This document shows positions 1-64,000 of a stretch of 64,000 nt of DNA, piece after piece. Location of the stretch: NCBI GenBank assembly GCA_017608025.1, contig JAFCGM010000003.1, positions 1-64,000 of the forward strand, in the 5' to 3' direction. This DNA comes from Candidatus Pacearchaeota archaeon. Its GTDB lineage: Archaea > Nanobdellota > Nanobdellia > UBA10117 > JABICX01. The notes below the pieces were generated by a model. The model was not told the origin of the DNA. It worked only from the letters and a program-made list of their open reading frames with translations, and searched no databases. How positions within the stretch are numbered: the stretch's first letter is position 1; each line of letters begins with the position of its first letter. The position numbers and the translations under genes were made by a program.

Positions 1-556
1 TTCTGCAAGTTTTGAGCTCTTTTATTAAGTTATTTATTTGTGATTGTGTTGGTATTTTGATTAGTCCGCCAATTGCAACATTGAAAGGATGAACATCCCT
101 TCCTCCAATAACATTAACTATTTTGTTTCCGAGGCGCTTTAATTTCAATGCTCTTTGAACTTCTTTTTTGTATTTGTGGACTGCTTTCATTATTGAGTCA
201 ATTCCAAGGTAGTCTGGCAAAGCGAGAAAATAAAGGTGCATTGCATGGCTCTGAATGTGGCCGCCATACATTAAAACATCGCGAAGAATTTTTGTTTGTT
301 TTGAAACTTGAATTTTAAAAGCATCTTCAACTGCCTGAGTTGAGCAGATTGTGTGGGCTGGAGAGCAAATTCCGCAAATTCTTGAAACAATGTAAGGGAT
401 TTCTGTATAATCTTTTCCCTTTAAAAGACCTTCAAAATACCTACTTCCTTCAAATACATTAAGCTCTACTTTTCTGATTTTGTCTTTTTCAACTACAATA
501 TGCAGTTTTGCATGACCTTCTATTTTCGATATGCAATTTAGTTTTATTTCTGCCAT
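1..556 (-). CDS. NiFe hydrogenase large (alpha) subunit, N-terminal part, truncated by window edge
   Basis: Manual reverse-strand translation: MAEIKLNCISKIEGHAKLHIVVEKDKIRKVELNVFEGSRYFEGLLKGKDYTEIPYIVSRICGICSPAHTICSTQAVEDAF...; RICGICSPAHT is the N-terminal NiFe-ligand motif. Confidence 0.93.
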   Translation of the reverse strand, partial: MAEIKLNCISKIEGHAKLHIVVEKDKIRKVELNVFEGSRYFEGLLKGKDYTEIPYIVSRICGICSPAHTICSTQAVEDAFKIQVSKQTKILRDVLMYGGHIQSHAMHLYFLALPDYLGIDSIMKAVHKYKKEVQRALKLKRLGNKIVNVIGGRDVHPFNVAIGGLIKIPTQSQINNLIKELKTCR

Positions 557-623
557 TGTCTTTCTCCTGAAAAAACCCGCTAGGGTTGCATATACTTTTC
601 GCTTAATGCAACATATCTTTTTA

Positions 624-1094
624 TTATTTTCTCCATTTTTTCAAAAATCCTTTTAGTTCTGATTCAATTTGCTTTTTCTGAATTGGGCATCCAGAAATTT
701 CTTTGTCAACTTTTATGAAATTTTTTAGAGGCTGAGCATCTATTGAGTCATAAAGCATTTTTTGGTTGAAAACATATTTTTTCTTGCCTTCCTTGCCAAG
801 AATATTTGCCATTGCAGGAACTCCGCCAGTTGTAGCGCAAGCTCCAATTGCAATAAGATACTGTGATTTCTTCCTTATTTTCTTTAATTTCCGAACTTCT
901 CTTTTTGTTGTAATTGCGCCTTCAACAATTGCAAGGTCAAATTTTGATTCGCGGTTTTTTTCTTTTAAAAGATGAAAATACTGAACATCATATTTTTTCA
1001 GGATGTCAAGTATTTTTTCAATGTAGAGAATTGTAAACTGGCATCCTTGGCAGCAGGTGAATGAGAATATTCCGAGAAGTGGTTTCTTAGCCAT
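624..1094 (-). CDS. NiFe hydrogenase small (delta-like) subunit, short form
   Basis: FSFTCCQGCQF..., IAIGACATTGGVPAMAN..., SGCPIQ: Cys motifs of the proximal 4Fe-4S cluster; upstream of the large subunit on the same strand. Confidence 0.88.
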   Translation of the reverse strand: MAKKPLLGIFSFTCCQGCQFTILYIEKILDILKKYDVQYFHLLKEKNRESKFDLAIVEGAITTKREVRKLKKIRKKSQYLIAIGACATTGGVPAMANILGKEGKKKYVFNQKMLYDSIDAQPLKNFIKVDKEISGCPIQKKQIESELKGFLKKWRK

Positions 1095-1152
1095 GCATAA
1101 ACAACAATGTTAGATTATAAAAAAGTAATGAAAAAATAAAAAATAAGTGCGC

Positions 1153-2250
1153 TTATGCGCACTGAGCTTCATTTGTTGAATCAGAAGCTGTATAGCCAAA
1201 TCCTGGTGAATAAGTTGTTGTTGAAAGTTCTGTTTCACATTCTGCTGGAACATCTTCAAATGCTGAGCAGATTGTTGCTAGGTATGCTGCCGGACTTCTT
1301 GAGCTTTGGACTTGCTGTCCATTTATTACAAGAGTAGGACTTCCACCAACTTTATATTTTTCATTTAAGTCTTTGTAAATGTTAAATGGAGGGAATCTTC
1401 CACTAATCCAAATAGATTTGTCATTAATTACATTGTCAATGTCATACTCTTCATTTATTTTATTTATACAGGAATCCAGCATTTCAGTGTCAATATCTGC
1501 TTTTGCAAGACATGGTTCAGCTTCTCCGCTGTTAAGGAAGCATTTTAAGTAAGGCAAGAATTTGTCATTCTGCTCTTTTTGTATGCAGTACTGCCTTACT
1601 TGCTCTTTAACTTCCTTTTCTCCATGCATTGCATAGTAAACAAACCGGATATTAAAGTCAATTTCATCTCCAAGAGCTTCAACTGCAGGAATTATTCCTT
1701 TTTCTGCCTGAGTTCCGTAAGGGCAGTGTGACATTACAAACAATTCAACTTTAGGTATTTCTGATTTTGGAATGTTTGTTTGAGTTTGCTGAGTTTCTGT
1801 TTGAGGAGTTTGTGTTTCTGCTTGCTCAACTTTAGATATATCATATCCAGATGGGAACAATATTCTACCATCTTTAGTAATATAAGATGTGAATTGCGTG
1901 TTTTCAGGCGCAAGAGTTAGGTTAAATTTGTAAACTCCGTTTGTTTCTTCAATATCTGTAATTTCTATATCTGACTGTCCGTTCAAAAGATAATTTTCAA
2001 TAAACTCTTCTGCTGTTTGGGCTGCGGCGTTTCCACTTATTGAGTTAACTCCACCTCCAAAATACAAGAATGCGTTTCCAACTAAGCTTAAAGTAAGGAG
2101 AACTGCCAAAGTAAGGAGTATGCTTTTGCTTCGAGAAATTCTAATTTTCGGAAAATTTATTTCAAGTCGAATCTTTTTCTTTTGTTTGGTATGTTCTTCT
2201 TCATTTTTTTTATTATTTTCTTCATGATTGTTTTTTTCATCTTCTTCCAT
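1153..2250 (-). CDS. Membrane-anchored DsbA/thioredoxin-fold protein
   Basis: N-terminal TM segment, then KVELFVMSHCPYGTQAEKGIIPAVEAL (CPYG active-site-like) and GGSPTLVINGQ cis-Pro loop. Confidence 0.75.
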   Translation of the reverse strand: MEEDEKNNHEENNKKNEEEHTKQKKKIRLEINFPKIRISRSKSILLTLAVLLTLSLVGNAFLYFGGGVNSISGNAAAQTAEEFIENYLLNGQSDIEITDIEETNGVYKFNLTLAPENTQFTSYITKDGRILFPSGYDISKVEQAETQTPQTETQQTQTNIPKSEIPKVELFVMSHCPYGTQAEKGIIPAVEALGDEIDFNIRFVYYAMHGEKEVKEQVRQYCIQKEQNDKFLPYLKCFLNSGEAEPCLAKADIDTEMLDSCINKINEEYDIDNVINDKSIWISGRFPPFNIYKDLNEKYKVGGSPTLVINGQQVQSSRSPAAYLATICSAFEDVPAECETELSTTTYSPGFGYTASDSTNEAQCA

Positions 2251-2369
2251 ATAAGCACACCTCTAGAATGCTATATTTGGTTTAATATCTTAAACTTTAA
2301 AAGAATTATGAAAAAAAACAGTGATTTTAAATAAAAAGAGTTTAAATACTTGGAATTTGAATTTATATT

Positions 2370-3014
2370 ATGGTGAAAATTGAAGATGTTAACATTACAT
2401 GGTTAGGGCATGCTGGATTTAAGATAAAAACCCCTTCAAACAAAATAATTTACATTGACCCTTATGTTATTAAAGATGAAAACATTGAAGCAGCAGACTA
2501 TATTCTAATAACTCATGACCACTATGACCATTTGTGCAAAGATACAATTAACAAATTGACAAAGCAAAATACTGAAATAATTGGAACACCTTCTTGCATA
2601 AGCAAAGCTGAAGGTAATTTACGAATTATGCCTAATGATGAAAAAAAGGTTTTTCCTGATTTTGAACTTTGGTCTGTTCCTGCATATAATCGGGAAAAGC
2701 AGTTTCATCCTCGCGGTTTTGTAAATGGGTATGTTCTTGTGTTTCCTACATTGACAATTTATCATGCAGGAGATACTGACTTTATTCCTGAAATGGAAAA
2801 ACTGAAAAAGTTTGACATTGACGTTGCACTTTTGCCTGTTGGAGGAACATATACAATGGATGTGCGGGAAGCAGTGAAAGCTGTAAGGGCAATAAAGCCA
2901 AAGAAAGTCTGGCCAATGCATTACGGAACAATTGAAGGAACTGAAGCTGACATAAACCAATTGAAACAGCTAATTAAAAACTACGAACTGAATGTAGAAG
3001 TGATAACTGAATAG
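2370..3014 (+). CDS. UPF0173-like metallo-beta-lactamase-fold hydrolase
   Basis: ITWLGHAGFKI, THDHYDHLCKDT, YHAGDTDFIPEM, PMHYGT motifs. Confidence 0.88.
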   Translation: MVKIEDVNITWLGHAGFKIKTPSNKIIYIDPYVIKDENIEAADYILITHDHYDHLCKDTINKLTKQNTEIIGTPSCISKAEGNLRIMPNDEKKVFPDFELWSVPAYNREKQFHPRGFVNGYVLVFPTLTIYHAGDTDFIPEMEKLKKFDIDVALLPVGGTYTMDVREAVKAVRAIKPKKVWPMHYGTIEGTEADINQLKQLIKNYELNVEVITE

Positions 3015-3017
3015 AAT

Positions 3018-3188
3018 AAAGAAGCACTTAAACTAAAATTAAAAGAATTGGAATTAATAGTTAATAAAGAAACTAAATTAGCACATTCAGGCATGTCCAA
3101 ATTTTATGTAGATATAAAAGCATATGGATATCCTGAGATTGTTCATGCAATAGGCAAACAGATATGGGACAGCATACCGAATTATTGA
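3018..3188 (+). pseudogene. Remnant of orotate phosphoribosyltransferase N-terminus (pyrE-like)
   Basis: Manual translation KEALKLKLKELELIVNKETKLAHSGMSKFYVDIKAYGYPEIVHAIGKQIWDSIPNY* resembles the OPRTase N-terminus (SGKKSxFYVDIKKAYGYPE); no ATG at the start, stops after ~57 codons, no PRPP-binding site. Confidence 0.6.
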
Positions 3189-4381
3189 ATAACTCCAAAA
3201 CCAATCAAGTGCCATCTGTTTCCAATTCGTCTTGAAAGTGCAACTTTTGTTCCTTTATGTGCACAGATCGGTCTTCTTAAGACAAGCCGTGAAATGCTGT
3301 TTTTTCCAACTGAAGTTACAATGCCAATTGTTGTTGATGTGCCAATTGAAACCATTAATGGTTCGCGCGTAATAAGGTTCTTAATTTTTATGTTTTCCTT
3401 GACTCCAATAACATTGTCAAAAAGGTTTGTTTTTAGTTCAATAGAATTATGCACTGGCGGCAGTTTTCCCTTTATTCCTGCTACGTTGCCGACAAGAGCA
3501 TCACCTTTTGTCATATTAGGATCAAGTGTTGTTGAAAATGCTATTGAACCGCCTGGACCTTTTTCATCTACAAAATTTGAGCCTACAACTATGCTTTTTA
3601 TTTCCGAAATTACCGGCTTCCAGGTTTCCTGATTTCTTTCTTCGATTTTTATTCCTGGTCGAAGTTCTATTTTGTCCCCTTTTCTGAATTTTCCAGAAAC
3701 AATTGCTCCGCCAATTACACCGCCAGAGATGTTTTTTATTTCTGTTCCTGGCTTGTTAATGTCAAAGCTTCGGGCAATGAGCATTTCAGGATCTTTTGAA
3801 GAATCTCTTTTTGGAGTTGGCATAAACTCCTCAATTGCTTCAAGCAGCAAATTAATATTAACTTTCTTTTGAGCAGAAATAGGAATTATTGGAACTTCAA
3901 ATCCAAGAGTTTCCGTAACAAAAGACTTAATCTGCTTGTAATTTTCCAAAGCATCTTTTTTTGTAACTAAGTCAATCTTGTTTTGAACAACTATGATTTT
4001 TTTAATTCCAAGAATTTTCAGAGCAGCCAAATGCTCTTGTGTTTGCGGTTGAGGGCAGGGCTCATTTGCTGAAATCAAAAGCAGAGCAGCATCAACAATT
4101 GCCGCACCGGAAATCATTACAGCCATAAGTGTTTCATGTCCTGGAGCATCAATAAGAGAAACCCTTCGAACAAGCGTTCCTTTTTTTTCTGTTGTAAATT
4201 TGTTTTTATTCTTGTAAATGTCAATATCAGCATAACCTAATTTAATTGTAATTCCTCGCTTTAATTCTTCAGAGTGAGTGTCCACCCACTTTCCAGAAAG
4301 TGCGGCAGTAAGCGTAGTCTTACCATGGTCTACATGACCTACCAAGCCAATGTTCATTTCAGGTAATACTGCTTTTGCCAT
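3182..4381 (-). CDS. eif2g: Translation initiation factor aIF2 subunit gamma
   Basis: NIGLVGHVDHGKTTLTAALSGKW, DAPGHE, VQNKID. Confidence 0.96.
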   Translation of the reverse strand: MAKAVLPEMNIGLVGHVDHGKTTLTAALSGKWVDTHSEELKRGITIKLGYADIDIYKNKNKFTTEKKGTLVRRVSLIDAPGHETLMAVMISGAAIVDAALLLISANEPCPQPQTQEHLAALKILGIKKIIVVQNKIDLVTKKDALENYKQIKSFVTETLGFEVPIIPISAQKKVNINLLLEAIEEFMPTPKRDSSKDPEMLIARSFDINKPGTEIKNISGGVIGGAIVSGKFRKGDKIELRPGIKIEERNQETWKPVISEIKSIVVGSNFVDEKGPGGSIAFSTTLDPNMTKGDALVGNVAGIKGKLPPVHNSIELKTNLFDNVIGVKENIKIKNLITREPLMVSIGTSTTIGIVTSVGKNSISRLVLRRPICAHKGTKVALSRRIGNRWHLIGFGVIQ

Positions 4382-4427
4382 TTTGAAATGTTAAAAATAT
4401 GCCTTTAAAAGAGTTTGGATATGAGCT

Positions 4428-4880
4428 TTATTTATTCATCAATATGCTTTTTAGGTCTATTGCAAATTGAAAGTATTTTTCTCTTTGTCTTTTATGAAGT
4501 GATGCTGTTCCGCGATTAGCTAACTGATATGTTAATACTGGCGTGTTTGCAGACTTCTCTATCCAAATTTCGTGATTTGAATATTTCTTAATATATTCTT
4601 CTATGCTAATATTTTTAAAATCAATAATAATTTCTTCTTGACCATAATCATCCCATAAATATGTTCTATGCCCTACATCATCAAATATTTTATCTGCTAG
4701 TTCTGTTATTTCCTCTAAATCCAGATTTAATTTTGTTTTTGATTCTATGTGTTTTAGTGCAACATCCATAATTCTAATGTGTAGTCGTTCAATACCCCTG
4801 TAATCTGTTAATTGGGGAACTTTCTTTGGCCCAAATGGAGGAAATTCTTTCTCAAACATTTCTCTAAGTAAATTAACCAT
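4428..4880 (-). CDS. Hypothetical protein
   Basis: 150-aa ORF. Confidence 0.5.
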   Translation of the reverse strand: MVNLLREMFEKEFPPFGPKKVPQLTDYRGIERLHIRIMDVALKHIESKTKLNLDLEEITELADKIFDDVGHRTYLWDDYGQEEIIIDFKNISIEEYIKKYSNHEIWIEKSANTPVLTYQLANRGTASLHKRQREKYFQFAIDLKSILMNK

Positions 4881-4881
4881 T

Positions 4882-5406
4882 TTATACTAACGTCTTCCAG
4901 TTTTCCTTGTAATATACATATCTTTCATCAAAAACATGTTTTGGAGTAATTTCAACCCCAAGCTCATCCATTTTCTTTTTTAAGAAATCTCTTACATTAT
5001 CAGTGTTTTCTTCATCACTAACTTGCTCAAGTTCAATAATATATCCATACCCTTTTGTATGGTCAAGACAAACCTTAATTCCATTCCAGTCAAACTCTTT
5101 CCGATGCCTGAACCATTTTATCTCAATACTGTATCCCAGCGCAGAAAACAATAGCTCTAATTTGTCAAAATCCTCTTTTGGCAGTTTCACTTCAATTTCT
5201 TCCCGTGCATCTTCGTGAATCAAACCTTTTTTCAGCCAAATCTTAGAGCAGTCATCTGCTTTCTGAATCCTTAAATCCTGTTCAGAGTCAAAATAGTGTG
5301 TCTCCTGATTAACATCCCTAATTAAATCAGAACTGCTCATAAAAAAGTCCATCAGCTCTTTGTATTTCTTTTCAGAAATAAAGCTCCGAATCTCCACTTC
5401 TATCAT
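4882..5406 (-). CDS. CYTH-domain protein (adenylyl cyclase class IV/ThTPase-like)
   Basis: N-terminal MIEVEIRSFI, EEIEVKLPKEDF..., VCLDHTKGYGYIIELEQ. Confidence 0.7.
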   Translation of the reverse strand: MIEVEIRSFISEKKYKELMDFFMSSSDLIRDVNQETHYFDSEQDLRIQKADDCSKIWLKKGLIHEDAREEIEVKLPKEDFDKLELLFSALGYSIEIKWFRHRKEFDWNGIKVCLDHTKGYGYIIELEQVSDEENTDNVRDFLKKKMDELGVEITPKHVFDERYVYYKENWKTLV

Positions 5407-5474
5407 AAAACTAACTAAAAATCTAGAATATAAAAGAATTTGTATAGCGAATTTCTTAAATTTTTTAGAAAAAA

Positions 5475-5651
5475 TTAGGCTACTGCCTTCTTTTCTTTTC
5501 TTTTGATTCTAAAGTGCTTGTTGCCGCACTTTTTGCAGATTAGCTTTCCAGTTCTTACCTTAGATATGTCTGCTTTGTTAATTGTCTTGCATTTCCTGCA
5601 TACCCATTTCCGGTGAAATAATCTTGCTTCAGCTTCTGGTATTCTTGCCAT
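5475..5651 (-). CDS. 50S ribosomal protein L40e
   Basis: Not in ORF track. Manual translation MARIPEAEARLFHRKWVCRKCKTINKADISKVRTGKLICKKCGNKHFRIKRKEKKAVA*; four-Cys zinc ribbon. Confidence 0.9.
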   Translation of the reverse strand: MARIPEAEARLFHRKWVCRKCKTINKADISKVRTGKLICKKCGNKHFRIKRKEKKAVA

Positions 5652-5693
5652 TTTGATTATCTAAAAACCTTATTTTGTAGTTTTTAAGTCTTT

Positions 5694-6086
5694 TTATTTT
5701 ACTTGCTTGAGAATTTTTTCTCCCATAATGTCCCAGTAAACTATATTGCTACCTTCCTTGACTTCTCCTTTAAGTTCATCAGGAACATCAATACTAAATG
5801 TTTCATAGGTTTCAGAATCCATTATCTGAGCTGAATTTCCTGAAACAGACAAAACCTGAGCGTCTTTCTTGTCAATTATAGGAACTTGGACTTTTTCGTG
5901 ACCAGTAATTATAACTTGCTTTTTTGAGTTTCCAATAATTGTGGTTGCTTCTACTCGATACTTTGCGTGACCGTGCTTTCCTGGTGCAGACCTTTGCATT
6001 TTTTTGATTACACATGCTTCCCCGTCAAGAACAATATATCGTCCTTCTTTGAGTTTTGAAATTTCTTCATTAATAATTCCTGCCAT
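5694..6086 (-). CDS. Translation initiation factor aIF5A
   Basis: RSAPGKHGHAKYRVEATTI hypusination loop. Confidence 0.93.
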   Translation of the reverse strand: MAGIINEEISKLKEGRYIVLDGEACVIKKMQRSAPGKHGHAKYRVEATTIIGNSKKQVIITGHEKVQVPIIDKKDAQVLSVSGNSAQIMDSETYETFSIDVPDELKGEVKEGSNIVYWDIMGEKILKQVK

Positions 6087-6199
6087 AATATCACCGAAGT
6101 AATAATTAAGAATAGTTTCTTGGTTTTAAAAAGTTTACCTTATTTTTCTAAATACTTTTCTATTAAAATTCAACAAATTAAACAAAAACTTTATTGTAT

Positions 6200-6559
6200 T
6201 TAAGAATAAGAGTTTATGCTGTTTTTGTATTCTGGCACTTGGTCAATTCTTGTTCCTGAACGGACATCTCTTTCTGTTTCCAAATCATATGTTGTTCGGC
6301 CATAATGAGCTTGATATATATGACCTGCTTCATGGTTTATTATCTGGTCTTTTTTCTCATACCACATTGCCTTATAGTTTAGCGTAATTGTGTTTTCAAA
6401 TGGCTTGGCAAAAGCCAAAACTCTTGAATTTCTGCCAAGTGAAAAAGAATAAGTGTCATTAGAAATTTTGGGCGGCGCTGAATACAATGAGTATTGAATG
6501 TTTGAATTACTGCTGGAGTTTTCAGCAAGAAGCTTTTTTTCAAGAGATTCAATTTTCAT
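6200..6559 (-). CDS. Small putative zinc metalloprotease-like protein
   Basis: 119 aa with INHEAGHIYQAHYG (HExxH-type). Confidence 0.4.
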   Translation of the reverse strand: MKIESLEKKLLAENSSSNSNIQYSLYSAPPKISNDTYSFSLGRNSRVLAFAKPFENTITLNYKAMWYEKKDQIINHEAGHIYQAHYGRTTYDLETERDVRSGTRIDQVPEYKNSINSYS

Positions 6560-6606
6560 ATGCTAATTTTAAGAAGAAAGTTTATAAGAATTTTGAAATT
6601 TCAGAA

Positions 6607-6807
6607 CTATTTTTTCAAAGCAAGATTTATGTCTTCTTCTCTTACTGTTTTTCGTCCGGCATGCTTTGAGAACATTACTGCTTTTTTTCCAAGGTCTTTA
6701 GCAAGCTTTTCAAGCTCCTTTCTAAGGGCGTTTTTAGCAGAATCAGAAACTCTTTTTGCACCTGCTTTTTTCAAAAGCTTTTCCATGGAAGAAAGGGAAA
6801 TGTCCAT
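6607..6807 (-). CDS. Archaeal histone
   Basis: 66 aa; KRVSDSAKNALRKELEKLAKDLGKKAVMFSKHAGRKTVREEDINLALKK. Confidence 0.95.
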   Translation of the reverse strand: MDISLSSMEKLLKKAGAKRVSDSAKNALRKELEKLAKDLGKKAVMFSKHAGRKTVREEDINLALKK

Positions 6808-6906
6808 ATTATATACTGTAGTATATAGTATTTAAAGATTTAGATAATAAAAAAATAAAAATAAAAAACAGAATTTTTTGAGAATTAATTTAATAATTTG
6901 CTCAAA

Positions 6907-7134
6907 TTACTCTTCAGCTTCGTCGTCTTCAGAATCAGAACTTTCTGATCTTTTTACATTAACTGCTTTAAGACCTCTGTCTCCTTTTTCACCATCAAAA
7001 GTTACAGAGTCATTTTCATTCAAACGAGTTCCTTCTTTAAGTGCGCTCATATGAACGAAATAATCTTTTCCATCATCTCCAGCTATAAATCCATAGCCGT
7101 TTCTTTCACTAAAAAACTTTACTTTTCCTTTCAT
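6907..7134 (-). CDS. Cold-shock domain protein with acidic C-terminal tail
   Basis: [32 protein letters not shown]...; tail [13 protein letters not shown]. Confidence 0.93.
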
Positions 7135-7195
7135 TTTACTTACCTGGGCTTTTGCCCATAGAAATCTTGTTTGTTGGGTTTTTAAAGGCTTCTAT

Positions 7196-7513
7196 TTAAG
7201 AAATGCAGCTTCCTGGCCTATATCCAAGGGATTCTGCTTCTTGAGTTGAATCAAAACACAATCGATTTTCTGGCAAAATAGCAAGGGCATAATTGCAGTC
7301 GCATTCATGATAGACATTTGAATTTGCTGAGCCAATATATTTTGCTGAATTTGGACAACCCAATTTCTGGCAAGAAACAAGTTTATCCTCTTTAACACTA
7401 ATAATTCCTGTGTCGCGGAGAGCGTCAGCAACAAAGAAAATTCCAATTACAAAGCCGATAATTAGCAAAGTAAAAACTGCAGTTATTATCTTGAGTTTTT
7501 TTGCTTTTCTCAT
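7196..7513 (-). CDS. Small membrane-anchored hypothetical protein
   Basis: N-terminal TM segment then Cys-containing region. Confidence 0.5.
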   Translation of the reverse strand: MRKAKKLKIITAVFTLLIIGFVIGIFFVADALRDTGIISVKEDKLVSCQKLGCPNSAKYIGSANSNVYHECDCNYALAILPENRLCFDSTQEAESLGYRPGSCIS

Positions 7514-7734
7514 CTCATTCTTGGTCCTGTTTTCACTCTTACAAGAAGCTTAACTATTTTTGAATATCCAGCAAGTGCAAGGCCAACAATAATCATAACA
7601 AGATATACCCACCATTTTGAAACTGCGTCAAGAATAAGCAAGTCATAAAGCCATTTTCCAGAGCCAATAAAAAGAAAAATAAGTCCTAAAACCTGAATTA
7701 TTATATTCTGATTTTTAATAAGCAATTTAGTCAT
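7510..7734 (-). CDS. Small two-TM hypothetical membrane protein
   Basis: 74 aa, two hydrophobic segments, overlaps next gene by 4 nt. Confidence 0.5.
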   Translation of the reverse strand: MTKLLIKNQNIIIQVLGLIFLFIGSGKWLYDLLILDAVSKWWVYLVMIIVGLALAGYSKIVKLLVRVKTGPRMR

Positions 7735-7865
7735 AACTAAAATTAGTTTTTCAAAAATAAAAGAGTTTTGGAAACTTACAAAAGCAAATTAAAAATCCCG
7801 ATATGTGAATATAACAAAATAATTAAAAGTATTTTTAAATTTTTAATTTTTAAATTAGAACTGCA

Positions 7866-8174
7866 ATGAAAAAAGCATTAATTTTTGTTTTTGTTGCTTT
7901 GTTGCTAATTGCGCCTGTTTGGCAGCATCTCAAGCAGACACAAGTTGATATTTGGTAAAGTCAAACAACAGAATTTTGAGAGCAATGTTCAGTGTTGAGC
8001 ACAGCTTTGGAAATGGATTTACTGCAGAGCTGACTGACGGACAGGTAAATGCACTTGAAAAGTTAGGATTCGCACGAGAGGATGTGCTGATTTACGAAAT
8101 TCGGAGCACCAGGCGTTCATGTTGAGTTAACATACAAAGATGGATGCTATATTTACTATGATGGCTGCCAGTGA
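7866..8174 (+). pseudogene. Frame-disrupted secreted small protein resembling a subtilase propeptide (I9-like)
   Basis: MKKALIFVFVALLLIAPVW... then, in other frames, YLVKSNNRILRAMFSVEHSFGNGFTAELTDGQVNALEKLGFAREDVLIYEI and FGAPGVHVELTYKDGCYIYYDGCQ*. Confidence 0.5.
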
Positions 8175-8232
8175 CAGTTTAATTTTTTTATTTTTCAAAG
8201 GTTTTTTAAGATTTTGCTATTTTATGAAATAA

Positions 8233-8616
8233 ATGAAAGAACTATATGAATACTATCATTCAGATGAACTTAATTCCAAAAACACAATGTGTCCTAAATT
8301 CATGAGAAAATTAGAACTTCCAGATAGAGCAGAAGAATATCGAAATGCAGAATTTGGAATTCCATATAATAATATAACTAATTCTGGTTCAATTCTAACG
8401 ATTGTTATAGAAAAAAAAGACGAACAAAACAAAGGATTAGCGATTTTAATTCCCGGATTTCTTAAGACAAGAAGCGGATATAAAGATTATATACCTGTTT
8501 CTCTAGTTGAATGCATAGCTCCAGAAGACAAACCTGCAGTTGAAGAACTAGTAAAAAGCCATTTAACGCAAGTCTATGGAGAAGAAATTAGAGATAAACC
8601 TCTTAGATTTTGGTAA
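8233..8616 (+). CDS. Hypothetical protein
   Basis: 127-aa ORF. Confidence 0.5.
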   Translation: MKELYEYYHSDELNSKNTMCPKFMRKLELPDRAEEYRNAEFGIPYNNITNSGSILTIVIEKKDEQNKGLAILIPGFLKTRSGYKDYIPVSLVECIAPEDKPAVEELVKSHLTQVYGEEIRDKPLRFW

Positions 8617-8626
8617 TTTTAAGCAC

Positions 8627-9589
8627 TTACTCTAAAAACAAATTATCGCCTTCATAGTTCCATTGCTTTAATGAAAAATCATCTGTTTCAGTCTCAGCTT
8701 TCAAACGCAAATCATACTCAACCTTGGAATCTATTTCATCAGCATGATGCAACGCCTTTGCTTCTGCGAATTGAGGCCTTACTGAAGCTCTGAACTCAAA
8801 AGTTCCGTGATGAGATAAAATCATGTGCAGTAATTTTAATCTAAGTATTTCAGGAAAGTTTGGTATTTTGCTGATTTTTTCATTGATTTTGTTTTGACCA
8901 ATTACAATATGCCCTATAAGCATTCCTTCTCTAGTCATGTTAATGTTTGAAGTAAGTTCAAATTGGTTAATTTTCCCGATGTCATGAAGAATTGCGCCAG
9001 TTATAAGCAGGTCTTTGTCAAGCGAAGGATATATTTCTATAACTCTGTCGCATATTTTAACTACATTAAGAGTGTGCTCCAGCAAACCGCCAATGCAGTT
9101 CTGATGCCGATTCATAGCTGCGGGTATTTTTTTGAATTCAATAGCAAAAGATTCGTCATCAAAAAAAGAATTTAGCAGCTTTTTAAGAAATTCATTTTCA
9201 ATTAAGGAAATTCTTTGCTTTAATTCATTAAACATTTCATCTATGTTTTTGTCTGTTTTTCTTATGAAATCAGTTAATGAATACTCACTTTCTTCTGCTT
9301 TTATGATAAAACCATCTTGAGGAGATATGCTTATTTCTTTTCTGTTTTTATACTCAGAAACTGTGCCTTTGATTTTCACAACATCATTTTTCTTTAAGGA
9401 ATTAAACACCAAATTAACATCTTCTCTGCGCTCTCCGCCCCAATACTTAACCCCAATTTCTCCAGTAGAATCAGAAATAGTAAATGACATCATATAGCCT
9501 TTGGAATATTTCCGAACTTCATGCTTGACTCTTAAAGAAAAAATTCCCTCTGCAACTTCCCCAACTTTTAAATCCTTGATAAAAACCAT
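8627..9589 (-). CDS. OB-fold plus HD-domain protein, YhaM-like 3'-5' exoribonuclease family
   Basis: N-terminal OB (FTISDSTGEIGVKYWGG), HTLNVVKICDRV, GAILHDIGKINQF, SHHGTFEFRASVRPQFAEAKALHHADEIDSKV. Confidence 0.8.
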   Translation of the reverse strand: MVFIKDLKVGEVAEGIFSLRVKHEVRKYSKGYMMSFTISDSTGEIGVKYWGGERREDVNLVFNSLKKNDVVKIKGTVSEYKNRKEISISPQDGFIIKAEESEYSLTDFIRKTDKNIDEMFNELKQRISLIENEFLKKLLNSFFDDESFAIEFKKIPAAMNRHQNCIGGLLEHTLNVVKICDRVIEIYPSLDKDLLITGAILHDIGKINQFELTSNINMTREGMLIGHIVIGQNKINEKISKIPNFPEILRLKLLHMILSHHGTFEFRASVRPQFAEAKALHHADEIDSKVEYDLRLKAETETDDFSLKQWNYEGDNLFLE

Positions 9590-9769
9590 TGTTATTTAAT
9601 TTCATTTTGAAAATTTATAAGCATTTGTTCAGTTAACAAATATTAAAGATAATAGACATTAAACAACTCTGCGTAAACCCTTTAATAAATAATTTGTATA
9701 TTTTAAGATGGAAGTAAGCGAAGAAATGTTACTTTAATAAGAAAAAGGTGAGTCCAGTTAAAATTAAAT

Positions 9770-10411
9770 TTAAATCTCCAAGTCAACAAAAACTAGGTTC
9801 TTAACCTTTTCGTCAGCAAAGCTGATTGTTAGTCCTTGCGTGCTGTTTTCGAGATTGTATAAGAAAAAGCTCTCACCTTCTTTTAGTTCATTTAAATGCT
9901 GAGTGGAAGTTATATCAAAAACAGGATCATACTGGTTTCCTTCTGAATCAATTAAATTTATTATATAATTCATTGGCTGATGTTCTTCAATTGGAGGTGT
10001 TATATTAAAGTAAACAAGCAGGAAATATCCTTCTGTTCCATATTCTGTGTTATTCCAATAAATGCTTGATTCTTTCACTGTTTTTGTAATTGTCATTGAA
10101 TATTCTGGGTTGTTTGGGATAACAAATTCCTCACCAAGTTTGTATTCTGAAATGTTCTGGCCACTTATTGTGTTGAATAGTCCAACAAGTAAGACTGCGC
10201 CAACTACAATTCCGATTTTAATCCACTTGTTATTAATTTTAAAAATCCTGCCAGGTATGAACACGAAAACTGAAATCAGAATATATGCTAAAGCTGCAGT
10301 GGCATTAAATCGTGCAAGAGCAATCATTGCAAAAATTATAAACATAATTCCAAAAACTATGCGCCATGTAAGATAACTTTTTAGATGAGTTTTAATTTGT
10401 GACTTTTTCAC
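9770..10411 (-). CDS. Membrane protein with C-terminal DUF4352-like domain
   Basis: Two or three TM segments followed by beta-rich region. Confidence 0.4.
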   Translation of the reverse strand: MKKSQIKTHLKSYLTWRIVFGIMFIIFAMIALARFNATAALAYILISVFVFIPGRIFKINNKWIKIGIVVGAVLLVGLFNTISGQNISEYKLGEEFVIPNNPEYSMTITKTVKESSIYWNNTEYGTEGYFLLVYFNITPPIEEHQPMNYIINLIDSEGNQYDPVFDITSTQHLNELKEGESFFLYNLENSTQGLTISFADEKVKNLVFVDLEI

Positions 10412-10539
10412 ACAGAATTATTAAGTTGATTATATAAAAAGATTATTACATCATTAAATAAAAAAACATAAGCTGTTTATTAAATAAGCGTCCTGAATTG
10501 CAACTAATATTAAACCTGTGATTTAACCAAAAATTATTA

Positions 10540-11049
10540 CTAAATCTCATTTAAAATCTTTTGTGCTCTTTTTGTGGATTTTATTTTTATATGAAAAGCA
10601 ATGGATTTTTTGTAAAGATTTGGAAAAAGGGACTTTATTGTTTTATTGCACAGGTTTATTACTGGAATATGAATAAGCGTTTTGTTTGATTCAGCAGGAT
10701 ATTTCTTTTTTAATTTATTTAGCAGAGCATCTTTTGTTCCTGTGTTATTTTGTAATATAATAACATGAGAAAGTTCATGGATTAAAGTAATTAGCATTTC
10801 ATCAAAATCATCCAGAAGTTTTAATGAAAGAGGGGACGAAATCCCCCTCAATGGAAGATTTGGGCAAATATAACAGACCTTTGGTTTTAAAATCCATTTC
10901 ATTTCAGATTGCTGTTCCATTTCAGAAAAAATAGAATCTTCTTTATTTTCAAAAAATTCAGCAAATTTTCTTATCTTTGCTTTTATATCTGCTTCATTAC
11001 CTGTTTCTCCAAAAAGTGAGTCATATATTTTGCTGTAAATAAATTTCAT
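10540..11049 (-). CDS. Hypothetical protein with HELSH metallopeptidase-like motif
   Basis: Start reassigned to MKFIYSK...; ITLIHELSHVIILQNNTGTK; ATG overlaps the stop of the upstream SPASM remnant (ATGA). Confidence 0.5.
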   Translation of the reverse strand: MKFIYSKIYDSLFGETGNEADIKAKIRKFAEFFENKEDSIFSEMEQQSEMKWILKPKVCYICPNLPLRGISSPLSLKLLDDFDEMLITLIHELSHVIILQNNTGTKDALLNKLKKKYPAESNKTLIHIPVINLCNKTIKSLFPNLYKKSIAFHIKIKSTKRAQKILNEI

Positions 11050-11237
11050 TTTTTTAATAGATAATAAAAACATGTTGGGTCTTTTGCAAGATAATCTCCT
11101 GTAACTGCATAAGCAATTGCTCTGCATCCTCTACATGCAAAAATCTTGTCGCAATCAGAGCATTCATATTTTGATATAGTCCTTAAGTTATTTAATACAG
11201 GCGATTTAATAAAAATATTGCGAATTGTCTTTTTGAA
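11046..11237 (-). pseudogene. Orphan C-terminal SPASM segment of a radical SAM protein
   Basis: Manual translation FKKTIRNIFIKSPVLNNLRTISKYECSDCDKIFACRGCRAIAYAVTGDYLAKDPTCFYYLLKK*; no CxxxCxxC radical-SAM core upstream. Confidence 0.65.
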
Positions 11238-11297
11238 TCATGCGTATTAGCAGTTCAACCAATAATATTATAAATAATTGTATGCTAAAAGCATATA

Positions 11298-11870
11298 ATG
11301 GCTAAACTAACTTTCAAATCAGCTTTTATGTATCCTTTTAACCGGCCAAAAGGTCTGTTGAATGCCTTATGGATTTTTCTGCCAATTATCGGCTGGTTTG
11401 CACTTGGCGGTTATGGCATTCGAATTGTTAAGGAATTTCTTAAAGGAAAATTCAGGCAACTGCCAGTATTTAATTTTAACAAGGATTTGAAACTAGGATT
11501 TTTCATGTTCTTAAAAGCCATTCCATTTATACTTGTTTATATGCTTGTTATTAATCTGATAGAGTCATTTGTTGATGTGATAGGTATAACTCAGATGCTA
11601 ACAACAGTAATTGATTATTTCATAAGTTTGTTTATAGTTCCGCTTCTGACAATAAACTTCTTTAAAAAAGAAACAATCAGCTCATACTTTGAATTTAAAA
11701 TACTAAAATCAATTATTAATAATCTAAATGACTATATTGTAGTTCTGCTAAAAAGCATTGCATTAGCAATAATCTTCTTTGTCATGATTGTTGTTCTAGT
11801 GGGACTTCCAGCAGGTATGTTCACGCAAAACATCTTCTTCGCAGATTTCTATCGGCAGTTTGTGAAGTAA
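11298..11870 (+). CDS. DUF4013-like polytopic membrane protein
   Basis: Multiple TM segments; FNRPKGLLNALWIFLPIIGWFALGGYGIRIVKEFLKG. Confidence 0.55.
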   Translation: MAKLTFKSAFMYPFNRPKGLLNALWIFLPIIGWFALGGYGIRIVKEFLKGKFRQLPVFNFNKDLKLGFFMFLKAIPFILVYMLVINLIESFVDVIGITQMLTTVIDYFISLFIVPLLTINFFKKETISSYFEFKILKSIINNLNDYIVVLLKSIALAIIFFVMIVVLVGLPAGMFTQNIFFADFYRQFVK

Positions 11871-11913
11871 ACTGGTTAGCAATCCTTATATTGGAATAAC
11901 ACATTCTTAATTG

Positions 11914-12115
11914 ATGAACCAAGACCAATTTTTAGCCAAATACATGAAATACATCAACAAGCTCGATGGCTTATTAATTCTTGCAGGTCTCTTTCTTTTG
12001 TGGATTTTTAGAATTGATATTAGAGTTAGTTGCTAATCTGAAAATATTCCTGCTCATTGCATGGACATTAGGCTTGTTTATGGCATATATGATTTATCGG
12101 GAATTCACCTTCTGA
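11914..12115 (+). pseudogene. Frame-disrupted small membrane protein
   Basis: MNQDQFLAKYMKYINKLDGLLILAGLFLLWIFRIDIRVSC* and, in another frame, LVANLKIFLLIAWTLGLFMAYMIYREFTF*. Confidence 0.4.
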
Positions 12116-12121
12116 TTGCAT

Positions 12122-13246
12122 TCACGCCATAGCAAATCTTAGTATTGCGGCGATTCCTCCAAGATCAATAAGCTGTTTGCCTTCACGAGTTTCATCTGAA
12201 ATTACAAACCATTCTGAACCAATATTTTCTGCTGATTCAATTATTTTTTCTGCTTCCTTTGGATTGAATTTCTCTGAAACTAAAAGAGTCTTTACTGCTC
12301 CGATTTCAATTGCATGCTTAACTTGGTTTTTACCATAAGTTGCGAGGTCCGGGTCAGTTCCGAGAGTCTCAAAAAGCCTCTTTACAATTTTCTTTTCCTC
12401 TGTGATTTCTTCCTGCGCAAGCAAATCTTCTCCGCGAGTAACAGTTTCCTCAATGCCTTCATCTCCTGTGTAGCCAGTGTCAACAGTACCGATTATTTTC
12501 TCCTTTATTTCAGTCCCAAGATAATTTCCCTTTACAAACTCATCTTTTGTCGGACCAGGACCGCCGACAAGAATTCCCTTCAAGTTTTCTATTTTGCGGA
12601 ATTCGTCTGTTGCTGCCGCCCCAACTTTTTTGAAAAAGTCCTTTGCAAGACCTTCTCTAACTCGGGCAAAACGAGCAGCTGACTGTCCTCCTGTTTTGTA
12701 TTTTCCTGGAACAACAGACGTGAAGCTTGTTATTGGAATTATGGCTTTTCCTTTCAAAAGTGCGATGTTTCCCTCTCTTCGGTCAATAACAATAATTCCA
12801 TATGCTTCTTTGATGGTCATCATTTCTTTTAATGGCTCTAAATAGAAGGTTTGCCCACATTTGTAAAGCTTGGTTTTTAAAGGAACTGGTGGCTCAAATG
12901 ACCATACTTTTACATCTGAATCTCCTTCTCTTTCAGCAACGTTTCCAGAGAAACAAACAAGCCCGTTGGGAGGGGTTTTCTTGTAAGTTCTTAACTCCCG
13001 AATCATTCTTTCAAGAGCGTCTGTCACGTTTTTCCTTGTTGTTGATGACTTTATGTTTCTAGCAGTTGACTGCTCTGAAGAAAGCTGCTGCTGGATTTTA
13101 ACAATATCATAATCTTGCGGAATATAAACAGAAACAAGCTCAGTATGCCTAGCACGATATTCTTCTAATTCTTTAATTATTTTCTTCAATCGAAAACGAA
13201 TTTTGCTTTCCATAATCCTTAAAGTGAAGGGATCCACGCTGAACAC
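12122..13246 (-). CDS. prf1: Peptide chain release factor aRF1
   Basis: ARNIKSSTTRKNV (NIKS), TGGQSAARFARVREG (GGQ), GILVGGPGPTKDEF. Confidence 0.96.
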   Translation of the reverse strand: MFSVDPFTLRIMESKIRFRLKKIIKELEEYRARHTELVSVYIPQDYDIVKIQQQLSSEQSTARNIKSSTTRKNVTDALERMIRELRTYKKTPPNGLVCFSGNVAEREGDSDVKVWSFEPPVPLKTKLYKCGQTFYLEPLKEMMTIKEAYGIIVIDRREGNIALLKGKAIIPITSFTSVVPGKYKTGGQSAARFARVREGLAKDFFKKVGAAATDEFRKIENLKGILVGGPGPTKDEFVKGNYLGTEIKEKIIGTVDTGYTGDEGIEETVTRGEDLLAQEEITEEKKIVKRLFETLGTDPDLATYGKNQVKHAIEIGAVKTLLVSEKFNPKEAEKIIESAENIGSEWFVISDETREGKQLIDLGGIAAILRFAMA

Positions 13247-13317
13247 ACATACGCTTTGTGTAGTGCATTGGTTTAACTCTTATATATTAATTGTAATTTT
13301 GGGGTTTAAAAAACTAG

Positions 13318-15693
13318 CTATTGCGTGATTTTAATTGTCTTTGCTGGCTTGAAACAAAGGTCTTTGATTTTTAGTGTTCCCTTAAGTATGTCTTCTATTT
13401 CAGAAAGGTCCTCTGGGGCAGAAATTGTTGCCTTTTCAACTTCTGCTCCAAGTTTTATTTTGTGCTTTTGCTTCCACTGGCGAAGCAAGGAAATGTATTT
13501 CAAAGCAAGTTTTCCTTGCTCAATTGCCTTTTTGTCGATTTTCTGTGGTTTTGGCAACTGAGTTATATGAACAGATTTTTCCTTTTCATACTTTTTGAAA
13601 ACCAACTGGTAAATTTCTTCTGCTGTATGAGAAATTATTGGTGCAAACATTCTGAGAACTGCGTAAAGAATATTATAAAAAGTTGAGATTGCTGCATCCT
13701 TGCTTGCTTTATCTCCGTGATAAATTCTGTGTTTGATTATTTCAAGATAGTTGTCGCAGAATTCTGAAAAAAAGAATTCCTCCACTGCTCTTCTGCTTCT
13801 GCTCAAGTCATATTCCTTTATTCCTGCATCATACTCCTCAATAACTTGCGAAAGCCTTGAAAGAATCCATTTGTCTTCAATTTTAAGGTCTGATTTTTTA
13901 GGTTTTGATTTCAGGTTCATTTCGAGGAATCTTGCTGTGTTCCATATTTTTATCAAAAGTTTCATCCCTCTTACAAGGTCTTTTTCCTTGAAAGGCATAT
14001 CTTTTCCCATAGTTACTGTTGTAACCCAGTATCTTATAGAATCTGCATTGTACTTTTCAAGCAAATCCTTTACCCAGACTGCGTTTCCTTTTGACTTTGA
14101 CATGCCTTTTCCATATTGGTCAAGAACAAAATTTGAAATTGCAATGTCTTTCCAAGGAATTTCATTAAAGTGAAGATAAGCTTTTAAAATTGTGTAAAAT
14201 GCCCAGGTTCGAATTATGTCATGGCTTTGAGGCCTAAGGGATATTGGAAACAATTTCTTGAACTGCTTTGGTTTTTCCAGCCATTTGGAAGCTATTTCAG
14301 GTGACATTGAGGAAGTCATCCATGTGTCAAAAACATCGTCTTCTGGCTCAAAATTAGAACTCCCGCAAGAGCATTTTCTTTTTGGCTTGTCTTTTAAAGG
14401 GTCTATTGGAAGGTCTTTCTCTTCTGGCAACATTTCCTTTCCGCATTTCTTGCAGTACCAGACAGGAATTGGAATTCCATAAAATCTCTGGCGTGAAATA
14501 ATCCAATCCCAACTGAGATTGTTTGTCCAGTCCTCTAATCTTTTTAAGTAGTATTTCGGATACCAGTTTATTTTCCTTGCTTTTTGAATTACCTGCTTTT
14601 TGAAATTTAGTGTTTTAATAAACCACTGCTTTGCAATATAAAATTCAACTGCTGTATTACATCGCCAGCAAACTCCGACAGTCTGCTCAAGAGGCTCCTG
14701 ATGAATTAACAAATTCCTACCAGCCAAGTCATCAAGAATTGCTTCTCTGGCTGTTTTGAAATCAAGGTTAGCATACTTTCCTGCTTTTTCATTGAGTTTT
14801 CCATCTTTTGTAATGCAAATTTTCAATGGAAGCTTATGCTTTTTCCACCATTCAATGTCTGTTGAATCTCCGAAAGTGCAAATCATAACCATTCCTGAAC
14901 CAAATTCCATGTTGACTTTTTCATCAGCTATAATTGGAACATAATAGTCAAAAAGAGGAACTTTCGCCTTTTTTCCAATGTATTTTTTATAGCGCTTGTC
15001 TTTGGGGTGGACAAAGATTCCAACGCAAGCTGGCAAAAATTCAGGCCTTGTTGTTGCTATCTCAATTTTTTTTCCATCCTCAAGCTCAAAATAAATGTAA
15101 TTCAGCTTTGTTATCCGTTCTTTGTCCTCAACTTCTGCCTGAGCAAGAGCAGTCTGGCAGTGCGGGCACCACAAAACCGGCTCTTCTGCTCTGTAAGCGT
15201 AATTCTTGTTGTAAAGGTCAATAAAAGATGTTTGCGAAACTTTTTGTGCCTCAGGATCGATTGTGGTATATTTCAAAGAGTGGTCGTGGGAGTGACCAAG
15301 AGCCTTGAAAAACCTTTGAGTGTAATTATCCTCTGCCTCTTTTGAAGCCTTTCTGCATAGCTTAATGAATTCCGCCCGCTTCATGCTGCCTTTTCTTATG
15401 TTATACTTGTCCTCAACATATTTTTCAGTTGGAAGGCCGTTGTTGTCAAAGCAAAGAGGGAAATAAACATTAAATCCCTGCATTCTTTTGATTCTGGAAA
15501 TTATTTCAAACTGGGTGTAATTACATGCATGACCTATATGCAAATGATCTGCAGAAGCATAAGGTGGCGGTGTGTCTATTGAGTAAATCGGCTTTTTTGA
15601 TTTTGGATTGAATTTGTAAATTTTGTTTTTTTCCCACCAATTTTGCCATTTTTTCTCAATTTCCTTAAAATCAGGTTTCGCAGTAAGACTCAT
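13318..15693 (-). CDS. valS: Valyl-tRNA synthetase
   Basis: PPPYASADHLHIGHACNYTQ (HIGH), CFDNNGLPTEKYVE, GKGMSKSKGNAV (KMSKS). Confidence 0.95.
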   Translation of the reverse strand: MSLTAKPDFKEIEKKWQNWWEKNKIYKFNPKSKKPIYSIDTPPPYASADHLHIGHACNYTQFEIISRIKRMQGFNVYFPLCFDNNGLPTEKYVEDKYNIRKGSMKRAEFIKLCRKASKEAEDNYTQRFFKALGHSHDHSLKYTTIDPEAQKVSQTSFIDLYNKNYAYRAEEPVLWCPHCQTALAQAEVEDKERITKLNYIYFELEDGKKIEIATTRPEFLPACVGIFVHPKDKRYKKYIGKKAKVPLFDYYVPIIADEKVNMEFGSGMVMICTFGDSTDIEWWKKHKLPLKICITKDGKLNEKAGKYANLDFKTAREAILDDLAGRNLLIHQEPLEQTVGVCWRCNTAVEFYIAKQWFIKTLNFKKQVIQKARKINWYPKYYLKRLEDWTNNLSWDWIISRQRFYGIPIPVWYCKKCGKEMLPEEKDLPIDPLKDKPKRKCSCGSSNFEPEDDVFDTWMTSSMSPEIASKWLEKPKQFKKLFPISLRPQSHDIIRTWAFYTILKAYLHFNEIPWKDIAISNFVLDQYGKGMSKSKGNAVWVKDLLEKYNADSIRYWVTTVTMGKDMPFKEKDLVRGMKLLIKIWNTARFLEMNLKSKPKKSDLKIEDKWILSRLSQVIEEYDAGIKEYDLSRSRRAVEEFFFSEFCDNYLEIIKHRIYHGDKASKDAAISTFYNILYAVLRMFAPIISHTAEEIYQLVFKKYEKEKSVHITQLPKPQKIDKKAIEQGKLALKYISLLRQWKQKHKIKLGAEVEKATISAPEDLSEIEDILKGTLKIKDLCFKPAKTIKITQ

Positions 15694-15747
15694 AATAGTT
15701 ACTAGTTAATATAAGTATTTAAAAAATATTCTTTTTTCAGTAAAAAT

Positions 15748-16068
15748 ATGCTGCCTTATTACAGACAGCTAATGATTGTAGGCAATTCTGAAGATGTAAA
15801 ATATTTAAAAAAACGTTTAGTCGAAACAGGGCTTGATCACAAATTTGAAATAACAACAAAAAGAGAACTAAGAGAACCAACACTATGGGAAAAAATTAAA
15901 TATTTTTTTAATAATTCCAAATTACCTCATCCTTATGGAGAAATTCATATTTTAGGTAAAAATTATGGGCAGGAAAACTCAATTGATGAGCTCATAACTT
16001 ATAAAGATGTAGATCAATTAAGCCAATTATTTGAGGAATATACTTTTCAAATGAGGGACCTGAATTAA
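15748..16068 (+). CDS. Hypothetical protein
   Basis: 106-aa ORF. Confidence 0.45.
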   Translation: MLPYYRQLMIVGNSEDVKYLKKRLVETGLDHKFEITTKRELREPTLWEKIKYFFNNSKLPHPYGEIHILGKNYGQENSIDELITYKDVDQLSQLFEEYTFQMRDLN

Positions 16069-16859
16069 AGCATACCGCCCAAACTTACAGTCATTCCGTC
16101 TTCAGCAGCAACTGTTCTAACACCTGTTGCTCGCTGAACTCTTCGCGCTTCATACAAAGGATTTGCATTAATCATTTTTGCGCCAAAGTGATAAAGAATA
16201 GCTAGCTCTGGCTTTACTTCATCAATAATTTTAATTGCATCATCTGTGCAGAGATGAGTGTCCCAGTTGTCTTTTCCTGGCCTGAGAACATTAAGGATTA
16301 GAATTTTTACTCCTTTGAATTCTTGCTTTAGGATTTTGGAAAATGAAGTATCTGAAGAATAACCAATTGAAATTTTATTATAATTAAGAACTGCTCCAAT
16401 GCAATCTGGATCGTCGTGGAAGGTTTTTGTTGCGTGGAATTTGAGATTGTCTATTTCAATTTCATCGCCAGATTTTAATGTGTATATTTTTTTGAGCTGA
16501 TTTTTGTAGGTTTTTCTAAGCCAAGGATAATCTTTTTTTGTGCCTTTTATTACAGAAGGCACTGAAATCAATATTCCTTTGCTTTCATTAACTCCACCCA
16601 TAGTCATAGCATCAATTATTGCATTAATGTCATTTGCATGGTCTATGTGTGAGTGACTTACGAAAACTATGTCTGTTTTAGAAGGAGACAATTTGTTTTT
16701 TGCAAGAGAATTCAATGCTCCAGGACCAGGGTCAAAGTGAATTTGATGATTTCCAATATTAATTACAAATCCGCCAAAATTCCGTATTTGGCTGGAGAAG
16801 ACAACTCTTCCTCCTCCACTTCCTAGGAATGTAATTTTGTTTTGCTGAGTTTTTTCCAT
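16065..16859 (-). CDS. MBL-fold metallo-hydrolase
   Basis: FLGSGGGRVVFSSQIRNFGG, FVSHSHIDHANDINA, GYSSDTSFS, LYHFGAKM. Confidence 0.8.
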   Translation of the reverse strand: MEKTQQNKITFLGSGGGRVVFSSQIRNFGGFVINIGNHQIHFDPGPGALNSLAKNKLSPSKTDIVFVSHSHIDHANDINAIIDAMTMGGVNESKGILISVPSVIKGTKKDYPWLRKTYKNQLKKIYTLKSGDEIEIDNLKFHATKTFHDDPDCIGAVLNYNKISIGYSSDTSFSKILKQEFKGVKILILNVLRPGKDNWDTHLCTDDAIKIIDEVKPELAILYHFGAKMINANPLYEARRVQRATGVRTVAAEDGMTVSLGGML

Positions 16860-16948
16860 ATTTAATCATAGTAATTGAATAGTTGTATTTTTTATTAAGG
16901 TTTGTGCTAGAATATTGAATATATTATAGAAAGCAGCCTAGAAGAAAA

Positions 16949-16991
16949 CTGCCTTTCTTTTAGAAAAAGGAAGTGCAAGTTGCCCAAAAAA
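16949..16991 (-). repeat. Palindromic repeat family copy, no host-gene duplication seen
   Basis: Reverse strand TTTTTTGGGCAACTTGCACTTCCTTTTTCTAAAAGAAAGGCAG. Confidence 0.7.
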
Positions 16992-17014
16992 TGATGTAAG
17001 ACAAATAAAAATAA

Positions 17015-17190
17015 TGGCCCGGCTGAGATTCGAACTCAGGACCTCTCGATATCTGCGAACTTTTTATTACTGATTAAACCTTGTTTTTGGGTTGGAAAAC
17101 CTTCAACTTGGTTTCTTTTGGTGAACATTTTCTTTTGAAAGAAAAGGTTCATATCAGTCGAGCGCTCTAACCAGGCTAAGCCACCGGGCC
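17015..17190 (-). tRNA. tRNA-Ile(GAU) with ~101-nt intron after position 37
   Basis: Reverse strand 5' exon GGCCCGGTGGCTTAGCCTGGTTAGAGCGCTCGACTGATA, 3' exon ATCGAGAGGTCCTGAGTTCGAATCTCAGCCGGGCCA; intron 17051-17151; 7-bp acceptor and 5-bp anticodon stems pair. Confidence 0.9.
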
Positions 17191-17276
17191 GATAATTCAA
17201 GAACTATTGTGCTACTTAAAAAGTTTTTCTTTATTAAATAAATTTTTATAAAAGAAAGTAAGATGGGTAATATATA

Positions 17277-17654
17277 ATGAGAAGATCTCGAGAAAATAAA
17301 TTAAATGATAAGTTTTTTGAGATATTTTATAATAATTTGAATAAGGACTTATCAGCAGAAAACAAGAATGAGAAAGCAAAAGTAATAACGGCTCGGCTTG
17401 AAAGAATTCTTAAAATAAATCCAATTTATGGATCCACTTGTACTGGAATTGGTCCTGGATATCTTGTAAGAAAGTGGCTAACTGGTTATGAAACAACAAT
17501 TAGTGTTTTAGGAGAGGATGATACTACAAAAGAATATTTGTTTAAAGGAATAATTCTGCCAGATTCTATTGGAAATCGAGTTGAAATCTGGGAAAAGGAA
17601 CCTCTCAAAGCTGAAAAGATTCATGACGTGGATTTAGATCGGTGGTATAAGTAA
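17277..17654 (+). CDS. Hypothetical protein
   Basis: 125-aa ORF. Confidence 0.5.
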   Translation: MRRSRENKLNDKFFEIFYNNLNKDLSAENKNEKAKVITARLERILKINPIYGSTCTGIGPGYLVRKWLTGYETTISVLGEDDTTKEYLFKGIILPDSIGNRVEIWEKEPLKAEKIHDVDLDRWYK

Positions 17655-17813
17655 ATTTTGGTTCTACACTTAGCTTTTTGCTTAGCCTTTGGTTTAGTAA
17701 TCTACTATATCTATTAGCTTGTTTTATGTTCTTTTTGTCAACATTCAGACATTTATTTGCTTTGTTTTATAAGAAAGCATTAAATTTATATATTAGATTA
17801 GTATTTTGAATTC

Positions 17814-17969
17814 ATGGTTTCTAACAGCGATAAGATGTTTGAAATTGCTGAAGATTTTGTAACTGAAAAAAAAGCTGAATCAAAAATAATTACTAAAAGA
17901 AATTTAATTATAATGGGAATTATTTTTGCTGTGGCAGTTTTCGGCTTGATTATACCAATTATCTTTTAA
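17814..17969 (+). CDS. Small single-TM protein (51 aa)
   Basis: Manual translation MVSNSDKMFEIAEDFVTEKKAESKIITKRNLIIMGIIFAVAVFGLIIPIIF*. Confidence 0.45.
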   Translation: MVSNSDKMFEIAEDFVTEKKAESKIITKRNLIIMGIIFAVAVFGLIIPIIF

Positions 17970-18020
17970 TGCTTCAGGAAAAAACCAAAATTTATATACA
18001 CTTGTTTGTTTATTTTTCTT

Positions 18021-19523
18021 ATGACAGAAATAAAGAAAGTTGCTGAGATGCTGCAAGACAACGAGATAAAAGTGCTTAAAAATCTTTACACGAAAAAGCT
18101 AGCGTTTGAATTAGATGGATTAAGTCAAATTGAGTTTATACGGGCAGGAATGTGGCTTGAGAACAAAGGTCTTGTAACACAGAAAAAAAAGAAGGAAAAA
18201 TATCTTGTTCTTGACGAACTTGGAAAAAAATATGTAAAAGAAAAGCTGCCGGAATTTCGTCTTATTGAAATTCTGAAAAAGCATAGTATTTCAATAAAAG
18301 AGCTCAAGGAAAAGTTTGAATCTGATGAAGCTACTTTTGCTTTGGGTTATGTTAAAAAGAAAAATTGGGCTGAAATCAAGGATGGAATCATAAAAATTAC
18401 AAACACAGGTAAGAAAGCAAAAGAAAGCATAGAAAGTAGATTTATTCAAAAGCTTTCAAACATAAAAAAAATCAAAAAAGAAACTCTCAGTGATGAAGAC
18501 AAATTTGCATATTTGGAGCTTAGAAAAAGAAAAAAAATAATCAAAGAGATTGAAGAAAAAGAAATTCTGTTTGAAATTACAAAAAAAGGAGAGAGAGTTG
18601 CAAAAAATCTTCCAAAAAACAAAGGAATTGGCGTCCTTACATCTTCGATAATAAAAACTGAGAAATGGAAAAACAAAAGATTTCGGAGATATGATGTTTC
18701 AGCAGGAGTGCCTAAAATAAATGCTGGAATGAAGCAAAGATATCTTGCTTTCTTAGATGAAGTTAAAAGAGAGCTTGTTTCAATGGGCTTCATGGAAATG
18801 ACTGGCCCTGTTGTTGAAAGCGTTTTCTTCAACAATGACGCCCTATTCATGCCACAGGACCATCCTGCAAGAGGAATTCATGACTTATATCAAATCAAAG
18901 GAAAAGCTAATTTGTCAAAATACAAAAAAATAATTGAAAATGTTAAGAATGTTCATGAAACTGGCGGAAAGACTGGTTCAAAGGGCTGGGGAGGAGAATT
19001 TAATGAAGAAATTACAAAAAATCTTGTTTTAAGAAGCCAGACAACTGCGGTTTCAGCAAGAATTTTAGCTTCAAGAGAATTGAGAATCCCTGGAAAATAT
19101 TTTTGCATTGGGCGTTGTTACAGACCTGATGTTATTGATACTACGCATTTAACTGAATTTAATCAATTAGAAGGAATTATTGTTGCAAAAGACCTGAACT
19201 TCTCGCATCTTCTGGGAATGCTTGCAAAGTTTGCTTCAAAAATTGCAAAAGTTTCTGTTGATAAAGTTAAATTCCTTCCAGGATATTTTCCATTTACAGA
19301 GCCAAGTGTTGAATGCTATATTTATTCAGAAGAACTTAAAAAATGGATTGAAGTAATGCCTGCAGGAATTCTGAGACCAGAAGTAACAATTCCTCTTGGA
19401 GTAAGGGAGCCTGTTCTTGCTTGGGGGTTTGGAATTGAGAGACTTTTCATGATAAGGGAAAAAATAGCTGACATAAGGGAACTTTTCAGCCAGGATTTGG
19501 AATGGCTTAGGGGGAAAAAATAA
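18021..19523 (+). CDS. pheS: Phenylalanyl-tRNA synthetase alpha subunit
   Basis: LRSQTTAVSARIL, IGRCYRPDVIDTTHLTEFNQLEG, GFGIERLFMI; start set at MTEIKKVAEML. Confidence 0.95.
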   Translation: MTEIKKVAEMLQDNEIKVLKNLYTKKLAFELDGLSQIEFIRAGMWLENKGLVTQKKKKEKYLVLDELGKKYVKEKLPEFRLIEILKKHSISIKELKEKFESDEATFALGYVKKKNWAEIKDGIIKITNTGKKAKESIESRFIQKLSNIKKIKKETLSDEDKFAYLELRKRKKIIKEIEEKEILFEITKKGERVAKNLPKNKGIGVLTSSIIKTEKWKNKRFRRYDVSAGVPKINAGMKQRYLAFLDEVKRELVSMGFMEMTGPVVESVFFNNDALFMPQDHPARGIHDLYQIKGKANLSKYKKIIENVKNVHETGGKTGSKGWGGEFNEEITKNLVLRSQTTAVSARILASRELRIPGKYFCIGRCYRPDVIDTTHLTEFNQLEGIIVAKDLNFSHLLGMLAKFASKIAKVSVDKVKFLPGYFPFTEPSVECYIYSEELKKWIEVMPAGILRPEVTIPLGVREPVLAWGFGIERLFMIREKIADIRELFSQDLEWLRGKK

Positions 19524-21190
19524 TGCCTATAATCGACTTAAATTTAAGAGATATGGAGAAGCTAATTGGCATAAAGATGCCTGTAGATAAAGAAAAGCTA
19601 AATGATATTTTTCAGTATGTTGGTGGTGAGGTTGAAGATGTTTACGGAGATGAATTAAAGCTTGAAATAAAATGCAGGAACAGACCTGATATTTGGTATG
19701 CTGAAGGAATTGCAAAAGAGCTTAAAGGAGCGTTTGGAAAGGAAAACGGTCTTTTGAAGCTCAAAGCAGAAAAGTCAAATTACAAAGTCATAGTAAACAA
19801 AAACATCAAGAAAATAAGGCCATATATTGGATGCGTTGTTCTCAAAGGATGCAAATTAAGTGATAACATAATAAAGCAAATAATGCAGCAGCAGGACAAG
19901 ATTGACGGAACTTATGGAAGAAAAAGGAAAAAAACATCCATTGGCATCTACAATTTTGATTTGCTTGAATTCCCTCTTTATTACAAGGCAATTGATCCAG
20001 AGGAAGTTGAGTTTGTTCCTCTTGACATGGATAGGAAAATGACTCCGAAAAAAGCATTGTTAACTCATCCGAAAGGAAGGGAATATGCTCATCTCCTCAA
20101 AGGGCATGTAAAATATCCTATTTTTATGGACAGCAAAAAACAAGTTTTGTCATTTCCTCCAATTATAAATTCAAATGATTTAGGAAAAATAAAGTACAAT
20201 ACAAAAAACATTTTGATTGAAGTTACTGGAACTGAGTATGAAGCTGTTCAGAATGTTCTTGTGATGATGGCAATAAGCTTTATTGCTCGGGGCGGAAAAG
20301 CTTATGAAGTTCACATTGACTATCCAAAAGAAATTTTCAAGAAAGATACAACTCCGAAGTTTGAAGTTAAAGAGAAAAAGAAAATTTCTACAGATTATGT
20401 AAACTCAATTCTTGGAACAGATTTCAAAGCAAATGAAATTAAAAGGGAGCTGGAAAAGGCAAGGTTCGGAGTTAAAGTAAAGGGAAAGGAAATTAAAGTT
20501 GAGATTCCATCTTATCGAACAGACATTATTCACGATTCTGACTTGGTTGAGGATATTGCAATAATGTATGGCTACAACAAGCTTCCTCTTAGTGATTTGG
20601 AACTTGCATCTGAAGCAGGGCTTTCAGAAATAACAAAGTTTAGTGACAAGATTCGTGAGTTCCTTATTGGGTTCAAGGCTCAGGAAGTTCTCAATTTTAC
20701 CCTGACTTCTGATTCTGCAATTGAAAAGTCAGGAGTTGAGAACAAAAATATAAGAATAGAAAATCCTATTAATGAAAATTACAGCATTTTAAGAAAAGAG
20801 CTGTTTCCAGGAATTCTCGAGTTTCTTTCAAAAAACACAAAAAAAGAGTTTCCTCAAGTTATTTTTGAGGTGGGAGATTGCGTTGAAAAAGACAGCAAAA
20901 GAGAAACCAATTCAAAGCAGATTAAAAAAGTCTGTTTTGCAATCTGCAAAGACAAAGTAACTTTCACAGAAATAAAGCAAATCTTAGAAAGCCTTGCTAA
21001 TTACATTGGAAAGGAATTAAAAGTTGAGGAAAAGGAAAAGAAAAGCTTCATCTCTGGAAGATGCGGGAAGATACTTGAAAACGGAAAGGAAATTGGTATA
21101 ATAGGGGAGATTCATCCTGAAATTCTTAAAAACTGGGGAATGAGTGTTCCAATTGCCTTGTTTGAAATAGAGATTGGTGAAGTTTTTTAA
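19523..21190 (+). CDS. pheT: Phenylalanyl-tRNA synthetase beta subunit
   Basis: Archaeal-type PheT directly after pheS; RNRPDIWYAEGIAKEL, DLVEDIAIMYGYN. Confidence 0.95.
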   Translation: MPIIDLNLRDMEKLIGIKMPVDKEKLNDIFQYVGGEVEDVYGDELKLEIKCRNRPDIWYAEGIAKELKGAFGKENGLLKLKAEKSNYKVIVNKNIKKIRPYIGCVVLKGCKLSDNIIKQIMQQQDKIDGTYGRKRKKTSIGIYNFDLLEFPLYYKAIDPEEVEFVPLDMDRKMTPKKALLTHPKGREYAHLLKGHVKYPIFMDSKKQVLSFPPIINSNDLGKIKYNTKNILIEVTGTEYEAVQNVLVMMAISFIARGGKAYEVHIDYPKEIFKKDTTPKFEVKEKKKISTDYVNSILGTDFKANEIKRELEKARFGVKVKGKEIKVEIPSYRTDIIHDSDLVEDIAIMYGYNKLPLSDLELASEAGLSEITKFSDKIREFLIGFKAQEVLNFTLTSDSAIEKSGVENKNIRIENPINENYSILRKELFPGILEFLSKNTKKEFPQVIFEVGDCVEKDSKRETNSKQIKKVCFAICKDKVTFTEIKQILESLANYIGKELKVEEKEKKSFISGRCGKILENGKEIGIIGEIHPEILKNWGMSVPIALFEIEIGEVF

Positions 21191-21204
21191 AAAAAGGAGA
21201 AGAA

Positions 21205-21789
21205 TTAATATTCTTCAACTAATTTATAAAAATACTCTTTTGGATGGCTGCAGCTCGGACATTCTTTCGGAGGTTCGTTTCCCTCATGAATATATCCGCA
21301 TTTCAGGCAGGCCCAGTAGATTTTCTGCTTTTTCTTGAACACTGTCTTGTTTTTGACTTGGATTAAGAGTTTTTTGTATCTTGATTCATGGTGCGACTCT
21401 GCCTTTGCAATTGCGCTAAGCCTTGCTGCAATTTTTGGAAACCCTTCCTTTACTGCTGTCTTTGCAAATTCTGGGTACATATCGCTTGTTTCATAATGCT
21501 CGCCGTCAATTGCTGATTGGAGATTTTCAGCTGTGCTTCCTATTTTAACATCAATGTCTGGAACCTTCAGAGAGATTTTCTCTCCATTTTGTTTAAGGTC
21601 GTTTACAAGCATTCTGAAAAGCCATTTTGCATGTTCTCTTTCCTGTTCAGCAGTTTCAAGGAAAATTTTTGAAATCTGATGAAAGCCCTCTTTTGCAGCT
21701 ATTTTACTATAAATAGTATACCTGTTTCTAGCCATTGATTCACCAATAAAAGCAGCCATCAAATTCTTGATTGTTTTTTCGCCTTTCAT
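21205..21789 (-). CDS. Rubrerythrin
   Basis: [28 protein letters not shown]-terminal rubredoxin-like [16 protein letters not shown]. Confidence 0.93.
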
Positions 21790-21856
21790 AGTAGTTTAAC
21801 TAAAAAGCTCTTATTTAAAAGAGTTAAGAATTGCTGTTTAAAAAATGCTAAAAAAT

Positions 21857-22714
21857 TCAGTTCTTTGGAATATATATTCTTTGGATTGTTCCTTGCCCAG
21901 TTCCCTTACTATCTATTGAATATAAACCATTAAATTCTTTTTCAATAATATTTTTAATATAATTAAGCCCGAAACCAGAGTTTCCAGAAACATTGGTTTC
22001 TTGTAAATTAGAGAAATTGTTTAAGTTTGAATTAATTTCTTTTAATTTTTCAGTAGAAATTCCCTTTCCGTTATCTTTCAAAATTACTTCACAATTTGAT
22101 GGATTGTTAAATATTTTCATATCTAATTTTGTAGCATTATGTTTTATTGAGTTTGTGATTAATTCATTTAAAACAATAATGCTTTCTTCTAAATCCCCAT
22201 AAAATAAAACTTCCTTATTTGATGGAATTAGTTCTACATTAATATTAATATCATTATATTTATTTTTAACATTACTTAAAAGATTATTGAGAGAAATTTC
22301 CTCTTTTCCGTTAGAGAAATTTCCAACAAAATTATTTATTCTTTCTGACAGTTTTTGATATTTTTCACCTAAACTAGGATTATTTCTTAAATAATTTGGT
22401 GCAAAACTAAAAACTTGTGCAATTTCCTTTAAAAGATAAATTGAATTTGAGACGTAATCTTTCTTATTTTCTTGATTAATTTGACGGTATTGATCATGCT
22501 TTTCATTAAGAAATTTTTTGAAGTTATTTGTTCTATTTAAGCTATCATTAATTATTTCTAAATCATCTTTATTTTCAGTTTTATGTTGAAAAATTTCTAA
22601 TTTAAGAGTTGTTTGAAAAATTTTATTTGCTATTTCGTGAAATAATGCTCTGATTTGAGAATCTATTTTATCAGTAGATTTTCCCTCAATGATTTTTTCA
22701 AGATTATTCTCCAT
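21857..22714 (-). CDS. Sensor histidine kinase-like ATPase (GHKL)
   Basis: LNELITNSIKHNA (N box), LKDNGKGIS (G1), GNSGFGLNYIKNII (G2). Confidence 0.75.
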   Translation of the reverse strand: MENNLEKIIEGKSTDKIDSQIRALFHEIANKIFQTTLKLEIFQHKTENKDDLEIINDSLNRTNNFKKFLNEKHDQYRQINQENKKDYVSNSIYLLKEIAQVFSFAPNYLRNNPSLGEKYQKLSERINNFVGNFSNGKEEISLNNLLSNVKNKYNDININVELIPSNKEVLFYGDLEESIIVLNELITNSIKHNATKLDMKIFNNPSNCEVILKDNGKGISTEKLKEINSNLNNFSNLQETNVSGNSGFGLNYIKNIIEKEFNGLYSIDSKGTGQGTIQRIYIPKN

Positions 22715-22754
22715 TTTTAATTGTTTACTAGTGCATACAGGTCATAAACTTTGT

Positions 22755-23573
22755 TTATAAAGTTTTTGGTTTTATTATCACTTTAAAGTCAATAACAAAA
22801 TGATATTTTCTTGGGGCATATTTCTTGACCTTATGAGTACTGATAATTTTTATCTTTACATTTAATTTTTCAGCTTGTTTTCTTAGTTCACCAACTATGT
22901 TTTTTTTGTTATCATTTACTTCGTGGAAATGAATAAGTGTTCCTGGCTTTGAACAGGAAAATGCTGCTGGCAGAAAATCAAAAGTTCCTGGAAAATAACC
23001 CATTAAAATTCTATTAAATTTCTTGTTTAATTTTGGGCAAATTTTTTTTGAATTCCCTTTTATAATTTTAACTTTATCTTCTATTTTGTTTAAAATTATG
23101 TTTTCTTTTAGAAGTTTTATTGAATCTGGATTTAAGTCAATTGCTGTTATTTTCTTTGCTTTTGAGAGTTTTGCAATTGGAATTGTAAAGTAGCCAATTC
23201 CTGCAAACATATCCAGTATTTCTTCACCTTCTTTTATTTGCTTTATGATTCGCCGTTTTTCTTCTTGATTGCCTTTTGAAAACATAACCTTACGAACATC
23301 TATTTTAAACAAACAATCATTTTCTTTAACCAGTGTTTCACTTTCTCGTTTTCCAGCAATCCATTTAACATTCGGTTTTCTCAATTTTGAAGAAATTGCT
23401 CCCTGCGCAAAAACAGAATCAACAGTAGGAAATATCTTAAGAATTGCATCTCCAATCTTTTTGGAATTCATCCCGCGTTTCAGCTTAACTAGTATAATCT
23501 TTCCAACTCGCTGATAGCTTGCCGGAACATTATCACTTCCAACAATCTCTGAAAGAATTTTCTTAAAGCCCAT
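22755..23573 (-). CDS. Trm5/Tyw2-family tRNA methyltransferase-like protein
   Basis: EEILDMFAGIGYFTIPIAKLSKAKKITAIDLNPDS; MGYFPGTFDFLPAAF. Confidence 0.75.
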   Translation of the reverse strand: MGFKKILSEIVGSDNVPASYQRVGKIILVKLKRGMNSKKIGDAILKIFPTVDSVFAQGAISSKLRKPNVKWIAGKRESETLVKENDCLFKIDVRKVMFSKGNQEEKRRIIKQIKEGEEILDMFAGIGYFTIPIAKLSKAKKITAIDLNPDSIKLLKENIILNKIEDKVKIIKGNSKKICPKLNKKFNRILMGYFPGTFDFLPAAFSCSKPGTLIHFHEVNDNKKNIVGELRKQAEKLNVKIKIISTHKVKKYAPRKYHFVIDFKVIIKPKTL

Positions 23574-23574
23574 A

Positions 23575-24501
23575 TTAAAATAAAGACACTACAAATATTA
23601 TATACATTGTGATTAAGAAAAAAGCAATTCTTCGGTCAACAACTTTAAACTTGTAAATGTAAACTGAGAAAATAGCTGTTGCAAGAATTGCAATTGAAAT
23701 TGGTATCAAAAATGAGCCGATTGAAACTGAAAAAGAAAACAGCAATGCAATAAGGCCTGCAACTAAAAAGATATTGGCAATATTGCTTCCCAAAATATTT
23801 CCAACAGCAATGCCGTTTCGTCCTTTTATTGAAGCGGCAACAGATGAAAACAGCTCAGGAACAGATGTTCCAAATGCAATTAAAAGAATGCCAATAATTA
23901 TTTCAGAAAGTCCAAATGTTTGTGCAATTGAAATAGAATAACTTACAACAAATCGCGAAGACAAAACAATTCCTATAATTCCAAATACAACAAGCAGCAA
24001 TGGAATTATTGAATTCTTCCCAAAGTGAATGTGCTGTTTTGTCTTATTATAGTGATGTATGTAATTGTATCCGTGATAAATAATAAAAAAAGACAGCAAA
24101 AATAATCCTTCAACCCGCGAAACATACCCGTTCCACGCAAATAAAAGAATCATAAGCAAAGGCAAAAGCGAGAAAAACGAAGAAAAAACCTCTTCCTGAG
24201 AAACCTTGTATTTTTTCTTGGAAAATATAAAAACAAGACCAAGAATAAGACAAAGATTTGCAACATTGCTTCCAATAAGTATGCTTAATGCAAGATTTCC
24301 TGCTTTGCTCAACTGCGCCATAATTGCAGAAGAAAGCTCAGGCAAAGATGTTCCAATCGCCAGCACAAAAGCTGAAACAACAAATGGGGATAACTTTATG
24401 TTTTCTGCCAGTTTTGAAAGAAACTTGACAGTAAAATCAGATGATAAAATTAAAGCAATCATAGATAATGCAAAAAAAGTTATCAAAAGCAGCAATTCCA
24501 T
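23575..24501 (-). CDS. CaCA-family Na+/Ca2+ exchanger-like transporter
   Basis: Two repeats: AIGTSLPELSSAI..GSNVANLCLILGL and AFGTSVPELFSSV..GSNIANIFLVAGL. Confidence 0.9.
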   Translation of the reverse strand: MELLLLITFFALSMIALILSSDFTVKFLSKLAENIKLSPFVVSAFVLAIGTSLPELSSAIMAQLSKAGNLALSILIGSNVANLCLILGLVFIFSKKKYKVSQEEVFSSFFSLLPLLMILLFAWNGYVSRVEGLFLLSFFIIYHGYNYIHHYNKTKQHIHFGKNSIIPLLLVVFGIIGIVLSSRFVVSYSISIAQTFGLSEIIIGILLIAFGTSVPELFSSVAASIKGRNGIAVGNILGSNIANIFLVAGLIALLFSFSVSIGSFLIPISIAILATAIFSVYIYKFKVVDRRIAFFLITMYIIFVVSLF

Positions 24502-24594
24502 AACCTAAAGAAAAGATAATTTAATTTAAATCTATCTGCCTGAATCTACAATACCAAAAACCTTTTAAATTAACTACTGGAAAATAACACTATT

Positions 24595-26013
24595 ATGAAC
24601 AAGCACTATAATCCAATTATTATTTCAAAAATTCGCTCTACTACGCATAATGATGATAAAAGAGTTTTATTTCGTCTTGATAAAATTATTAAATCAACTC
24701 TCAAAGGAAGAGGGATTAATCCTGCATCATTTGTTATTCATAAAGATCCAGAAACAAGAACGCTGACTATTGAACCAAAAAACAATTCTGTTAATTTCAG
24801 CGTAATTGAAAGCGCTCTTGAAAAAATATCATATAAAAATAATTGGGCATGGGACATTCAAGAACAATATTCACAAGAAGACGAGCATGAAACTTCTAAT
24901 GAATATATTAATAAATTGCGTAAAGAAAGAAAAAGAATTGGACAGCAGTTCGCAGAGTATCGAAATAAAACAAGCGAAGAAATAAGGCAGTATAGAGAAA
25001 ATGAAAATAGATATAAAAACAGGATTCAGATGCTTGAAGAGCTAAACAAAGGACTTGAAGAAAAAATAGCAGGCAAACAACCAATTGAAATTCTCCCAAA
25101 ATCTTCTGAAGAATTTTACAATGCTCTTGTAACAAAAAATGCAGATGAAATTAGAGCATATCTTGACAAGTCAAAAGGAGATATTGACTTTTATGTTAAA
25201 AATAATGTTTTTGAAAATTTGGATGATTTAATTGAATTAAGTAAATCTGCAGAAGATGATTTAATCAGTCCTTTGGTTAGAAAAATATCTGAGAAGTCAG
25301 CAGATATGGCAAACAAATTAAAAGAATGCAAAACTGACCAAGAAATTATGGATACTGTCTCAGAATGGACAGATACTGAATATTATCAAACCAACATAGA
25401 TGCATATACTCGTGCTGTTGAATATATTGCATATATTAAAAAATTAAAAGACGATTCTTCAGCTCCAGAAGATGTTTACAAAATACTTTTTGATGAAAAT
25501 ACATTAAAACCAAAAAAGAAAATAATTGAAGAATTTAAAAAGAACAAAAAAGCTCATGAACAAATGTCTGATGTTGCAAAGGCATTAAGCGAAACAAGAA
25601 CAAAATACAACTTAGTCAACAAAATCCAAGAGAGAGCAGATGCTGCCCGAAAAGCAGAACTTTCAGTTAATTATATTGTTTATTACAAAGCAGGAGAAAA
25701 TCCAACATTAAATGTACTTGCTCCAGCAATACATACTGACGCGCAAATTGGGGAAATTGTTTTAAAGCCCCTTTATGATATTGCAAAAAAATACAGTAAC
25801 AATAAAAAAATTAATGTTGAATCAAAAAACGGAATATCTTTTGTTGAAATTTCTATAAGTGGAGATAACTGGGATGAAACTACAAGAAAACGCCAAGCAG
25901 TAAGCAGACGAATGTCAAAAATCGAAGACATGCTTAACAAATCAAAAGAAAAACTTGAATTCTTTGGATTAGAGCCAAAAATTACTCGAGTCCAAGAATA
26001 CCAAAATGAATAA
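24595..26013 (+). CDS. Coiled-coil hypothetical protein
   Basis: 472 aa, Lys/Glu-rich heptad-like central region. Confidence 0.6.
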   Translation: MNKHYNPIIISKIRSTTHNDDKRVLFRLDKIIKSTLKGRGINPASFVIHKDPETRTLTIEPKNNSVNFSVIESALEKISYKNNWAWDIQEQYSQEDEHETSNEYINKLRKERKRIGQQFAEYRNKTSEEIRQYRENENRYKNRIQMLEELNKGLEEKIAGKQPIEILPKSSEEFYNALVTKNADEIRAYLDKSKGDIDFYVKNNVFENLDDLIELSKSAEDDLISPLVRKISEKSADMANKLKECKTDQEIMDTVSEWTDTEYYQTNIDAYTRAVEYIAYIKKLKDDSSAPEDVYKILFDENTLKPKKKIIEEFKKNKKAHEQMSDVAKALSETRTKYNLVNKIQERADAARKAELSVNYIVYYKAGENPTLNVLAPAIHTDAQIGEIVLKPLYDIAKKYSNNKKINVESKNGISFVEISISGDNWDETTRKRQAVSRRMSKIEDMLNKSKEKLEFFGLEPKITRVQEYQNE

Positions 26014-27582
26014 TTAAACTTTCTCTAGAAGTTTTCGAATCTTATCCTTACCGATTGCCAAAATAAAAGGCGCTAACCGAGGTCCGCGTTCCTTGTTTAC
26101 AATCGCAAGATAGCACGCTCTGAAAAATTCTTTTGTCTTCAAGTTATTTTTTTCAGCAATTTTGTAAAACTGCTCAAACAATTTCTTTTCATCAATCTTA
26201 TTCTTTAGAACAGCAGCTAAATCCCTGAGCGCTTGCTTTTCATTGGCATTCAAACCAGAAGCAGAAGGTTTCTTTGCAACTGCAAACTTATGCTTTTCAT
26301 CAGCATATTTTTTCATCCAGTTGGAAACGCAAACCATAATCTCCTCAAGACGCTTGCTCTTTGCAACTTTCATAAATTCAGCATACTTTTCAGCAGCTTT
26401 TTTAGGATTCTGGAAAATATTGTTAAACTCAATGCAGGTTCTTATTGCAGGTTGAATGGGCATCTTTTTTAAAGGAGTTGTGCTCATCTCATAAACTCTG
26501 GACCAGTGCTGTTGGTCTCTTTTGCTGACTTTCTCTTTTCCAAAATAAACTCTCTCAGCAAAGTAAAAGTCTTCAAACACTTTCAAATAATCATCATCAA
26601 GCGGAAGCGCAAATTCCTTGTTTGGTTTTGTTCCAGCATAAAGAAATATCATAACTTCTTTTGGGTAAACTGCCATTAAATCACGAGGAGATACAACATT
26701 TCCAGCTGAACTTGACATTTTTACACCTTGCCCTTTGAGTTTAATTTGATTGTATGCAATAAATTCAGGAGATTCAAATGGCCAGATGTCTTTAATCATT
26801 TCCTTTCCTGTATCAAATGTTCCGCCAGGCGAGAAATGGTCTTTTCCCCATGGCTCAAAAACAGTGTCATAAAACTTCCATTTCATCGGAGTTTCAACTC
26901 TCCAAAGAAGCTTAATCCAGCCCTTTTTGGAAAAGTTTAATTTGCGGGTTTTTCCATCACACTCGCAAGTGTATTTTACAGTATAATTTTTGTCATAATC
27001 AATTATTTGAGTTGTGTCTTTCTTGCAATTTTCACAATAAACACGAGCAGGCCACCACTTCTCTTCAAGAGGTGTTTCTCTGAATTTATCTAAAATTTCC
27101 CTGATTTTATCTCTGCTGTTCAGTGCTTTTTTAATTTCATCTTTGTAAACGCACTTCAAGTACTGTTCTGATTCAGAAAGATAAATTGGTTTTATGCCAA
27201 GAAGTTTCATTTCTTCCTTGAACGGCAATGCAAAATGCTCTGAATATGATTTGTGGCATTTCCATGGGTCTGGAATCCAGCAAAGAGGCATTCCAATGTA
27301 TTTTTCCCATTCCTTTGGAACATTTTTCGGAACTTTTCTGAACCTGTCAAAATCATCAAAATAGCAATAAAAATTAGTTTTTTTCTTTTTTGAACGAAGA
27401 GCAGAATCCACAAAATGAACTGTAATTGGCTCCCGAAGCTTTCCTGCATGAACAATTCCGCTAGATGATAATCCTGCACGCAAGGAATAAGATTTCTTTT
27501 TAGGGTGTTTGGCAATAATTTTATCTGCAACCTGATCTGCCCAGTATTTGCTCTCTTCCATTTTAAATAAATAATCTTTCAC
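26014..27582 (-). CDS. lysK: Lysyl-tRNA synthetase, class I
   Basis: SYSLRAGLSSSGIVHAGKLREPITV, VKMSSSAGNVVSPRDLM. Confidence 0.94.
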   Translation of the reverse strand: MKDYLFKMEESKYWADQVADKIIAKHPKKKSYSLRAGLSSSGIVHAGKLREPITVHFVDSALRSKKKKTNFYCYFDDFDRFRKVPKNVPKEWEKYIGMPLCWIPDPWKCHKSYSEHFALPFKEEMKLLGIKPIYLSESEQYLKCVYKDEIKKALNSRDKIREILDKFRETPLEEKWWPARVYCENCKKDTTQIIDYDKNYTVKYTCECDGKTRKLNFSKKGWIKLLWRVETPMKWKFYDTVFEPWGKDHFSPGGTFDTGKEMIKDIWPFESPEFIAYNQIKLKGQGVKMSSSAGNVVSPRDLMAVYPKEVMIFLYAGTKPNKEFALPLDDDYLKVFEDFYFAERVYFGKEKVSKRDQQHWSRVYEMSTTPLKKMPIQPAIRTCIEFNNIFQNPKKAAEKYAEFMKVAKSKRLEEIMVCVSNWMKKYADEKHKFAVAKKPSASGLNANEKQALRDLAAVLKNKIDEKKLFEQFYKIAEKNNLKTKEFFRACYLAIVNKERGPRLAPFILAIGKDKIRKLLEKV

Positions 27583-27599
27583 ACTTAAATAATTTATGA

Positions 27600-27640
27600 C
27601 TGCCTTTTCTTTTAAAAAGAAAATGCAAGTTGCTAAAAGA
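27600..27640 (-). repeat. Palindromic repeat family copy upstream of lysK
   Basis: Reverse strand TCTTTTAGCAACTTGCATTTTCTTTTTAAAAGAAAAGGCAG. Confidence 0.75.
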
Positions 27641-27762
27641 AACTGCTTTTAACAACAAATAAATATAAGTGGACCTCTAAAAAAGGTCCAGGTGAACATA
27701 TCCACGAGAGCAGCTCGTGAACATGAAGAGTTAATCTTTTGATTGGTATTTAAAAACTTTGT

Positions 27763-27802
27763 GGCAGGACTTTCTTTAAAAAAGAACCTCTGCCAAGAAA
27801 AG
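27763..27802 (-). repeat. Palindromic repeat family copy
   Basis: Reverse strand CTTTTCTTGGCAGAGGTTCTTTTTTAAAGAAAGTCCTGCC; GGCAG/CTGCC outer arms. Confidence 0.65.
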
Positions 27803-27847
27803 AATATTTCCACAACATTTAAAAACAAATTAGCATTATTGAAAGAT

Positions 27848-27922
27848 GGGTCGTTAGCTCAGTCTGGTTAGAGCACTGGCCTTTTAAGCCAGGTGTCGCG
27901 GGTTCAAATCCCGTACGACCCG
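27848..27922 (+). tRNA. tRNA-Lys(UUU)
   Basis: GGGTCGTTAGCTCAGTCTGGTTAGAGCACTGGCCTTTTAAGCCAGGTGTCGCGGGTTCAAATCCCGTACGACCCG; full cloverleaf, anticodon TTT. Confidence 0.96.
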
Positions 27923-27945
27923 GAGCTTTTCTCAAAGAAAAGCTC
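27923..27945. repeat. Perfect 10-bp-stem palindrome abutting tRNA-Lys 3' end
   Basis: GAGCTTTTCT-CAA-AGAAAAGCTC. Confidence 0.85.
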
Positions 27946-27990
27946 GCAAAAGATATTTCACTGCCGTTCGACAATTTTTGCTTGAAGAGC

Positions 27991-28027
27991 AAGTTTTTGG
28001 CAACTTGCCTTTTTCTGAAAAAGGCAG
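27991..28027 (+). repeat. Palindromic repeat core, type copy, followed by a tRNA-Lys tail copy
   Basis: AAGTTTTTGGCAACTTGCCTTTTTCTGAAAAAGGCAG, followed at once by ATCCCGTACGACCCG. Confidence 0.85.
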
Positions 28028-28042
28028 ATCCCGTACGACCCG
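28028..28042 (+). repeat. 15-nt duplicate of tRNA-Lys 3' end (first extra copy)
   Basis: ATCCCGTACGACCCG identical to 27908-27922. Confidence 0.9.
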
Positions 28043-28046
28043 CTCT

Positions 28047-28160
28047 CCCTTTTCTCTAGAAAAGAAAAGGTAAGTTTCCAAAAGAAACAATATTGTTCTC
28101 TTTCGAGAACATTTCTCTTGTAAGAGAAAGATAATGCGAGTATCAATCCCGTACAACTCA
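28047..28160. repeat. Second repeat unit, further hairpins and degenerate third copy of the tRNA-Lys tail
   Basis: CCCTTTTCTCTAGAAAAGAAAAGGTAAGTTTCCAAAAGAAAC, hairpins GTTCTCtttcGAGAAC and TTTCTCTTgtAAGAGAAA, then ATCCCGTACAACTCA. Confidence 0.65.
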
Positions 28161-28188
28161 CTTCCCAAAAAAGAGGCAAAAAACCAAA

Positions 28189-28599
28189 ATGGTTATAGAA
28201 ATTATAATTCCTTTCAATCCAAAATCCCTGTATGAATATGGAAGCATTGGAGACATTGTTGCAGCTTTTCATAAAAATAAGATAATTATTGGTGAGCGCA
28301 CACTTTCCCCAGATGAATATCCACGAGTTCAGCAGTGGGCTTACCTGACAAAGATAAGAGATAATGGATACAAATTTAATCATAATTTTCAAAGCCAGCC
28401 AAAAAAAGTGGATAACAACATATTTCGATTGCCTAACAGATTCATGGACCTTTTATGTGAAATATCTCCTGAATTTCAGAAAAATCTTAGAATTTACTCT
28501 CTTTTTGCACAAAGTCCAATTCTCTTGAAAAAAAGAGAATACCAAACAGAGTGCAACATAAACTCACTTAACCAAATTATCGATGACAAATTGGAATAA
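28189..28599 (+). CDS. Hypothetical protein
   Basis: 136-aa ORF. Confidence 0.45.
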   Translation: MVIEIIIPFNPKSLYEYGSIGDIVAAFHKNKIIIGERTLSPDEYPRVQQWAYLTKIRDNGYKFNHNFQSQPKKVDNNIFRLPNRFMDLLCEISPEFQKNLRIYSLFAQSPILLKKREYQTECNINSLNQIIDDKLE

Positions 28600-28666
28600 A
28601 AAATGCTGCCAATTCTATACTCTAAACTAAAACAATGCTTTTAAGCTAAGAACTTAAAAGAAATGT

Positions 28667-29059
28667 ATGAGCGGTCTTGAAAGCAAATTAAAAATTTCTA
28701 AGTATGTTAAATTAACCAGTAAAGGAACTGTAAAAAGAATTTATTGGGGAAGACTAAGAAAATTAAGAGAAAAAGAAATTGAAAAACATCAAGACCTTGG
28801 CGTGAATGAAGTTTTTAATTATTTGATAGATACACCTCGAGTTCTTTCTCTTGACCAGTATGGAAATTATGTTATTTCAAGACGCGGCAGAATAGACAAT
28901 CCGTCTGTAGATAGAAGCAAAGACAAAAGGTTTTTTGAAGATAATACTATTTATTTCACAAGAAAAAAGCACGCCATTGAATGCGCAAAAAACTATCTTG
29001 AACTAAAAAATTTTTCAGTAGACAAATTGCCAAAACGAAAAGATGTAATTCGGTTGTAG
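28667..29059 (+). CDS. Hypothetical protein
   Basis: 130-aa ORF. Confidence 0.5.
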   Translation: MSGLESKLKISKYVKLTSKGTVKRIYWGRLRKLREKEIEKHQDLGVNEVFNYLIDTPRVLSLDQYGNYVISRRGRIDNPSVDRSKDKRFFEDNTIYFTRKKHAIECAKNYLELKNFSVDKLPKRKDVIRL

Positions 29060-29112
29060 ATTGTGTTCTTAATTAAATAAATTTTTTTATAGCAATCTTT
29101 TAACAGAACATT

Positions 29113-29520
29113 ATGGGTCTTGAAACAGAAGTGTTGAATATTAGGGAAATACCTTGGCCAGTAAATAACTCAAACAACAGCATTAGTAATAAGTGGTATG
29201 CGTTGGTTACTAAAGCATCAGAAGACACAGGACATGGCGGAGAGTCAAGTTTCTATGTTACTGAACTTTATATTGGAGTTAAAGCATCAGATTTTGTTCT
29301 TGATGCACAGCTAAGAGTTTTTGTTGATTCAGAAAAACCCAATCTGCATGCAATAGAAGACCCAGTTAAAATAGAAACATGCAATAAAAAAGTAAAAATC
29401 ACTAGTTCAACAGATAATAAAATAAAATTTATTGGCAATAATCTTCATAAAACTTTAATGGAATCAAGTGAAACCTATAAAAAAATATTTCATTTGTATA
29501 TAAATAATTCAAAAAAGTAA
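29113..29520 (+). CDS. Hypothetical protein
   Basis: 135-aa ORF. Confidence 0.5.
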   Translation: MGLETEVLNIREIPWPVNNSNNSISNKWYALVTKASEDTGHGGESSFYVTELYIGVKASDFVLDAQLRVFVDSEKPNLHAIEDPVKIETCNKKVKITSSTDNKIKFIGNNLHKTLMESSETYKKIFHLYINNSKK

Positions 29521-29703
29521 TTATTTTCTTCGCTTTCCAAAAAGCTTGTTCATCCACTTAAATCTTCGCATTTTTTTAGAAGCTCCAAATCCGCAAGATG
29601 CACATACTTTCTTTTGAATATGATAGGCTCTTTTTCCGCATCGTCTGCAAATTATGTGTGTTTTCTTTCCAGACTGCTTTCCTTTTGATGGTGTTCCTTT
29701 CAT
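29521..29703 (-). CDS. 50S ribosomal protein L37e
   Basis: [40 protein letters not shown]. Confidence 0.95.
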
Positions 29704-29750
29704 TTTAAATATTAATTATTCTTTGAAGAGAAGATATTTTCCAAGTAGGT

Positions 29751-29978
29751 TTATGCTGGACTAATGAAAAGTATTGTGTCTCCACGAATAAGAATCTGTC
29801 CGAGCTTTCTAACAACTTTTCCCTCTTCTCGTTCTTCAGCTTCTTCCAAAACTGTATTTAGATGGATGTCAAAAGCTTTTAAGACACCTGAAAATTCTTT
29901 TTTGTTTTTCAGTTCAACAATAACGCGTTTGTTCTTTGCTTTATTTAATGCATCGAGTGGTTTTTCCATTATAATCAC
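29751..29978 (-). CDS. Sm-like (LSm) RNA-binding protein
   Basis: KPLDALNKAKNKRVIVELKNKKEFSGVLKAFDIHLNTVLEEAEE..ILIRGDTILFISP. Confidence 0.93.
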   Translation of the reverse strand: MIIMEKPLDALNKAKNKRVIVELKNKKEFSGVLKAFDIHLNTVLEEAEEREEGKVVRKLGQILIRGDTILFISPA

Positions 29979-30036
29979 TTGACTTTAAACAACGGTCTTA
30001 TATTTATAAAGCTTACCTTTTGGCAAAATAAAAACT

Positions 30037-30768
30037 CTACTTATATTTGTCATACAAGGGTTTGTTTTCTTCATTAATTGTATATATTACTTCAGTAAGC
30101 TGTAAATATGTTCCGTCTTCAATTTGAAAAACAAACTTGAAATAGGTTTCCTTTGAGAAAAAAGCACAAGTTTCAACGCACTCTCCTTTAAATTCAGAAG
30201 TTTGTGGCCGGTTTTCATCGTCAGGTATTCCAGAAAGCGGGTCAAATTCAAGGTCCTCTTTTGATGGCGTGCCAGAGACCAGTCCTGTTGCACTTTCTGT
30301 TTTTATATTAATATTTGATTTTTCCTCTTTTTCATATGTTTCATAGCTTTTCACTGACGGAGCTTCTTTGAAAATAAAAGGAAGATTTTCTGTTTCTCCC
30401 ATTGTTGTTCCTGTTGAAGGGTTTACATTTACAGCAAAGCCAGTTATTCTGTTGAAGCTTTTTACTTTCTGGTTTGAAAAGACCAAATAGCGGCTTCCGC
30501 TTTCTTCTTCCAAAAAAATCTTTACAACTCCGCTTCCATAGATTTTTCCAGAAACTCGCAAGGAGCGGAGTTCAGTTGGAGAATTATCAAAGTCAGAAGG
30601 AATAAGTACATAGCCAGAATCCTGTTCAATAACTGTGTTGACTTCCTGAACATAAGTTGTTGCTGAGACAAAGCCAGTTATTGGCACTGGACCGAAATTC
30701 AAAATTGCTATAACTCCAACTGCAAGGACAACAAGACCGACTGCAAGAATTTGCGTTTTAAATCGCAT
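30037..30768 (-). CDS. Membrane-anchored extracytoplasmic hypothetical protein
   Basis: N-terminal TM followed by PITGFVSA; beta-rich remainder. Confidence 0.5.
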   Translation of the reverse strand: MRFKTQILAVGLVVLAVGVIAILNFGPVPITGFVSATTYVQEVNTVIEQDSGYVLIPSDFDNSPTELRSLRVSGKIYGSGVVKIFLEEESGSRYLVFSNQKVKSFNRITGFAVNVNPSTGTTMGETENLPFIFKEAPSVKSYETYEKEEKSNINIKTESATGLVSGTPSKEDLEFDPLSGIPDDENRPQTSEFKGECVETCAFFSKETYFKFVFQIEDGTYLQLTEVIYTINEENKPLYDKYK

Positions 30769-30850
30769 ATTTAAAAAGAGGTTTTCTTTTTATATAATCA
30801 TTTCTACTAAGCAAAACATTTAAAAAGCACACACATCAAAAATAAATATT

Positions 30851-31231
30851 ATGTCATTCTGGCAAGGAAAATCAAAAAAGAAACCAAGTGGAGGAAAAAT
30901 GTCCTCTCTCAGAAAGAAAAGGCAAAGAGAAATAGGCAGAGATCCTTTGTATACAAAGCTTGGTGAGAAGGTAAAGCATCTTGTTTTAAGAAAACGAGGT
31001 GGAAAGAAATTTCATTCTCTAAGAGAAACAAACTTTGCAAACATTTCTGAAAATGGAATAGCAAAGAAAGTGAAGATAAAAAAAATTGTTGAAAATCCAG
31101 CAAGCAGGCACTTTGTAAGGCAAAATGTTATTTCAAAAGGCGCAATCATAGAAACTGAAAAAGGCCTTGCAAAAGTCACTTCCAGGCCGACAAGAGACGG
31201 CACTGTTAATGCTGTTTTGGTTAAGAAGTAA
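30851..31231 (+). CDS. 30S ribosomal protein S8e
   Basis: GGKKFHSLRETNFAN..., NPASRHFVRQNVISKGAIIETEKGLAKVTSRPTRDGTVNAVLV. Confidence 0.92.
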   Translation: MSFWQGKSKKKPSGGKMSSLRKKRQREIGRDPLYTKLGEKVKHLVLRKRGGKKFHSLRETNFANISENGIAKKVKIKKIVENPASRHFVRQNVISKGAIIETEKGLAKVTSRPTRDGTVNAVLVKK

Positions 31232-31279
31232 ACACTGCATTCTATAAATTTATATAAACTAATTTTCTTAATTTATTAT

Positions 31280-31534
31280 ATGGTAGATAATTATACGCCT
31301 CCATTGGATATGAGACTTAAAGGTTATAATTTAACTAACAAAAGCTCAGACGAAAAGCAAGAAATTCTAAATAATTTACTAGGGAAAAAAGTAATTATAG
31401 ATGACAGACATGAACAATGGATTACTGGAAAAATTAAGGAAGTAGATGCTGTAAGAAAATACTACACCTTAAAGAAATCCGGGAAAATTGCTAATAGAAT
31501 GATTCACGACATTGAACAAATTATCGAACTTTAA
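31280..31534 (+). CDS. Hypothetical protein
   Basis: 84-aa ORF. Confidence 0.45.
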   Translation: MVDNYTPPLDMRLKGYNLTNKSSDEKQEILNNLLGKKVIIDDRHEQWITGKIKEVDAVRKYYTLKKSGKIANRMIHDIEQIIEL

Positions 31535-31767
31535 AATTAAAAAATACAAATTAATTTCACACTTGTTTTTTATAAATATGATTTAGTCTGAAAAAGTTAT
31601 AGCGATGTTTTAAAAATAAATGTATTTTTATTACATAATGATATCACTTTTTTGTTTTTAGCTTGTGTAATTTGAATTTTTAATTTTATTTATAAGTTAA
31701 AAAGGAAAACTTTATAAATAAAAATAGCATATCTTTATAAATACTTCGATAGAGGTAAATATATAAA

Positions 31768-32793
31768 ATGATTTCAAATAATGAATTTGATGAACACGGA
31801 AATCCAATCAACAAGAAGAAAAAAGATTCTAAAAAAACAACTTTTGTAAAAAGGTGCCCTGAATGCCAAAGTATTAACTTGACTGTTGATGATAAAAGAG
31901 GAGAAGTTATCTGCAAGTCATGCGGACTGGTTATTGAAGAAAATTCAGTTGACCCTGGACAGGAATGGAGAGAATTCGGCTCTGATGATCAGGGAAAAAG
32001 ACGTGCCGGAGCCCCTACTAGTTACTCAAAGCATGATATGGGAACAGGAACAGAAGTTGGTTCTGTTTCAGAAATTTATAATTTAGGTTCATCTGAAAGA
32101 AGAAAATTCATTCGCCTTAGAAAATGGCACAATAGAAGCTCAACTTCTATTGAAAGAAATCTTAAATATGCTTTAGTGGAACTTCGAAGAGTTTCCTCAT
32201 TATTGAATATTCCAGCTTCAATTGAAGAAGAGGCTGCAAGAATTTACCGCCTTGCTGTTACAAAAGGACTTGTTAGAGGAAGATCAATGGAATCAGTTAT
32301 TGTCGGGGCAATTTACATTGCATCACGGCTTTTTAATCTTCCAAGAAGCCTCAATGAGGTAACAAGCAAAACAAACACAAACAAAAGAGATGTTGGCAAG
32401 ACTTACAGATTCATTGCTAGAGAATTAAATATAAAATTGCTTCCATCAGGACCAATTGATTATATTCCAAAATTTGCAAACAAACTTGGATTCAGTGCTG
32501 ATACACAAACACAAGCTGTTGAAATTCTAAAAATTGCCCAGAAATCTGAACTAACTTCTGGAAGAGGTCCGACTGGGCTTGCTGCTGCAGCACTTTATGT
32601 GGCTTCCTTAATTACTGGAGAAAAGAGAACTCAAAGGGAAATTGCAGATGTTGTTGGAGTTACAGAAGTTACAATTCGAAACAGATATAAGGAAATGATT
32701 GAAAGATTAGATCTTGACAAGCTTATAGAAGATGCTAAAAAAGAACGGGAAAATAAAAAGAAAGTAGCAGTATCACCTTTAGAGGCAAACTAA
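31768..32793 (+). CDS. tfb: Transcription initiation factor B (TFB)
   Basis: Zn ribbon RCPECQSINLTVDDKRGEVICKSCGLV; cyclin repeats; REIADVVGVTEVTIRNRYKEM. Confidence 0.96.
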   Translation: MISNNEFDEHGNPINKKKKDSKKTTFVKRCPECQSINLTVDDKRGEVICKSCGLVIEENSVDPGQEWREFGSDDQGKRRAGAPTSYSKHDMGTGTEVGSVSEIYNLGSSERRKFIRLRKWHNRSSTSIERNLKYALVELRRVSSLLNIPASIEEEAARIYRLAVTKGLVRGRSMESVIVGAIYIASRLFNLPRSLNEVTSKTNTNKRDVGKTYRFIARELNIKLLPSGPIDYIPKFANKLGFSADTQTQAVEILKIAQKSELTSGRGPTGLAAAALYVASLITGEKRTQREIADVVGVTEVTIRNRYKEMIERLDLDKLIEDAKKERENKKKVAVSPLEAN

Positions 32794-32794
32794 A

Positions 32795-32968
32795 ATGCAA
32801 ATAAATAAAGAACAAACAGAAGTAAGTATTTCAAATATTCGGGAAATTGTTTCAATGTTTGACATTGAGCATCCTCTTGGTAAAATGGGTGCTATTCATC
32901 ATTTAAAAGAAAAATTTGGAGTTTCCAGTGAAAAAGCTCTTGAAATGCTCAACAGCCTTTTTGTTTAG
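32795..32968 (+). CDS. Small hypothetical protein (57 aa)
   Basis: Manual translation MQINKEQTEVSISNIREIVSMFDIEHPLGKMGAIHHLKEKFGVSSEKALEMLNSLFV*; immediately after tfb. Confidence 0.45.
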   Translation: MQINKEQTEVSISNIREIVSMFDIEHPLGKMGAIHHLKEKFGVSSEKALEMLNSLFV

Positions 32969-34085
32969 ATAGAGAGCTTATTGTTGAAAGCAATTTCTTA
33001 AGAGTAGATGTAGTTTTCAAGGATGTTTCAGAGAAGTGAGTTCTTGATGCTTTGAAACCTTTTTTATTAATATTTTCAATCAAAAAGTTCATTTTTGGTA
33101 TCCCAAAGCAGTGTTTTTTAGATAGGTAATGAATGTTAAAGTATCCTATTGTTTTTAGTAGTAATGCTTCATTGCTTATCTTCTCCAGCAAAGTAATTGA
33201 TTTTTCTGAGAAGTGTTTTTTTGACTTTGCAAATTCAAGCATTTTATTTGTAATTTTTAAATCCCAAAGCTGGCCGAGCCATAAGGGGCCTGCATAATCC
33301 CAGTTTTTGGGTTTGTCTTCAAGGTTTGTGCTTGGTTTTCTGTCACAGGTTTTCCAGTTGTAAAAAACATAGCCGTGCTTTTTCAGAATTTCATTCGCCT
33401 TTTTTGCGCCAATTTCCTTTTTCAAATAAACTTTCATATAATGGTTTGAAGAGTGAGAAAAAACAGGTGTTAAGGCGACATCATATTGGGCAGCAACTTG
33501 CTGAATTTTGTAAATTAAAATTCGAATTCCAATTTCATGCATAAACTCATTTCTTAATGGTTTTGAAGAGTATTTTCTTCTGCAAGCATAATCATATGTT
33601 CCGCAAAGTGCTGATGTGTCAGTTGCTGTAACTGAAATATAGCTGTGCGGGGAAAGTCTTTTGATTGCTGCATCTAAAAATGGAATTGGTGTTCCAAAAG
33701 GATCAATATCAATAAAATCATAAGATTTCAGTTCAGAAAGTAAAACATGAGCTTCCTTATTTTTTACTTTTAGTTTCACATTGTTGAGCTTTGCATTTTT
33801 CTTAATTCTGTCAAATGCCTTTTTGCTCATGTCATTTGCAGTGACTTCTGTATTCGGAACCTCTTTCTTAATTCGAATTGCGCGAATTCCTGAAGCTGAC
33901 AATAGGTCAAGGCATCTAAGCGGCTTTGATGATTTCCTAGAAATAGAATTGAGGAAAATTATTGAAATATCTCTACTAAGCTGCATTACTGGATTGTAAA
34001 ACACTGGCATTTTTGAATGGATTTTCCCTGCTCTGTTGCCAGGAATTTCAATCTTTGCTGTTCCTTCTTCAATTTTAGATATCAT
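32949..34085 (-). CDS. trm1: tRNA (guanine26-N2)-dimethyltransferase Trm1
   Basis: MQLSRDISIIFLNS, LDLLSASGIRAIRIKKEVP, FIDIDPFGTPIPFLDAAI, SVTATDTSALCGT. Confidence 0.94.
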   Translation of the reverse strand: MISKIEEGTAKIEIPGNRAGKIHSKMPVFYNPVMQLSRDISIIFLNSISRKSSKPLRCLDLLSASGIRAIRIKKEVPNTEVTANDMSKKAFDRIKKNAKLNNVKLKVKNKEAHVLLSELKSYDFIDIDPFGTPIPFLDAAIKRLSPHSYISVTATDTSALCGTYDYACRRKYSSKPLRNEFMHEIGIRILIYKIQQVAAQYDVALTPVFSHSSNHYMKVYLKKEIGAKKANEILKKHGYVFYNWKTCDRKPSTNLEDKPKNWDYAGPLWLGQLWDLKITNKMLEFAKSKKHFSEKSITLLEKISNEALLLKTIGYFNIHYLSKKHCFGIPKMNFLIENINKKGFKASRTHFSETSLKTTSTLKKLLSTISSLSKQKGC

Positions 34086-34150
34086 ATTTTATATTTTGAA
34101 CCACATGCTTTAAAAAGTAATGGGTCTTTATTATTATATGTATATAAAAA

Positions 34151-34444
34151 ATGGACTTCGAGGAACAACTGACAGTAATAAGAATTCGAAAAAGATATGC
34201 AGCGCCATTTCTTAAATACAAGTATGTTTATCTTAAGAAAAAAGACATAAAATCAAAAAAAGCTTTTTCTGAAAAGATTAATTCCTTGTGCAAAACTTGG
34301 CCTGATTCATATTATCAGCTTAAAGATTCTGATGCAAAGGTTTTTGTTAAGTTCAAAGTAAAGAATGGCGAAGTCCAGGAAGTACTGAAAAAATCTGACA
34401 TTACTGGCAAAGAATATCCTGTTGCAAAATATATGAAGCATTAA
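34151..34444 (+). CDS. Hypothetical protein
   Basis: 97-aa ORF. Confidence 0.5.
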   Translation: MDFEEQLTVIRIRKRYAAPFLKYKYVYLKKKDIKSKKAFSEKINSLCKTWPDSYYQLKDSDAKVFVKFKVKNGEVQEVLKKSDITGKEYPVAKYMKH

Positions 34445-34455
34445 AATAATTATAA

Positions 34456-34887
34456 TTAATATCTTCCAAGAATGTCTTCCAATGGATTATAATCTGAATT
34501 TTCAATCTCTGCTATGCTTGGACCTTGTTTTGTTGACTTCTTTTCAGATTTATTATCTTTTTTTGAAGTCTCAGTCATCTTTCGAGCTAAATTTTCAGTT
34601 TCAAAAGGATTATCTTTCTTTTTTTCATCAGTTTTCTGGTTGAAGGTCATGTAAAAATTTGAATCGTCGTTTTTTTCAGAATTCATCATTGTGTAATTCT
34701 GGAAAGCACTTTCTTCTGTGTTGTGCTTTAGTTCTTTTGGCTTGGCATAATTTTCAAAACCGAAGCTTGAATTTCCTCCGTTATCTATATTTATAGTGTA
34801 TATAAAGTTTCCAGAATCTGGAGAAACTTCATACTGAATATTAAGAGTAGAATTTCCTTTGCTGCAATTTGAGCAGTAGTTTTTCAT
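34456..34887 (-). CDS. Hypothetical protein
   Basis: 143-aa ORF, N-terminal CSNC, low-complexity C-terminal half. Confidence 0.5.
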   Translation of the reverse strand: MKNYCSNCSKGNSTLNIQYEVSPDSGNFIYTINIDNGGNSSFGFENYAKPKELKHNTEESAFQNYTMMNSEKNDDSNFYMTFNQKTDEKKKDNPFETENLARKMTETSKKDNKSEKKSTKQGPSIAEIENSDYNPLEDILGRY

Positions 34888-34941
34888 AAATAATTCTAAA
34901 AAAACTTGCTTAAAAACTTTTCTATGTTCTCTACCATACAG

Positions 34942-35577
34942 TTACAAATACGGCTCTAATTTATAAATCATCTCGTTAGTTACATCCTCAGGAGACTGAT
35001 CTGCATTAACAACAATAACTTTTCTTTCTGGTTGAAGCTCCTGAATCTTCTTTGCAGATTCTAAATAAATATTTCTAAGCTTTTTCTGAAAATCGCGCTT
35101 CTCAAAATACTCTTCTTTATCACCGCGTATTTTTCTCCTATCCAATGCAACTTCAGCAGGCAAATCAAAAAGAAGCGTAATATCTGGAATTAAAGTTCCT
35201 TTTCTAGCTTCATATTGATGAAGAGCATAAAGAATATCAAATTCTTCCCCTTGTGTTTGCTGATATGCAAGTGTTGAAAGATCATAACGAGAAACAAATA
35301 CATTGTAGCCCCATCTCAAAAAAACCCTATACTGATTTGAAAGCTCAATTCGATCATCAACATATAAATTAGCAGTTTGAAACGCACTCAATTTGTTAGG
35401 ATTGGAATTCTCAAGAAAATTAACAATCTTTATTCCAGCTTTTGTTCGGTTTGAGTTTTGCCGCGCAAGAACTATTTCATTATATTTATCTTCTGCTTTA
35501 AAATGCCTGCAAAGGGACTCTAATTGAGTATCTTTTCCGCTTCCGTCAATGCCTTCAAATGTAATAAACAATGGCAT
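34942..35577 (-). CDS. tmk: Thymidylate kinase
   Basis: MPLFITFEGIDGSGKDTQLESLCRHF (P-loop); start reassigned. Confidence 0.85.
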   Translation of the reverse strand: MPLFITFEGIDGSGKDTQLESLCRHFKAEDKYNEIVLARQNSNRTKAGIKIVNFLENSNPNKLSAFQTANLYVDDRIELSNQYRVFLRWGYNVFVSRYDLSTLAYQQTQGEEFDILYALHQYEARKGTLIPDITLLFDLPAEVALDRRKIRGDKEEYFEKRDFQKKLRNIYLESAKKIQELQPERKVIVVNADQSPEDVTNEMIYKLEPYL

Positions 35578-35622
35578 TTTAACAAATAATAATTTTTTAT
35601 TTATAAAAAATTGTTCAAACAA

Positions 35623-35883
35623 TTAAACAATATCAACTTTGGTTCCAAGTGATTGTCCAGGTAGACCCTTATCATCAAATCGAACCAGAACTGCGCCAGA
35701 ATTTCCGTGAGCTTTAGTAATACTTCCAGAAATCTTTTTTCCAGAACTTGAACTCCATATAACTGTCTTTCCAACCAACTTCTCAGCATCTTCTTTCTTA
35801 GCTGAGCCCTCTGGTTGTATAATCATCCTTTTATTGTCCTGCGTGTGATGGCTTCCGCGATAATTCATAATTGTTCCTTTCAT
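35623..35883 (-). CDS. 50S ribosomal protein L35Ae
   Basis: MNYRGSHHTQDNKRMIIQPEG..GKTVIW..GSITKAHGNSGAVLVRFDDKGLPGQSLGTKV. Confidence 0.85.
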   Translation of the reverse strand: MKGTIMNYRGSHHTQDNKRMIIQPEGSAKKEDAEKLVGKTVIWSSSSGKKISGSITKAHGNSGAVLVRFDDKGLPGQSLGTKVDIV

Positions 35884-36003
35884 AATAGAGTATTAATTAA
35901 GTAAAGGGTTTAAAAAGATTGCTAATTTCCTAAACTAACGCTGCACCATAAAATGTGTTTTCTAATCCTATCTATGTATAATAAAAACTCGTTTCATTTG
36001 AAT

Positions 36004-36040
36004 TTCTTTGAAAAAGAACCTCCACTAAGAAAAATAGTTT
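36004..36040 (-). repeat. Palindromic repeat family copy (divergent)
   Basis: Reverse strand CTATTTTTCTTAGTGGAGGTTCTTTTTCAAAGAAAT. Confidence 0.5.
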
Positions 36041-36090
36041 CTTTATCCAAAACTCTTATTTCCATTTTATCCTATCACGATTTTCATATC

Positions 36091-36130
36091 AGAGCCCTTT
36101 TGGAAAAAGCGCTCGCGGAAAAACTAGCCG
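36091..36130 (-). repeat. Palindromic repeat core between two copies of a nucleotidyltransferase gene tail
   Basis: Reverse strand CGGCTAGTTTTTCCGCGAGCGCTTTTTCCAAAAGGGCTCT; ATCACGATTTTCATATC at both 36074-36090 and 36131-36147. Confidence 0.85.
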
Positions 36131-37959
36131 ATCACGATTTTCATATCGTCTGCGAGGATTTTCTTCAGAGATTCAATTGTTTTCTTTGTCAGAATTGTTG
36201 GCTTTTCAGCAAACTTTGTAACTTCTTTATCCATCTCTGTAAGAGAAGAAGTTTTAGGGTTTTTTAATTCGCCAGATTTTGTAATAGCATATTTTCGAAT
36301 CTTGCTCTTTCCTTTTTCTTCATTTATTACAAAAGCTTTTTCACCAAGAAGCCAAAGTGTAGCGTTTTTCTTTCCTCGTTCATATTCAACTTTTACTTTG
36401 TATTTTTCAATCTTGCTTCCTTTTTCTGCGCGAATCATATTATAAATGTCGCGAATCATTTGGCTTTGCTCAAATCTAAGTGAAGCAATTTGCTGCCTTG
36501 TTGACTTTTTTGTCTTTTTCAGGTCTTGAATTTTTTTAAGCAAATCAAGATATCTTAAAGGGGCTAATTTCCTTTCAACAAGGTTTTTTCTGAACAAAGA
36601 GATAAGGTCTTTTTTGCAGACTTTTGAAATTCCAAGCATTGAAAGTGCTGCGCATGATTCTTCAAAGGATTTTTCATAAAGGTCGTCAATTGCTTCCTTT
36701 ACTTTTTCATCTTCAACTGTGTCCATGAGCTTGTCAAGCCTTTCAAGGTATTTTTCAATAAGAGGAAACATTTCCTGAACAGTTGAAATATCAACTTCCT
36801 TGATTTTTCCATATTCAATGTTCTTTCTAAGGTCGAGAATTTGCTTCCAAATCTTAAGATATTTTTCTTCTAAAAGTCCTTTTTTTACAAAAGCTTGCTC
36901 AAGCTGTGCTGCAACTTCCTTTGGCGCTCCAGGCGGAATTCCTGCCATCATTAAAGCACCTTGCGTTGGAGTGCATGTAGCCCAAAAAAAATCTTCCATT
37001 GCAATTTCCTTAAGCTTTGACTTTGTTCTCTCTAAAAGCTGTTTTCCTGATTTTGTATACTGGTCAACTGCTTCTGGCGAAGGAGTAATTTTTCCTTTTT
37101 TCAAGAGAAGCTTCCAAGGTGCGAACATTCCCCTGTCATAAAGAGGAATTCCGTCTCTTAAAAATGTAAAAATAACTGGGTGAGCGTTTTTGATTGAGTT
37201 CCACATGTCAGTTAAAACATAAACTTGTACATTAAGTTCGTTTTTAATTCCAGTTACTGCAGATGCTTCATGGGCAAACTGGTAAATCATTGACATTAGC
37301 CGTTGCTTTAGTTCTGAAGAAGTTAGCCTTGTAACATCAGTGTCATCAATAACAACATAAGTGTCAATGTCAGAGCCCTCAACAGCTGTTCCCCGAATCA
37401 AGGAACCGCCAATAACATAAGAAACAACATATTTCTCGAATTTACGCAGAACTTTCATTTTGTGGACTTCTGCAAGCTTCAATGCTGAAAGCATTCCTGT
37501 GTCATAAACAATATGACCCATTGCAATCATGCTAAGAATTTCATATTTTGACTTAAGACACATGTCCCAAAGCTCGTCAAGCAAAAGAAGATTAACTTCT
37601 TCGTTTTTCAAAGTTGAAGAAGCAATTTTCTGGACTTCTTTGTCAAATTCTGCTTTTTCCTTTAGCATGTCTGCGATATTGTCTGCTTTCTTTGATTTGA
37701 GAAAAACTATAATTTCAGGTTTTTGCTCAGATTTTTGGTTTGGCTGGGGCTGAGGTGGTGTGACAACAATTCCGAGAAGCTTTTTCTTGAATTTTGATTT
37801 TAATTTTTTCTGAAAATCTTTTTTTGCCTTTTTGGCAAGAGAATTCATTTGATTTTTTATTTTATCAGTTTTGTTTTTCTGATTTTCAAGTGTTGAAAGG
37901 TTTTTCTCAAAGCCCTTTTTTATTTCCTCAATTTCTTTTTCAGATAATTGCTTTGCCAT
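36124..37959 (-). CDS. Pol-beta-fold nucleotidyltransferase with helical C-terminal regions
   Basis: VIGGSLIRGTAVEGSDIDTYVVIDDTDV (GSx~10DxD-type). Confidence 0.8.
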   Translation of the reverse strand: MAKQLSEKEIEEIKKGFEKNLSTLENQKNKTDKIKNQMNSLAKKAKKDFQKKLKSKFKKKLLGIVVTPPQPQPNQKSEQKPEIIVFLKSKKADNIADMLKEKAEFDKEVQKIASSTLKNEEVNLLLLDELWDMCLKSKYEILSMIAMGHIVYDTGMLSALKLAEVHKMKVLRKFEKYVVSYVIGGSLIRGTAVEGSDIDTYVVIDDTDVTRLTSSELKQRLMSMIYQFAHEASAVTGIKNELNVQVYVLTDMWNSIKNAHPVIFTFLRDGIPLYDRGMFAPWKLLLKKGKITPSPEAVDQYTKSGKQLLERTKSKLKEIAMEDFFWATCTPTQGALMMAGIPPGAPKEVAAQLEQAFVKKGLLEEKYLKIWKQILDLRKNIEYGKIKEVDISTVQEMFPLIEKYLERLDKLMDTVEDEKVKEAIDDLYEKSFEESCAALSMLGISKVCKKDLISLFRKNLVERKLAPLRYLDLLKKIQDLKKTKKSTRQQIASLRFEQSQMIRDIYNMIRAEKGSKIEKYKVKVEYERGKKNATLWLLGEKAFVINEEKGKSKIRKYAITKSGELKNPKTSSLTEMDKEVTKFAEKPTILTKKTIESLKKILADDMKIVIG

Positions 37960-38111
37960 TTTACATTATTAATTATATTTTTTAGTATATAATTCTTATT
38001 TATTAACCCTTTATAATTGTTACTATTTCTTAGGAAGTACTTAATCGAAACATTTATAAAGACGTTTTTGTAACTGTTTAGTAGAGTATATTGCTCTGGA
38101 GGAAAATTAAA

Positions 38112-38438
38112 ATGGCAGACGAATACAAACCAGATCTTGAAGGATACAAACAAAGACTTGTTGACAAAATAAGAACTTTTAAGAAAATAGATATAATCGA
38201 AGATTTAAAAGAAGCTTATGCTAAAAGAATTGTCAACAGTGAAGATGCCTTAAAAGGTATAGATCTTAACAATCTTTACATCGGACCTCTTGAAAGAGCT
38301 GGAGAAAGAATAAACAAGGATTTAAAAAGAGCTAAGGATGAAAGTCCTGAAGTTCAAGCAGATATTATAATTGAAAGCATGAATCTTGCTAAAAGAATGC
38401 TTAGCTTTGATCCAGAAAGCTTAGAAGGAAGAATCTAA
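38112..38438 (+). CDS. Hypothetical helical protein
   Basis: MADEYKPDLEGYKQRLVDKIRTF...; start reassigned. Confidence 0.6.
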   Translation: MADEYKPDLEGYKQRLVDKIRTFKKIDIIEDLKEAYAKRIVNSEDALKGIDLNNLYIGPLERAGERINKDLKRAKDESPEVQADIIIESMNLAKRMLSFDPESLEGRI

Positions 38439-38497
38439 GTTTAGTTTCTTCTTTTATTATTTTTTTAATTTCTTTTTTTAATTTTTTTCATCTCATT

Positions 38498-38531
38498 CAG
38501 CACTTTTAGAAAAAGCTCTGGCGGAAAAATA
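38498..38531 (-). repeat. Palindromic repeat core between two copies of a nucleotidyltransferase gene tail
   Basis: Reverse strand GCTATTTTTCCGCCAGAGCTTTTTCTAAAAGTGCTG. Confidence 0.8.
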
Positions 38532-38539
38532 GCAAAAGT

Positions 38540-39391
38540 TTATTGTCTTTTTTCAATTATTTTTTTCATCTCTTTTGTGAATTTTTCAGCCAGTTTTTGA
38601 TATTCATCATACTGCTTTCCAGTGTAGCCGGCAACTTCCTTTCTAATTATTTTTTTTGATATAGTGTATAGCTTTTTTGCTATGTGAAAGTATTCTTCAT
38701 CAACATATCCTGGTTCCACAAGCTTTTTGTGAATCATATCTGCTATATAAGAAGGTGATGGTGGGATTTCTCCAATAGACATTAGTGCTGCGTGAGCTGA
38801 ATCAATCATTGCCCAGTACAAATCCACTATAGCCATGTCCATTCTCGACTTTGCCCTTTGGATGCTCGCTGGGGCCAGAGAATAATAAGTCCAGACAGAT
38901 TCTGCGCTTGGGCGGATTCTTCCATTGTAAAGAAGGACTTTCAAAGGTGCTATGAATCCCTGGTCAATCAAAGGAATTCCATCGCGAAGAATGTTTATTG
39001 CAACAGGATCTCCTGCGCGGACATATTCCCAAAATGAAGTCCAAGTCATAGTTTGAATGTGAAGCTTTTCAGGTGAAATTTTTGCAACAGTTTTTGCAAG
39101 GATTATTCTATATGTCTGAACAATTTCTTTGCTCATGCGCATTCCAACATCATCAATAATAATCAAAATATCAATATCATTTGTGGATGTTTCTCTTCTA
39201 GCGCTAGAGCCGAAAACAATAAGTCCTGCAATAAAGTCGCCCATCTCTTTGTAAATTGCCTTTGCAAAACGGTTTGCTATAGCTGAATCTGCTTTTGAAG
39301 GCAATTTCGCTTTTTTAATTTCATTTTTTGATTTCTTACTGAAGAAGCGATTTTTAATAACTTTAAATTTCATATATTGTTTTTTTAGCAT
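38540..39391 (-). CDS. Pol-beta-fold nucleotidyltransferase, paralogous to the 36124-37959 product
   Basis: LIVFGSSARRETSTNDIDILIIIDDV; shared IPL.D.G..AP.K.LL..G.I.PS.E.V segment. Confidence 0.82.
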   Translation of the reverse strand: MLKKQYMKFKVIKNRFFSKKSKNEIKKAKLPSKADSAIANRFAKAIYKEMGDFIAGLIVFGSSARRETSTNDIDILIIIDDVGMRMSKEIVQTYRIILAKTVAKISPEKLHIQTMTWTSFWEYVRAGDPVAINILRDGIPLIDQGFIAPLKVLLYNGRIRPSAESVWTYYSLAPASIQRAKSRMDMAIVDLYWAMIDSAHAALMSIGEIPPSPSYIADMIHKKLVEPGYVDEEYFHIAKKLYTISKKIIRKEVAGYTGKQYDEYQKLAEKFTKEMKKIIEKRQ

Positions 39392-39449
39392 TATATGAAT
39401 TTAAACATTAGTAACTACTATAGTGTAGGATATATATTTTTGAGAAAAC

Positions 39450-39557
39450 AATTATTCCATTTGGAGCTCAGACCACAGCTAGAAAATCGGCTGGCGCTTT
39501 CAGTAGGTAAACAGAATACGATACCTGCAAGAATTATTCCATTGGGAGTTCAGACCA
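39450..39557 (-). repeat. Duplicated gene tail (39450-39475 and 39532-39557) flanking a repeat-core-like segment
   Basis: AATTATTCCATTTGGAGCTCAGACCA versus AATTATTCCATTGGGAGTTCAGACCA; intervening reverse strand CTGAAAGCGCCAGCCGATTTTCTAGCTG. Confidence 0.8.
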
Positions 39558-41411
39558 AAGGATCCATTCTTTTGGATTTGGAGTCATTTCTCCGAAAAGG
39601 TATTTTGGCATGTAAGTAAGGCCTGAATGCGTGTCAAGAACATCTGCTCCACCAACAATATCGCCGCCAATTCTGTAAATCGGGCTGTCCATTGTCCTTA
39701 AGGCAGCTCTTAGAGATTTGTGGTCAAAATGTCCTGGCTCAACAACAACCTTTCCTTTGTAATCAGATTTTTGGAGTTTTTCCATAAATTCTTTTATTGG
39801 AACATTTCCTTCGCCAATCATCTGATGGTCGTCAACATAGCCGAAGTTGTCTGACAAGTGGACATGGCCGAGAATTCCATCCTGCTTTAGCTTATCAACT
39901 TCCTTTAGAAGCCACTTGTTAAATTCCTTGTCGCTTCCCTGAAAGTATTTCCTCCAAGTATTGGCATGAGCAATATCAAAAGTTGCCTTTATATGGTCTT
40001 CTGCGATTTTTTTTGCCTTTGACTTTGAAATTCCTTTCTGGTAAAAAGGATTGTCAACTTTTCTTCCAGGCCGATTTGGCATCTCAACTTCTGTTTCTGT
40101 AAGAAGTTCAACCATCTTTTCTCTTGATTTCTGGATAATGTTTCTGAGTTCAGAAGGGTGTCCTCCATACTGCTCTGGGAAAATGTTTTCTGGTGCAACG
40201 AAAATCGGTTTTGAGTGATCTTTTTCTTTTTTCCAAGCATAATAGCCTAGCTGAGCGTAAGAGTCTGCTGACTTTTCAAGTGAAAAGTCCTTCATTGACT
40301 TTATTCGGTTTCTCTTATCTTCAATCTCTGCAATTCTTTCCCTAGCAGAAACTGAAGCTTCCTCATGATAGCTTATTCTTCTCTGGGTTTCCCAAAGCTT
40401 CTCTTTAAGATAATGAACTGGGTCCTTGTAATGCTCTGGTGGAATCAATTTTATTATTTCATGATCTCTAAGGTATGTTGTGAAGTCTTCTTCTTTTTTT
40501 AGATGTGGTTTTAATTTCTCCCATTCCTTAAGTGCTTCCTTAATTTTTTTCTCTGTTCTTTTTCCATGGTAAAATCCTGCTTCATATTCATCTGCCTGTC
40601 CCTTGAGATGCCAGTATTCAGCATCTAACTTGTCTTTATAGAACTCTTTTGCTGCTTCGTCAGGATCATTTTTTGTTTTTTTCATGTAATAATCCCAGTC
40701 CCTTGGCTCTGGCTTGAATATTCTCTTATCTTCATCCATTTCCGCTCGTTCATATGGAATTCCTGTAACTGCTTCTCTTTTTTCTTCTTCCCTTGGAACA
40801 ATGAAGTTTTTCTGGTCTTCCCTAACAGCTGCAATTTCTCCTGTTGTTTCATCAACAAGATAGTGTGTTGTCTTGTCTGTTTCCTTGTATCCCTCAAATT
40901 TGCGGAATTTTTCCCCCTCTTCTGCTTCTGTAATTGGTCTAGGAAATTCTTGGGCGTGAACTACAACTGCGCCGCCGTCTTCAGAAACATCAGCTGCAAA
41001 ATCAATTGTCCGTTTGACTTCTTTCATTGCATTGTCCCTTGTCTCTTCACTATATCCCTGCTGACCAAGGCCCGTCATTCCTCCTATTTGAGGAGTTGCG
41101 TGGACTGAAAGTGAAATCTTATTAATTCTTGCAAGTTCGCGCATAGCCTCTCGCTCCTGGCGGCCGTGCATCTCTGGGCTGATTTGGCCTTGTGCTGAGC
41201 CTTTCTGCATAGGGCTTGACATGAATCCAAGCTCTACGTGCTTTGCTCCCTGGAAAATCTTTGCCTTAAGTGATTCCAGCTGGTCCTTCATTGGCGGAGT
41301 TGAAATTCCAAGTCCTGCTGCATTCATTAATGGATTTGAGAAATAGTATGCTGCTTCTGCATTTTTGTCCATTGCATGCCAGTAATTTCCCGGGAGATTA
41401 TATTCTACCAT
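39534..41411 (-). CDS. Xylose isomerase/AP-endonuclease-2-like TIM-barrel protein with large internal insertion
   Basis: GAKHVELGFMSSP, VVVHAQEFPR, ATFDIAHANTW, GHVHLSDNFGYVDDHQMIGEGNVPIKEF, VVVEPGHFD. Confidence 0.75.
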   Translation of the reverse strand: MVEYNLPGNYWHAMDKNAEAAYYFSNPLMNAAGLGISTPPMKDQLESLKAKIFQGAKHVELGFMSSPMQKGSAQGQISPEMHGRQEREAMRELARINKISLSVHATPQIGGMTGLGQQGYSEETRDNAMKEVKRTIDFAADVSEDGGAVVVHAQEFPRPITEAEEGEKFRKFEGYKETDKTTHYLVDETTGEIAAVREDQKNFIVPREEEKREAVTGIPYERAEMDEDKRIFKPEPRDWDYYMKKTKNDPDEAAKEFYKDKLDAEYWHLKGQADEYEAGFYHGKRTEKKIKEALKEWEKLKPHLKKEEDFTTYLRDHEIIKLIPPEHYKDPVHYLKEKLWETQRRISYHEEASVSARERIAEIEDKRNRIKSMKDFSLEKSADSYAQLGYYAWKKEKDHSKPIFVAPENIFPEQYGGHPSELRNIIQKSREKMVELLTETEVEMPNRPGRKVDNPFYQKGISKSKAKKIAEDHIKATFDIAHANTWRKYFQGSDKEFNKWLLKEVDKLKQDGILGHVHLSDNFGYVDDHQMIGEGNVPIKEFMEKLQKSDYKGKVVVEPGHFDHKSLRAALRTMDSPIYRIGGDIVGGADVLDTHSGLTYMPKYLFGEMTPNPKEWILWSELPME

Positions 41412-41412
41412 T

Positions 41413-41892
41413 TTAGTAAGTTTGAGTGTTCTGAGGTTTTCTCTTGTTTTTTATTAAGTCCTCTGTCTTATAAAAATCTTCTTCTGTTCGAAATTTCGGC
41501 TCTTTGATTTCAATATTTTCAAAAGAAAAGTATTTTTCATTGTCCATTGAATTTGTTTTTTTTGACTTGTATTGTGGGGATTTGGACGGAGAATACTGCG
41601 AAATTTCTGCTTCTTTATTTTTTGATATCAAAAGATTTGGAACTTTTTCCTCAAGAGAACTTGATTCAGAAGATTTTTCCTCAATTGCCTCTTCAAGTTC
41701 AAGAGTTTGGTGCTGCTTTTCTATCATAATTGTCTCTTCCATTGACGCTTTTTCAATCAGAGAAATAATTTCATTAAAAATTTCACTGTCTTTGTCTACT
41801 AATTTGAGAATTTCAAAGTACTTTTCAATTCTCAATGGAGGATCAAGCTTCTCAATTTCTGCTTTTCTCTTTTCCCATTCTTTCTGGTCCAT
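41413..41892 (-). CDS. Hypothetical protein
   Basis: 159 aa, charged/low complexity; 2-nt gap to TIM-barrel gene. Confidence 0.55.
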   Translation of the reverse strand: MDQKEWEKRKAEIEKLDPPLRIEKYFEILKLVDKDSEIFNEIISLIEKASMEETIMIEKQHQTLELEEAIEEKSSESSSLEEKVPNLLISKNKEAEISQYSPSKSPQYKSKKTNSMDNEKYFSFENIEIKEPKFRTEEDFYKTEDLIKNKRKPQNTQTY

Positions 41893-42010
41893 TGTCTTTT
41901 ATTAATAAATTAGAAGGGAAAATATTTATTATTTGGGTTTTGAAGAGTTACTTTAATTAAATTTGTTTTCTTTTTAGGGTGGGTTTTTCTTTTATTAAAA
42001 GAAAAAAGCA

Positions 42011-43585
42011 CTACCATGTAAGCAGCTTATGAGCTTTTCTGAAGAGCTTTTGAAGTGTGAAAAGTTGTCCTGAGTCTGGACCGCTACCAAGAAGGATTTT
42101 TTTTGCTTTGTTTTTATTTTCCTTCATTTGCTGTTCAAGCATCTTTCTTTCCCTGTACGGAATTGTTTTTCTTGTTGATTTTTTTGAGGATGATGAAAAC
42201 GCCTTTAATGGTGATATTATTGGGATGAAGATTTCTGCAAATCCTTCCTTAAGATCATTTAACTCCTTTGTCAAGCCAAGTGCTGTCTTTTTTTCCTTTT
42301 CTTTTTTATCTTTGTCTCCAGATTCTATTTTGTGAATTTCCTCTGCCTCTTTTAGATACTTGTTAAGTTCATCTCCAAGAGATTCAAGAGAGGATGTTGC
42401 TGCTGTTAGAAGCTCAAAGGCTTCGTTATTTTCATCCTGAATGTAAGCGTCAATCTGATTTTCATTCATTACATAAGCATCAAAGTCAATTTCGCATCTT
42501 CCTATGTGTGTTGGAGTTCTCTGGTATTCTCGTCCAGTTGTCAAAACTGGTGCGCTTCTGAAATGCATGCTGACTTTTATTACAGGCCTTACTTCGTAGT
42601 GCATATATCTTTCCTTTAGTTCGTTGTTTCCCTCAGTCTTCTTTTCAATTTCCTTTAGTCTTTTCTTGTTGCTTCCGCTTCTCAAAACTGCGAAAATTTC
42701 AAGGTCAGATGTTGAAGTGTCAAAAGCAGTTAAAACATCTTCGCGTCTTTTGTTTGATACATCGTCAGAATATTGTGATTTTTTCAGCTTATTAATAACT
42801 TTAAGATACGGCTTTGCCCAGTCAATGTACATTTTTATTGCATTAACTTGTTGTCTTAATGTTGAGAGATAAAACCTTTCAGATGTTTTTAATTCCTCAT
42901 AAGTTTTATCCCGCCATTCAAGGAACTGCTTTAAGTGGCGTTTCAAAGCATTAATTACAGACTGATTCTGGGTCTTTACTAATTCTGATTTTTCAATAAC
43001 TTCATCAACCTTTCTCCTGTCCCAAATATGGATGTTGAAAAACAAGTCTGGAAGAGTTGTAAATCCGAGTTGGGTAGCCATTCCGTAAACAGAAGATGGA
43101 TTTTTTGTGCTTCCCTGCACCATGTCAATAAAAAGCCCTTTCAAAGTTACGTCTGCAGACTCTTTTTTGTCTTCAATCACTTCGCGATATATTCCAAGCC
43201 GTTCCTTTGTAATCCGGATTGAGCGAACAATCTGAAAAATCTGCTTTACCATAGAATTTATTGCACCGAGAATTTGCTGAGCTTTTTCCTGCTGGATTGA
43301 CAATCTCTGAGAGGAAATTCCCCACAAGCCAGAAAGTTCAGATGCAAAGAACATGTCCTCTGTTTTGTTAACATCATATCCCCATTCCTTGAGCTGCTCA
43401 AGAATCCAAAAATACCACTTTTCAACTGACTCTGAATAAGCCTCAACCTGGATAACATAATGCCGAATGCTTTCCATGTCTTTTTTCACTTCTTTTCTTG
43501 ACGTAGGTTTTGGGGTGAAGACTGTATCTCTCTTTTTCCTATTGAAAAGCGGTGCCATGTATGTTCTAAAATAGAAATCAAACAT
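42011..43585 (-). CDS. Hypothetical coiled-coil protein
   Basis: 524-aa ORF, long helical segments. Confidence 0.65.
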   Translation of the reverse strand: MFDFYFRTYMAPLFNRKKRDTVFTPKPTSRKEVKKDMESIRHYVIQVEAYSESVEKWYFWILEQLKEWGYDVNKTEDMFFASELSGLWGISSQRLSIQQEKAQQILGAINSMVKQIFQIVRSIRITKERLGIYREVIEDKKESADVTLKGLFIDMVQGSTKNPSSVYGMATQLGFTTLPDLFFNIHIWDRRKVDEVIEKSELVKTQNQSVINALKRHLKQFLEWRDKTYEELKTSERFYLSTLRQQVNAIKMYIDWAKPYLKVINKLKKSQYSDDVSNKRREDVLTAFDTSTSDLEIFAVLRSGSNKKRLKEIEKKTEGNNELKERYMHYEVRPVIKVSMHFRSAPVLTTGREYQRTPTHIGRCEIDFDAYVMNENQIDAYIQDENNEAFELLTAATSSLESLGDELNKYLKEAEEIHKIESGDKDKKEKEKKTALGLTKELNDLKEGFAEIFIPIISPLKAFSSSSKKSTRKTIPYRERKMLEQQMKENKNKAKKILLGSGPDSGQLFTLQKLFRKAHKLLTW

Positions 43586-43647
43586 TAATAAAGATTTAGT
43601 CCAGCATATAAGAAAATTTAAATAAACTCGGGTTTTAGTTTAATAAT

Positions 43648-44091
43648 ATGGGTATTTTGGATAAATTCAAGAAAAAAGATTATGAGGATTTTCCAGATAT
43701 TGACTCTTTGGGAAGCAACAAAACTCCTTCTTTAGGACCTGCTGCTCCAGAACCAGCTTCAAGTCTAGAAATTGGAAGCAGCAGTATGGGAATGCAGCCA
43801 TCGCCGCAACCGTCTTCTTTACCAAATTCACAGCAAAACATTCAAATGATTCAGAACAAGATTGATATACTTACTTCAAAAGTTGATTCAATAAAGGTTG
43901 AGCTTGCCTCACTTATTCAAAAAATTCAGAGAATTGAGCAGCTTATGTCTGGGCAAAGGTCTGGGCAAAGCTCGCAGCAGACTCAGCAATACCAGCAACA
44001 GACTCAGCATTCTAGCTCTCTTCCAGGATATGCTCAGCCACCTTCGCAGCAGGAGGAAGAAAAAGATTCAGGAAGCGTCTGGCCGTTTTAG
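43648..44091 (+). CDS. Hypothetical protein, Gln/Ser-rich with coiled coil
   Basis: 147-aa ORF. Confidence 0.6.
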   Translation: MGILDKFKKKDYEDFPDIDSLGSNKTPSLGPAAPEPASSLEIGSSSMGMQPSPQPSSLPNSQQNIQMIQNKIDILTSKVDSIKVELASLIQKIQRIEQLMSGQRSGQSSQQTQQYQQQTQHSSSLPGYAQPPSQQEEEKDSGSVWPF

Positions 44092-44092
44092 A

Positions 44093-44389
44093 ATGAGAAA
44101 AAAAATAATTTGTTTTCTAATATTAGGATTTGCTTTTTTAGCACTTTTTCCTTGCACTTATGCGCAAAGCTATGAGGATTCTGACGGAGACGGAATTTCA
44201 GATACTTTGGAAATTGAAAGGAGCACTGATCCCTTTTCAAGTGAGAAAGGGCTTGGAGCCATCACTGGTTTTATGTCAAAGCAAAGCCCATCAAACATTA
44301 GCAAGGAAGCAATTATTTTCACAATTCTTGTTGGCACTGTTGCACTTGAAATAGGAATTTACTGGTTTTGGAGGAAAAATCGTGAATGA
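44093..44389 (+). CDS. Secreted/membrane protein with thrombospondin-3-like Ca-binding repeat
   Basis: MRKKIICFLILGFAFLALFPCTYAQSYEDSDGDGISDTLEIERSTDP...; start reassigned; C-terminal TM. Confidence 0.65.
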   Translation: MRKKIICFLILGFAFLALFPCTYAQSYEDSDGDGISDTLEIERSTDPFSSEKGLGAITGFMSKQSPSNISKEAIIFTILVGTVALEIGIYWFWRKNRE

Positions 44390-45194
44390 CCTATTCTATG
44401 AAATCTTTATTGAGCCAATAAAATATGAAGTTGGGCATAATATTGCAAACATTCTGGTTTACTGGATTTTGTTTTTGGGATTTGTCTTGCTTGCATATCT
44501 AATTTTCAAGAAAACCAAAATTGAAATTAATTTCAAGCTGTTTTGCTCAGTGTTTCCTTTTATTGCTGCCGGCGCCTTGCTAAGAGCAATGGTGGACAAT
44601 AATCTGTATTCAAGGAATTTCTTCACAATAACTCCTGGAATTTACGGAGTTTTTGCTCTTTTGTTTATTGCGAGCATGCTTGCAAGCAAATTTATTGAAA
44701 AGAAAACCGGCAGAAAAGCATGGAAAGTAAATATGTCCTTGGGTATTCTTGTTTTCCTTTTCCTTCTTGTTCCAAAAACAGCATTTCTGCGTTTTGAAAA
44801 CTTAAAGGTTATTGCTGGAACATTTTGCCTTTTTGTTTTCATTTGCCTTGTAATTTGGCTTACAATAAGAAGATTTGAATTAAAGTTAATATCTTCAGGG
44901 CTTTCACAGTCAGCAATTTATTTTGAGACTTTTGATGGAACAGCAACTTCAATGCTTATGTTTTTTGTTGGAGGTTTTGAAAAACATCCTATTCCGAAAG
45001 CAATTATAAACTGGACTGGAACTCCTTTTTCATTTTTGTTTGTAAAAATCTTGCTGGGAATTAGTGTAGTATGGATTTTGAACAAATACATTAAAAATCT
45101 TGCTGTAAGAAACTCCCTTTTGATTGCAATAATTGTAATAAGCATGGGTCCTGCTTTGCGTAATATTCTTAGCTATTTTATTGCAGCAATTTAG
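44382..45194 (+). CDS. DUF63-family polytopic membrane protein
   Basis: 270 aa, multiple TMs; FETFDGTATSMLMFFVGGFEKHPIPK. Confidence 0.7.
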   Translation: MNDLFYEIFIEPIKYEVGHNIANILVYWILFLGFVLLAYLIFKKTKIEINFKLFCSVFPFIAAGALLRAMVDNNLYSRNFFTITPGIYGVFALLFIASMLASKFIEKKTGRKAWKVNMSLGILVFLFLLVPKTAFLRFENLKVIAGTFCLFVFICLVIWLTIRRFELKLISSGLSQSAIYFETFDGTATSMLMFFVGGFEKHPIPKAIINWTGTPFSFLFVKILLGISVVWILNKYIKNLAVRNSLLIAIIVISMGPALRNILSYFIAAI

Positions 45195-45281
45195 TATCTC
45201 GTTTCACAATATGTAAAGGGAATTATCTCATTTTATGACAAAGCTTATAAACTTTTGTGTTTTGTTATTATTTCTTTTCAA

Positions 45282-47060
45282 ATGGAAGAATATAAGGATT
45301 TAATCAAAAAACTGAAAGCAGTTGACAATGAAGTCAAGCTAAGCATACTTAAATATCTTGTAAACGAAGGTGCAAAATCAATTACTGATATTTCAAAAGA
45401 TCTTAATATTAATTTCTCCACAGCTCATAAATATCTTGAAGCTCTTGAAAAAGCAGGACTTATAACTTCTAATCAGGAAGTCAGAAATCGGCTGAAAAGA
45501 ATCTTTTATGTTAATTCATTTAATATTGAGCTTTCGCCAACAAAACTAAGTTCTGTACGAAAAAAGAACGGGAAAAAACCTAGTTTTAATATTATTCTTG
45601 CTGATGGAACGGTTGCAAAATTTAATGAGGATAACTTCATAAAAAAATACATTGAAACAGGATTGCCGCAAAAAACAATTGATAATACTCTTGAAGTAAT
45701 GTACAAGAAAACCTATGACAAAATGACACTTATTGAGTTAAGAAAGATATTTGAAGACACCTTAATTGACAGAATAAATTTAATCAATTCCTCTTTAGCT
45801 AATCTCAAAAGAGAGGAATCAAAAAAAAGGACATACCTTAACCTTCTTTCAATTACAAAGCCAGATGCAATTTCAGACCACTTAACTGGAAAAATATTCA
45901 TACAAAATCTTGAAGAGCCGGAATTGCTGAATTTTGTTCATGACTTAAGAGGGATTTCAATACATGGAGTTTCTGGCAAAAGCCCGAAAACCATGAAAGA
46001 TTTTTTTGAAAATATAATAAAAGCAATAGAAAGGAGTTCTGAATATGTAAAGGAAACACACATAATTGATGGTTTTAATTTCTTTATTGCTCCGTATGTT
46101 GAAAATATGACTAACGAAGAACTGTCAGAAACGCTTGACAGCTTTTTTTCAGAAATAAGCAAAAAGAAAATAAAGCTATTTTTCTCTCTTGAAGTTGGAG
46201 AGCCAGATTATATAAAAAAGGTTTCAGTAGATTATTACAACACAAAAAGATATATTGACTATAAAAAAGATGCTAACAAAATTATTCCAATTATTATAAA
46301 ATCAATTGAGAAAAGCAAAAATTCAATGCTTATCTTAAAAATATGGGACAAAAAAGGAATTGACTTTGAATATTCAAAACCGCACTACATAGCAAATATG
46401 AATCCTGAATGGCAAAAGCCAAATGCAAGCTATTGTGGGAAAACTTTGCGGTTTGACTCAAAATGGAAAGGATTTAACAAAACAGTTAGAATCGGTGAAA
46501 TACAGAATATTTCCCTTAATCTTCCATATCTTGCAAATGAAGCAAAAGAAAAGGAATTTGAAAGTGTTTTTGAAAAAGAATTCAGCAAAGTTATTCAGTA
46601 TCTTGAAACAGTTTCAGAGCTTTTTCTTAATCCTGCTATTGTAAAGAGGACACTTACTTTCAAATCAGAGCTTAATATTCGATGGACTTACCTTAAAATT
46701 GAGGACTGCGCTTGTTCTATTTCGTTAGCTGGAATTGAAGAGGTTTCTGAAATGCTTGGTAAAAACAAAAAGGAAATGAGAAAAAAAATTCTTGAACTTG
46801 CAAATAGAATTCTTGAAAAAGAAGGAAACATAGGAATTCGGCTCCAAATAAAAGAGGAATTCCTGCCTCAAATAATTGAGAGATTCAATAAGATAAATGA
46901 GAAAAAAGGATTAAATGAAATAAATGAGAAAAAATGCAACTTAAATGAACAGTTCCAGCATCTTCTAAGAGGAGGTCACGCTTGTTTTTGCAACAGAGAA
47001 GACTTTAACTTAAAAGAATTCTTAGAAACAAATGACGGGCTAATTTACATAGAAGACTAA
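45282..47060 (+). CDS. ArsR-type HTH plus ATP-cone plus NrdD-like domain protein (putative regulator)
   Basis: HTH INFSTAHKYLEALEKAGLI; ATP-cone-like VAKFNEDNFIKKYIETGLPQKTIDNTLEVMYKK; NrdD-like FNFFIAPYVENMTNEEL and CACSISLAGIEEVSEMLG. Confidence 0.6.
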   Translation: MEEYKDLIKKLKAVDNEVKLSILKYLVNEGAKSITDISKDLNINFSTAHKYLEALEKAGLITSNQEVRNRLKRIFYVNSFNIELSPTKLSSVRKKNGKKPSFNIILADGTVAKFNEDNFIKKYIETGLPQKTIDNTLEVMYKKTYDKMTLIELRKIFEDTLIDRINLINSSLANLKREESKKRTYLNLLSITKPDAISDHLTGKIFIQNLEEPELLNFVHDLRGISIHGVSGKSPKTMKDFFENIIKAIERSSEYVKETHIIDGFNFFIAPYVENMTNEELSETLDSFFSEISKKKIKLFFSLEVGEPDYIKKVSVDYYNTKRYIDYKKDANKIIPIIIKSIEKSKNSMLILKIWDKKGIDFEYSKPHYIANMNPEWQKPNASYCGKTLRFDSKWKGFNKTVRIGEIQNISLNLPYLANEAKEKEFESVFEKEFSKVIQYLETVSELFLNPAIVKRTLTFKSELNIRWTYLKIEDCACSISLAGIEEVSEMLGKNKKEMRKKILELANRILEKEGNIGIRLQIKEEFLPQIIERFNKINEKKGLNEINEKKCNLNEQFQHLLRGGHACFCNREDFNLKEFLETNDGLIYIED

Positions 47061-47320
47061 ATTTTCAGCAAAATAACAAATCCGCATTTTTGGCAGTACA
47101 TCTCTCCGTCAGAGTTCTTGCTTACTTTGCTGTTGCATTCTGGACATTTCTTTTCTCTGGAAAGAATTGAAAAAGACTCTTTGTTATTTTTCTTTGGGAT
47201 TTCTTTTTTGCCCTTTTTATTTATCTTTTTTCCCAGAATGTCCAAAGGCAGTATTCTCAACATAGGAAAATAATCTTCTGTTTTTTGTTTATATATCTTT
47301 CTTTGAATTTTGTAATACAA
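47057..47320 (-). CDS. Zinc-ribbon protein
   Basis: KKCPECNSKVSKNSDGEMYCQKCGFVI. Confidence 0.6.
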   Translation of the reverse strand: MYYKIQRKIYKQKTEDYFPMLRILPLDILGKKINKKGKKEIPKKNNKESFSILSREKKCPECNSKVSKNSDGEMYCQKCGFVILLKI

Positions 47321-47465
47321 ACACCAACACCTATTATATTGTGTAATACATATCTTTAAATAAAATTAATGAGACAGTTTAGGATTGTTTTAGTCCTTCT
47401 CCTGAAACCACCCACAGAGCCCTTTGAACTTTTTAGAAAAATATTTTCAAAATAGCGCGAATTTG

Positions 47466-49247
47466 TTACAAACCCCATATTTCATTATCTTGGCGTTTGA
47501 TTTGCGCAATTTCCTTTAATATTTGCACTTCTGCAGAGCTGAGAAATTTCTTTGCATGGTCTTTGAGAAGCCGGAATTGATCTTCGCTCAAATCTGAATA
47601 AAGAATATCTCCACCTACAGCATGCCTTCCAATAATCATTCCTGAAACAGAAATCGCTGCTTGCTCGTTTCTTGAAAGGTCTTCTTTCTTTTCTCCTTGG
47701 TCTTCTATAGTTTGAATTTGGCCTACGCTTTTTCCATCCTCAGACATTAAAGGAAGCTTTGGCTTCACTTTTCCAGTAATAACCTCAACTCCGAAAACAG
47801 CAGGATTTGACTGCCTGAAAATGTATTGAGGCAGTATTTTTATTTTAAAGGGCCACACTAAACCTTTTAGAGACTCAAGTTCTTTTCTTTTTTCAATTTC
47901 CTGTTTTTTCTCTTCATATTCATCAACAAGCTTGTAAATTACGTTGCTTAAAATTATGTTTACTTTATCTTTTTTTGCCTCTTTTTTCAGGCTTGAAGGG
48001 CAGTCAACATTAAAAGCTATTACAAAAGCAATTTTCTCGTCTTTTTCTCCAGAGGATTTTGCTTCGAGAATGTCGCGCTTTGCAACATTTCCTATGTTTG
48101 CATGTTTTATTGGAATTCCTCTTTCCTTGAACAGAGTTGAAATTGCTTCAAGAGAGCCAAGAGTATCTGCTTTGAGAATTACTCCTGCTTGTTCTGTTTC
48201 AATGCAAACATTCTGAAGCTCATTGCAAATTTTTTCTTCTGCTTCTTTAATTTCATCTTCGCTTTCTGCTGCAATAAATGGTGAGCCTGCTATTGCTCTT
48301 TCCAAATCTGGCGCACATATTTTAACTCCAGAAGCTGCAACAGCCTCATCAACTTGCCTGAAAATGCTTTTTTTGTCTCTTATTTCTGAAAGTGTTTTTG
48401 GTTTCAGCAATGCGCGAATTTTAGTGTTAAAAATATCATCCATGCCTCCAACAACAATAATGTCGTTTTTTCTTAATGTGCCTTCATAAACAATAACATC
48501 TGCAGTAGTTCCAAGCCCTTTTTTTTCATTAATTTCAAGAATTGTTCCTTTTGCTTTGCTTTCTTTTTTAACTTCAAGCTTTTTGAGAAGAAATCTTTGG
48601 GAAAGTCCAGCAAGAAGCGACAAAAGCTCAGGCACTCCTTCGCCTGTTTTTGCAGAAATTGGCACTACTGCTATGGTTTTTGAATAATCATTAACTTCTG
48701 TAAATATGTTTGAATCAAATCCCAGCTCAGATATCTGGCCAATGACTTTGTAAAACCTTTCATCAAAAATATTTCTTGTTTGCTCAGGCTGTTCTTGAAG
48801 AGAAAATAGTTCACACCCAGTTATTGGCTTCCATCCAGGAATTAAATCAATTTTGTTCACAGCAACAATAAAAGGAACTTTGAATGTTTTAAGAATTTGA
48901 ATTGCCTCTTTTGTTTGTGGCTGCAATCCTTCATTTATGTCAACAATCAAAACTGCAAGGTCTGCTATTGAGCCTCCGCGTTTTCTTAAATTAGTAAATG
49001 CTTCGTGACCGGGAGTGTCAACAAACAGTAGTCCTGGGAGTAAGAATTTCAAGCCGAATTTCTTAAGCAAAGTTCCGCACATTTTGTTAATTGTCTCTAA
49101 AGGGACTTCTGTTGCTCCAATGTGCTGAGTGATTTTTCCAGCTTCCCTTGCAGCAAGAGTTGTGCCTCTAATGTAATCTAGCAAAGAAGTTTTCCCATGG
49201 TCAACATGACCTAAAACAGTGATTATTGGCTGTCTTACTGAAGACAT
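47466..49247 (-). CDS. infB: Translation initiation factor aIF5B
   Basis: QPIITVLGHVDHGKTSLLDYIRGT, DTPGHEAFTNLRKRGG, AVNKIDLIPGW. Confidence 0.96.
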   Translation of the reverse strand: MSSVRQPIITVLGHVDHGKTSLLDYIRGTTLAAREAGKITQHIGATEVPLETINKMCGTLLKKFGLKFLLPGLLFVDTPGHEAFTNLRKRGGSIADLAVLIVDINEGLQPQTKEAIQILKTFKVPFIVAVNKIDLIPGWKPITGCELFSLQEQPEQTRNIFDERFYKVIGQISELGFDSNIFTEVNDYSKTIAVVPISAKTGEGVPELLSLLAGLSQRFLLKKLEVKKESKAKGTILEINEKKGLGTTADVIVYEGTLRKNDIIVVGGMDDIFNTKIRALLKPKTLSEIRDKKSIFRQVDEAVAASGVKICAPDLERAIAGSPFIAAESEDEIKEAEEKICNELQNVCIETEQAGVILKADTLGSLEAISTLFKERGIPIKHANIGNVAKRDILEAKSSGEKDEKIAFVIAFNVDCPSSLKKEAKKDKVNIILSNVIYKLVDEYEEKKQEIEKRKELESLKGLVWPFKIKILPQYIFRQSNPAVFGVEVITGKVKPKLPLMSEDGKSVGQIQTIEDQGEKKEDLSRNEQAAISVSGMIIGRHAVGGDILYSDLSEDQFRLLKDHAKKFLSSAEVQILKEIAQIKRQDNEIWGL

Positions 49248-49307
49248 AATAATTAAAATACTTTGGAGAGGTTTAAAAGAGTTGTTGTTCAGATGCGAAA
49301 CAGCTGA

Positions 49308-50336
49308 TTACCACCAATCAACACTATTGTATTGGAGTGTATCGCAATTTTTGCAAAGAGGTATTTTATCAAACTGCTTTTTAAGGTGCATCTCCTTGAA
49401 TCTTTTGTATGGCTTGCTTTCAAGGATTTCCTTTATGTTTTTCTTGTTAAGGTCGCCAAGAACAACTTTCTGCTCGTAGTCGCGGCAGCAAGGTATGATT
49501 TTTCCATCAGCTTGAATATCAACTGTTGTCCAAATCCCTTTGCATGCCCATTTTGATTTTGTTTTTTTCTGCTTCCTTAATTTATTGACTTCAACATCTC
49601 CTGCCCAGTTTATTGGATACTTTATTACAACTGAATTTGCGAGTTTTTTGAACTTTTCAATCAAGTCTTTTGCAGAATCCTTATTTTCTCTAAGCACAAC
49701 CATTGAAATCTTTACAACAGGTTTTTTTGCTTTAATCTTTTTTTTGTATTTTAGGAAATCAATAATTCGCTTTGATGAAATTTTAAAATCAAGGTGCATT
49801 ACTTTTTCATATGCTTTCTTGTTTCCTCCATTGAAACTTATATTCAATTCATCTAAGCCAGAATCAATTATTTTTTTAGTGTTTTCCTCTGTAAGCATGA
49901 AGCCATTGGTGTACATTTCAACATTGACTTTTGGGTATTTTGTCTTGAGATATTTTATTTTTTCAGTGATTGTTGGGTCAAGAAGCGGCTCCCCGAATCC
50001 GCTCAAACAAACATTCTTGAATTTCACATAGGGAAAAATCCTGTCAATGTATTTTTTGAAATCCTTAAGAGTCATTGTTGACTTTTTTCTTTTCATTATT
50101 GAATGCGGGCACATTATGCATTTAGCATTGCAAAAATTTGTTGTTTCAATATTCAAATAATAATACTTTAGATTCCCTGCTTTGTTCTTAACTCTCTTTT
50201 CATATAATTTTGAATACAATTTTGTGTCAACAAGCCTTCTGAAAGGAGATTTGTAAAAAATAATGTAAGCTGTACGGTTAATGAAATTTCTTTTTTTTAA
50301 AAAGAAGAATATGTTTTTCAATGTATTTAAGACCAT
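49308..50336 (-). CDS. Radical SAM/SPASM protein
   Basis: NIETTNFCNAKCIMCPHSIM, CLSGFGEPLLDP; C-terminal CCRDY..CKNCDT. Confidence 0.88.
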   Translation of the reverse strand: MVLNTLKNIFFFLKKRNFINRTAYIIFYKSPFRRLVDTKLYSKLYEKRVKNKAGNLKYYYLNIETTNFCNAKCIMCPHSIMKRKKSTMTLKDFKKYIDRIFPYVKFKNVCLSGFGEPLLDPTITEKIKYLKTKYPKVNVEMYTNGFMLTEENTKKIIDSGLDELNISFNGGNKKAYEKVMHLDFKISSKRIIDFLKYKKKIKAKKPVVKISMVVLRENKDSAKDLIEKFKKLANSVVIKYPINWAGDVEVNKLRKQKKTKSKWACKGIWTTVDIQADGKIIPCCRDYEQKVVLGDLNKKNIKEILESKPYKRFKEMHLKKQFDKIPLCKNCDTLQYNSVDWW

Positions 50337-50390
50337 GGTTCAGCAAAAAAGAAAATAATTAATAAAGGTTTTGAATGCTTTTTTTCTTTT

Positions 50391-50427
50391 AAGGCTTTCT
50401 TTAAAAAAGACTTTCTCTAAAAATAAA
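50391..50427 (-). repeat. Palindromic repeat family copy downstream of ndk
   Basis: Reverse strand TTTATTTTTAGAGAAAGTCTTTTTTAAAGAAAGCCTT, no tail duplication seen. Confidence 0.5.
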
Positions 50428-50907
50428 CTAAATGACAAAGTCATCGTCGCTTCTTTTGTAATCATGCAATTCTTCTGGGGCAAACCAAAGTGCAATTTCC
50501 TGCTTTGCCTCTTCTTCATTTCCAGAAGCGTGGATTAAATTCATTGTAGACTTTCCCTTTTTGTCTGTATATGAAAAAGTATGGTGAGCATAATCTCCTC
50601 TAATTGTTCCTGGAGCTGACTTGTTTGGCTCTGTTCCTCCAACTATTTTCCTGGCAAGTTCGACTGCATTTATTCCCTCAAGAACCATTGCAATTACTGG
50701 TCCCATAGTTAGGTATTTTTCAAGGTTGTTGTAGAATTGTTTTCCCACATGAGCAGAATAGTGCTGCTTTGAGAATTCTCTGTCAACCCAAACCATTTTC
50801 ATGCCAATAATCTTAAGACCAACTCTCTCAAATCTTCTAATTATTTCACCAGAAAGTGCTCTCTTTACCCCATCTGGCTTAATTAAAACCAAAGTTCTTG
50901 ATATCAT
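50428..50907 (-). CDS. ndk: Nucleoside diphosphate kinase
   Basis: RTLVLIKPDGVKRALSGEII; ATNP-type GGTEPNKSAPGTIRGDYA; NLIHASGNEEEA. Confidence 0.95.
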   Translation of the reverse strand: MISRTLVLIKPDGVKRALSGEIIRRFERVGLKIIGMKMVWVDREFSKQHYSAHVGKQFYNNLEKYLTMGPVIAMVLEGINAVELARKIVGGTEPNKSAPGTIRGDYAHHTFSYTDKKGKSTMNLIHASGNEEEAKQEIALWFAPEELHDYKRSDDDFVI

Positions 50908-50944
50908 TTTAAGAAAAAAATAAGAGAAGGTATTTAAAAGGTTT

Positions 50945-51133
50945 TTGCTAACTTACTTTATGGAAAAGAAAGCAAAAATCATCTTGTTTGTCCTATTGCT
51001 TATTGCTGTTATTAATACTTACTTTCAGTTCAGATGGTTTGGAACAAAACTTCAATGGGTTCCTTTAATTGTTTTTGGAGCAATATTTGTTGCTCTTCAA
51101 ATAATGAAAAAGAAAAAAATGCTTGCTTTCTAG
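50945..51133 (+). CDS. Small two-TM protein
   Basis: 62-aa ORF. Confidence 0.45.
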   Translation: MLTYFMEKKAKIILFVLLLIAVINTYFQFRWFGTKLQWVPLIVFGAIFVALQIMKKKKMLAF

Positions 51134-51483
51134 TTTTTATTTAGATTGTTTTTTCTTTTCTTAAGCAAAGCAAATCTTTTTTTAAATATTCTGTGCGCCT
51201 TATTTTTTTCTTCATTCCTAATAAGAAATTTTTCAATTTTCTTTATTAATTTCTGAACTGCTTTGTTGAACTGCCAGGAATCAGCTTCAACATTTATTTT
51301 GCCAAAATTTGTTTTTGCAAGCAAGTTTAGGGCAGTTTTTCTTCTAAAACCGGTTTTTTTATACTGCTTTACATGCAGTTTTGCATCTTTAAGATATTTT
51401 GCAAATCTATGGTTTGTAAGCTCATATGCAAAATACTTCCTGTCTTCCTCACCTAATTCCTCTCCAGAAAAATTCAACTTCAA
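51130..51483 (-). CDS. Hypothetical basic protein
   Basis: 117-aa ORF. Confidence 0.5.
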   Translation of the reverse strand: MKLNFSGEELGEEDRKYFAYELTNHRFAKYLKDAKLHVKQYKKTGFRRKTALNLLAKTNFGKINVEADSWQFNKAVQKLIKKIEKFLIRNEEKNKAHRIFKKRFALLKKRKNNLNKN

Positions 51484-51603
51484 AATGACATCACCAATAA
51501 TAATATACGCATAAATAATATATAAAAATTGTTAAAATAAAGAAATTAAAAAGAAGAGATTATTCTGCTGTTTTTCCTTAGACATTTCTTCTTTACGCGT
51601 GTC

Positions 51604-51948
51604 TCAGATTTTTTTCTCTTCATTGTTTTTTGCTTCTCTTTTTTCGTTTCTGGTTTCAGCCTTTTCAACAATCTTATTAAGAACAATGTCAAATGTTGAA
51701 ACTCTGATATTTTTTCCTTCCTTGTTGTTGAACTCTTCAGAGCCAATTTCCATGTTCTCTATTGCAACCTGGTCTTTCAGAAAGCGGCTTCTTACAACTT
51801 CAGCCACATCAACAGCTTTGCTGATGAACTTTCCTCGCGACCGAATAATAACCTTGTCTGCGTTTTTAGCTGTAAACTGCATTACAACTGCTGTGACATA
51901 ATTCATAAAAGGCTTTCCACCAATGTATATTGCGTAGTCTTCTGCCAT
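51604..51948 (-). CDS. albA: Alba nucleic-acid-binding protein
   Basis: IYIGGKPFMNYVTAVVMQFTAKNADKVIIRSRGKFISKAVDVAEVVRSRF. Confidence 0.92.
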   Translation of the reverse strand: MAEDYAIYIGGKPFMNYVTAVVMQFTAKNADKVIIRSRGKFISKAVDVAEVVRSRFLKDQVAIENMEIGSEEFNNKEGKNIRVSTFDIVLNKIVEKAETRNEKREAKNNEEKKI

Positions 51949-52008
51949 TGTAATCTCCTCCTCACTTTTGTGAGAACATTATTGTTTTCTGTGAATGCTT
52001 TTAAAAGC

Positions 52009-52200
52009 CTATTTCTGTGATTGCTTGAATTTTTTTGTTATGTATCCTGCAATAACATTCCTAAACTTTTTTGAAGCAACTTCTGCAACTTCGTTGAGTT
52101 TCTTCTTGTTTTTTTCAAAACTAGATGTAAATATTCCGGGATTTTTTTTCATAATTTCCTTTGCAATCCTCTTTGTTGCCTGTGTTCGTATTCGTCCCAT
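52009..52200 (-). CDS. 30S ribosomal protein S17e
   Basis: MGRIRTQATKRIAKEIMKKNPGIFTSSFEKNKKKLNEVAEVASKKFRNVIAGYITK. Confidence 0.93.
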   Translation of the reverse strand: MGRIRTQATKRIAKEIMKKNPGIFTSSFEKNKKKLNEVAEVASKKFRNVIAGYITKKFKQSQK

Positions 52201-52249
52201 AGTAAATCAATTTAATGTATTATTAACTAAAATAAGAGGTTTAAAAAGG

Positions 52250-52300
52250 TTACTTTTTGTAACAGATTTCATATATGTCTAGATTTTTCAGATCGTGCTC
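52250..52300 (-). repeat. Silently diverged duplicate of the ychF 3' end (17 codons including stop)
   Basis: Encodes EHDLKNLDIYEICYKK*; authentic ychF end (52505-52555) encodes DHELKNLDIYEICYKK*; 12 nt differences by hand count. Confidence 0.92.
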
Positions 52301-52335
52301 TGCCTTTTTCAAAAAAAGGCAAGTTGCCAAAAACG
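52300..52335 (-). repeat. Palindromic repeat core adjoining the ychF tail copy
   Basis: Reverse strand CGTTTTTGGCAACTTGCCTTTTTTTGAAAAAGGCAG, near-identical to the tRNA-Lys copy at 27991-28027. Confidence 0.88.
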
Positions 52336-52504
52336 TCTCTTTATGCTCGACAATTACTTTTTGTTTTTGAAGTAAAAATTGCGTATAACATCGGAATTTA
52401 ACGAAGTCACTGAAGTCAAGGTTGGGGCGAAACGAAATGAAGCTGTAAAATTTTCCTAATAAGCTTTCCATTTTTGAAGAAGAATAAAGAAGAGAGATTT
52501 TTGC

Positions 52505-53704
52505 TTATTTTTTATAGCAAATCTCATAGATATCCAAATTTTTTAGCTCGTGATCTTTGCCTACTGCTTTCTTTGTCCTGACATTTATTGCCTTTATGAA
52601 ATTGTCGCCAAAATCTGAGTGCAGTTTGTATGCAAAGTCCAACGCAGTTGAATTTGGCGGCATTAAAAAGCAGTCTGGAAGAACTCTTCCTTGTTGGTCT
52701 TCTAGTTTTGAAACCCCTCCAGGGAAAACTGCAATGTATTTTAGTTTTTCAAACACAGCAGCATTTAAAATTGTCTGGACACCAGTACTGCCATATTTTG
52801 ACAATATATTTTTTCTTACAAAATCTAAGGCGTTTTTCTGCTTTTCATTAATATCTGAATTTGATTTAATTTCAAAATCCTTGTCTCCTGGAATATAATG
52901 TATAAATCCTTTTTTTGCTGCTTCTCTTAAAGCAAGTTCTGATTCTGCTGAGCAGCCAATAACCAAATAGTTTGGAAATTCCTTTTTTATTTTCCTTATG
53001 TTATTTTCTGCTTCTAGCAAATCAATTTTGTTTGCAGCAATTATCATTGGCTTTGTCATTTTACGAAGCTCGGTTGCAAGAATTTTCAAGTCTTTTTCTT
53101 CCCATTTGTCAAAATTCTCAAAACTAAGTTTTGTGCTTTTAACTGCCTTTTTCACCATATCATCATTAACCCCAAGTCCAGAGAACTGGCTAGATATTGC
53201 TTTAACTGGGTCTAAATGTTCCATTTTTGCCTTCCTTGCAAACTTAACCCAACCCTTATTCATTATACTAAGATACCACATATCCAGTTCATTTTCAAGA
53301 AACCTTACATCATCAAGAGGATTGTGAGTTCCTGGTTTTACTGGTTCTCCCTTATCATTTGTTGCTCCTGCTGCATCAATCACATGAATTAAGCAGTCTG
53401 CTTGCCTTAAATCATCTAAAAACTGGTTTCCAAGACCTTTTCCTTCATGTGCTCCAGGAACAAGACCTGCAACATCAATTAACTGAAAAGGCACAAATCG
53501 AAAATTTCCAAGGACAAATCCTTCTCTTGGATTGGAAATTTTTCCAAATTCTCGAGCAACATCAGAAACTTTTACATAAGCAACTCCAGAATTAGGCTTG
53601 ATTGTAGCAAAAGGATAATTAGCTATTTCAACTTCTGCAAGAGTTGCTGCCTTGAAAAAAGTTGATTTTCCTACATTTGCCTTTCCTACAACGCCAATTA
53701 GCAT
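52505..53704 (-). CDS. ychF: YchF/OBG-type GTPase (redox-regulated ATPase YchF-like)
   Basis: MLIGVVGKANVGKSTFFKAATLAEVEIANYPFATIKPN, DVAGLVPGAHEGKGLGNQFLDDLRQAD. Confidence 0.93.
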   Translation of the reverse strand: MLIGVVGKANVGKSTFFKAATLAEVEIANYPFATIKPNSGVAYVKVSDVAREFGKISNPREGFVLGNFRFVPFQLIDVAGLVPGAHEGKGLGNQFLDDLRQADCLIHVIDAAGATNDKGEPVKPGTHNPLDDVRFLENELDMWYLSIMNKGWVKFARKAKMEHLDPVKAISSQFSGLGVNDDMVKKAVKSTKLSFENFDKWEEKDLKILATELRKMTKPMIIAANKIDLLEAENNIRKIKKEFPNYLVIGCSAESELALREAAKKGFIHYIPGDKDFEIKSNSDINEKQKNALDFVRKNILSKYGSTGVQTILNAAVFEKLKYIAVFPGGVSKLEDQQGRVLPDCFLMPPNSTALDFAYKLHSDFGDNFIKAINVRTKKAVGKDHELKNLDIYEICYKK

Positions 53705-53745
53705 AAAGGAAAGTTAAAATTAAGACTTTTAAGAGTTTTGATGAG

Positions 53746-54225
53746 CTAGCGGTGGACTTTTGGGAACAACTTAAAGCCCAAAAACCTTAAAGAAATATTA
53801 GACCATATCTTTTTTGGAGAGAATTTTGTTTTATCAAGCCCAAGTTTTAATTTGTGATTTATTTTCTTAAAAGTGTCGTGGTCAAAACGAGCGAATTCAA
53901 TCAAAAAGTCAAAAAATCCGTGATATACAAAGCCTATTGCAACAAAAAAAGCCAGATTGCTGCAAACCCCTTCTGTTAATCTATAAATTGTAAATAAAAA
54001 AAGCCAGAACCAAACTGTGTGAAGAATGTTGAAAACATGCTGCCTTTCCTTTATATACCATTTGTAAGCCTTGGCAAGACTAGCTGAATGGAATTTAATA
54101 GCATAATAAATGTAATGGTCAAAATCTATTAAAACTGAACAAGTTGCTGCTACAAAAAACCATTTGTTAAATGCTGCTGCAATGAGCAATGGAATGGAAA
54201 GAAGCATATGATGGCGGATGTGCAT
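53746..54225 (-). CDS. Hypothetical membrane protein
   Basis: 159 aa, TM segments, HIRHHMLLSIPLLIA..DFDHYIYYAIKFH. Confidence 0.5.
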   Translation of the reverse strand: MHIRHHMLLSIPLLIAAAFNKWFFVAATCSVLIDFDHYIYYAIKFHSASLAKAYKWYIKERQHVFNILHTVWFWLFLFTIYRLTEGVCSNLAFFVAIGFVYHGFFDFLIEFARFDHDTFKKINHKLKLGLDKTKFSPKKIWSNISLRFLGFKLFPKVHR

Positions 54226-54326
54226 AAAATATAGAATATAGTAATACTTTTTAACTATTGTGCTTAATTATCTCTAGAGAAAAAAACGCTAATGCAAGCA
54301 TTGGGCGTGAACTTCGTCCACTTCTA

Positions 54327-54465
54327 GCGAAAGAAAGAAAACTAAAATGGTAAGGATAGCAATAATTGACAAGGAGAAGTTCAACAGCCTTTCTTTAAAA
54401 AAGAAACGCTGGCGAAAGAAAGAAAACTAAAATGGTAAGGATAGCAATAATTGACAAGGAGAAGT
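54327..54465 (+). repeat. Direct duplication of ABCE1 gene start (54327-54380 and 54412-54465) flanking a palindromic core
   Basis: 54-bp copies GCGAAAGAAAGAAAACTAAAATGGTAAGGATAGCAATAATTGACAAGGAGAAGT; insert TCAACAGCCTTTCTTTAAAAAAGAAACGCTG. Confidence 0.95.
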
Positions 54466-56201
54466 GCAATTCAAAGAAATGCAATCAGGAGTGCATTAAG
54501 TACTGTCCAGTCAATCGAACAGGAAAAGAATGCATTGTGCTAGACAGCAACAATAAGAAAGCAAAAATAGAAGAGGTTCTTTGCACCGGATGCGGAATTT
54601 GCGTAAAGAGGTGCCCTTTTGATGCTATATCAATAATCAATCTTCCTGAAGTTCTTAAAAAAGACCCTCTTTTTCGTTACGGACCAAATTCTTTTGAGCT
54701 TTTTCGGCTTCCAATTCCAAAAAAAGGAAAAGTTGTTGGAATTCTTGGGGCAAATGGAATTGGAAAATCAACTGCACTTGAAATTCTTTCAAATTTAATT
54801 AAAATCAATTTTGGAAATTTTGAAAAAGAAACCAAAGAAGAAGATATAATAAGATATTTTCGCGGCTCTGAGCTTCAGGATTATTTCAAAAAATTGTTTG
54901 AAAATAATACAAAAGTTTCCTACAAGCCGCAATATATTGACTTAATTCCAAAAAAATTCAAGGAAACAGCAGAAGAGCTTCTTCTGAAAAACTCAACAAA
55001 AAAAGAAGTTAAGGAAGTTTCTGAAAAATTTGGATTTAAGCATATTTTATCTAGAAAACTTGAACAGCTTTCTGGAGGGGAGTTGCAGAAGATTGCAATT
55101 GCTGCAACAGCAATGAAAGATGCAGACATTTATTTTTTTGATGAACCGAGCTCTTTTCTAGATATAAAAGAAAGAATCAAGATTGCAAAAATAATAAATG
55201 AGTTAGCTGAGAAAGGAAAAGCTGTTGTCATTATAGAACATGACTTAATAATTTTAGATTACTTGTCTGAGATTATTCACATTCTTTTTGGTAAAAAATC
55301 GTGCTATGGTGTTGTATCGCATCCTCTGTCTTCAAAAAACGGCATAAACACTTATCTTGACGGATTTTTAAAAGATGAGAATATTCGGTTTCGGGATGAG
55401 AAAATATCATTTAGGCACAGCTCTTCAGAAAAAAAAATTGGGATTAATATTATTGCAAAATGGCCTGAAATTGAAAAGAAATTAAGTTCATTTAAATTAA
55501 CTGCTGAGGGCTCTGAGATATATGAAAAAGAAATTGTCGGAGTAATTGGTGCAAATGGCATTGGAAAGACAACTCTACTGAAGATAATTGCAGGACAGCT
55601 CAAAGCAGATAAAGGCAAGGTTCCAGGAAAGCTTAAAATTTCATACAAAGAGCAGTATATTTCTCCGCAGAAAAACAAAACTGTCAGAGAAGTATTATCA
55701 AAAGTCAACAAGAATTACCTTAGTCAGAAAAATAAGATTGAGATTCTGGCACCGCTTGAAATTGAATCTTTGTTTGAGAAAAAGCTTGAAAAAATTTCTG
55801 GTGGGGAATTGCAAAGGGTTGCAATTGCAGTTTGCTTGCTTCAGGATGCTGACTTGTATCTTCTTGATGAACCTTCTAATTATCTTGATATTGAGCAAAG
55901 ACTGCGTGCAAGTCGGGCAATTCATAGAGTCATAAAAAACAAAGAAGCTGCAGGAATTGTAATTGACCATGATTTGCTTTTTATAAATTACTTATCTGAC
56001 AGAATTTTGAGTTTTGATGGTGAGCCTGCAGTAACTGGCAGGGCAAAGAAAATTGCAAACATAAAAGATGGAATGAATTCCTTTCTTAAGGAGCTCAATA
56101 TTACATTGAGAAATGACGAGCATTCTAAAAGGCCGAGAGTAAATAAAATCAACAGCCAAAAAGATAAAGAGCAAAGGAAAAAAGGAATATATTATGCTTA
56201 G
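54432..56201 (+). CDS. ABCE1/Rli1 ribosome recycling factor
   Basis: Two 4Fe-4S motifs, two P-loops (GANGIGKSTALEIL, GANGIGKTTLLKII), two ABC signatures (LSGGELQK, ISGGELQR). Confidence 0.96.
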   Translation: MVRIAIIDKEKCNSKKCNQECIKYCPVNRTGKECIVLDSNNKKAKIEEVLCTGCGICVKRCPFDAISIINLPEVLKKDPLFRYGPNSFELFRLPIPKKGKVVGILGANGIGKSTALEILSNLIKINFGNFEKETKEEDIIRYFRGSELQDYFKKLFENNTKVSYKPQYIDLIPKKFKETAEELLLKNSTKKEVKEVSEKFGFKHILSRKLEQLSGGELQKIAIAATAMKDADIYFFDEPSSFLDIKERIKIAKIINELAEKGKAVVIIEHDLIILDYLSEIIHILFGKKSCYGVVSHPLSSKNGINTYLDGFLKDENIRFRDEKISFRHSSSEKKIGINIIAKWPEIEKKLSSFKLTAEGSEIYEKEIVGVIGANGIGKTTLLKIIAGQLKADKGKVPGKLKISYKEQYISPQKNKTVREVLSKVNKNYLSQKNKIEILAPLEIESLFEKKLEKISGGELQRVAIAVCLLQDADLYLLDEPSNYLDIEQRLRASRAIHRVIKNKEAAGIVIDHDLLFINYLSDRILSFDGEPAVTGRAKKIANIKDGMNSFLKELNITLRNDEHSKRPRVNKINSQKDKEQRKKGIYYA

Positions 56202-56215
56202 TAAAACACAATTGA

Positions 56216-56713
56216 TTATTCAGATTTTTCTTCAGTAGGCTTTACTTTTTCCTGATTTTTTTCTGGAGCCTTGGATTCTGCAACTTCTTGTGGTTTAGCT
56301 TCAGATTCAGAAGATTGCTCTGGCTTTTGCTCAAGTCCTAATGCTTTTGCAATTGAATCTTTTCCAGATTTTACAACTTTTAAATTTATCTGGGAAATCT
56401 CAGAATTAATTACTCTTCCGCGAACAGTTTTTCTTTTCTTTTCATATTTTCTTTTAACTTTCTTAAAGCCTTTTCCTTTTGAAAGAATTACTTTTTTTCT
56501 TGAAAATCCATCTAAAAAAGAAACCATTGGAAATCCTGCTTTGTCTGAGCCGCCAGTTATTTGAAGCTCATAGCCATTAAGATTGAAGAGCTCGCCCTTA
56601 ACTTTATCTCTGATTTTCTTGTTTAAAAGATTGTCTGCGTCAGGGCTTTTTACTTCAAGCTTATATGTTTTCTTACTTGTTTTGTCACTTATGTTTATTT
56701 TGAAATCAACCAT
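56216..56713 (-). CDS. 30S ribosomal protein S6e with acidic C-terminal extension
   Basis: MVDFKINISDKTSKKTYKLEV..GYELQITGGSDKAGFPM. Confidence 0.92.
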   Translation of the reverse strand: MVDFKINISDKTSKKTYKLEVKSPDADNLLNKKIRDKVKGELFNLNGYELQITGGSDKAGFPMVSFLDGFSRKKVILSKGKGFKKVKRKYEKKRKTVRGRVINSEISQINLKVVKSGKDSIAKALGLEQKPEQSSESEAKPQEVAESKAPEKNQEKVKPTEEKSE

Positions 56714-56719
56714 TTAAAA

Positions 56720-57514
56720 TCACCTTGAAGCAGATGCCTGCCGTTCCAATTCAAATCTCTTGGAAACTGCATTTGAGTGGTTGTCATCCTCATATGCATA
56801 AAGAATTTCCTGAGAAAGGTAAAATGAAATTGGCTTGCTGTCTTTTGCATTTGACTTTTTCTGGTAAGCTCCCTGCGCCATCCATCTCAAAGTCATATCT
56901 ATTCTTTTTTGAGGTGAAAGGTCAACAGCTTTTGGATAGCTTACCCCTCCATATTCAATTGTTGTTATTCCTTCTTTCGGTGATGCTGTGCATATTGCAT
57001 CAACAAAAACCTGCACTGGATTTTTTCCAGTTTTCTTTTCAATAATTTCAAAAGTATCAATTATTTGCTTAGTGATTGTAAGATATTTTCCAGTAAAGCT
57101 TCTAGACATTCTCCAGTGTTTCTTTCCCTTGTGCCCTGAAACCATCAAGTGAAGAATAAGTCGCTCAATAATTGGCTTTTTTGACTTCCAGAACTGCTTT
57201 TTTATGTTTCTTCCAGCAGTGAACGGAACCATAATTGGCTCAATGTTTATGTATTCTTTTAGGGAAATATCTGGAATTACAACAGAACTTAATTCCCATC
57301 TGTCAAAAAGCTTGAAATTATAAATTGGCTTTTTCTTAGATATTTCTTTTTTCTCTTCTTTTTTTGTAGAGAGTTTTTCTTGCTTTGGCTCTTTTTTTGG
57401 AGTTTGTTTCTTAATTTCAGCAGTCTTTGGCTTTTTTTTGCTTTGCTTTTTTTCAGAAACTTCCTTTTTAAGAGCTTCTTCTTTTTTTGCTTTGTTTTCT
57501 GTTTTCTTAGACAT
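56720..57514 (-). CDS. rps7: 30S ribosomal protein S7 with ~65-aa Lys/Glu-rich N-terminal extension
   Basis: KPIIERLILHLMVSGHKGKKHWRMSRSFTGKYLTITKQIIDTFEIIEKKTGKNPVQVFVDAI. Confidence 0.93.
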   Translation of the reverse strand: MSKKTENKAKKEEALKKEVSEKKQSKKKPKTAEIKKQTPKKEPKQEKLSTKKEEKKEISKKKPIYNFKLFDRWELSSVVIPDISLKEYINIEPIMVPFTAGRNIKKQFWKSKKPIIERLILHLMVSGHKGKKHWRMSRSFTGKYLTITKQIIDTFEIIEKKTGKNPVQVFVDAICTASPKEGITTIEYGGVSYPKAVDLSPQKRIDMTLRWMAQGAYQKKSNAKDSKPISFYLSQEILYAYEDDNHSNAVSKRFELERQASASR

Positions 57515-57515
57515 T

Positions 57516-57956
57516 TTATCTTCCTACGGGTTTCTCCTTTCTTCCGGAGCGAATCATTTCAAGAGAACTACCGTTTACTTTTATTACCTGCCACCGAACA
57601 TTCGGGATGTCTCCTTTTGATTTTCCCATATGACCTCCAATTCCAGAAACAAGAACTTGGTCATGCTCGTCAATGAATTTTATTCCGTTTTCTCGCGGAA
57701 CAAAAGCTGTAAGCTGCTTTCCATTTTTGAGAAGCTGAACTCTAACGCACTTACGCATAGCAGAATTAGGCTGCTTAGCTTCAAGCTGACGCTTGTCAAG
57801 AACAATTCCCTTAGCCATTGGAGAGCCTTCTAAAGGGTCTGATTTCTCCTTAAGATGGAATTTTCGTCTAACAAACCACTTGTTGTTATGGCGAAACTTG
57901 TTCCTTCTAGACTTAAGCTTCTTTGCTGCATTTATTCCTCGAGATTTACTTCCCAT
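57516..57956 (-). CDS. rps12: 30S ribosomal protein S12
   Basis: [53 protein letters not shown]; start reassigned. Confidence 0.95.
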
Positions 57957-58021
57957 ACTCTTTTCCTTTATTTTTTGCTTTTTTAAACTTTTTGATTGAA
58001 AATTACTGCTTCTTTGAAAAT

Positions 58022-58447
58022 TCAAAGAACTCGAATATCTTTTACTTCCTTGTAAAAATGAGCAACAACTGCCTTAAGGCACTTTAAAAGCTCCTGCTGG
58101 TTTTTCAGTAATATTCTGCGGTCGTTTCTGTTCTTGAATGTAATTTCAACGATTTTTGAGGTGTTTTCCTTTATTTCGATTTTATTTACTTTAAGAGGAA
58201 AAAGGAAATTCTGTATTAGCTCTTCCAGTGAATTTGATTCTTCTATAACTTTTACTTCCTTTTTCAAACTGCTTTTTATCTGCTTTATATTTTTGCCTTG
58301 CTTTCCTATTGCTTTTGGTGCAGAACCTTTTGGAATAACAAAAACAAGATAATTCTCTGCAGGAAAACATTCAATGGGATTAATTGAAGTTATTTTGCTG
58401 AAAAACTGAAGATTTCTTATAGTATTTGTGTCGTATTTTCTTATCAT
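58022..58447 (-). CDS. NusA-like KH-domain transcription factor
   Basis: [33 protein letters not shown] (KH); location between L30e and S12; start reassigned to MIRKYDT. Confidence 0.85.
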
Positions 58448-58692
58448 TTTTTGATTCCAAGAATTGAAATTGAAAAAGGCTTTTTGCATAATGCTCCAAG
58501 CTCTTCACTGTTCTGCTTAATTTCTTCTACTTTAATTCCAAAGTCATCTCTTAATCCTATAAATTCTTCCTTATGAACTGAATTGCTAGGAAGAATAACT
58601 TCTTCCAATTTTTCTTTTCTAGCAAGCTTAAGTACATTTTGCTTTCCGAAAACAAGCTTTTCAGTATTTCTTATTTTTTTCTTTAAATCCAT
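58444..58692 (-). CDS. 50S ribosomal protein L30e
   Basis: L7Ae/L30e-like fold sequence, between rpoA2 and nusA-like gene. Confidence 0.8.
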   Translation of the reverse strand: MDLKKKIRNTEKLVFGKQNVLKLARKEKLEEVILPSNSVHKEEFIGLRDDFGIKVEEIKQNSEELGALCKKPFSISILGIKK

Positions 58693-58698
58693 TTTAGA

Positions 58699-62508
<3,810 letters not shown>

Positions 62509-62509
<1 letters not shown>

Positions 62510-64000
62510 TATATCTCATACCTATCCTTTAATATTAATTTTGGATTTATTCCCATGCTTTTTAATTCAAAAAGGAAAACTTTGAATGCATAAGACATTT
62601 CAACTGGATAAACTGATGACTTGTCTCCGCAAGTCAAACAAGATGTTTTTTTCTTGTAATGGTCATACATAGCTATGTCTCCGCACTTCTTGCAAATATA
62701 AGTTATTGTTTTGTCTGAGTCAAATCTCTCTTTCAAAAGCAAAGAAGCTCCGTGTCCAACAAGTGTGTCTTTTTCCATTTCTCCGAATCTCAAACCGCCT
62801 TCCATTGCCTTTCCTGCTGTTGGCTGACGGGTTAAGAGTGCAACTCTTCCTCTTCCTCTTGATTGAATCTTGTCTGCAACTTGGTACTTAAGTCTCATAT
62901 AAAATATATTCCCCATAAAAACTTTTGCCTGATATTTTTTTCCGCTTTTTCCATCATAAAGAGTTTCCATTCCATCTTCCCTAAAGCCAAGCTTCAAAAG
63001 CTCTTTTCTTAGAAGTTCGGATTTTTCTCCAGAAAATGCAGTTCCATCAATGAATCTTCCTGCAAGAGCTCCAAGCTTTCCGCCAAGAGCTTCAATAAGA
63101 TGTCCTACTGTAATACGACTCATTCCAAAAGGACTGAATATAATATCTGGCTGGATTCCTGTAGCAGTAAAAGGAACGTCTTCTGGATTTACAATCTTTC
63201 CAATAACTCCTTTCTGTCCATGCCTTGAGGAAAACTTATCTCCAAGCTCTGGAACACGGGTATCTCGAACTTCAACTCTTACAAGCTGGTTTCCAGATTC
63301 AGATTCAGTGAGGAAAACTTTTGTTACGTTTCCCTGCTCTCCGAATTTTACTCTAACAGAAGTGTCCTTTCTTATGTTTGCTGCTGAAGAAAAGGATTCA
63401 AGCCGTGACAAGAATCTAGGAGGAGATGTTTTTCCAATAAGCACATCTCCGCTGTTAACATAAACTTCTGGATAAATTATTCCGTCATCTTCTAGGAAAC
63501 GATAGTCGTCTTCAAAAGTGTATCCCTGGACTTCTTTGTCTGGAATTGCTATTTTGTCCATTTGCGCACCAGGATATCTTAACTTTTCAGCTGAATATGG
63601 GCGGTAGTGTGTTGAACGGAAAAGTCCGCGGTCAAATCCTGCTCTGTTGAAAGCAATAGCATCTTCCATATTATATCCTTCGTAGCTAAGAATTGCAATT
63701 ACAATGTTGTTTCCGCCGACAATGTCTTCTCCAAACAAATTATGAGTAAAGGATTTTACAATTGGCTCTTGAATGTAATGAAGAAGATTTGCATTTGTGT
63801 CAAGACGATTAAGGTAGTTTGCTGCATAACATCCTGCTCCTTGCTTTTGAAGCTTCTGCCCTCTCATAATTCTTGAGGACTGGGAAAAGTTCAAATAAGG
63901 AACTAAAGATGCAGTAATTCCAAAAATTGCCACAGGATCAATCTCAATGTGAGTGTGGTCTTTTGACAAGTAAGATTCATTAAGAGCTATAAGAAGATTT
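62509..64000 (-). CDS. rpoB: DNA-directed RNA polymerase subunit B, truncated by window edge
   Basis: SYEGYNMEDAIAFNRAGFDRGLFRS, GDKFSSRHGQKGVIG; frame open to window end (LLIALNESYLSKDHTH). Confidence 0.96.

Follow-up and report, generated by a model that had tools for sequence, protein, structure and literature searches.

The window, that is the whole stretch of 64,000 nucleotides analysed here, contains an intact tRNA-Lys(TTT) gene at 27848-27922 of the forward strand (Rfam RF00005, 72.4 bits), whose limits are placed by ARAGORN and Rfam at 27847/8-27922/3. The 3' end of this gene, ATCCCGTACGACCCG (27908-27922, +), which starts in the T-loop and runs to the discriminator base, is the first, functional copy of a duplicated block: the same 15-mer recurs at 28028-28042 (+), with 15 matches out of 15, and again, in a decayed form, at 28146-28160 (+), where 3 mismatches are present (12/15) and the bases just upstream, GCGAGTATC, resemble the 5' side of a T-arm. 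Allowing up to 3 mismatches, these three sites are the sole matches in the window, 0.04 being expected by chance. An earlier note, made from the sequence alone, had described a triplicated tRNA-Lys tail with spacings of about 120 and 118 bp; both statements are borne out, the measured distances being 120 and then 118 bp.

The two intervals consist of hairpins. Insert 1 (27923-28027, +; 105 bp) carries the hairpin GAGCTTTTCTCAAAGAAAAGCTC at its left end and, abutting the second tail at its right end, a dispersed hairpin, GGCAACTTGCCTTTTTCTGAAAAAGGCAG (+), found with a 93% match at window positions 52294-52334 and in numerous copies throughout the genome. Insert 2 (28043-28145, +; 103 bp) contains the dispersed hairpin CTCTCCCTTTTCTCTAGAAAAGAAAAGGTAAGTTTCCAAAAGAAA, also located at C8:56046, C8:30428 and C8:94713, along with two more hairpins. 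When folded as DNA, both inserts are more stable than their shuffled versions, none of which is equally good (z = -3.65 for insert 1 and -5.01 for insert 2), confirming the description of the intervals as packed with hairpins. The units also proved to be, as claimed, small and non-coding: the only open reading frames listed over the inserts are long minus-strand frames with a TTG start, which are unlikely to be genes.

A further hairpin of the insert 2 family (27600-27643, +; 82% identity to 28045-28088) lies between tRNA-Lys and the lysyl-tRNA synthetase gene lysS (26014-27582, -), which is divergent from the tRNA gene and separated from it by hairpins. The closest named relatives of the synthetase share 53% (Nanoarchaeota) and 42% (Pacearchaeota) identity with it, and a scan with its sequence gave just two distant loci.

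The window is part of a nanoarchaeal MAG of the DPANN group (here G000; 700,509 bp in 34 contigs, 91.5% complete), in which hairpins of this kind are dispersed. A typical unit has the form CTGCCCTTTCTTT-loop-AAAGAAAGTGCAAGTTGCCCAAAGAAA, and the flanking sequences differ wholly immediately outside it, i.e. its ends are sharp. Many hairpin types share a common architecture, made of an outer stem, one mismatch, a pyrimidine/purine inner stem, a 3-nt loop and a purine tail; the units, of about 35-60 bp, are frequently joined into inserts of 80-240 bp. A descriptor based on the hairpin gave 157 matches, each locus being counted on both strands, as opposed to 14 after shuffling. In hairpins picked by inner stem and tail only, leaving the outer stem unused, 91% of the outer-stem cells are paired, against 26% when the alignment is slid by one; 8 different fully paired outer stems were found, and 30 out of 40 hairpins have a C.C mismatch. 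Such a level of pairing, maintained over 8 stem types, indicates compensatory conservation of the folded strand. General statistics on the inner stem gave too much noise once the tail motif was dropped.

Of the 76 oriented hairpins, 21 are found no more than 250 bp to the 3' side of a tRNA gene, against an expectation of 1.0; most repeat clusters of the genome are located away from tRNAs. Members of the hairpin family are also found within tRNA introns. The minus-strand tRNA-Ile(GAT) gene, at window positions 17015-17190, has a 101-nt intron containing one of them, with a further unit on its 3' side (16949-16991); in the tRNA-Asn intron (C25:72104-72302) one hairpin type is seemingly inserted in the loop of another. 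Single hairpin types may also form four-unit tandem arrays, as at C28:80817-80945 and C26:55307-55475, with units of 37 and 34 bp, respectively.

The tail duplication at tRNA-Lys(TTT) has counterparts throughout the genome. Tail copies at other tRNA genes, which the earlier note had put forward as a check, are indeed present: at 17 of the 37 tRNA genes found, the gene's own 3' tail recurs within 450 bp downstream, the corresponding figure for upstream copies being 1 out of 37, and that one a neighbouring tRNA. In all 18 copies measured the first base of the block falls within the T-loop, 16-23 nt ahead of the annotated end of the gene, and its last base varies in position, from -2 to +37 bp relative to the tRNA end. 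The T-loop holds one of the two junctions in every case, and the second is at or past the 3' end of the tRNA, so that the duplicated tail keeps the tRNA intact. The blocks measure 15-53 bp, of which 15-22 nt are shared with the tRNA, and recur with periods of 71-408 bp around inserts of 47-387 bp. Setting aside matches to neighbouring tRNAs and between elements, every duplication around tRNA 3' ends begins in the T-loop, and none starts elsewhere in the gene body or just downstream, within a search in which duplications shorter than about 14 bp would escape detection.

Exact searches with the 16-mers from the tails returned copies only beside their own gene, the exception being two Arg isoacceptors with a common tail. 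Many tail copies are decayed; at the two-copy loci, Lys-TTT and Leu-TAA, the near copy is intact and the far one decayed. Some copies continue into sequence resembling a T-stem in which the loop is altered, and these extensions do not fit a simple duplication. Two mirror-image cases were also noticed, at C21:18104/18184 (C21:18104-18198) and C25:74757/74833 (C25:74757-74854, corresponding to L064 10757-10854), where the 5' end of a tRNA, up to the D-loop, is duplicated upstream around other hairpins.

Similar duplications are found away from tRNA genes. After removal of redundancy, 43 places not overlapping annotated tRNAs, about one of which is the tail of Leu-AAG with a block narrowly missing the annotated gene, feature hairpins of the same kinds, with direct repeats of 16-68 bp, made of unrelated host DNA, on either side. 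Within the window, a 17-bp repeat (36074-36090 and 36131-36147) flanks a 40-bp hairpin insert, and a 54-bp repeat, including a gene start, flanks a hairpin at 54327-54380 and 54412-54465; repeats of 27 and 66 bp bracket hairpins at C8:30401/30491 and C28:34896/35020, respectively. Given that hairpins may thus lie between direct repeats of unrelated host DNA, the tRNA tails behave like target duplications. Among gapped noncoding local duplications, 46 out of 63 enclose a hairpin or a dispersed repeat, compared to 22% of matched random noncoding segments, and gap-less tandem duplications are rare (4 out of 67): duplication is therefore coupled to hairpin insertion. A general targeting of hairpin loops was considered and rejected, the edges of the non-tRNA duplications showing no excess of unpaired bases over other positions (rank about 0.53). 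As these edges display neither a loop preference nor the T-loop motif, the targeting of T-loops may be a process distinct from general dispersal.

These results bear on the resemblance to attachment sites, pointed out by the earlier note. Its suggestion of an integration-type duplication of the tRNA 3' end stands. A reading as a classical attachment site is not supported: the same hairpin families are shared by about 13 different tRNAs, at each of which the tail is that tRNA's own, and the presence of similar hairpins between direct repeats of non-tRNA DNA further disfavours it. For the same reasons it seems improbable that the inserts are shrunken genomic islands, each bringing a copy of the tRNA tail through the action of a tyrosine recombinase, since a separate capture of every tail would be required. 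Islands do leave a complete gene and a displaced fragment, and the T loop is one of the three integrase crossover sites recognised by Islander (PMC4383910), features matched here by the intact tRNA, the displaced 3' fragment and the T-loop edge; tyrosine recombinases are also encoded in G000, namely XerA and one integrase on the plasmid- or provirus-like contig C24. However, inserts of 47-387 bp lacking an integrase are not islands and do not constitute a conventional attachment site; those of 47-240 bp carry no genes.

The distribution among relatives is uneven. In two genomes of the same family no tail copies were found, at 0 of 30 tRNAs (G002) and 0 of 20 (G001), and about 100 tRNAs from regions of other relatives provided one or two weak cases. 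In contrast, G018, a genome of another family within the same class, has tail copies at 9 of its 37 tRNAs, with blocks which all start 17-18 nt from the gene end; this second case is independent support for entry at the T-loop. The G018 inserts are mostly made of one hairpin, GGTGCAGC..AAAGGTGCGGTGG, in a single orientation, located directly after the tRNA 3' ends with a T-run at its start, and form at one locus a two-unit array with a period of 60 bp. At L277 527-800, in the same genome, two 60-bp units of tail and hairpin come after a tRNA; the T-stem sequence of their tails is that of tRNA-Lys, unlike that of the gene itself, and may preserve in fossil form what the gene once looked like. 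The density of local duplications around hairpins is about five times as high in G000 as in G018, and smaller samples from other relatives showed none.

This patchy distribution, specific to certain lineages, is what mobile DNA would be expected to show, and a conserved RNA would not. Absence from the same-family tRNAs rules out a noncoding RNA conserved throughout the clade, and agrees with insertion rather than with a triplication conserved in relatives, the outcome on which the earlier note had staked its refutation. It also speaks against the proposal that T-run, hairpin and tail copy form a functional downstream RNA, serving tRNA termination, processing or regulation. The uniform placement and orientation of the G018 element, T-run first, would suit such a role, as would the conserved hairpin structure in G000, but the decay of many tail copies and the location of most G000 repeat clusters away from tRNAs would not, and we consider the proposal quite unlikely.

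On the basis of one MAG and one further genome, we regard the tails as probable target duplications, left by small REP- or MITE-like mobile hairpins entering tRNA genes at the T-loop and leaving the tRNA intact. According to this scheme, the T-loop would be the point of entry of the element into the tRNA gene; the sequence between this point and a second one, variable and further downstream, would be copied, so that the insert would end up between two copies. Repeated events would produce arrays in which tails and hairpins alternate (tail-hairpin-tail-hairpin-tail), the distal tails being the oldest and undergoing decay. The least certain step is the copying itself, which might be carried out by a recombinase acting in trans and recognising the TTCRAATC of the T-loop, or might result from template switching during replication. 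The spread of duplication lengths, much wider than a normal transposase would give, counts against this scheme.

We would tentatively envisage, as one form of the first alternative, an undescribed DPANN insertion system, whose enzyme would recognise the tRNA T-loop and repeatedly insert hairpin DNA together with a copied tail, building polarised arrays at many tRNAs. The chief alternative to a dedicated enzyme is template switching at replication: forks would stall at the tRNA or at a hairpin, and the nascent strand would switch to a distant hairpin copy and return upstream, generating an insertion and a variable tandem duplication with no dedicated machinery. Duplication lengths ranging from 15 to 68 bp, the combination of several hairpin types within one insert and junctions falling inside common hairpin sequence, as at the Ser locus (C21:18185), are all consistent with such a process, as is the lack of Cas1, Y1 transposase and reverse transcriptase matches in G000. 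Sharp element ends and the scarcity of gap-less duplications are not readily accounted for in this way, nor is a T-loop junction constant across tRNAs in two families; furthermore, by eye, in both G000 and G018, the hairpin adjoining the second tail has in most cases one orientation, the strand with the purine.purine mismatch. On balance, template switching without dedicated machinery seems rather unlikely.

Four mobility families, Cas1, Y1 transposase, reverse transcriptase and tyrosine integrase, were searched for in G000. No match was obtained to Cas1 (PF01867), to Y1 transposase (PF01797, RAYT/TnpA-REP), a single instance of which is present in G018, or to reverse transcriptase families, and these three were set aside as movers in this 91.5% complete MAG. 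Two further candidates were rejected: a build-up of palindromes caused by the loss of Rad50, since a 758-aa frame of G000 has a weak match, under the cut-off, to the Rad50 zinc hook, and a viral origin, three exact hairpin patterns being unmatched in viral contigs.

Integration of the Cas1/casposase or CRISPR-like type at tRNA 3' ends deserves a separate comparison. The Aciduliprofundum boonei casposase reads TCAAATC, the T-loop motif, beside its target at the 3' end of tRNA-Pro and produces 14-15 bp duplications (PMC6614799); targeting of tRNA 3' ends, motif and target duplication are therefore shared with casposons, and the decay of distal copies recalls polarised arrays. Target sites of euryarchaeal casposons, however, overlap the tRNA by only 4-7 nt (PMC4046053), as opposed to 15-22 nt within variable blocks of 15-53 bp in G000. 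No casposon was found, and membership in this group fails since G000 has no Cas1; the Cas1 gene of G018 has a CRISPR array as a neighbour, about 0.6 kb away. Such an origin is most improbable. The array (L161 16686-17437; G018:C8:18037-18834) has a Cas12a-like repeat ending in AATTTCTACTATTGTAGAT.

Genes for tRNAs are classic docking sites of mobile DNA, but in the known cases the element is kilobases long and carries its own integrase. In the present 0.7 Mb genome nearly half of the tRNA genes have had their T-loop used by hairpins of about 50 bp that contain no gene, and T-loops have been used in this way in another family too, with no harm to the tRNA. The arrays are a natural record of insertion, in which decaying target copies act as dates, and offer a concrete route to the enzyme or replication process spreading palindromic repeats in archaea. 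No published description of the tail-hairpin pattern was found in a literature search mostly confined to sources other than subscription journals and preprints. Searches for tRNA fragments such as those of Islander, which rejects candidates below 2 kb (PMC4383910), would miss this class of hairpins.

Among known systems, the GC-rich palindromes and double-hairpin elements of fungal mitochondria, cited in PMC7218506, are putatively mobile and in some cases flank tRNA genes; they are organelle systems, unlike the present one, and tail duplication was not found in the part of that text which was searched. There is also similarity to the REP, BIME and REPIN families, as these too are hairpins, short and dispersed, in which a mismatch is conserved; they are arranged singly or in inverted pairs, chiefly outside genes. 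REPs combine hairpin, mismatch and pairing with GTAG/CGTC tags, and are associated with TnpA-REP/RAYT. The G000 hairpins differ in the sequence of their tail, in the lack of a Y1 transposase match in the genome, and in their long variable target duplications and tRNA T-loop hot spot. A 2025 survey of REPs in bacteria and archaea makes no mention of DPANN (PMC12306157). With respect to MITEs, no parental transposon was found among the Cas1, Y1, reverse transcriptase and tyrosine-integrase families searched, and duplications, 15-68 bp long here, are short and fixed both in MITEs and in Rickettsia palindromic elements. The G000 hairpins resemble these two groups in being small, non-coding, structured mobile units, found also in RNA genes, and share with MITEs the combination of defined ends and target duplication, in the form of sharp ends and direct repeats.

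Follow-up and report, generated by a model that had tools for sequence, protein, structure and literature searches.

The duplicated tail of a nucleotidyltransferase-like gene in a Candidatus Pacearchaeota archaeon is probably the trace of a non-autonomous mobile hairpin, here called E1, which would have inserted at the 3' end of the gene with a long direct duplication of its target, the live tail diverging afterwards as coding sequence. The locus lies in a window of 64,000 nucleotides (contig JAFCGM010000003.1, positions 1 to 64,000, assembly GCA_017608025.1). The same tail-hairpin-tail arrangement (T-E-T) occurs at dozens of loci with a precise junction at the 3' foot of the hairpin, the inserted unit is absent in relatives, and E1 itself is widespread, with outer stem pairs that covary.

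The duplicated gene tail

Read on the minus strand, the gene (36124-37959) encodes 611 amino acids with a match to NTP_transf_2 (PF01909, 24 bits, above the cut-off) and ends in the live tail DMKIVIG-TAG, the left copy (GATATGAAAATCGTGATCGGCTAG, 36124-36147). There follow, on the same strand, the 33-nt E1 element (TTTTTCCGCGAGCGCTTTTTCCAAAAGGGCTCT, 36091-36123, that is, TTTTTCCGC-GAGC-G-CTTTT-TCC-AAAAG-G-GCTC-T) and a displaced tail, DMKIVIG-TAA, the right copy (GATATGAAAATCGTGATAGGATAA, 36067-36090), which runs on into what appears to be the ancestral downstream sequence. The two copies, of 24 nt each, are identical over their first 17 nt; the three differences are confined to the last seven and are all silent (ATC/ATA, GGC/GGA, TAG/TAA), so that re-reading the minus strand bears out the preliminary description of a tail duplicated with a different stop codon and three silent changes. 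That description had placed the repeat at 36074-36160, which is shifted, the arrangement occupying 36067-36147. The repeated unit is indeed 57 bp long at this locus, but its dispersed, mobile part is only the hairpin of about 31-33 bp, the 24-bp tail being locus-specific. The last seven nucleotides of the tail, four of which match, could be partly filler shaped by selection.

Chance is excluded as the source of the tail repeat by two controls: the core (36091-36123) has 0 expected matches in shuffled sequence, and the tail pair scores 18, for which re-pairing of tails with the downstream regions of other genes gives an expectation of 0.00 already at a score of 15. The same genome holds two further exact copies of the last 32 nt of this E1 with the adjoining G, one at C28:93785 and one at C8:60552. 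A tandem duplication of tail plus hairpin at 36067-36147 was rejected, as the second tail is not directly followed by another E1.

A parallel case at ychF had been proposed, yet no ychF gene with such an arrangement was found in the window, which holds instead two further tail duplications and one duplicated gene start. The three tail-duplicated genes are adjacent. In the neighbouring nucleotidyltransferase-like gene (38540-39391), also on the minus strand, the live tail EMKKIIEKRQ* (38540-38572) is followed by E1 (TTTTCCGCCAGAGCTTTTTCTAAAAGTGCTGAA, 38496-38528) and by a partly degenerate displaced copy, EMKKIKKRN* (38465-38494). In the next gene (39534-41411), on the same strand, the live tail LWSELPME* (39534-39560) and its displaced copy LWSELQME* (39452-39478) enclose a hairpin of another family (CAGGTATCGTATTCTGTTTACCT...GCGCCAGCCGATTTTCTAG, 39479-39533). 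The duplicated start belongs to a gene at 54432-56201, ABCE1-like by its domains, at whose 5' end direct repeats of 58 bp with one mismatch surround an E2 hairpin (54327-54469, plus strand). A second, older-looking hairpin element of a further family (E5-like, TTTTCTTAGTGGAGGTTCTTTTTCAAAGAAATTC, repeat family D1) lies beside the main locus, at 36000-36033 on the minus strand.

State of the locus in relatives

The orthologue of the 611-residue gene was found in 35 of 37 genomes searched, the nearest relatives compared being other genera of the same family, and C-terminal ends were displayed for 29 loci of other genomes. None of the 29 carries the core after the gene, in keeping with the expectation that the 57-bp unit would be lacking from close relatives; nor does any displayed orthologue have the longer arrangement as an ancestral state, which would have told against an insertion. 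Orthologues with a conserved C-terminus end in (D)xKIVIG(A), the stop codon following directly. The end of the gene in one relative (G006) reads gatatgaaattagtggtaggtTAAaatgga, and the right copy in the window reads ...ataggaTAAaatgga. This end matches the right copy and its continuation; the downstream TAA copy thus looks ancestral, and the left tail plus the core would be the unit gained. Comparison of the gene ends therefore supports reading the 57-bp unit as an insertion.

Recurrence throughout the genome

The genome of the window (hereafter G000) is a 700-kb draft in 34 contigs, about 86-92% complete, of which 600.9 kb (five contigs) were analysed. The last codons are repeated within 230 nt downstream in 31 of its 624 ORFs, against 0.00 expected after re-pairing of tails and downstream regions; near direct-repeat pairs number 98, and none occurs in a Markov control. 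Among 108 regions with dispersed elements, 38 have a flank repeat scoring at least 16, whereas re-pairing the flanks of different regions leaves a proportion of 0.6%. Direct-repeat pairs are much scarcer in most of the relatives sampled.

What separates the two copies is, in most cases, a hairpin belonging to one of several families. Among the 73 repeat pairs, of 16-70 bp, 51 are identical. One junction is fixed, the second copy beginning 0-4 nt past the 3' foot of the hairpin in 20 of 31 cases; the other (5') junction is variable, with an offset of up to 94 nt and sometimes filler or further hairpins. Gene starts, such as that of the ABCE1-like gene, and tRNA 3' ends are duplicated as well. 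At the tRNA targets (C21:18314, 21556, 25605, 26096; C28:46679) the duplication extends from the T-loop (GGTTC/AAATCC) through the 3' end and leaves an intact tRNA upstream, as integrative elements do. A mismatch gradient along the repeats was suspected and dropped as inconsistent.

Elements show no preferred orientation with respect to neighbouring genes (16 ++ vs 14 --). They are also scarce in divergent promoter regions (2 of 47, vs 23% expected), and both traits are as for tolerated insertions. Tandem (T+E) arrays exist at some loci, namely C28:80809 and C26:55344. An E1 subtype (TTTTCCGCAGCCGCTTTTTCTAAAAGGGGCTTTTTTC) also forms 37-bp tandem arrays, at the contig ends C21:1-95 and C8:9-115 and inside a contig at C28:80809-80952.

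Several hairpin families have long forms with some 28 extra nucleotides, often hairpin-GCC-hairpin, which sit at one shared position in the 5' arm (CAG/CG), for example, among many loci, at C28:9405, C26:39950 and C28:168445; it is as if the families shared one branched architecture. In all hairpin families of this genome the 5' leader resembles the 3' arm, a purine tract turned to pyrimidines (e.g. TTTCTTTGGGCA vs AAAGAAAGGGCA), a likeness of sequence that may point to competing pairing or a triple helix.

Anatomy and range of E1

The E1 consensus, TTTTCCGY-NNNC-G-CTTTT-TCY-AAAAG-G-GNNN, consists of a conserved pyrimidine leader and a hairpin whose stem has a G.G mismatch and whose loop is 3 nt long. 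Its three outer stem pairs covary, with 43 double-change cells vs 13.8+-3.1 in shuffled data (reached in 0 of 500 shuffles). When the outer positions were left free in the search pattern, 42 of the 45 cells in 15 distinct arm combinations pair; 26.5 were expected, and the highest count in 2000 shuffles was 35.

A scan of 84,980 genomes with the exact pattern returned E1 in 67 stretches, all labelled archaeal but two; these two belong to one MAG labelled Pseudomonadota, and their flanks resemble Altiarchaeota copies. The lineages include Methanophagales, Aenigmarchaeota, Nano-, Woese- and Parvarchaeota, Altiarchaeota, Thermoplasmata, Bathyarchaeota and Nitrosotalea. Within the same class, a covariance model places E1 in 35 of 280 genomes, with up to 27 copies per genome; G000, G025, G052, G066, G143 and G266 are rich in it, and relatives from their families are free of it. 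The exact pattern is absent from IMG/VR, where viral carriers were looked for, and an Rfam search gave no matching family other than tRNA. Most copies outside the class have no flanking repeat. T-E-T with an offset of 0 is found at three copies in other genomes, two in G030 (of 36 bp and 19 bp) and one in G045; the latter (L257) repeats the finding exactly, with NKDWID-TGA, E1 and NKDWID-TAA and one silent change.

E1 occupies intergenic DNA as well as tRNA introns and long open frames. Thirteen of 68 pattern matches fall inside an open frame of at least 150 codons, a count made without systematic alignment to uninserted homologues; we take some of the ORFs to encode AdoMet synthetase (L122, L154), prolyl-tRNA synthetase (L143) and IS200 TnpA (L113, L119, L172). 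E1 is there in frame and antisense, adding residues such as NPFRKSVYGKM or TLLEKAFTEK. In Aenigmarchaeota, Woesearchaeota and Nanoarchaeota it is found within introns of tRNA genes, in the anticodon loop or D-arm, for the most part in antisense orientation to the tRNA. These loci (L112:2849-2958, L132:1911-2027, L229, L235, L236, L245, L246, L120 and L141) rest on ARAGORN intron calls or, for L112 and L132, on Rfam tRNA matches; L120 and L141 apparently have two E1 per tRNA gene. Folds of two E1-bearing tRNAs demonstrated no bulge-helix-bulge (BHB) motif.

Silent differences between live and displaced tails

The silent changes, regarded as meaningful in the preliminary description, prove to be so genome-wide. 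In a small set of twelve coding pairs with differences (eleven from G000, one from G045), some of whose boundaries were drawn by eye to the hairpin foot, the codon differences are 34 synonymous, stop-to-stop changes included, and 12 non-synonymous. A null model, in which the displaced copy drifts neutrally and the live copy changes only silently at the same rate, expects 14.7+-3.1 synonymous differences, and 34 was reached in 0 of 1500 simulations; with stop codons and the DMKIVIG locus left out, 24 stand against 11.8+-2.7 expected (again 0 of 1500). Plain neutral decay of a dead copy is thereby rejected as the cause of the silent changes in the twelve pairs, and the excess indicates that divergence of the live tail as coding sequence has far outpaced decay of the dead one.

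The pair at C21:47671 has nine synonymous differences and one other, CGT/AGA and CTT/TTG among them. At C8:53311, where three tails are present, the two fossils differ from each other by 6 nt and from the live copy by 10 and 14 (hand count); the fossils being closest to each other, the live copy is the outlier. As to the stop codons, they differ in eight of the twelve coding pairs, the live one then always being TAG or TGA and the displaced one TAA in seven of the eight, although TAA is the commonest stop of the genome.

Proposed mechanism and alternatives

On the reading favoured here, a copy of E1 would enter the 3' end of the nucleotidyltransferase-like gene and duplicate its target, over 24 bp in this case and 16-70 bp elsewhere. 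Fill-in after a staggered break or nick may have produced the repeats, which would then be a target-site duplication, and folding of the hairpin in single-stranded DNA may matter for its mobility. Because the duplication spans the gene end, tail and stop codon stay intact in the upstream copy, which makes the insertion harmless. Its counterpart would remain as a displaced fossil, close to the state at insertion, and the live tail would diverge later as coding sequence, probably through replacement by a diverged allele. Duplications of such variable length, 16-70 bp, are unusual among known DNA transposons.

A candidate mobiliser was sought among three enzyme families. Neither reverse transcriptase (RVT_1) nor the HUH-Y1 transposase (Y1_Tnp, PF01797) was found in G000, G030 and G045, PF01797 being present in another genome, G264; cas1 (PF01867) was found neither in G000 nor in any of the 11 relatives searched. 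As far as these families go, reverse transcriptase, Cas1 and HUH-Y1 transposase were thus not found in the T-E-T genomes, an absence that, at a completeness of about 86-92% for G000, is no proof. No long autonomous version of the element occurs in 601 of the 700 kb of G000. The genome does encode a XerA-like tyrosine recombinase; one further match was weaker.

The main rival to duplication with allele replacement is that the inserted piece consisted of a gene tail plus hairpin from a diverged relative, which paired with the homologous gene end; the native tail would then be the displaced one, and the live tail foreign. The predominance of synonymous differences (34 against 12, far beyond the simulated range) speaks for such an origin, as do the pair at C21:47671 and the spread of E1 across the domain. 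Every target, though, would need a matching tail, non-coding targets and tRNA ends are duplicated as well, and the 51 identical pairs out of 73 are not expected of a foreign tail; I consider this origin unlikely. The synonymous excess could also mean that both tails are in use and both under selection, the hairpin and one tail being removed from RNA or DNA in some molecules or cells. E1 does lie in tRNA genes with ARAGORN-called introns and in Rfam tRNA matches (L112, L132), and transcripts of tRNA genes so called are presumably spliced. The unspliced gene, however, already encodes the full protein, so that removal brings no gain; no BHB motif has been demonstrated at the DMKIVIG locus; and the fossils T2 and T3 at C8:53311 differ by two synonymous and three non-synonymous changes, as for an unused copy. 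Joint use of the two tails is accordingly given a very low probability.

The hairpin may also have arisen in place, without transposition, and provoked a duplication of its flank through slipped replication or a template switch. Slippage is known to occur at hairpins, tandem (T+E) arrays exist at C28:80809 and C26:55344, and no tested transposase family was found. Identical E1 copies at unrelated loci, and the same hairpin in many archaeal lineages, nevertheless make an origin in place improbable, and at the DMKIVIG locus the second tail lacks the adjoining E1 that a tandem duplication would leave. It is scarcely credible, finally, that many genes share the hairpin as a working transcription terminator or 3'-processing signal, with incidental tail repeats. 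The hairpin often follows stop codons and contains T-runs, yet copies lie inside ORFs and tRNA genes and the direct repeats are left unexplained; the lack of any orientation preference led to its rejection as the main explanation.

Insertion of E1 with duplication of its target may tentatively be extended, although this wider reading is rather doubtful, to a pan-archaeal hairpin parasite of about 31 nt, with no recognisable transposase, integrase or reverse transcriptase, which would enter staggered breaks by way of host repair. Its long duplications would spare gene and tRNA ends, and the paired tails would record silent substitution or allele exchange in the live copy against a frozen displaced one.

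Comparison with known systems

Small hairpin repeats are already known in bacteria and mitochondria. No description of the E1 family, or of small prokaryotic elements with 16-70 bp target duplications, was found in the literature, which offers analogies only; E1 apparently represents an undescribed family of mobile archaeal hairpins with long and variable target duplications. If so, it would be an unrecognised mobile element of Archaea, reaching tRNA introns and essential protein genes, and the question arises of how it is mobilised where the usual enzymes are missing. Each pair of tails, moreover, sets a coding version of a few codons next to a non-coding one, so that codon evolution and allele replacement become measurable in uncultured archaea.

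Rickettsia palindromic elements (RPE) insert in frame into ORFs, and E1 too lies in long open frames. REP elements and REPINs mobilised by RAYT (HUH transposases of the IS200/IS605 type) share with E1 a hairpin of 20-40 nt, a conserved 5' single-strand leader, a stem mismatch and many dispersed copies; E1 differs in its long target duplications, in the lack of Y1_Tnp in G000, G030 and G045, and in having no GTAG tag, neither GTAG nor CGTC being a fixed terminal tetranucleotide in its alignment, where the leader is TTTTCCGY. Like E1, RPE and the CGTC-type REPs are short hairpin repeats without a dedicated transposase (PMC3733652); E1 departs from them in being archaeal, in lacking a fixed CGTC tag and in its long direct target duplications. 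Prokaryotic MITEs are short, non-autonomous, multicopy and intergenic, with direct-repeat flanks when young (PMC10969869). The E1 class is alike in all these respects and differs in having no usual terminal inverted repeat, no autonomous partner found in the 601 kb analysed and a duplication length that varies widely (16-70 bp), where a classical MITE has a fixed one.

The att duplications of integrative elements that rebuild a gene or tRNA 3' end likewise pair an intact end upstream with a displaced one downstream, and the two sometimes differ at synonymous positions; several T-E-T targets are tRNA T-loops; E1, however, has no integrase cargo, and it is the duplicated sequence that differs from locus to locus, the element staying the same. 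A retroposon inserted by target-primed reverse transcription would give a similar junction pattern, one end fixed and one variable, but RVT_1 is missing from the three T-E-T genomes, as is cas1, needed for integration of the CRISPR or casposon type, from G000. As to a mobile archaeal BHB intron, E1 does lie inside several tRNA introns, and the folds of two of the tRNAs demonstrated no BHB motif.

The mobile GC clusters and repetitive hairpin elements of mitochondria (yeast, sponges, Allomyces) are also tiny GC-rich hairpins of constrained structure in AT-rich intergenic DNA. In yeast the clusters have very short flanking repeats, AG or ACT (PMC4478555), against 16-70 bp in the E1 class, and E1 resides on an archaeal chromosome. 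E1, though it fails the tested defining features of REP/RAYT elements and classical MITEs, works like the RPE and REP elements or the mitochondrial GC clusters.
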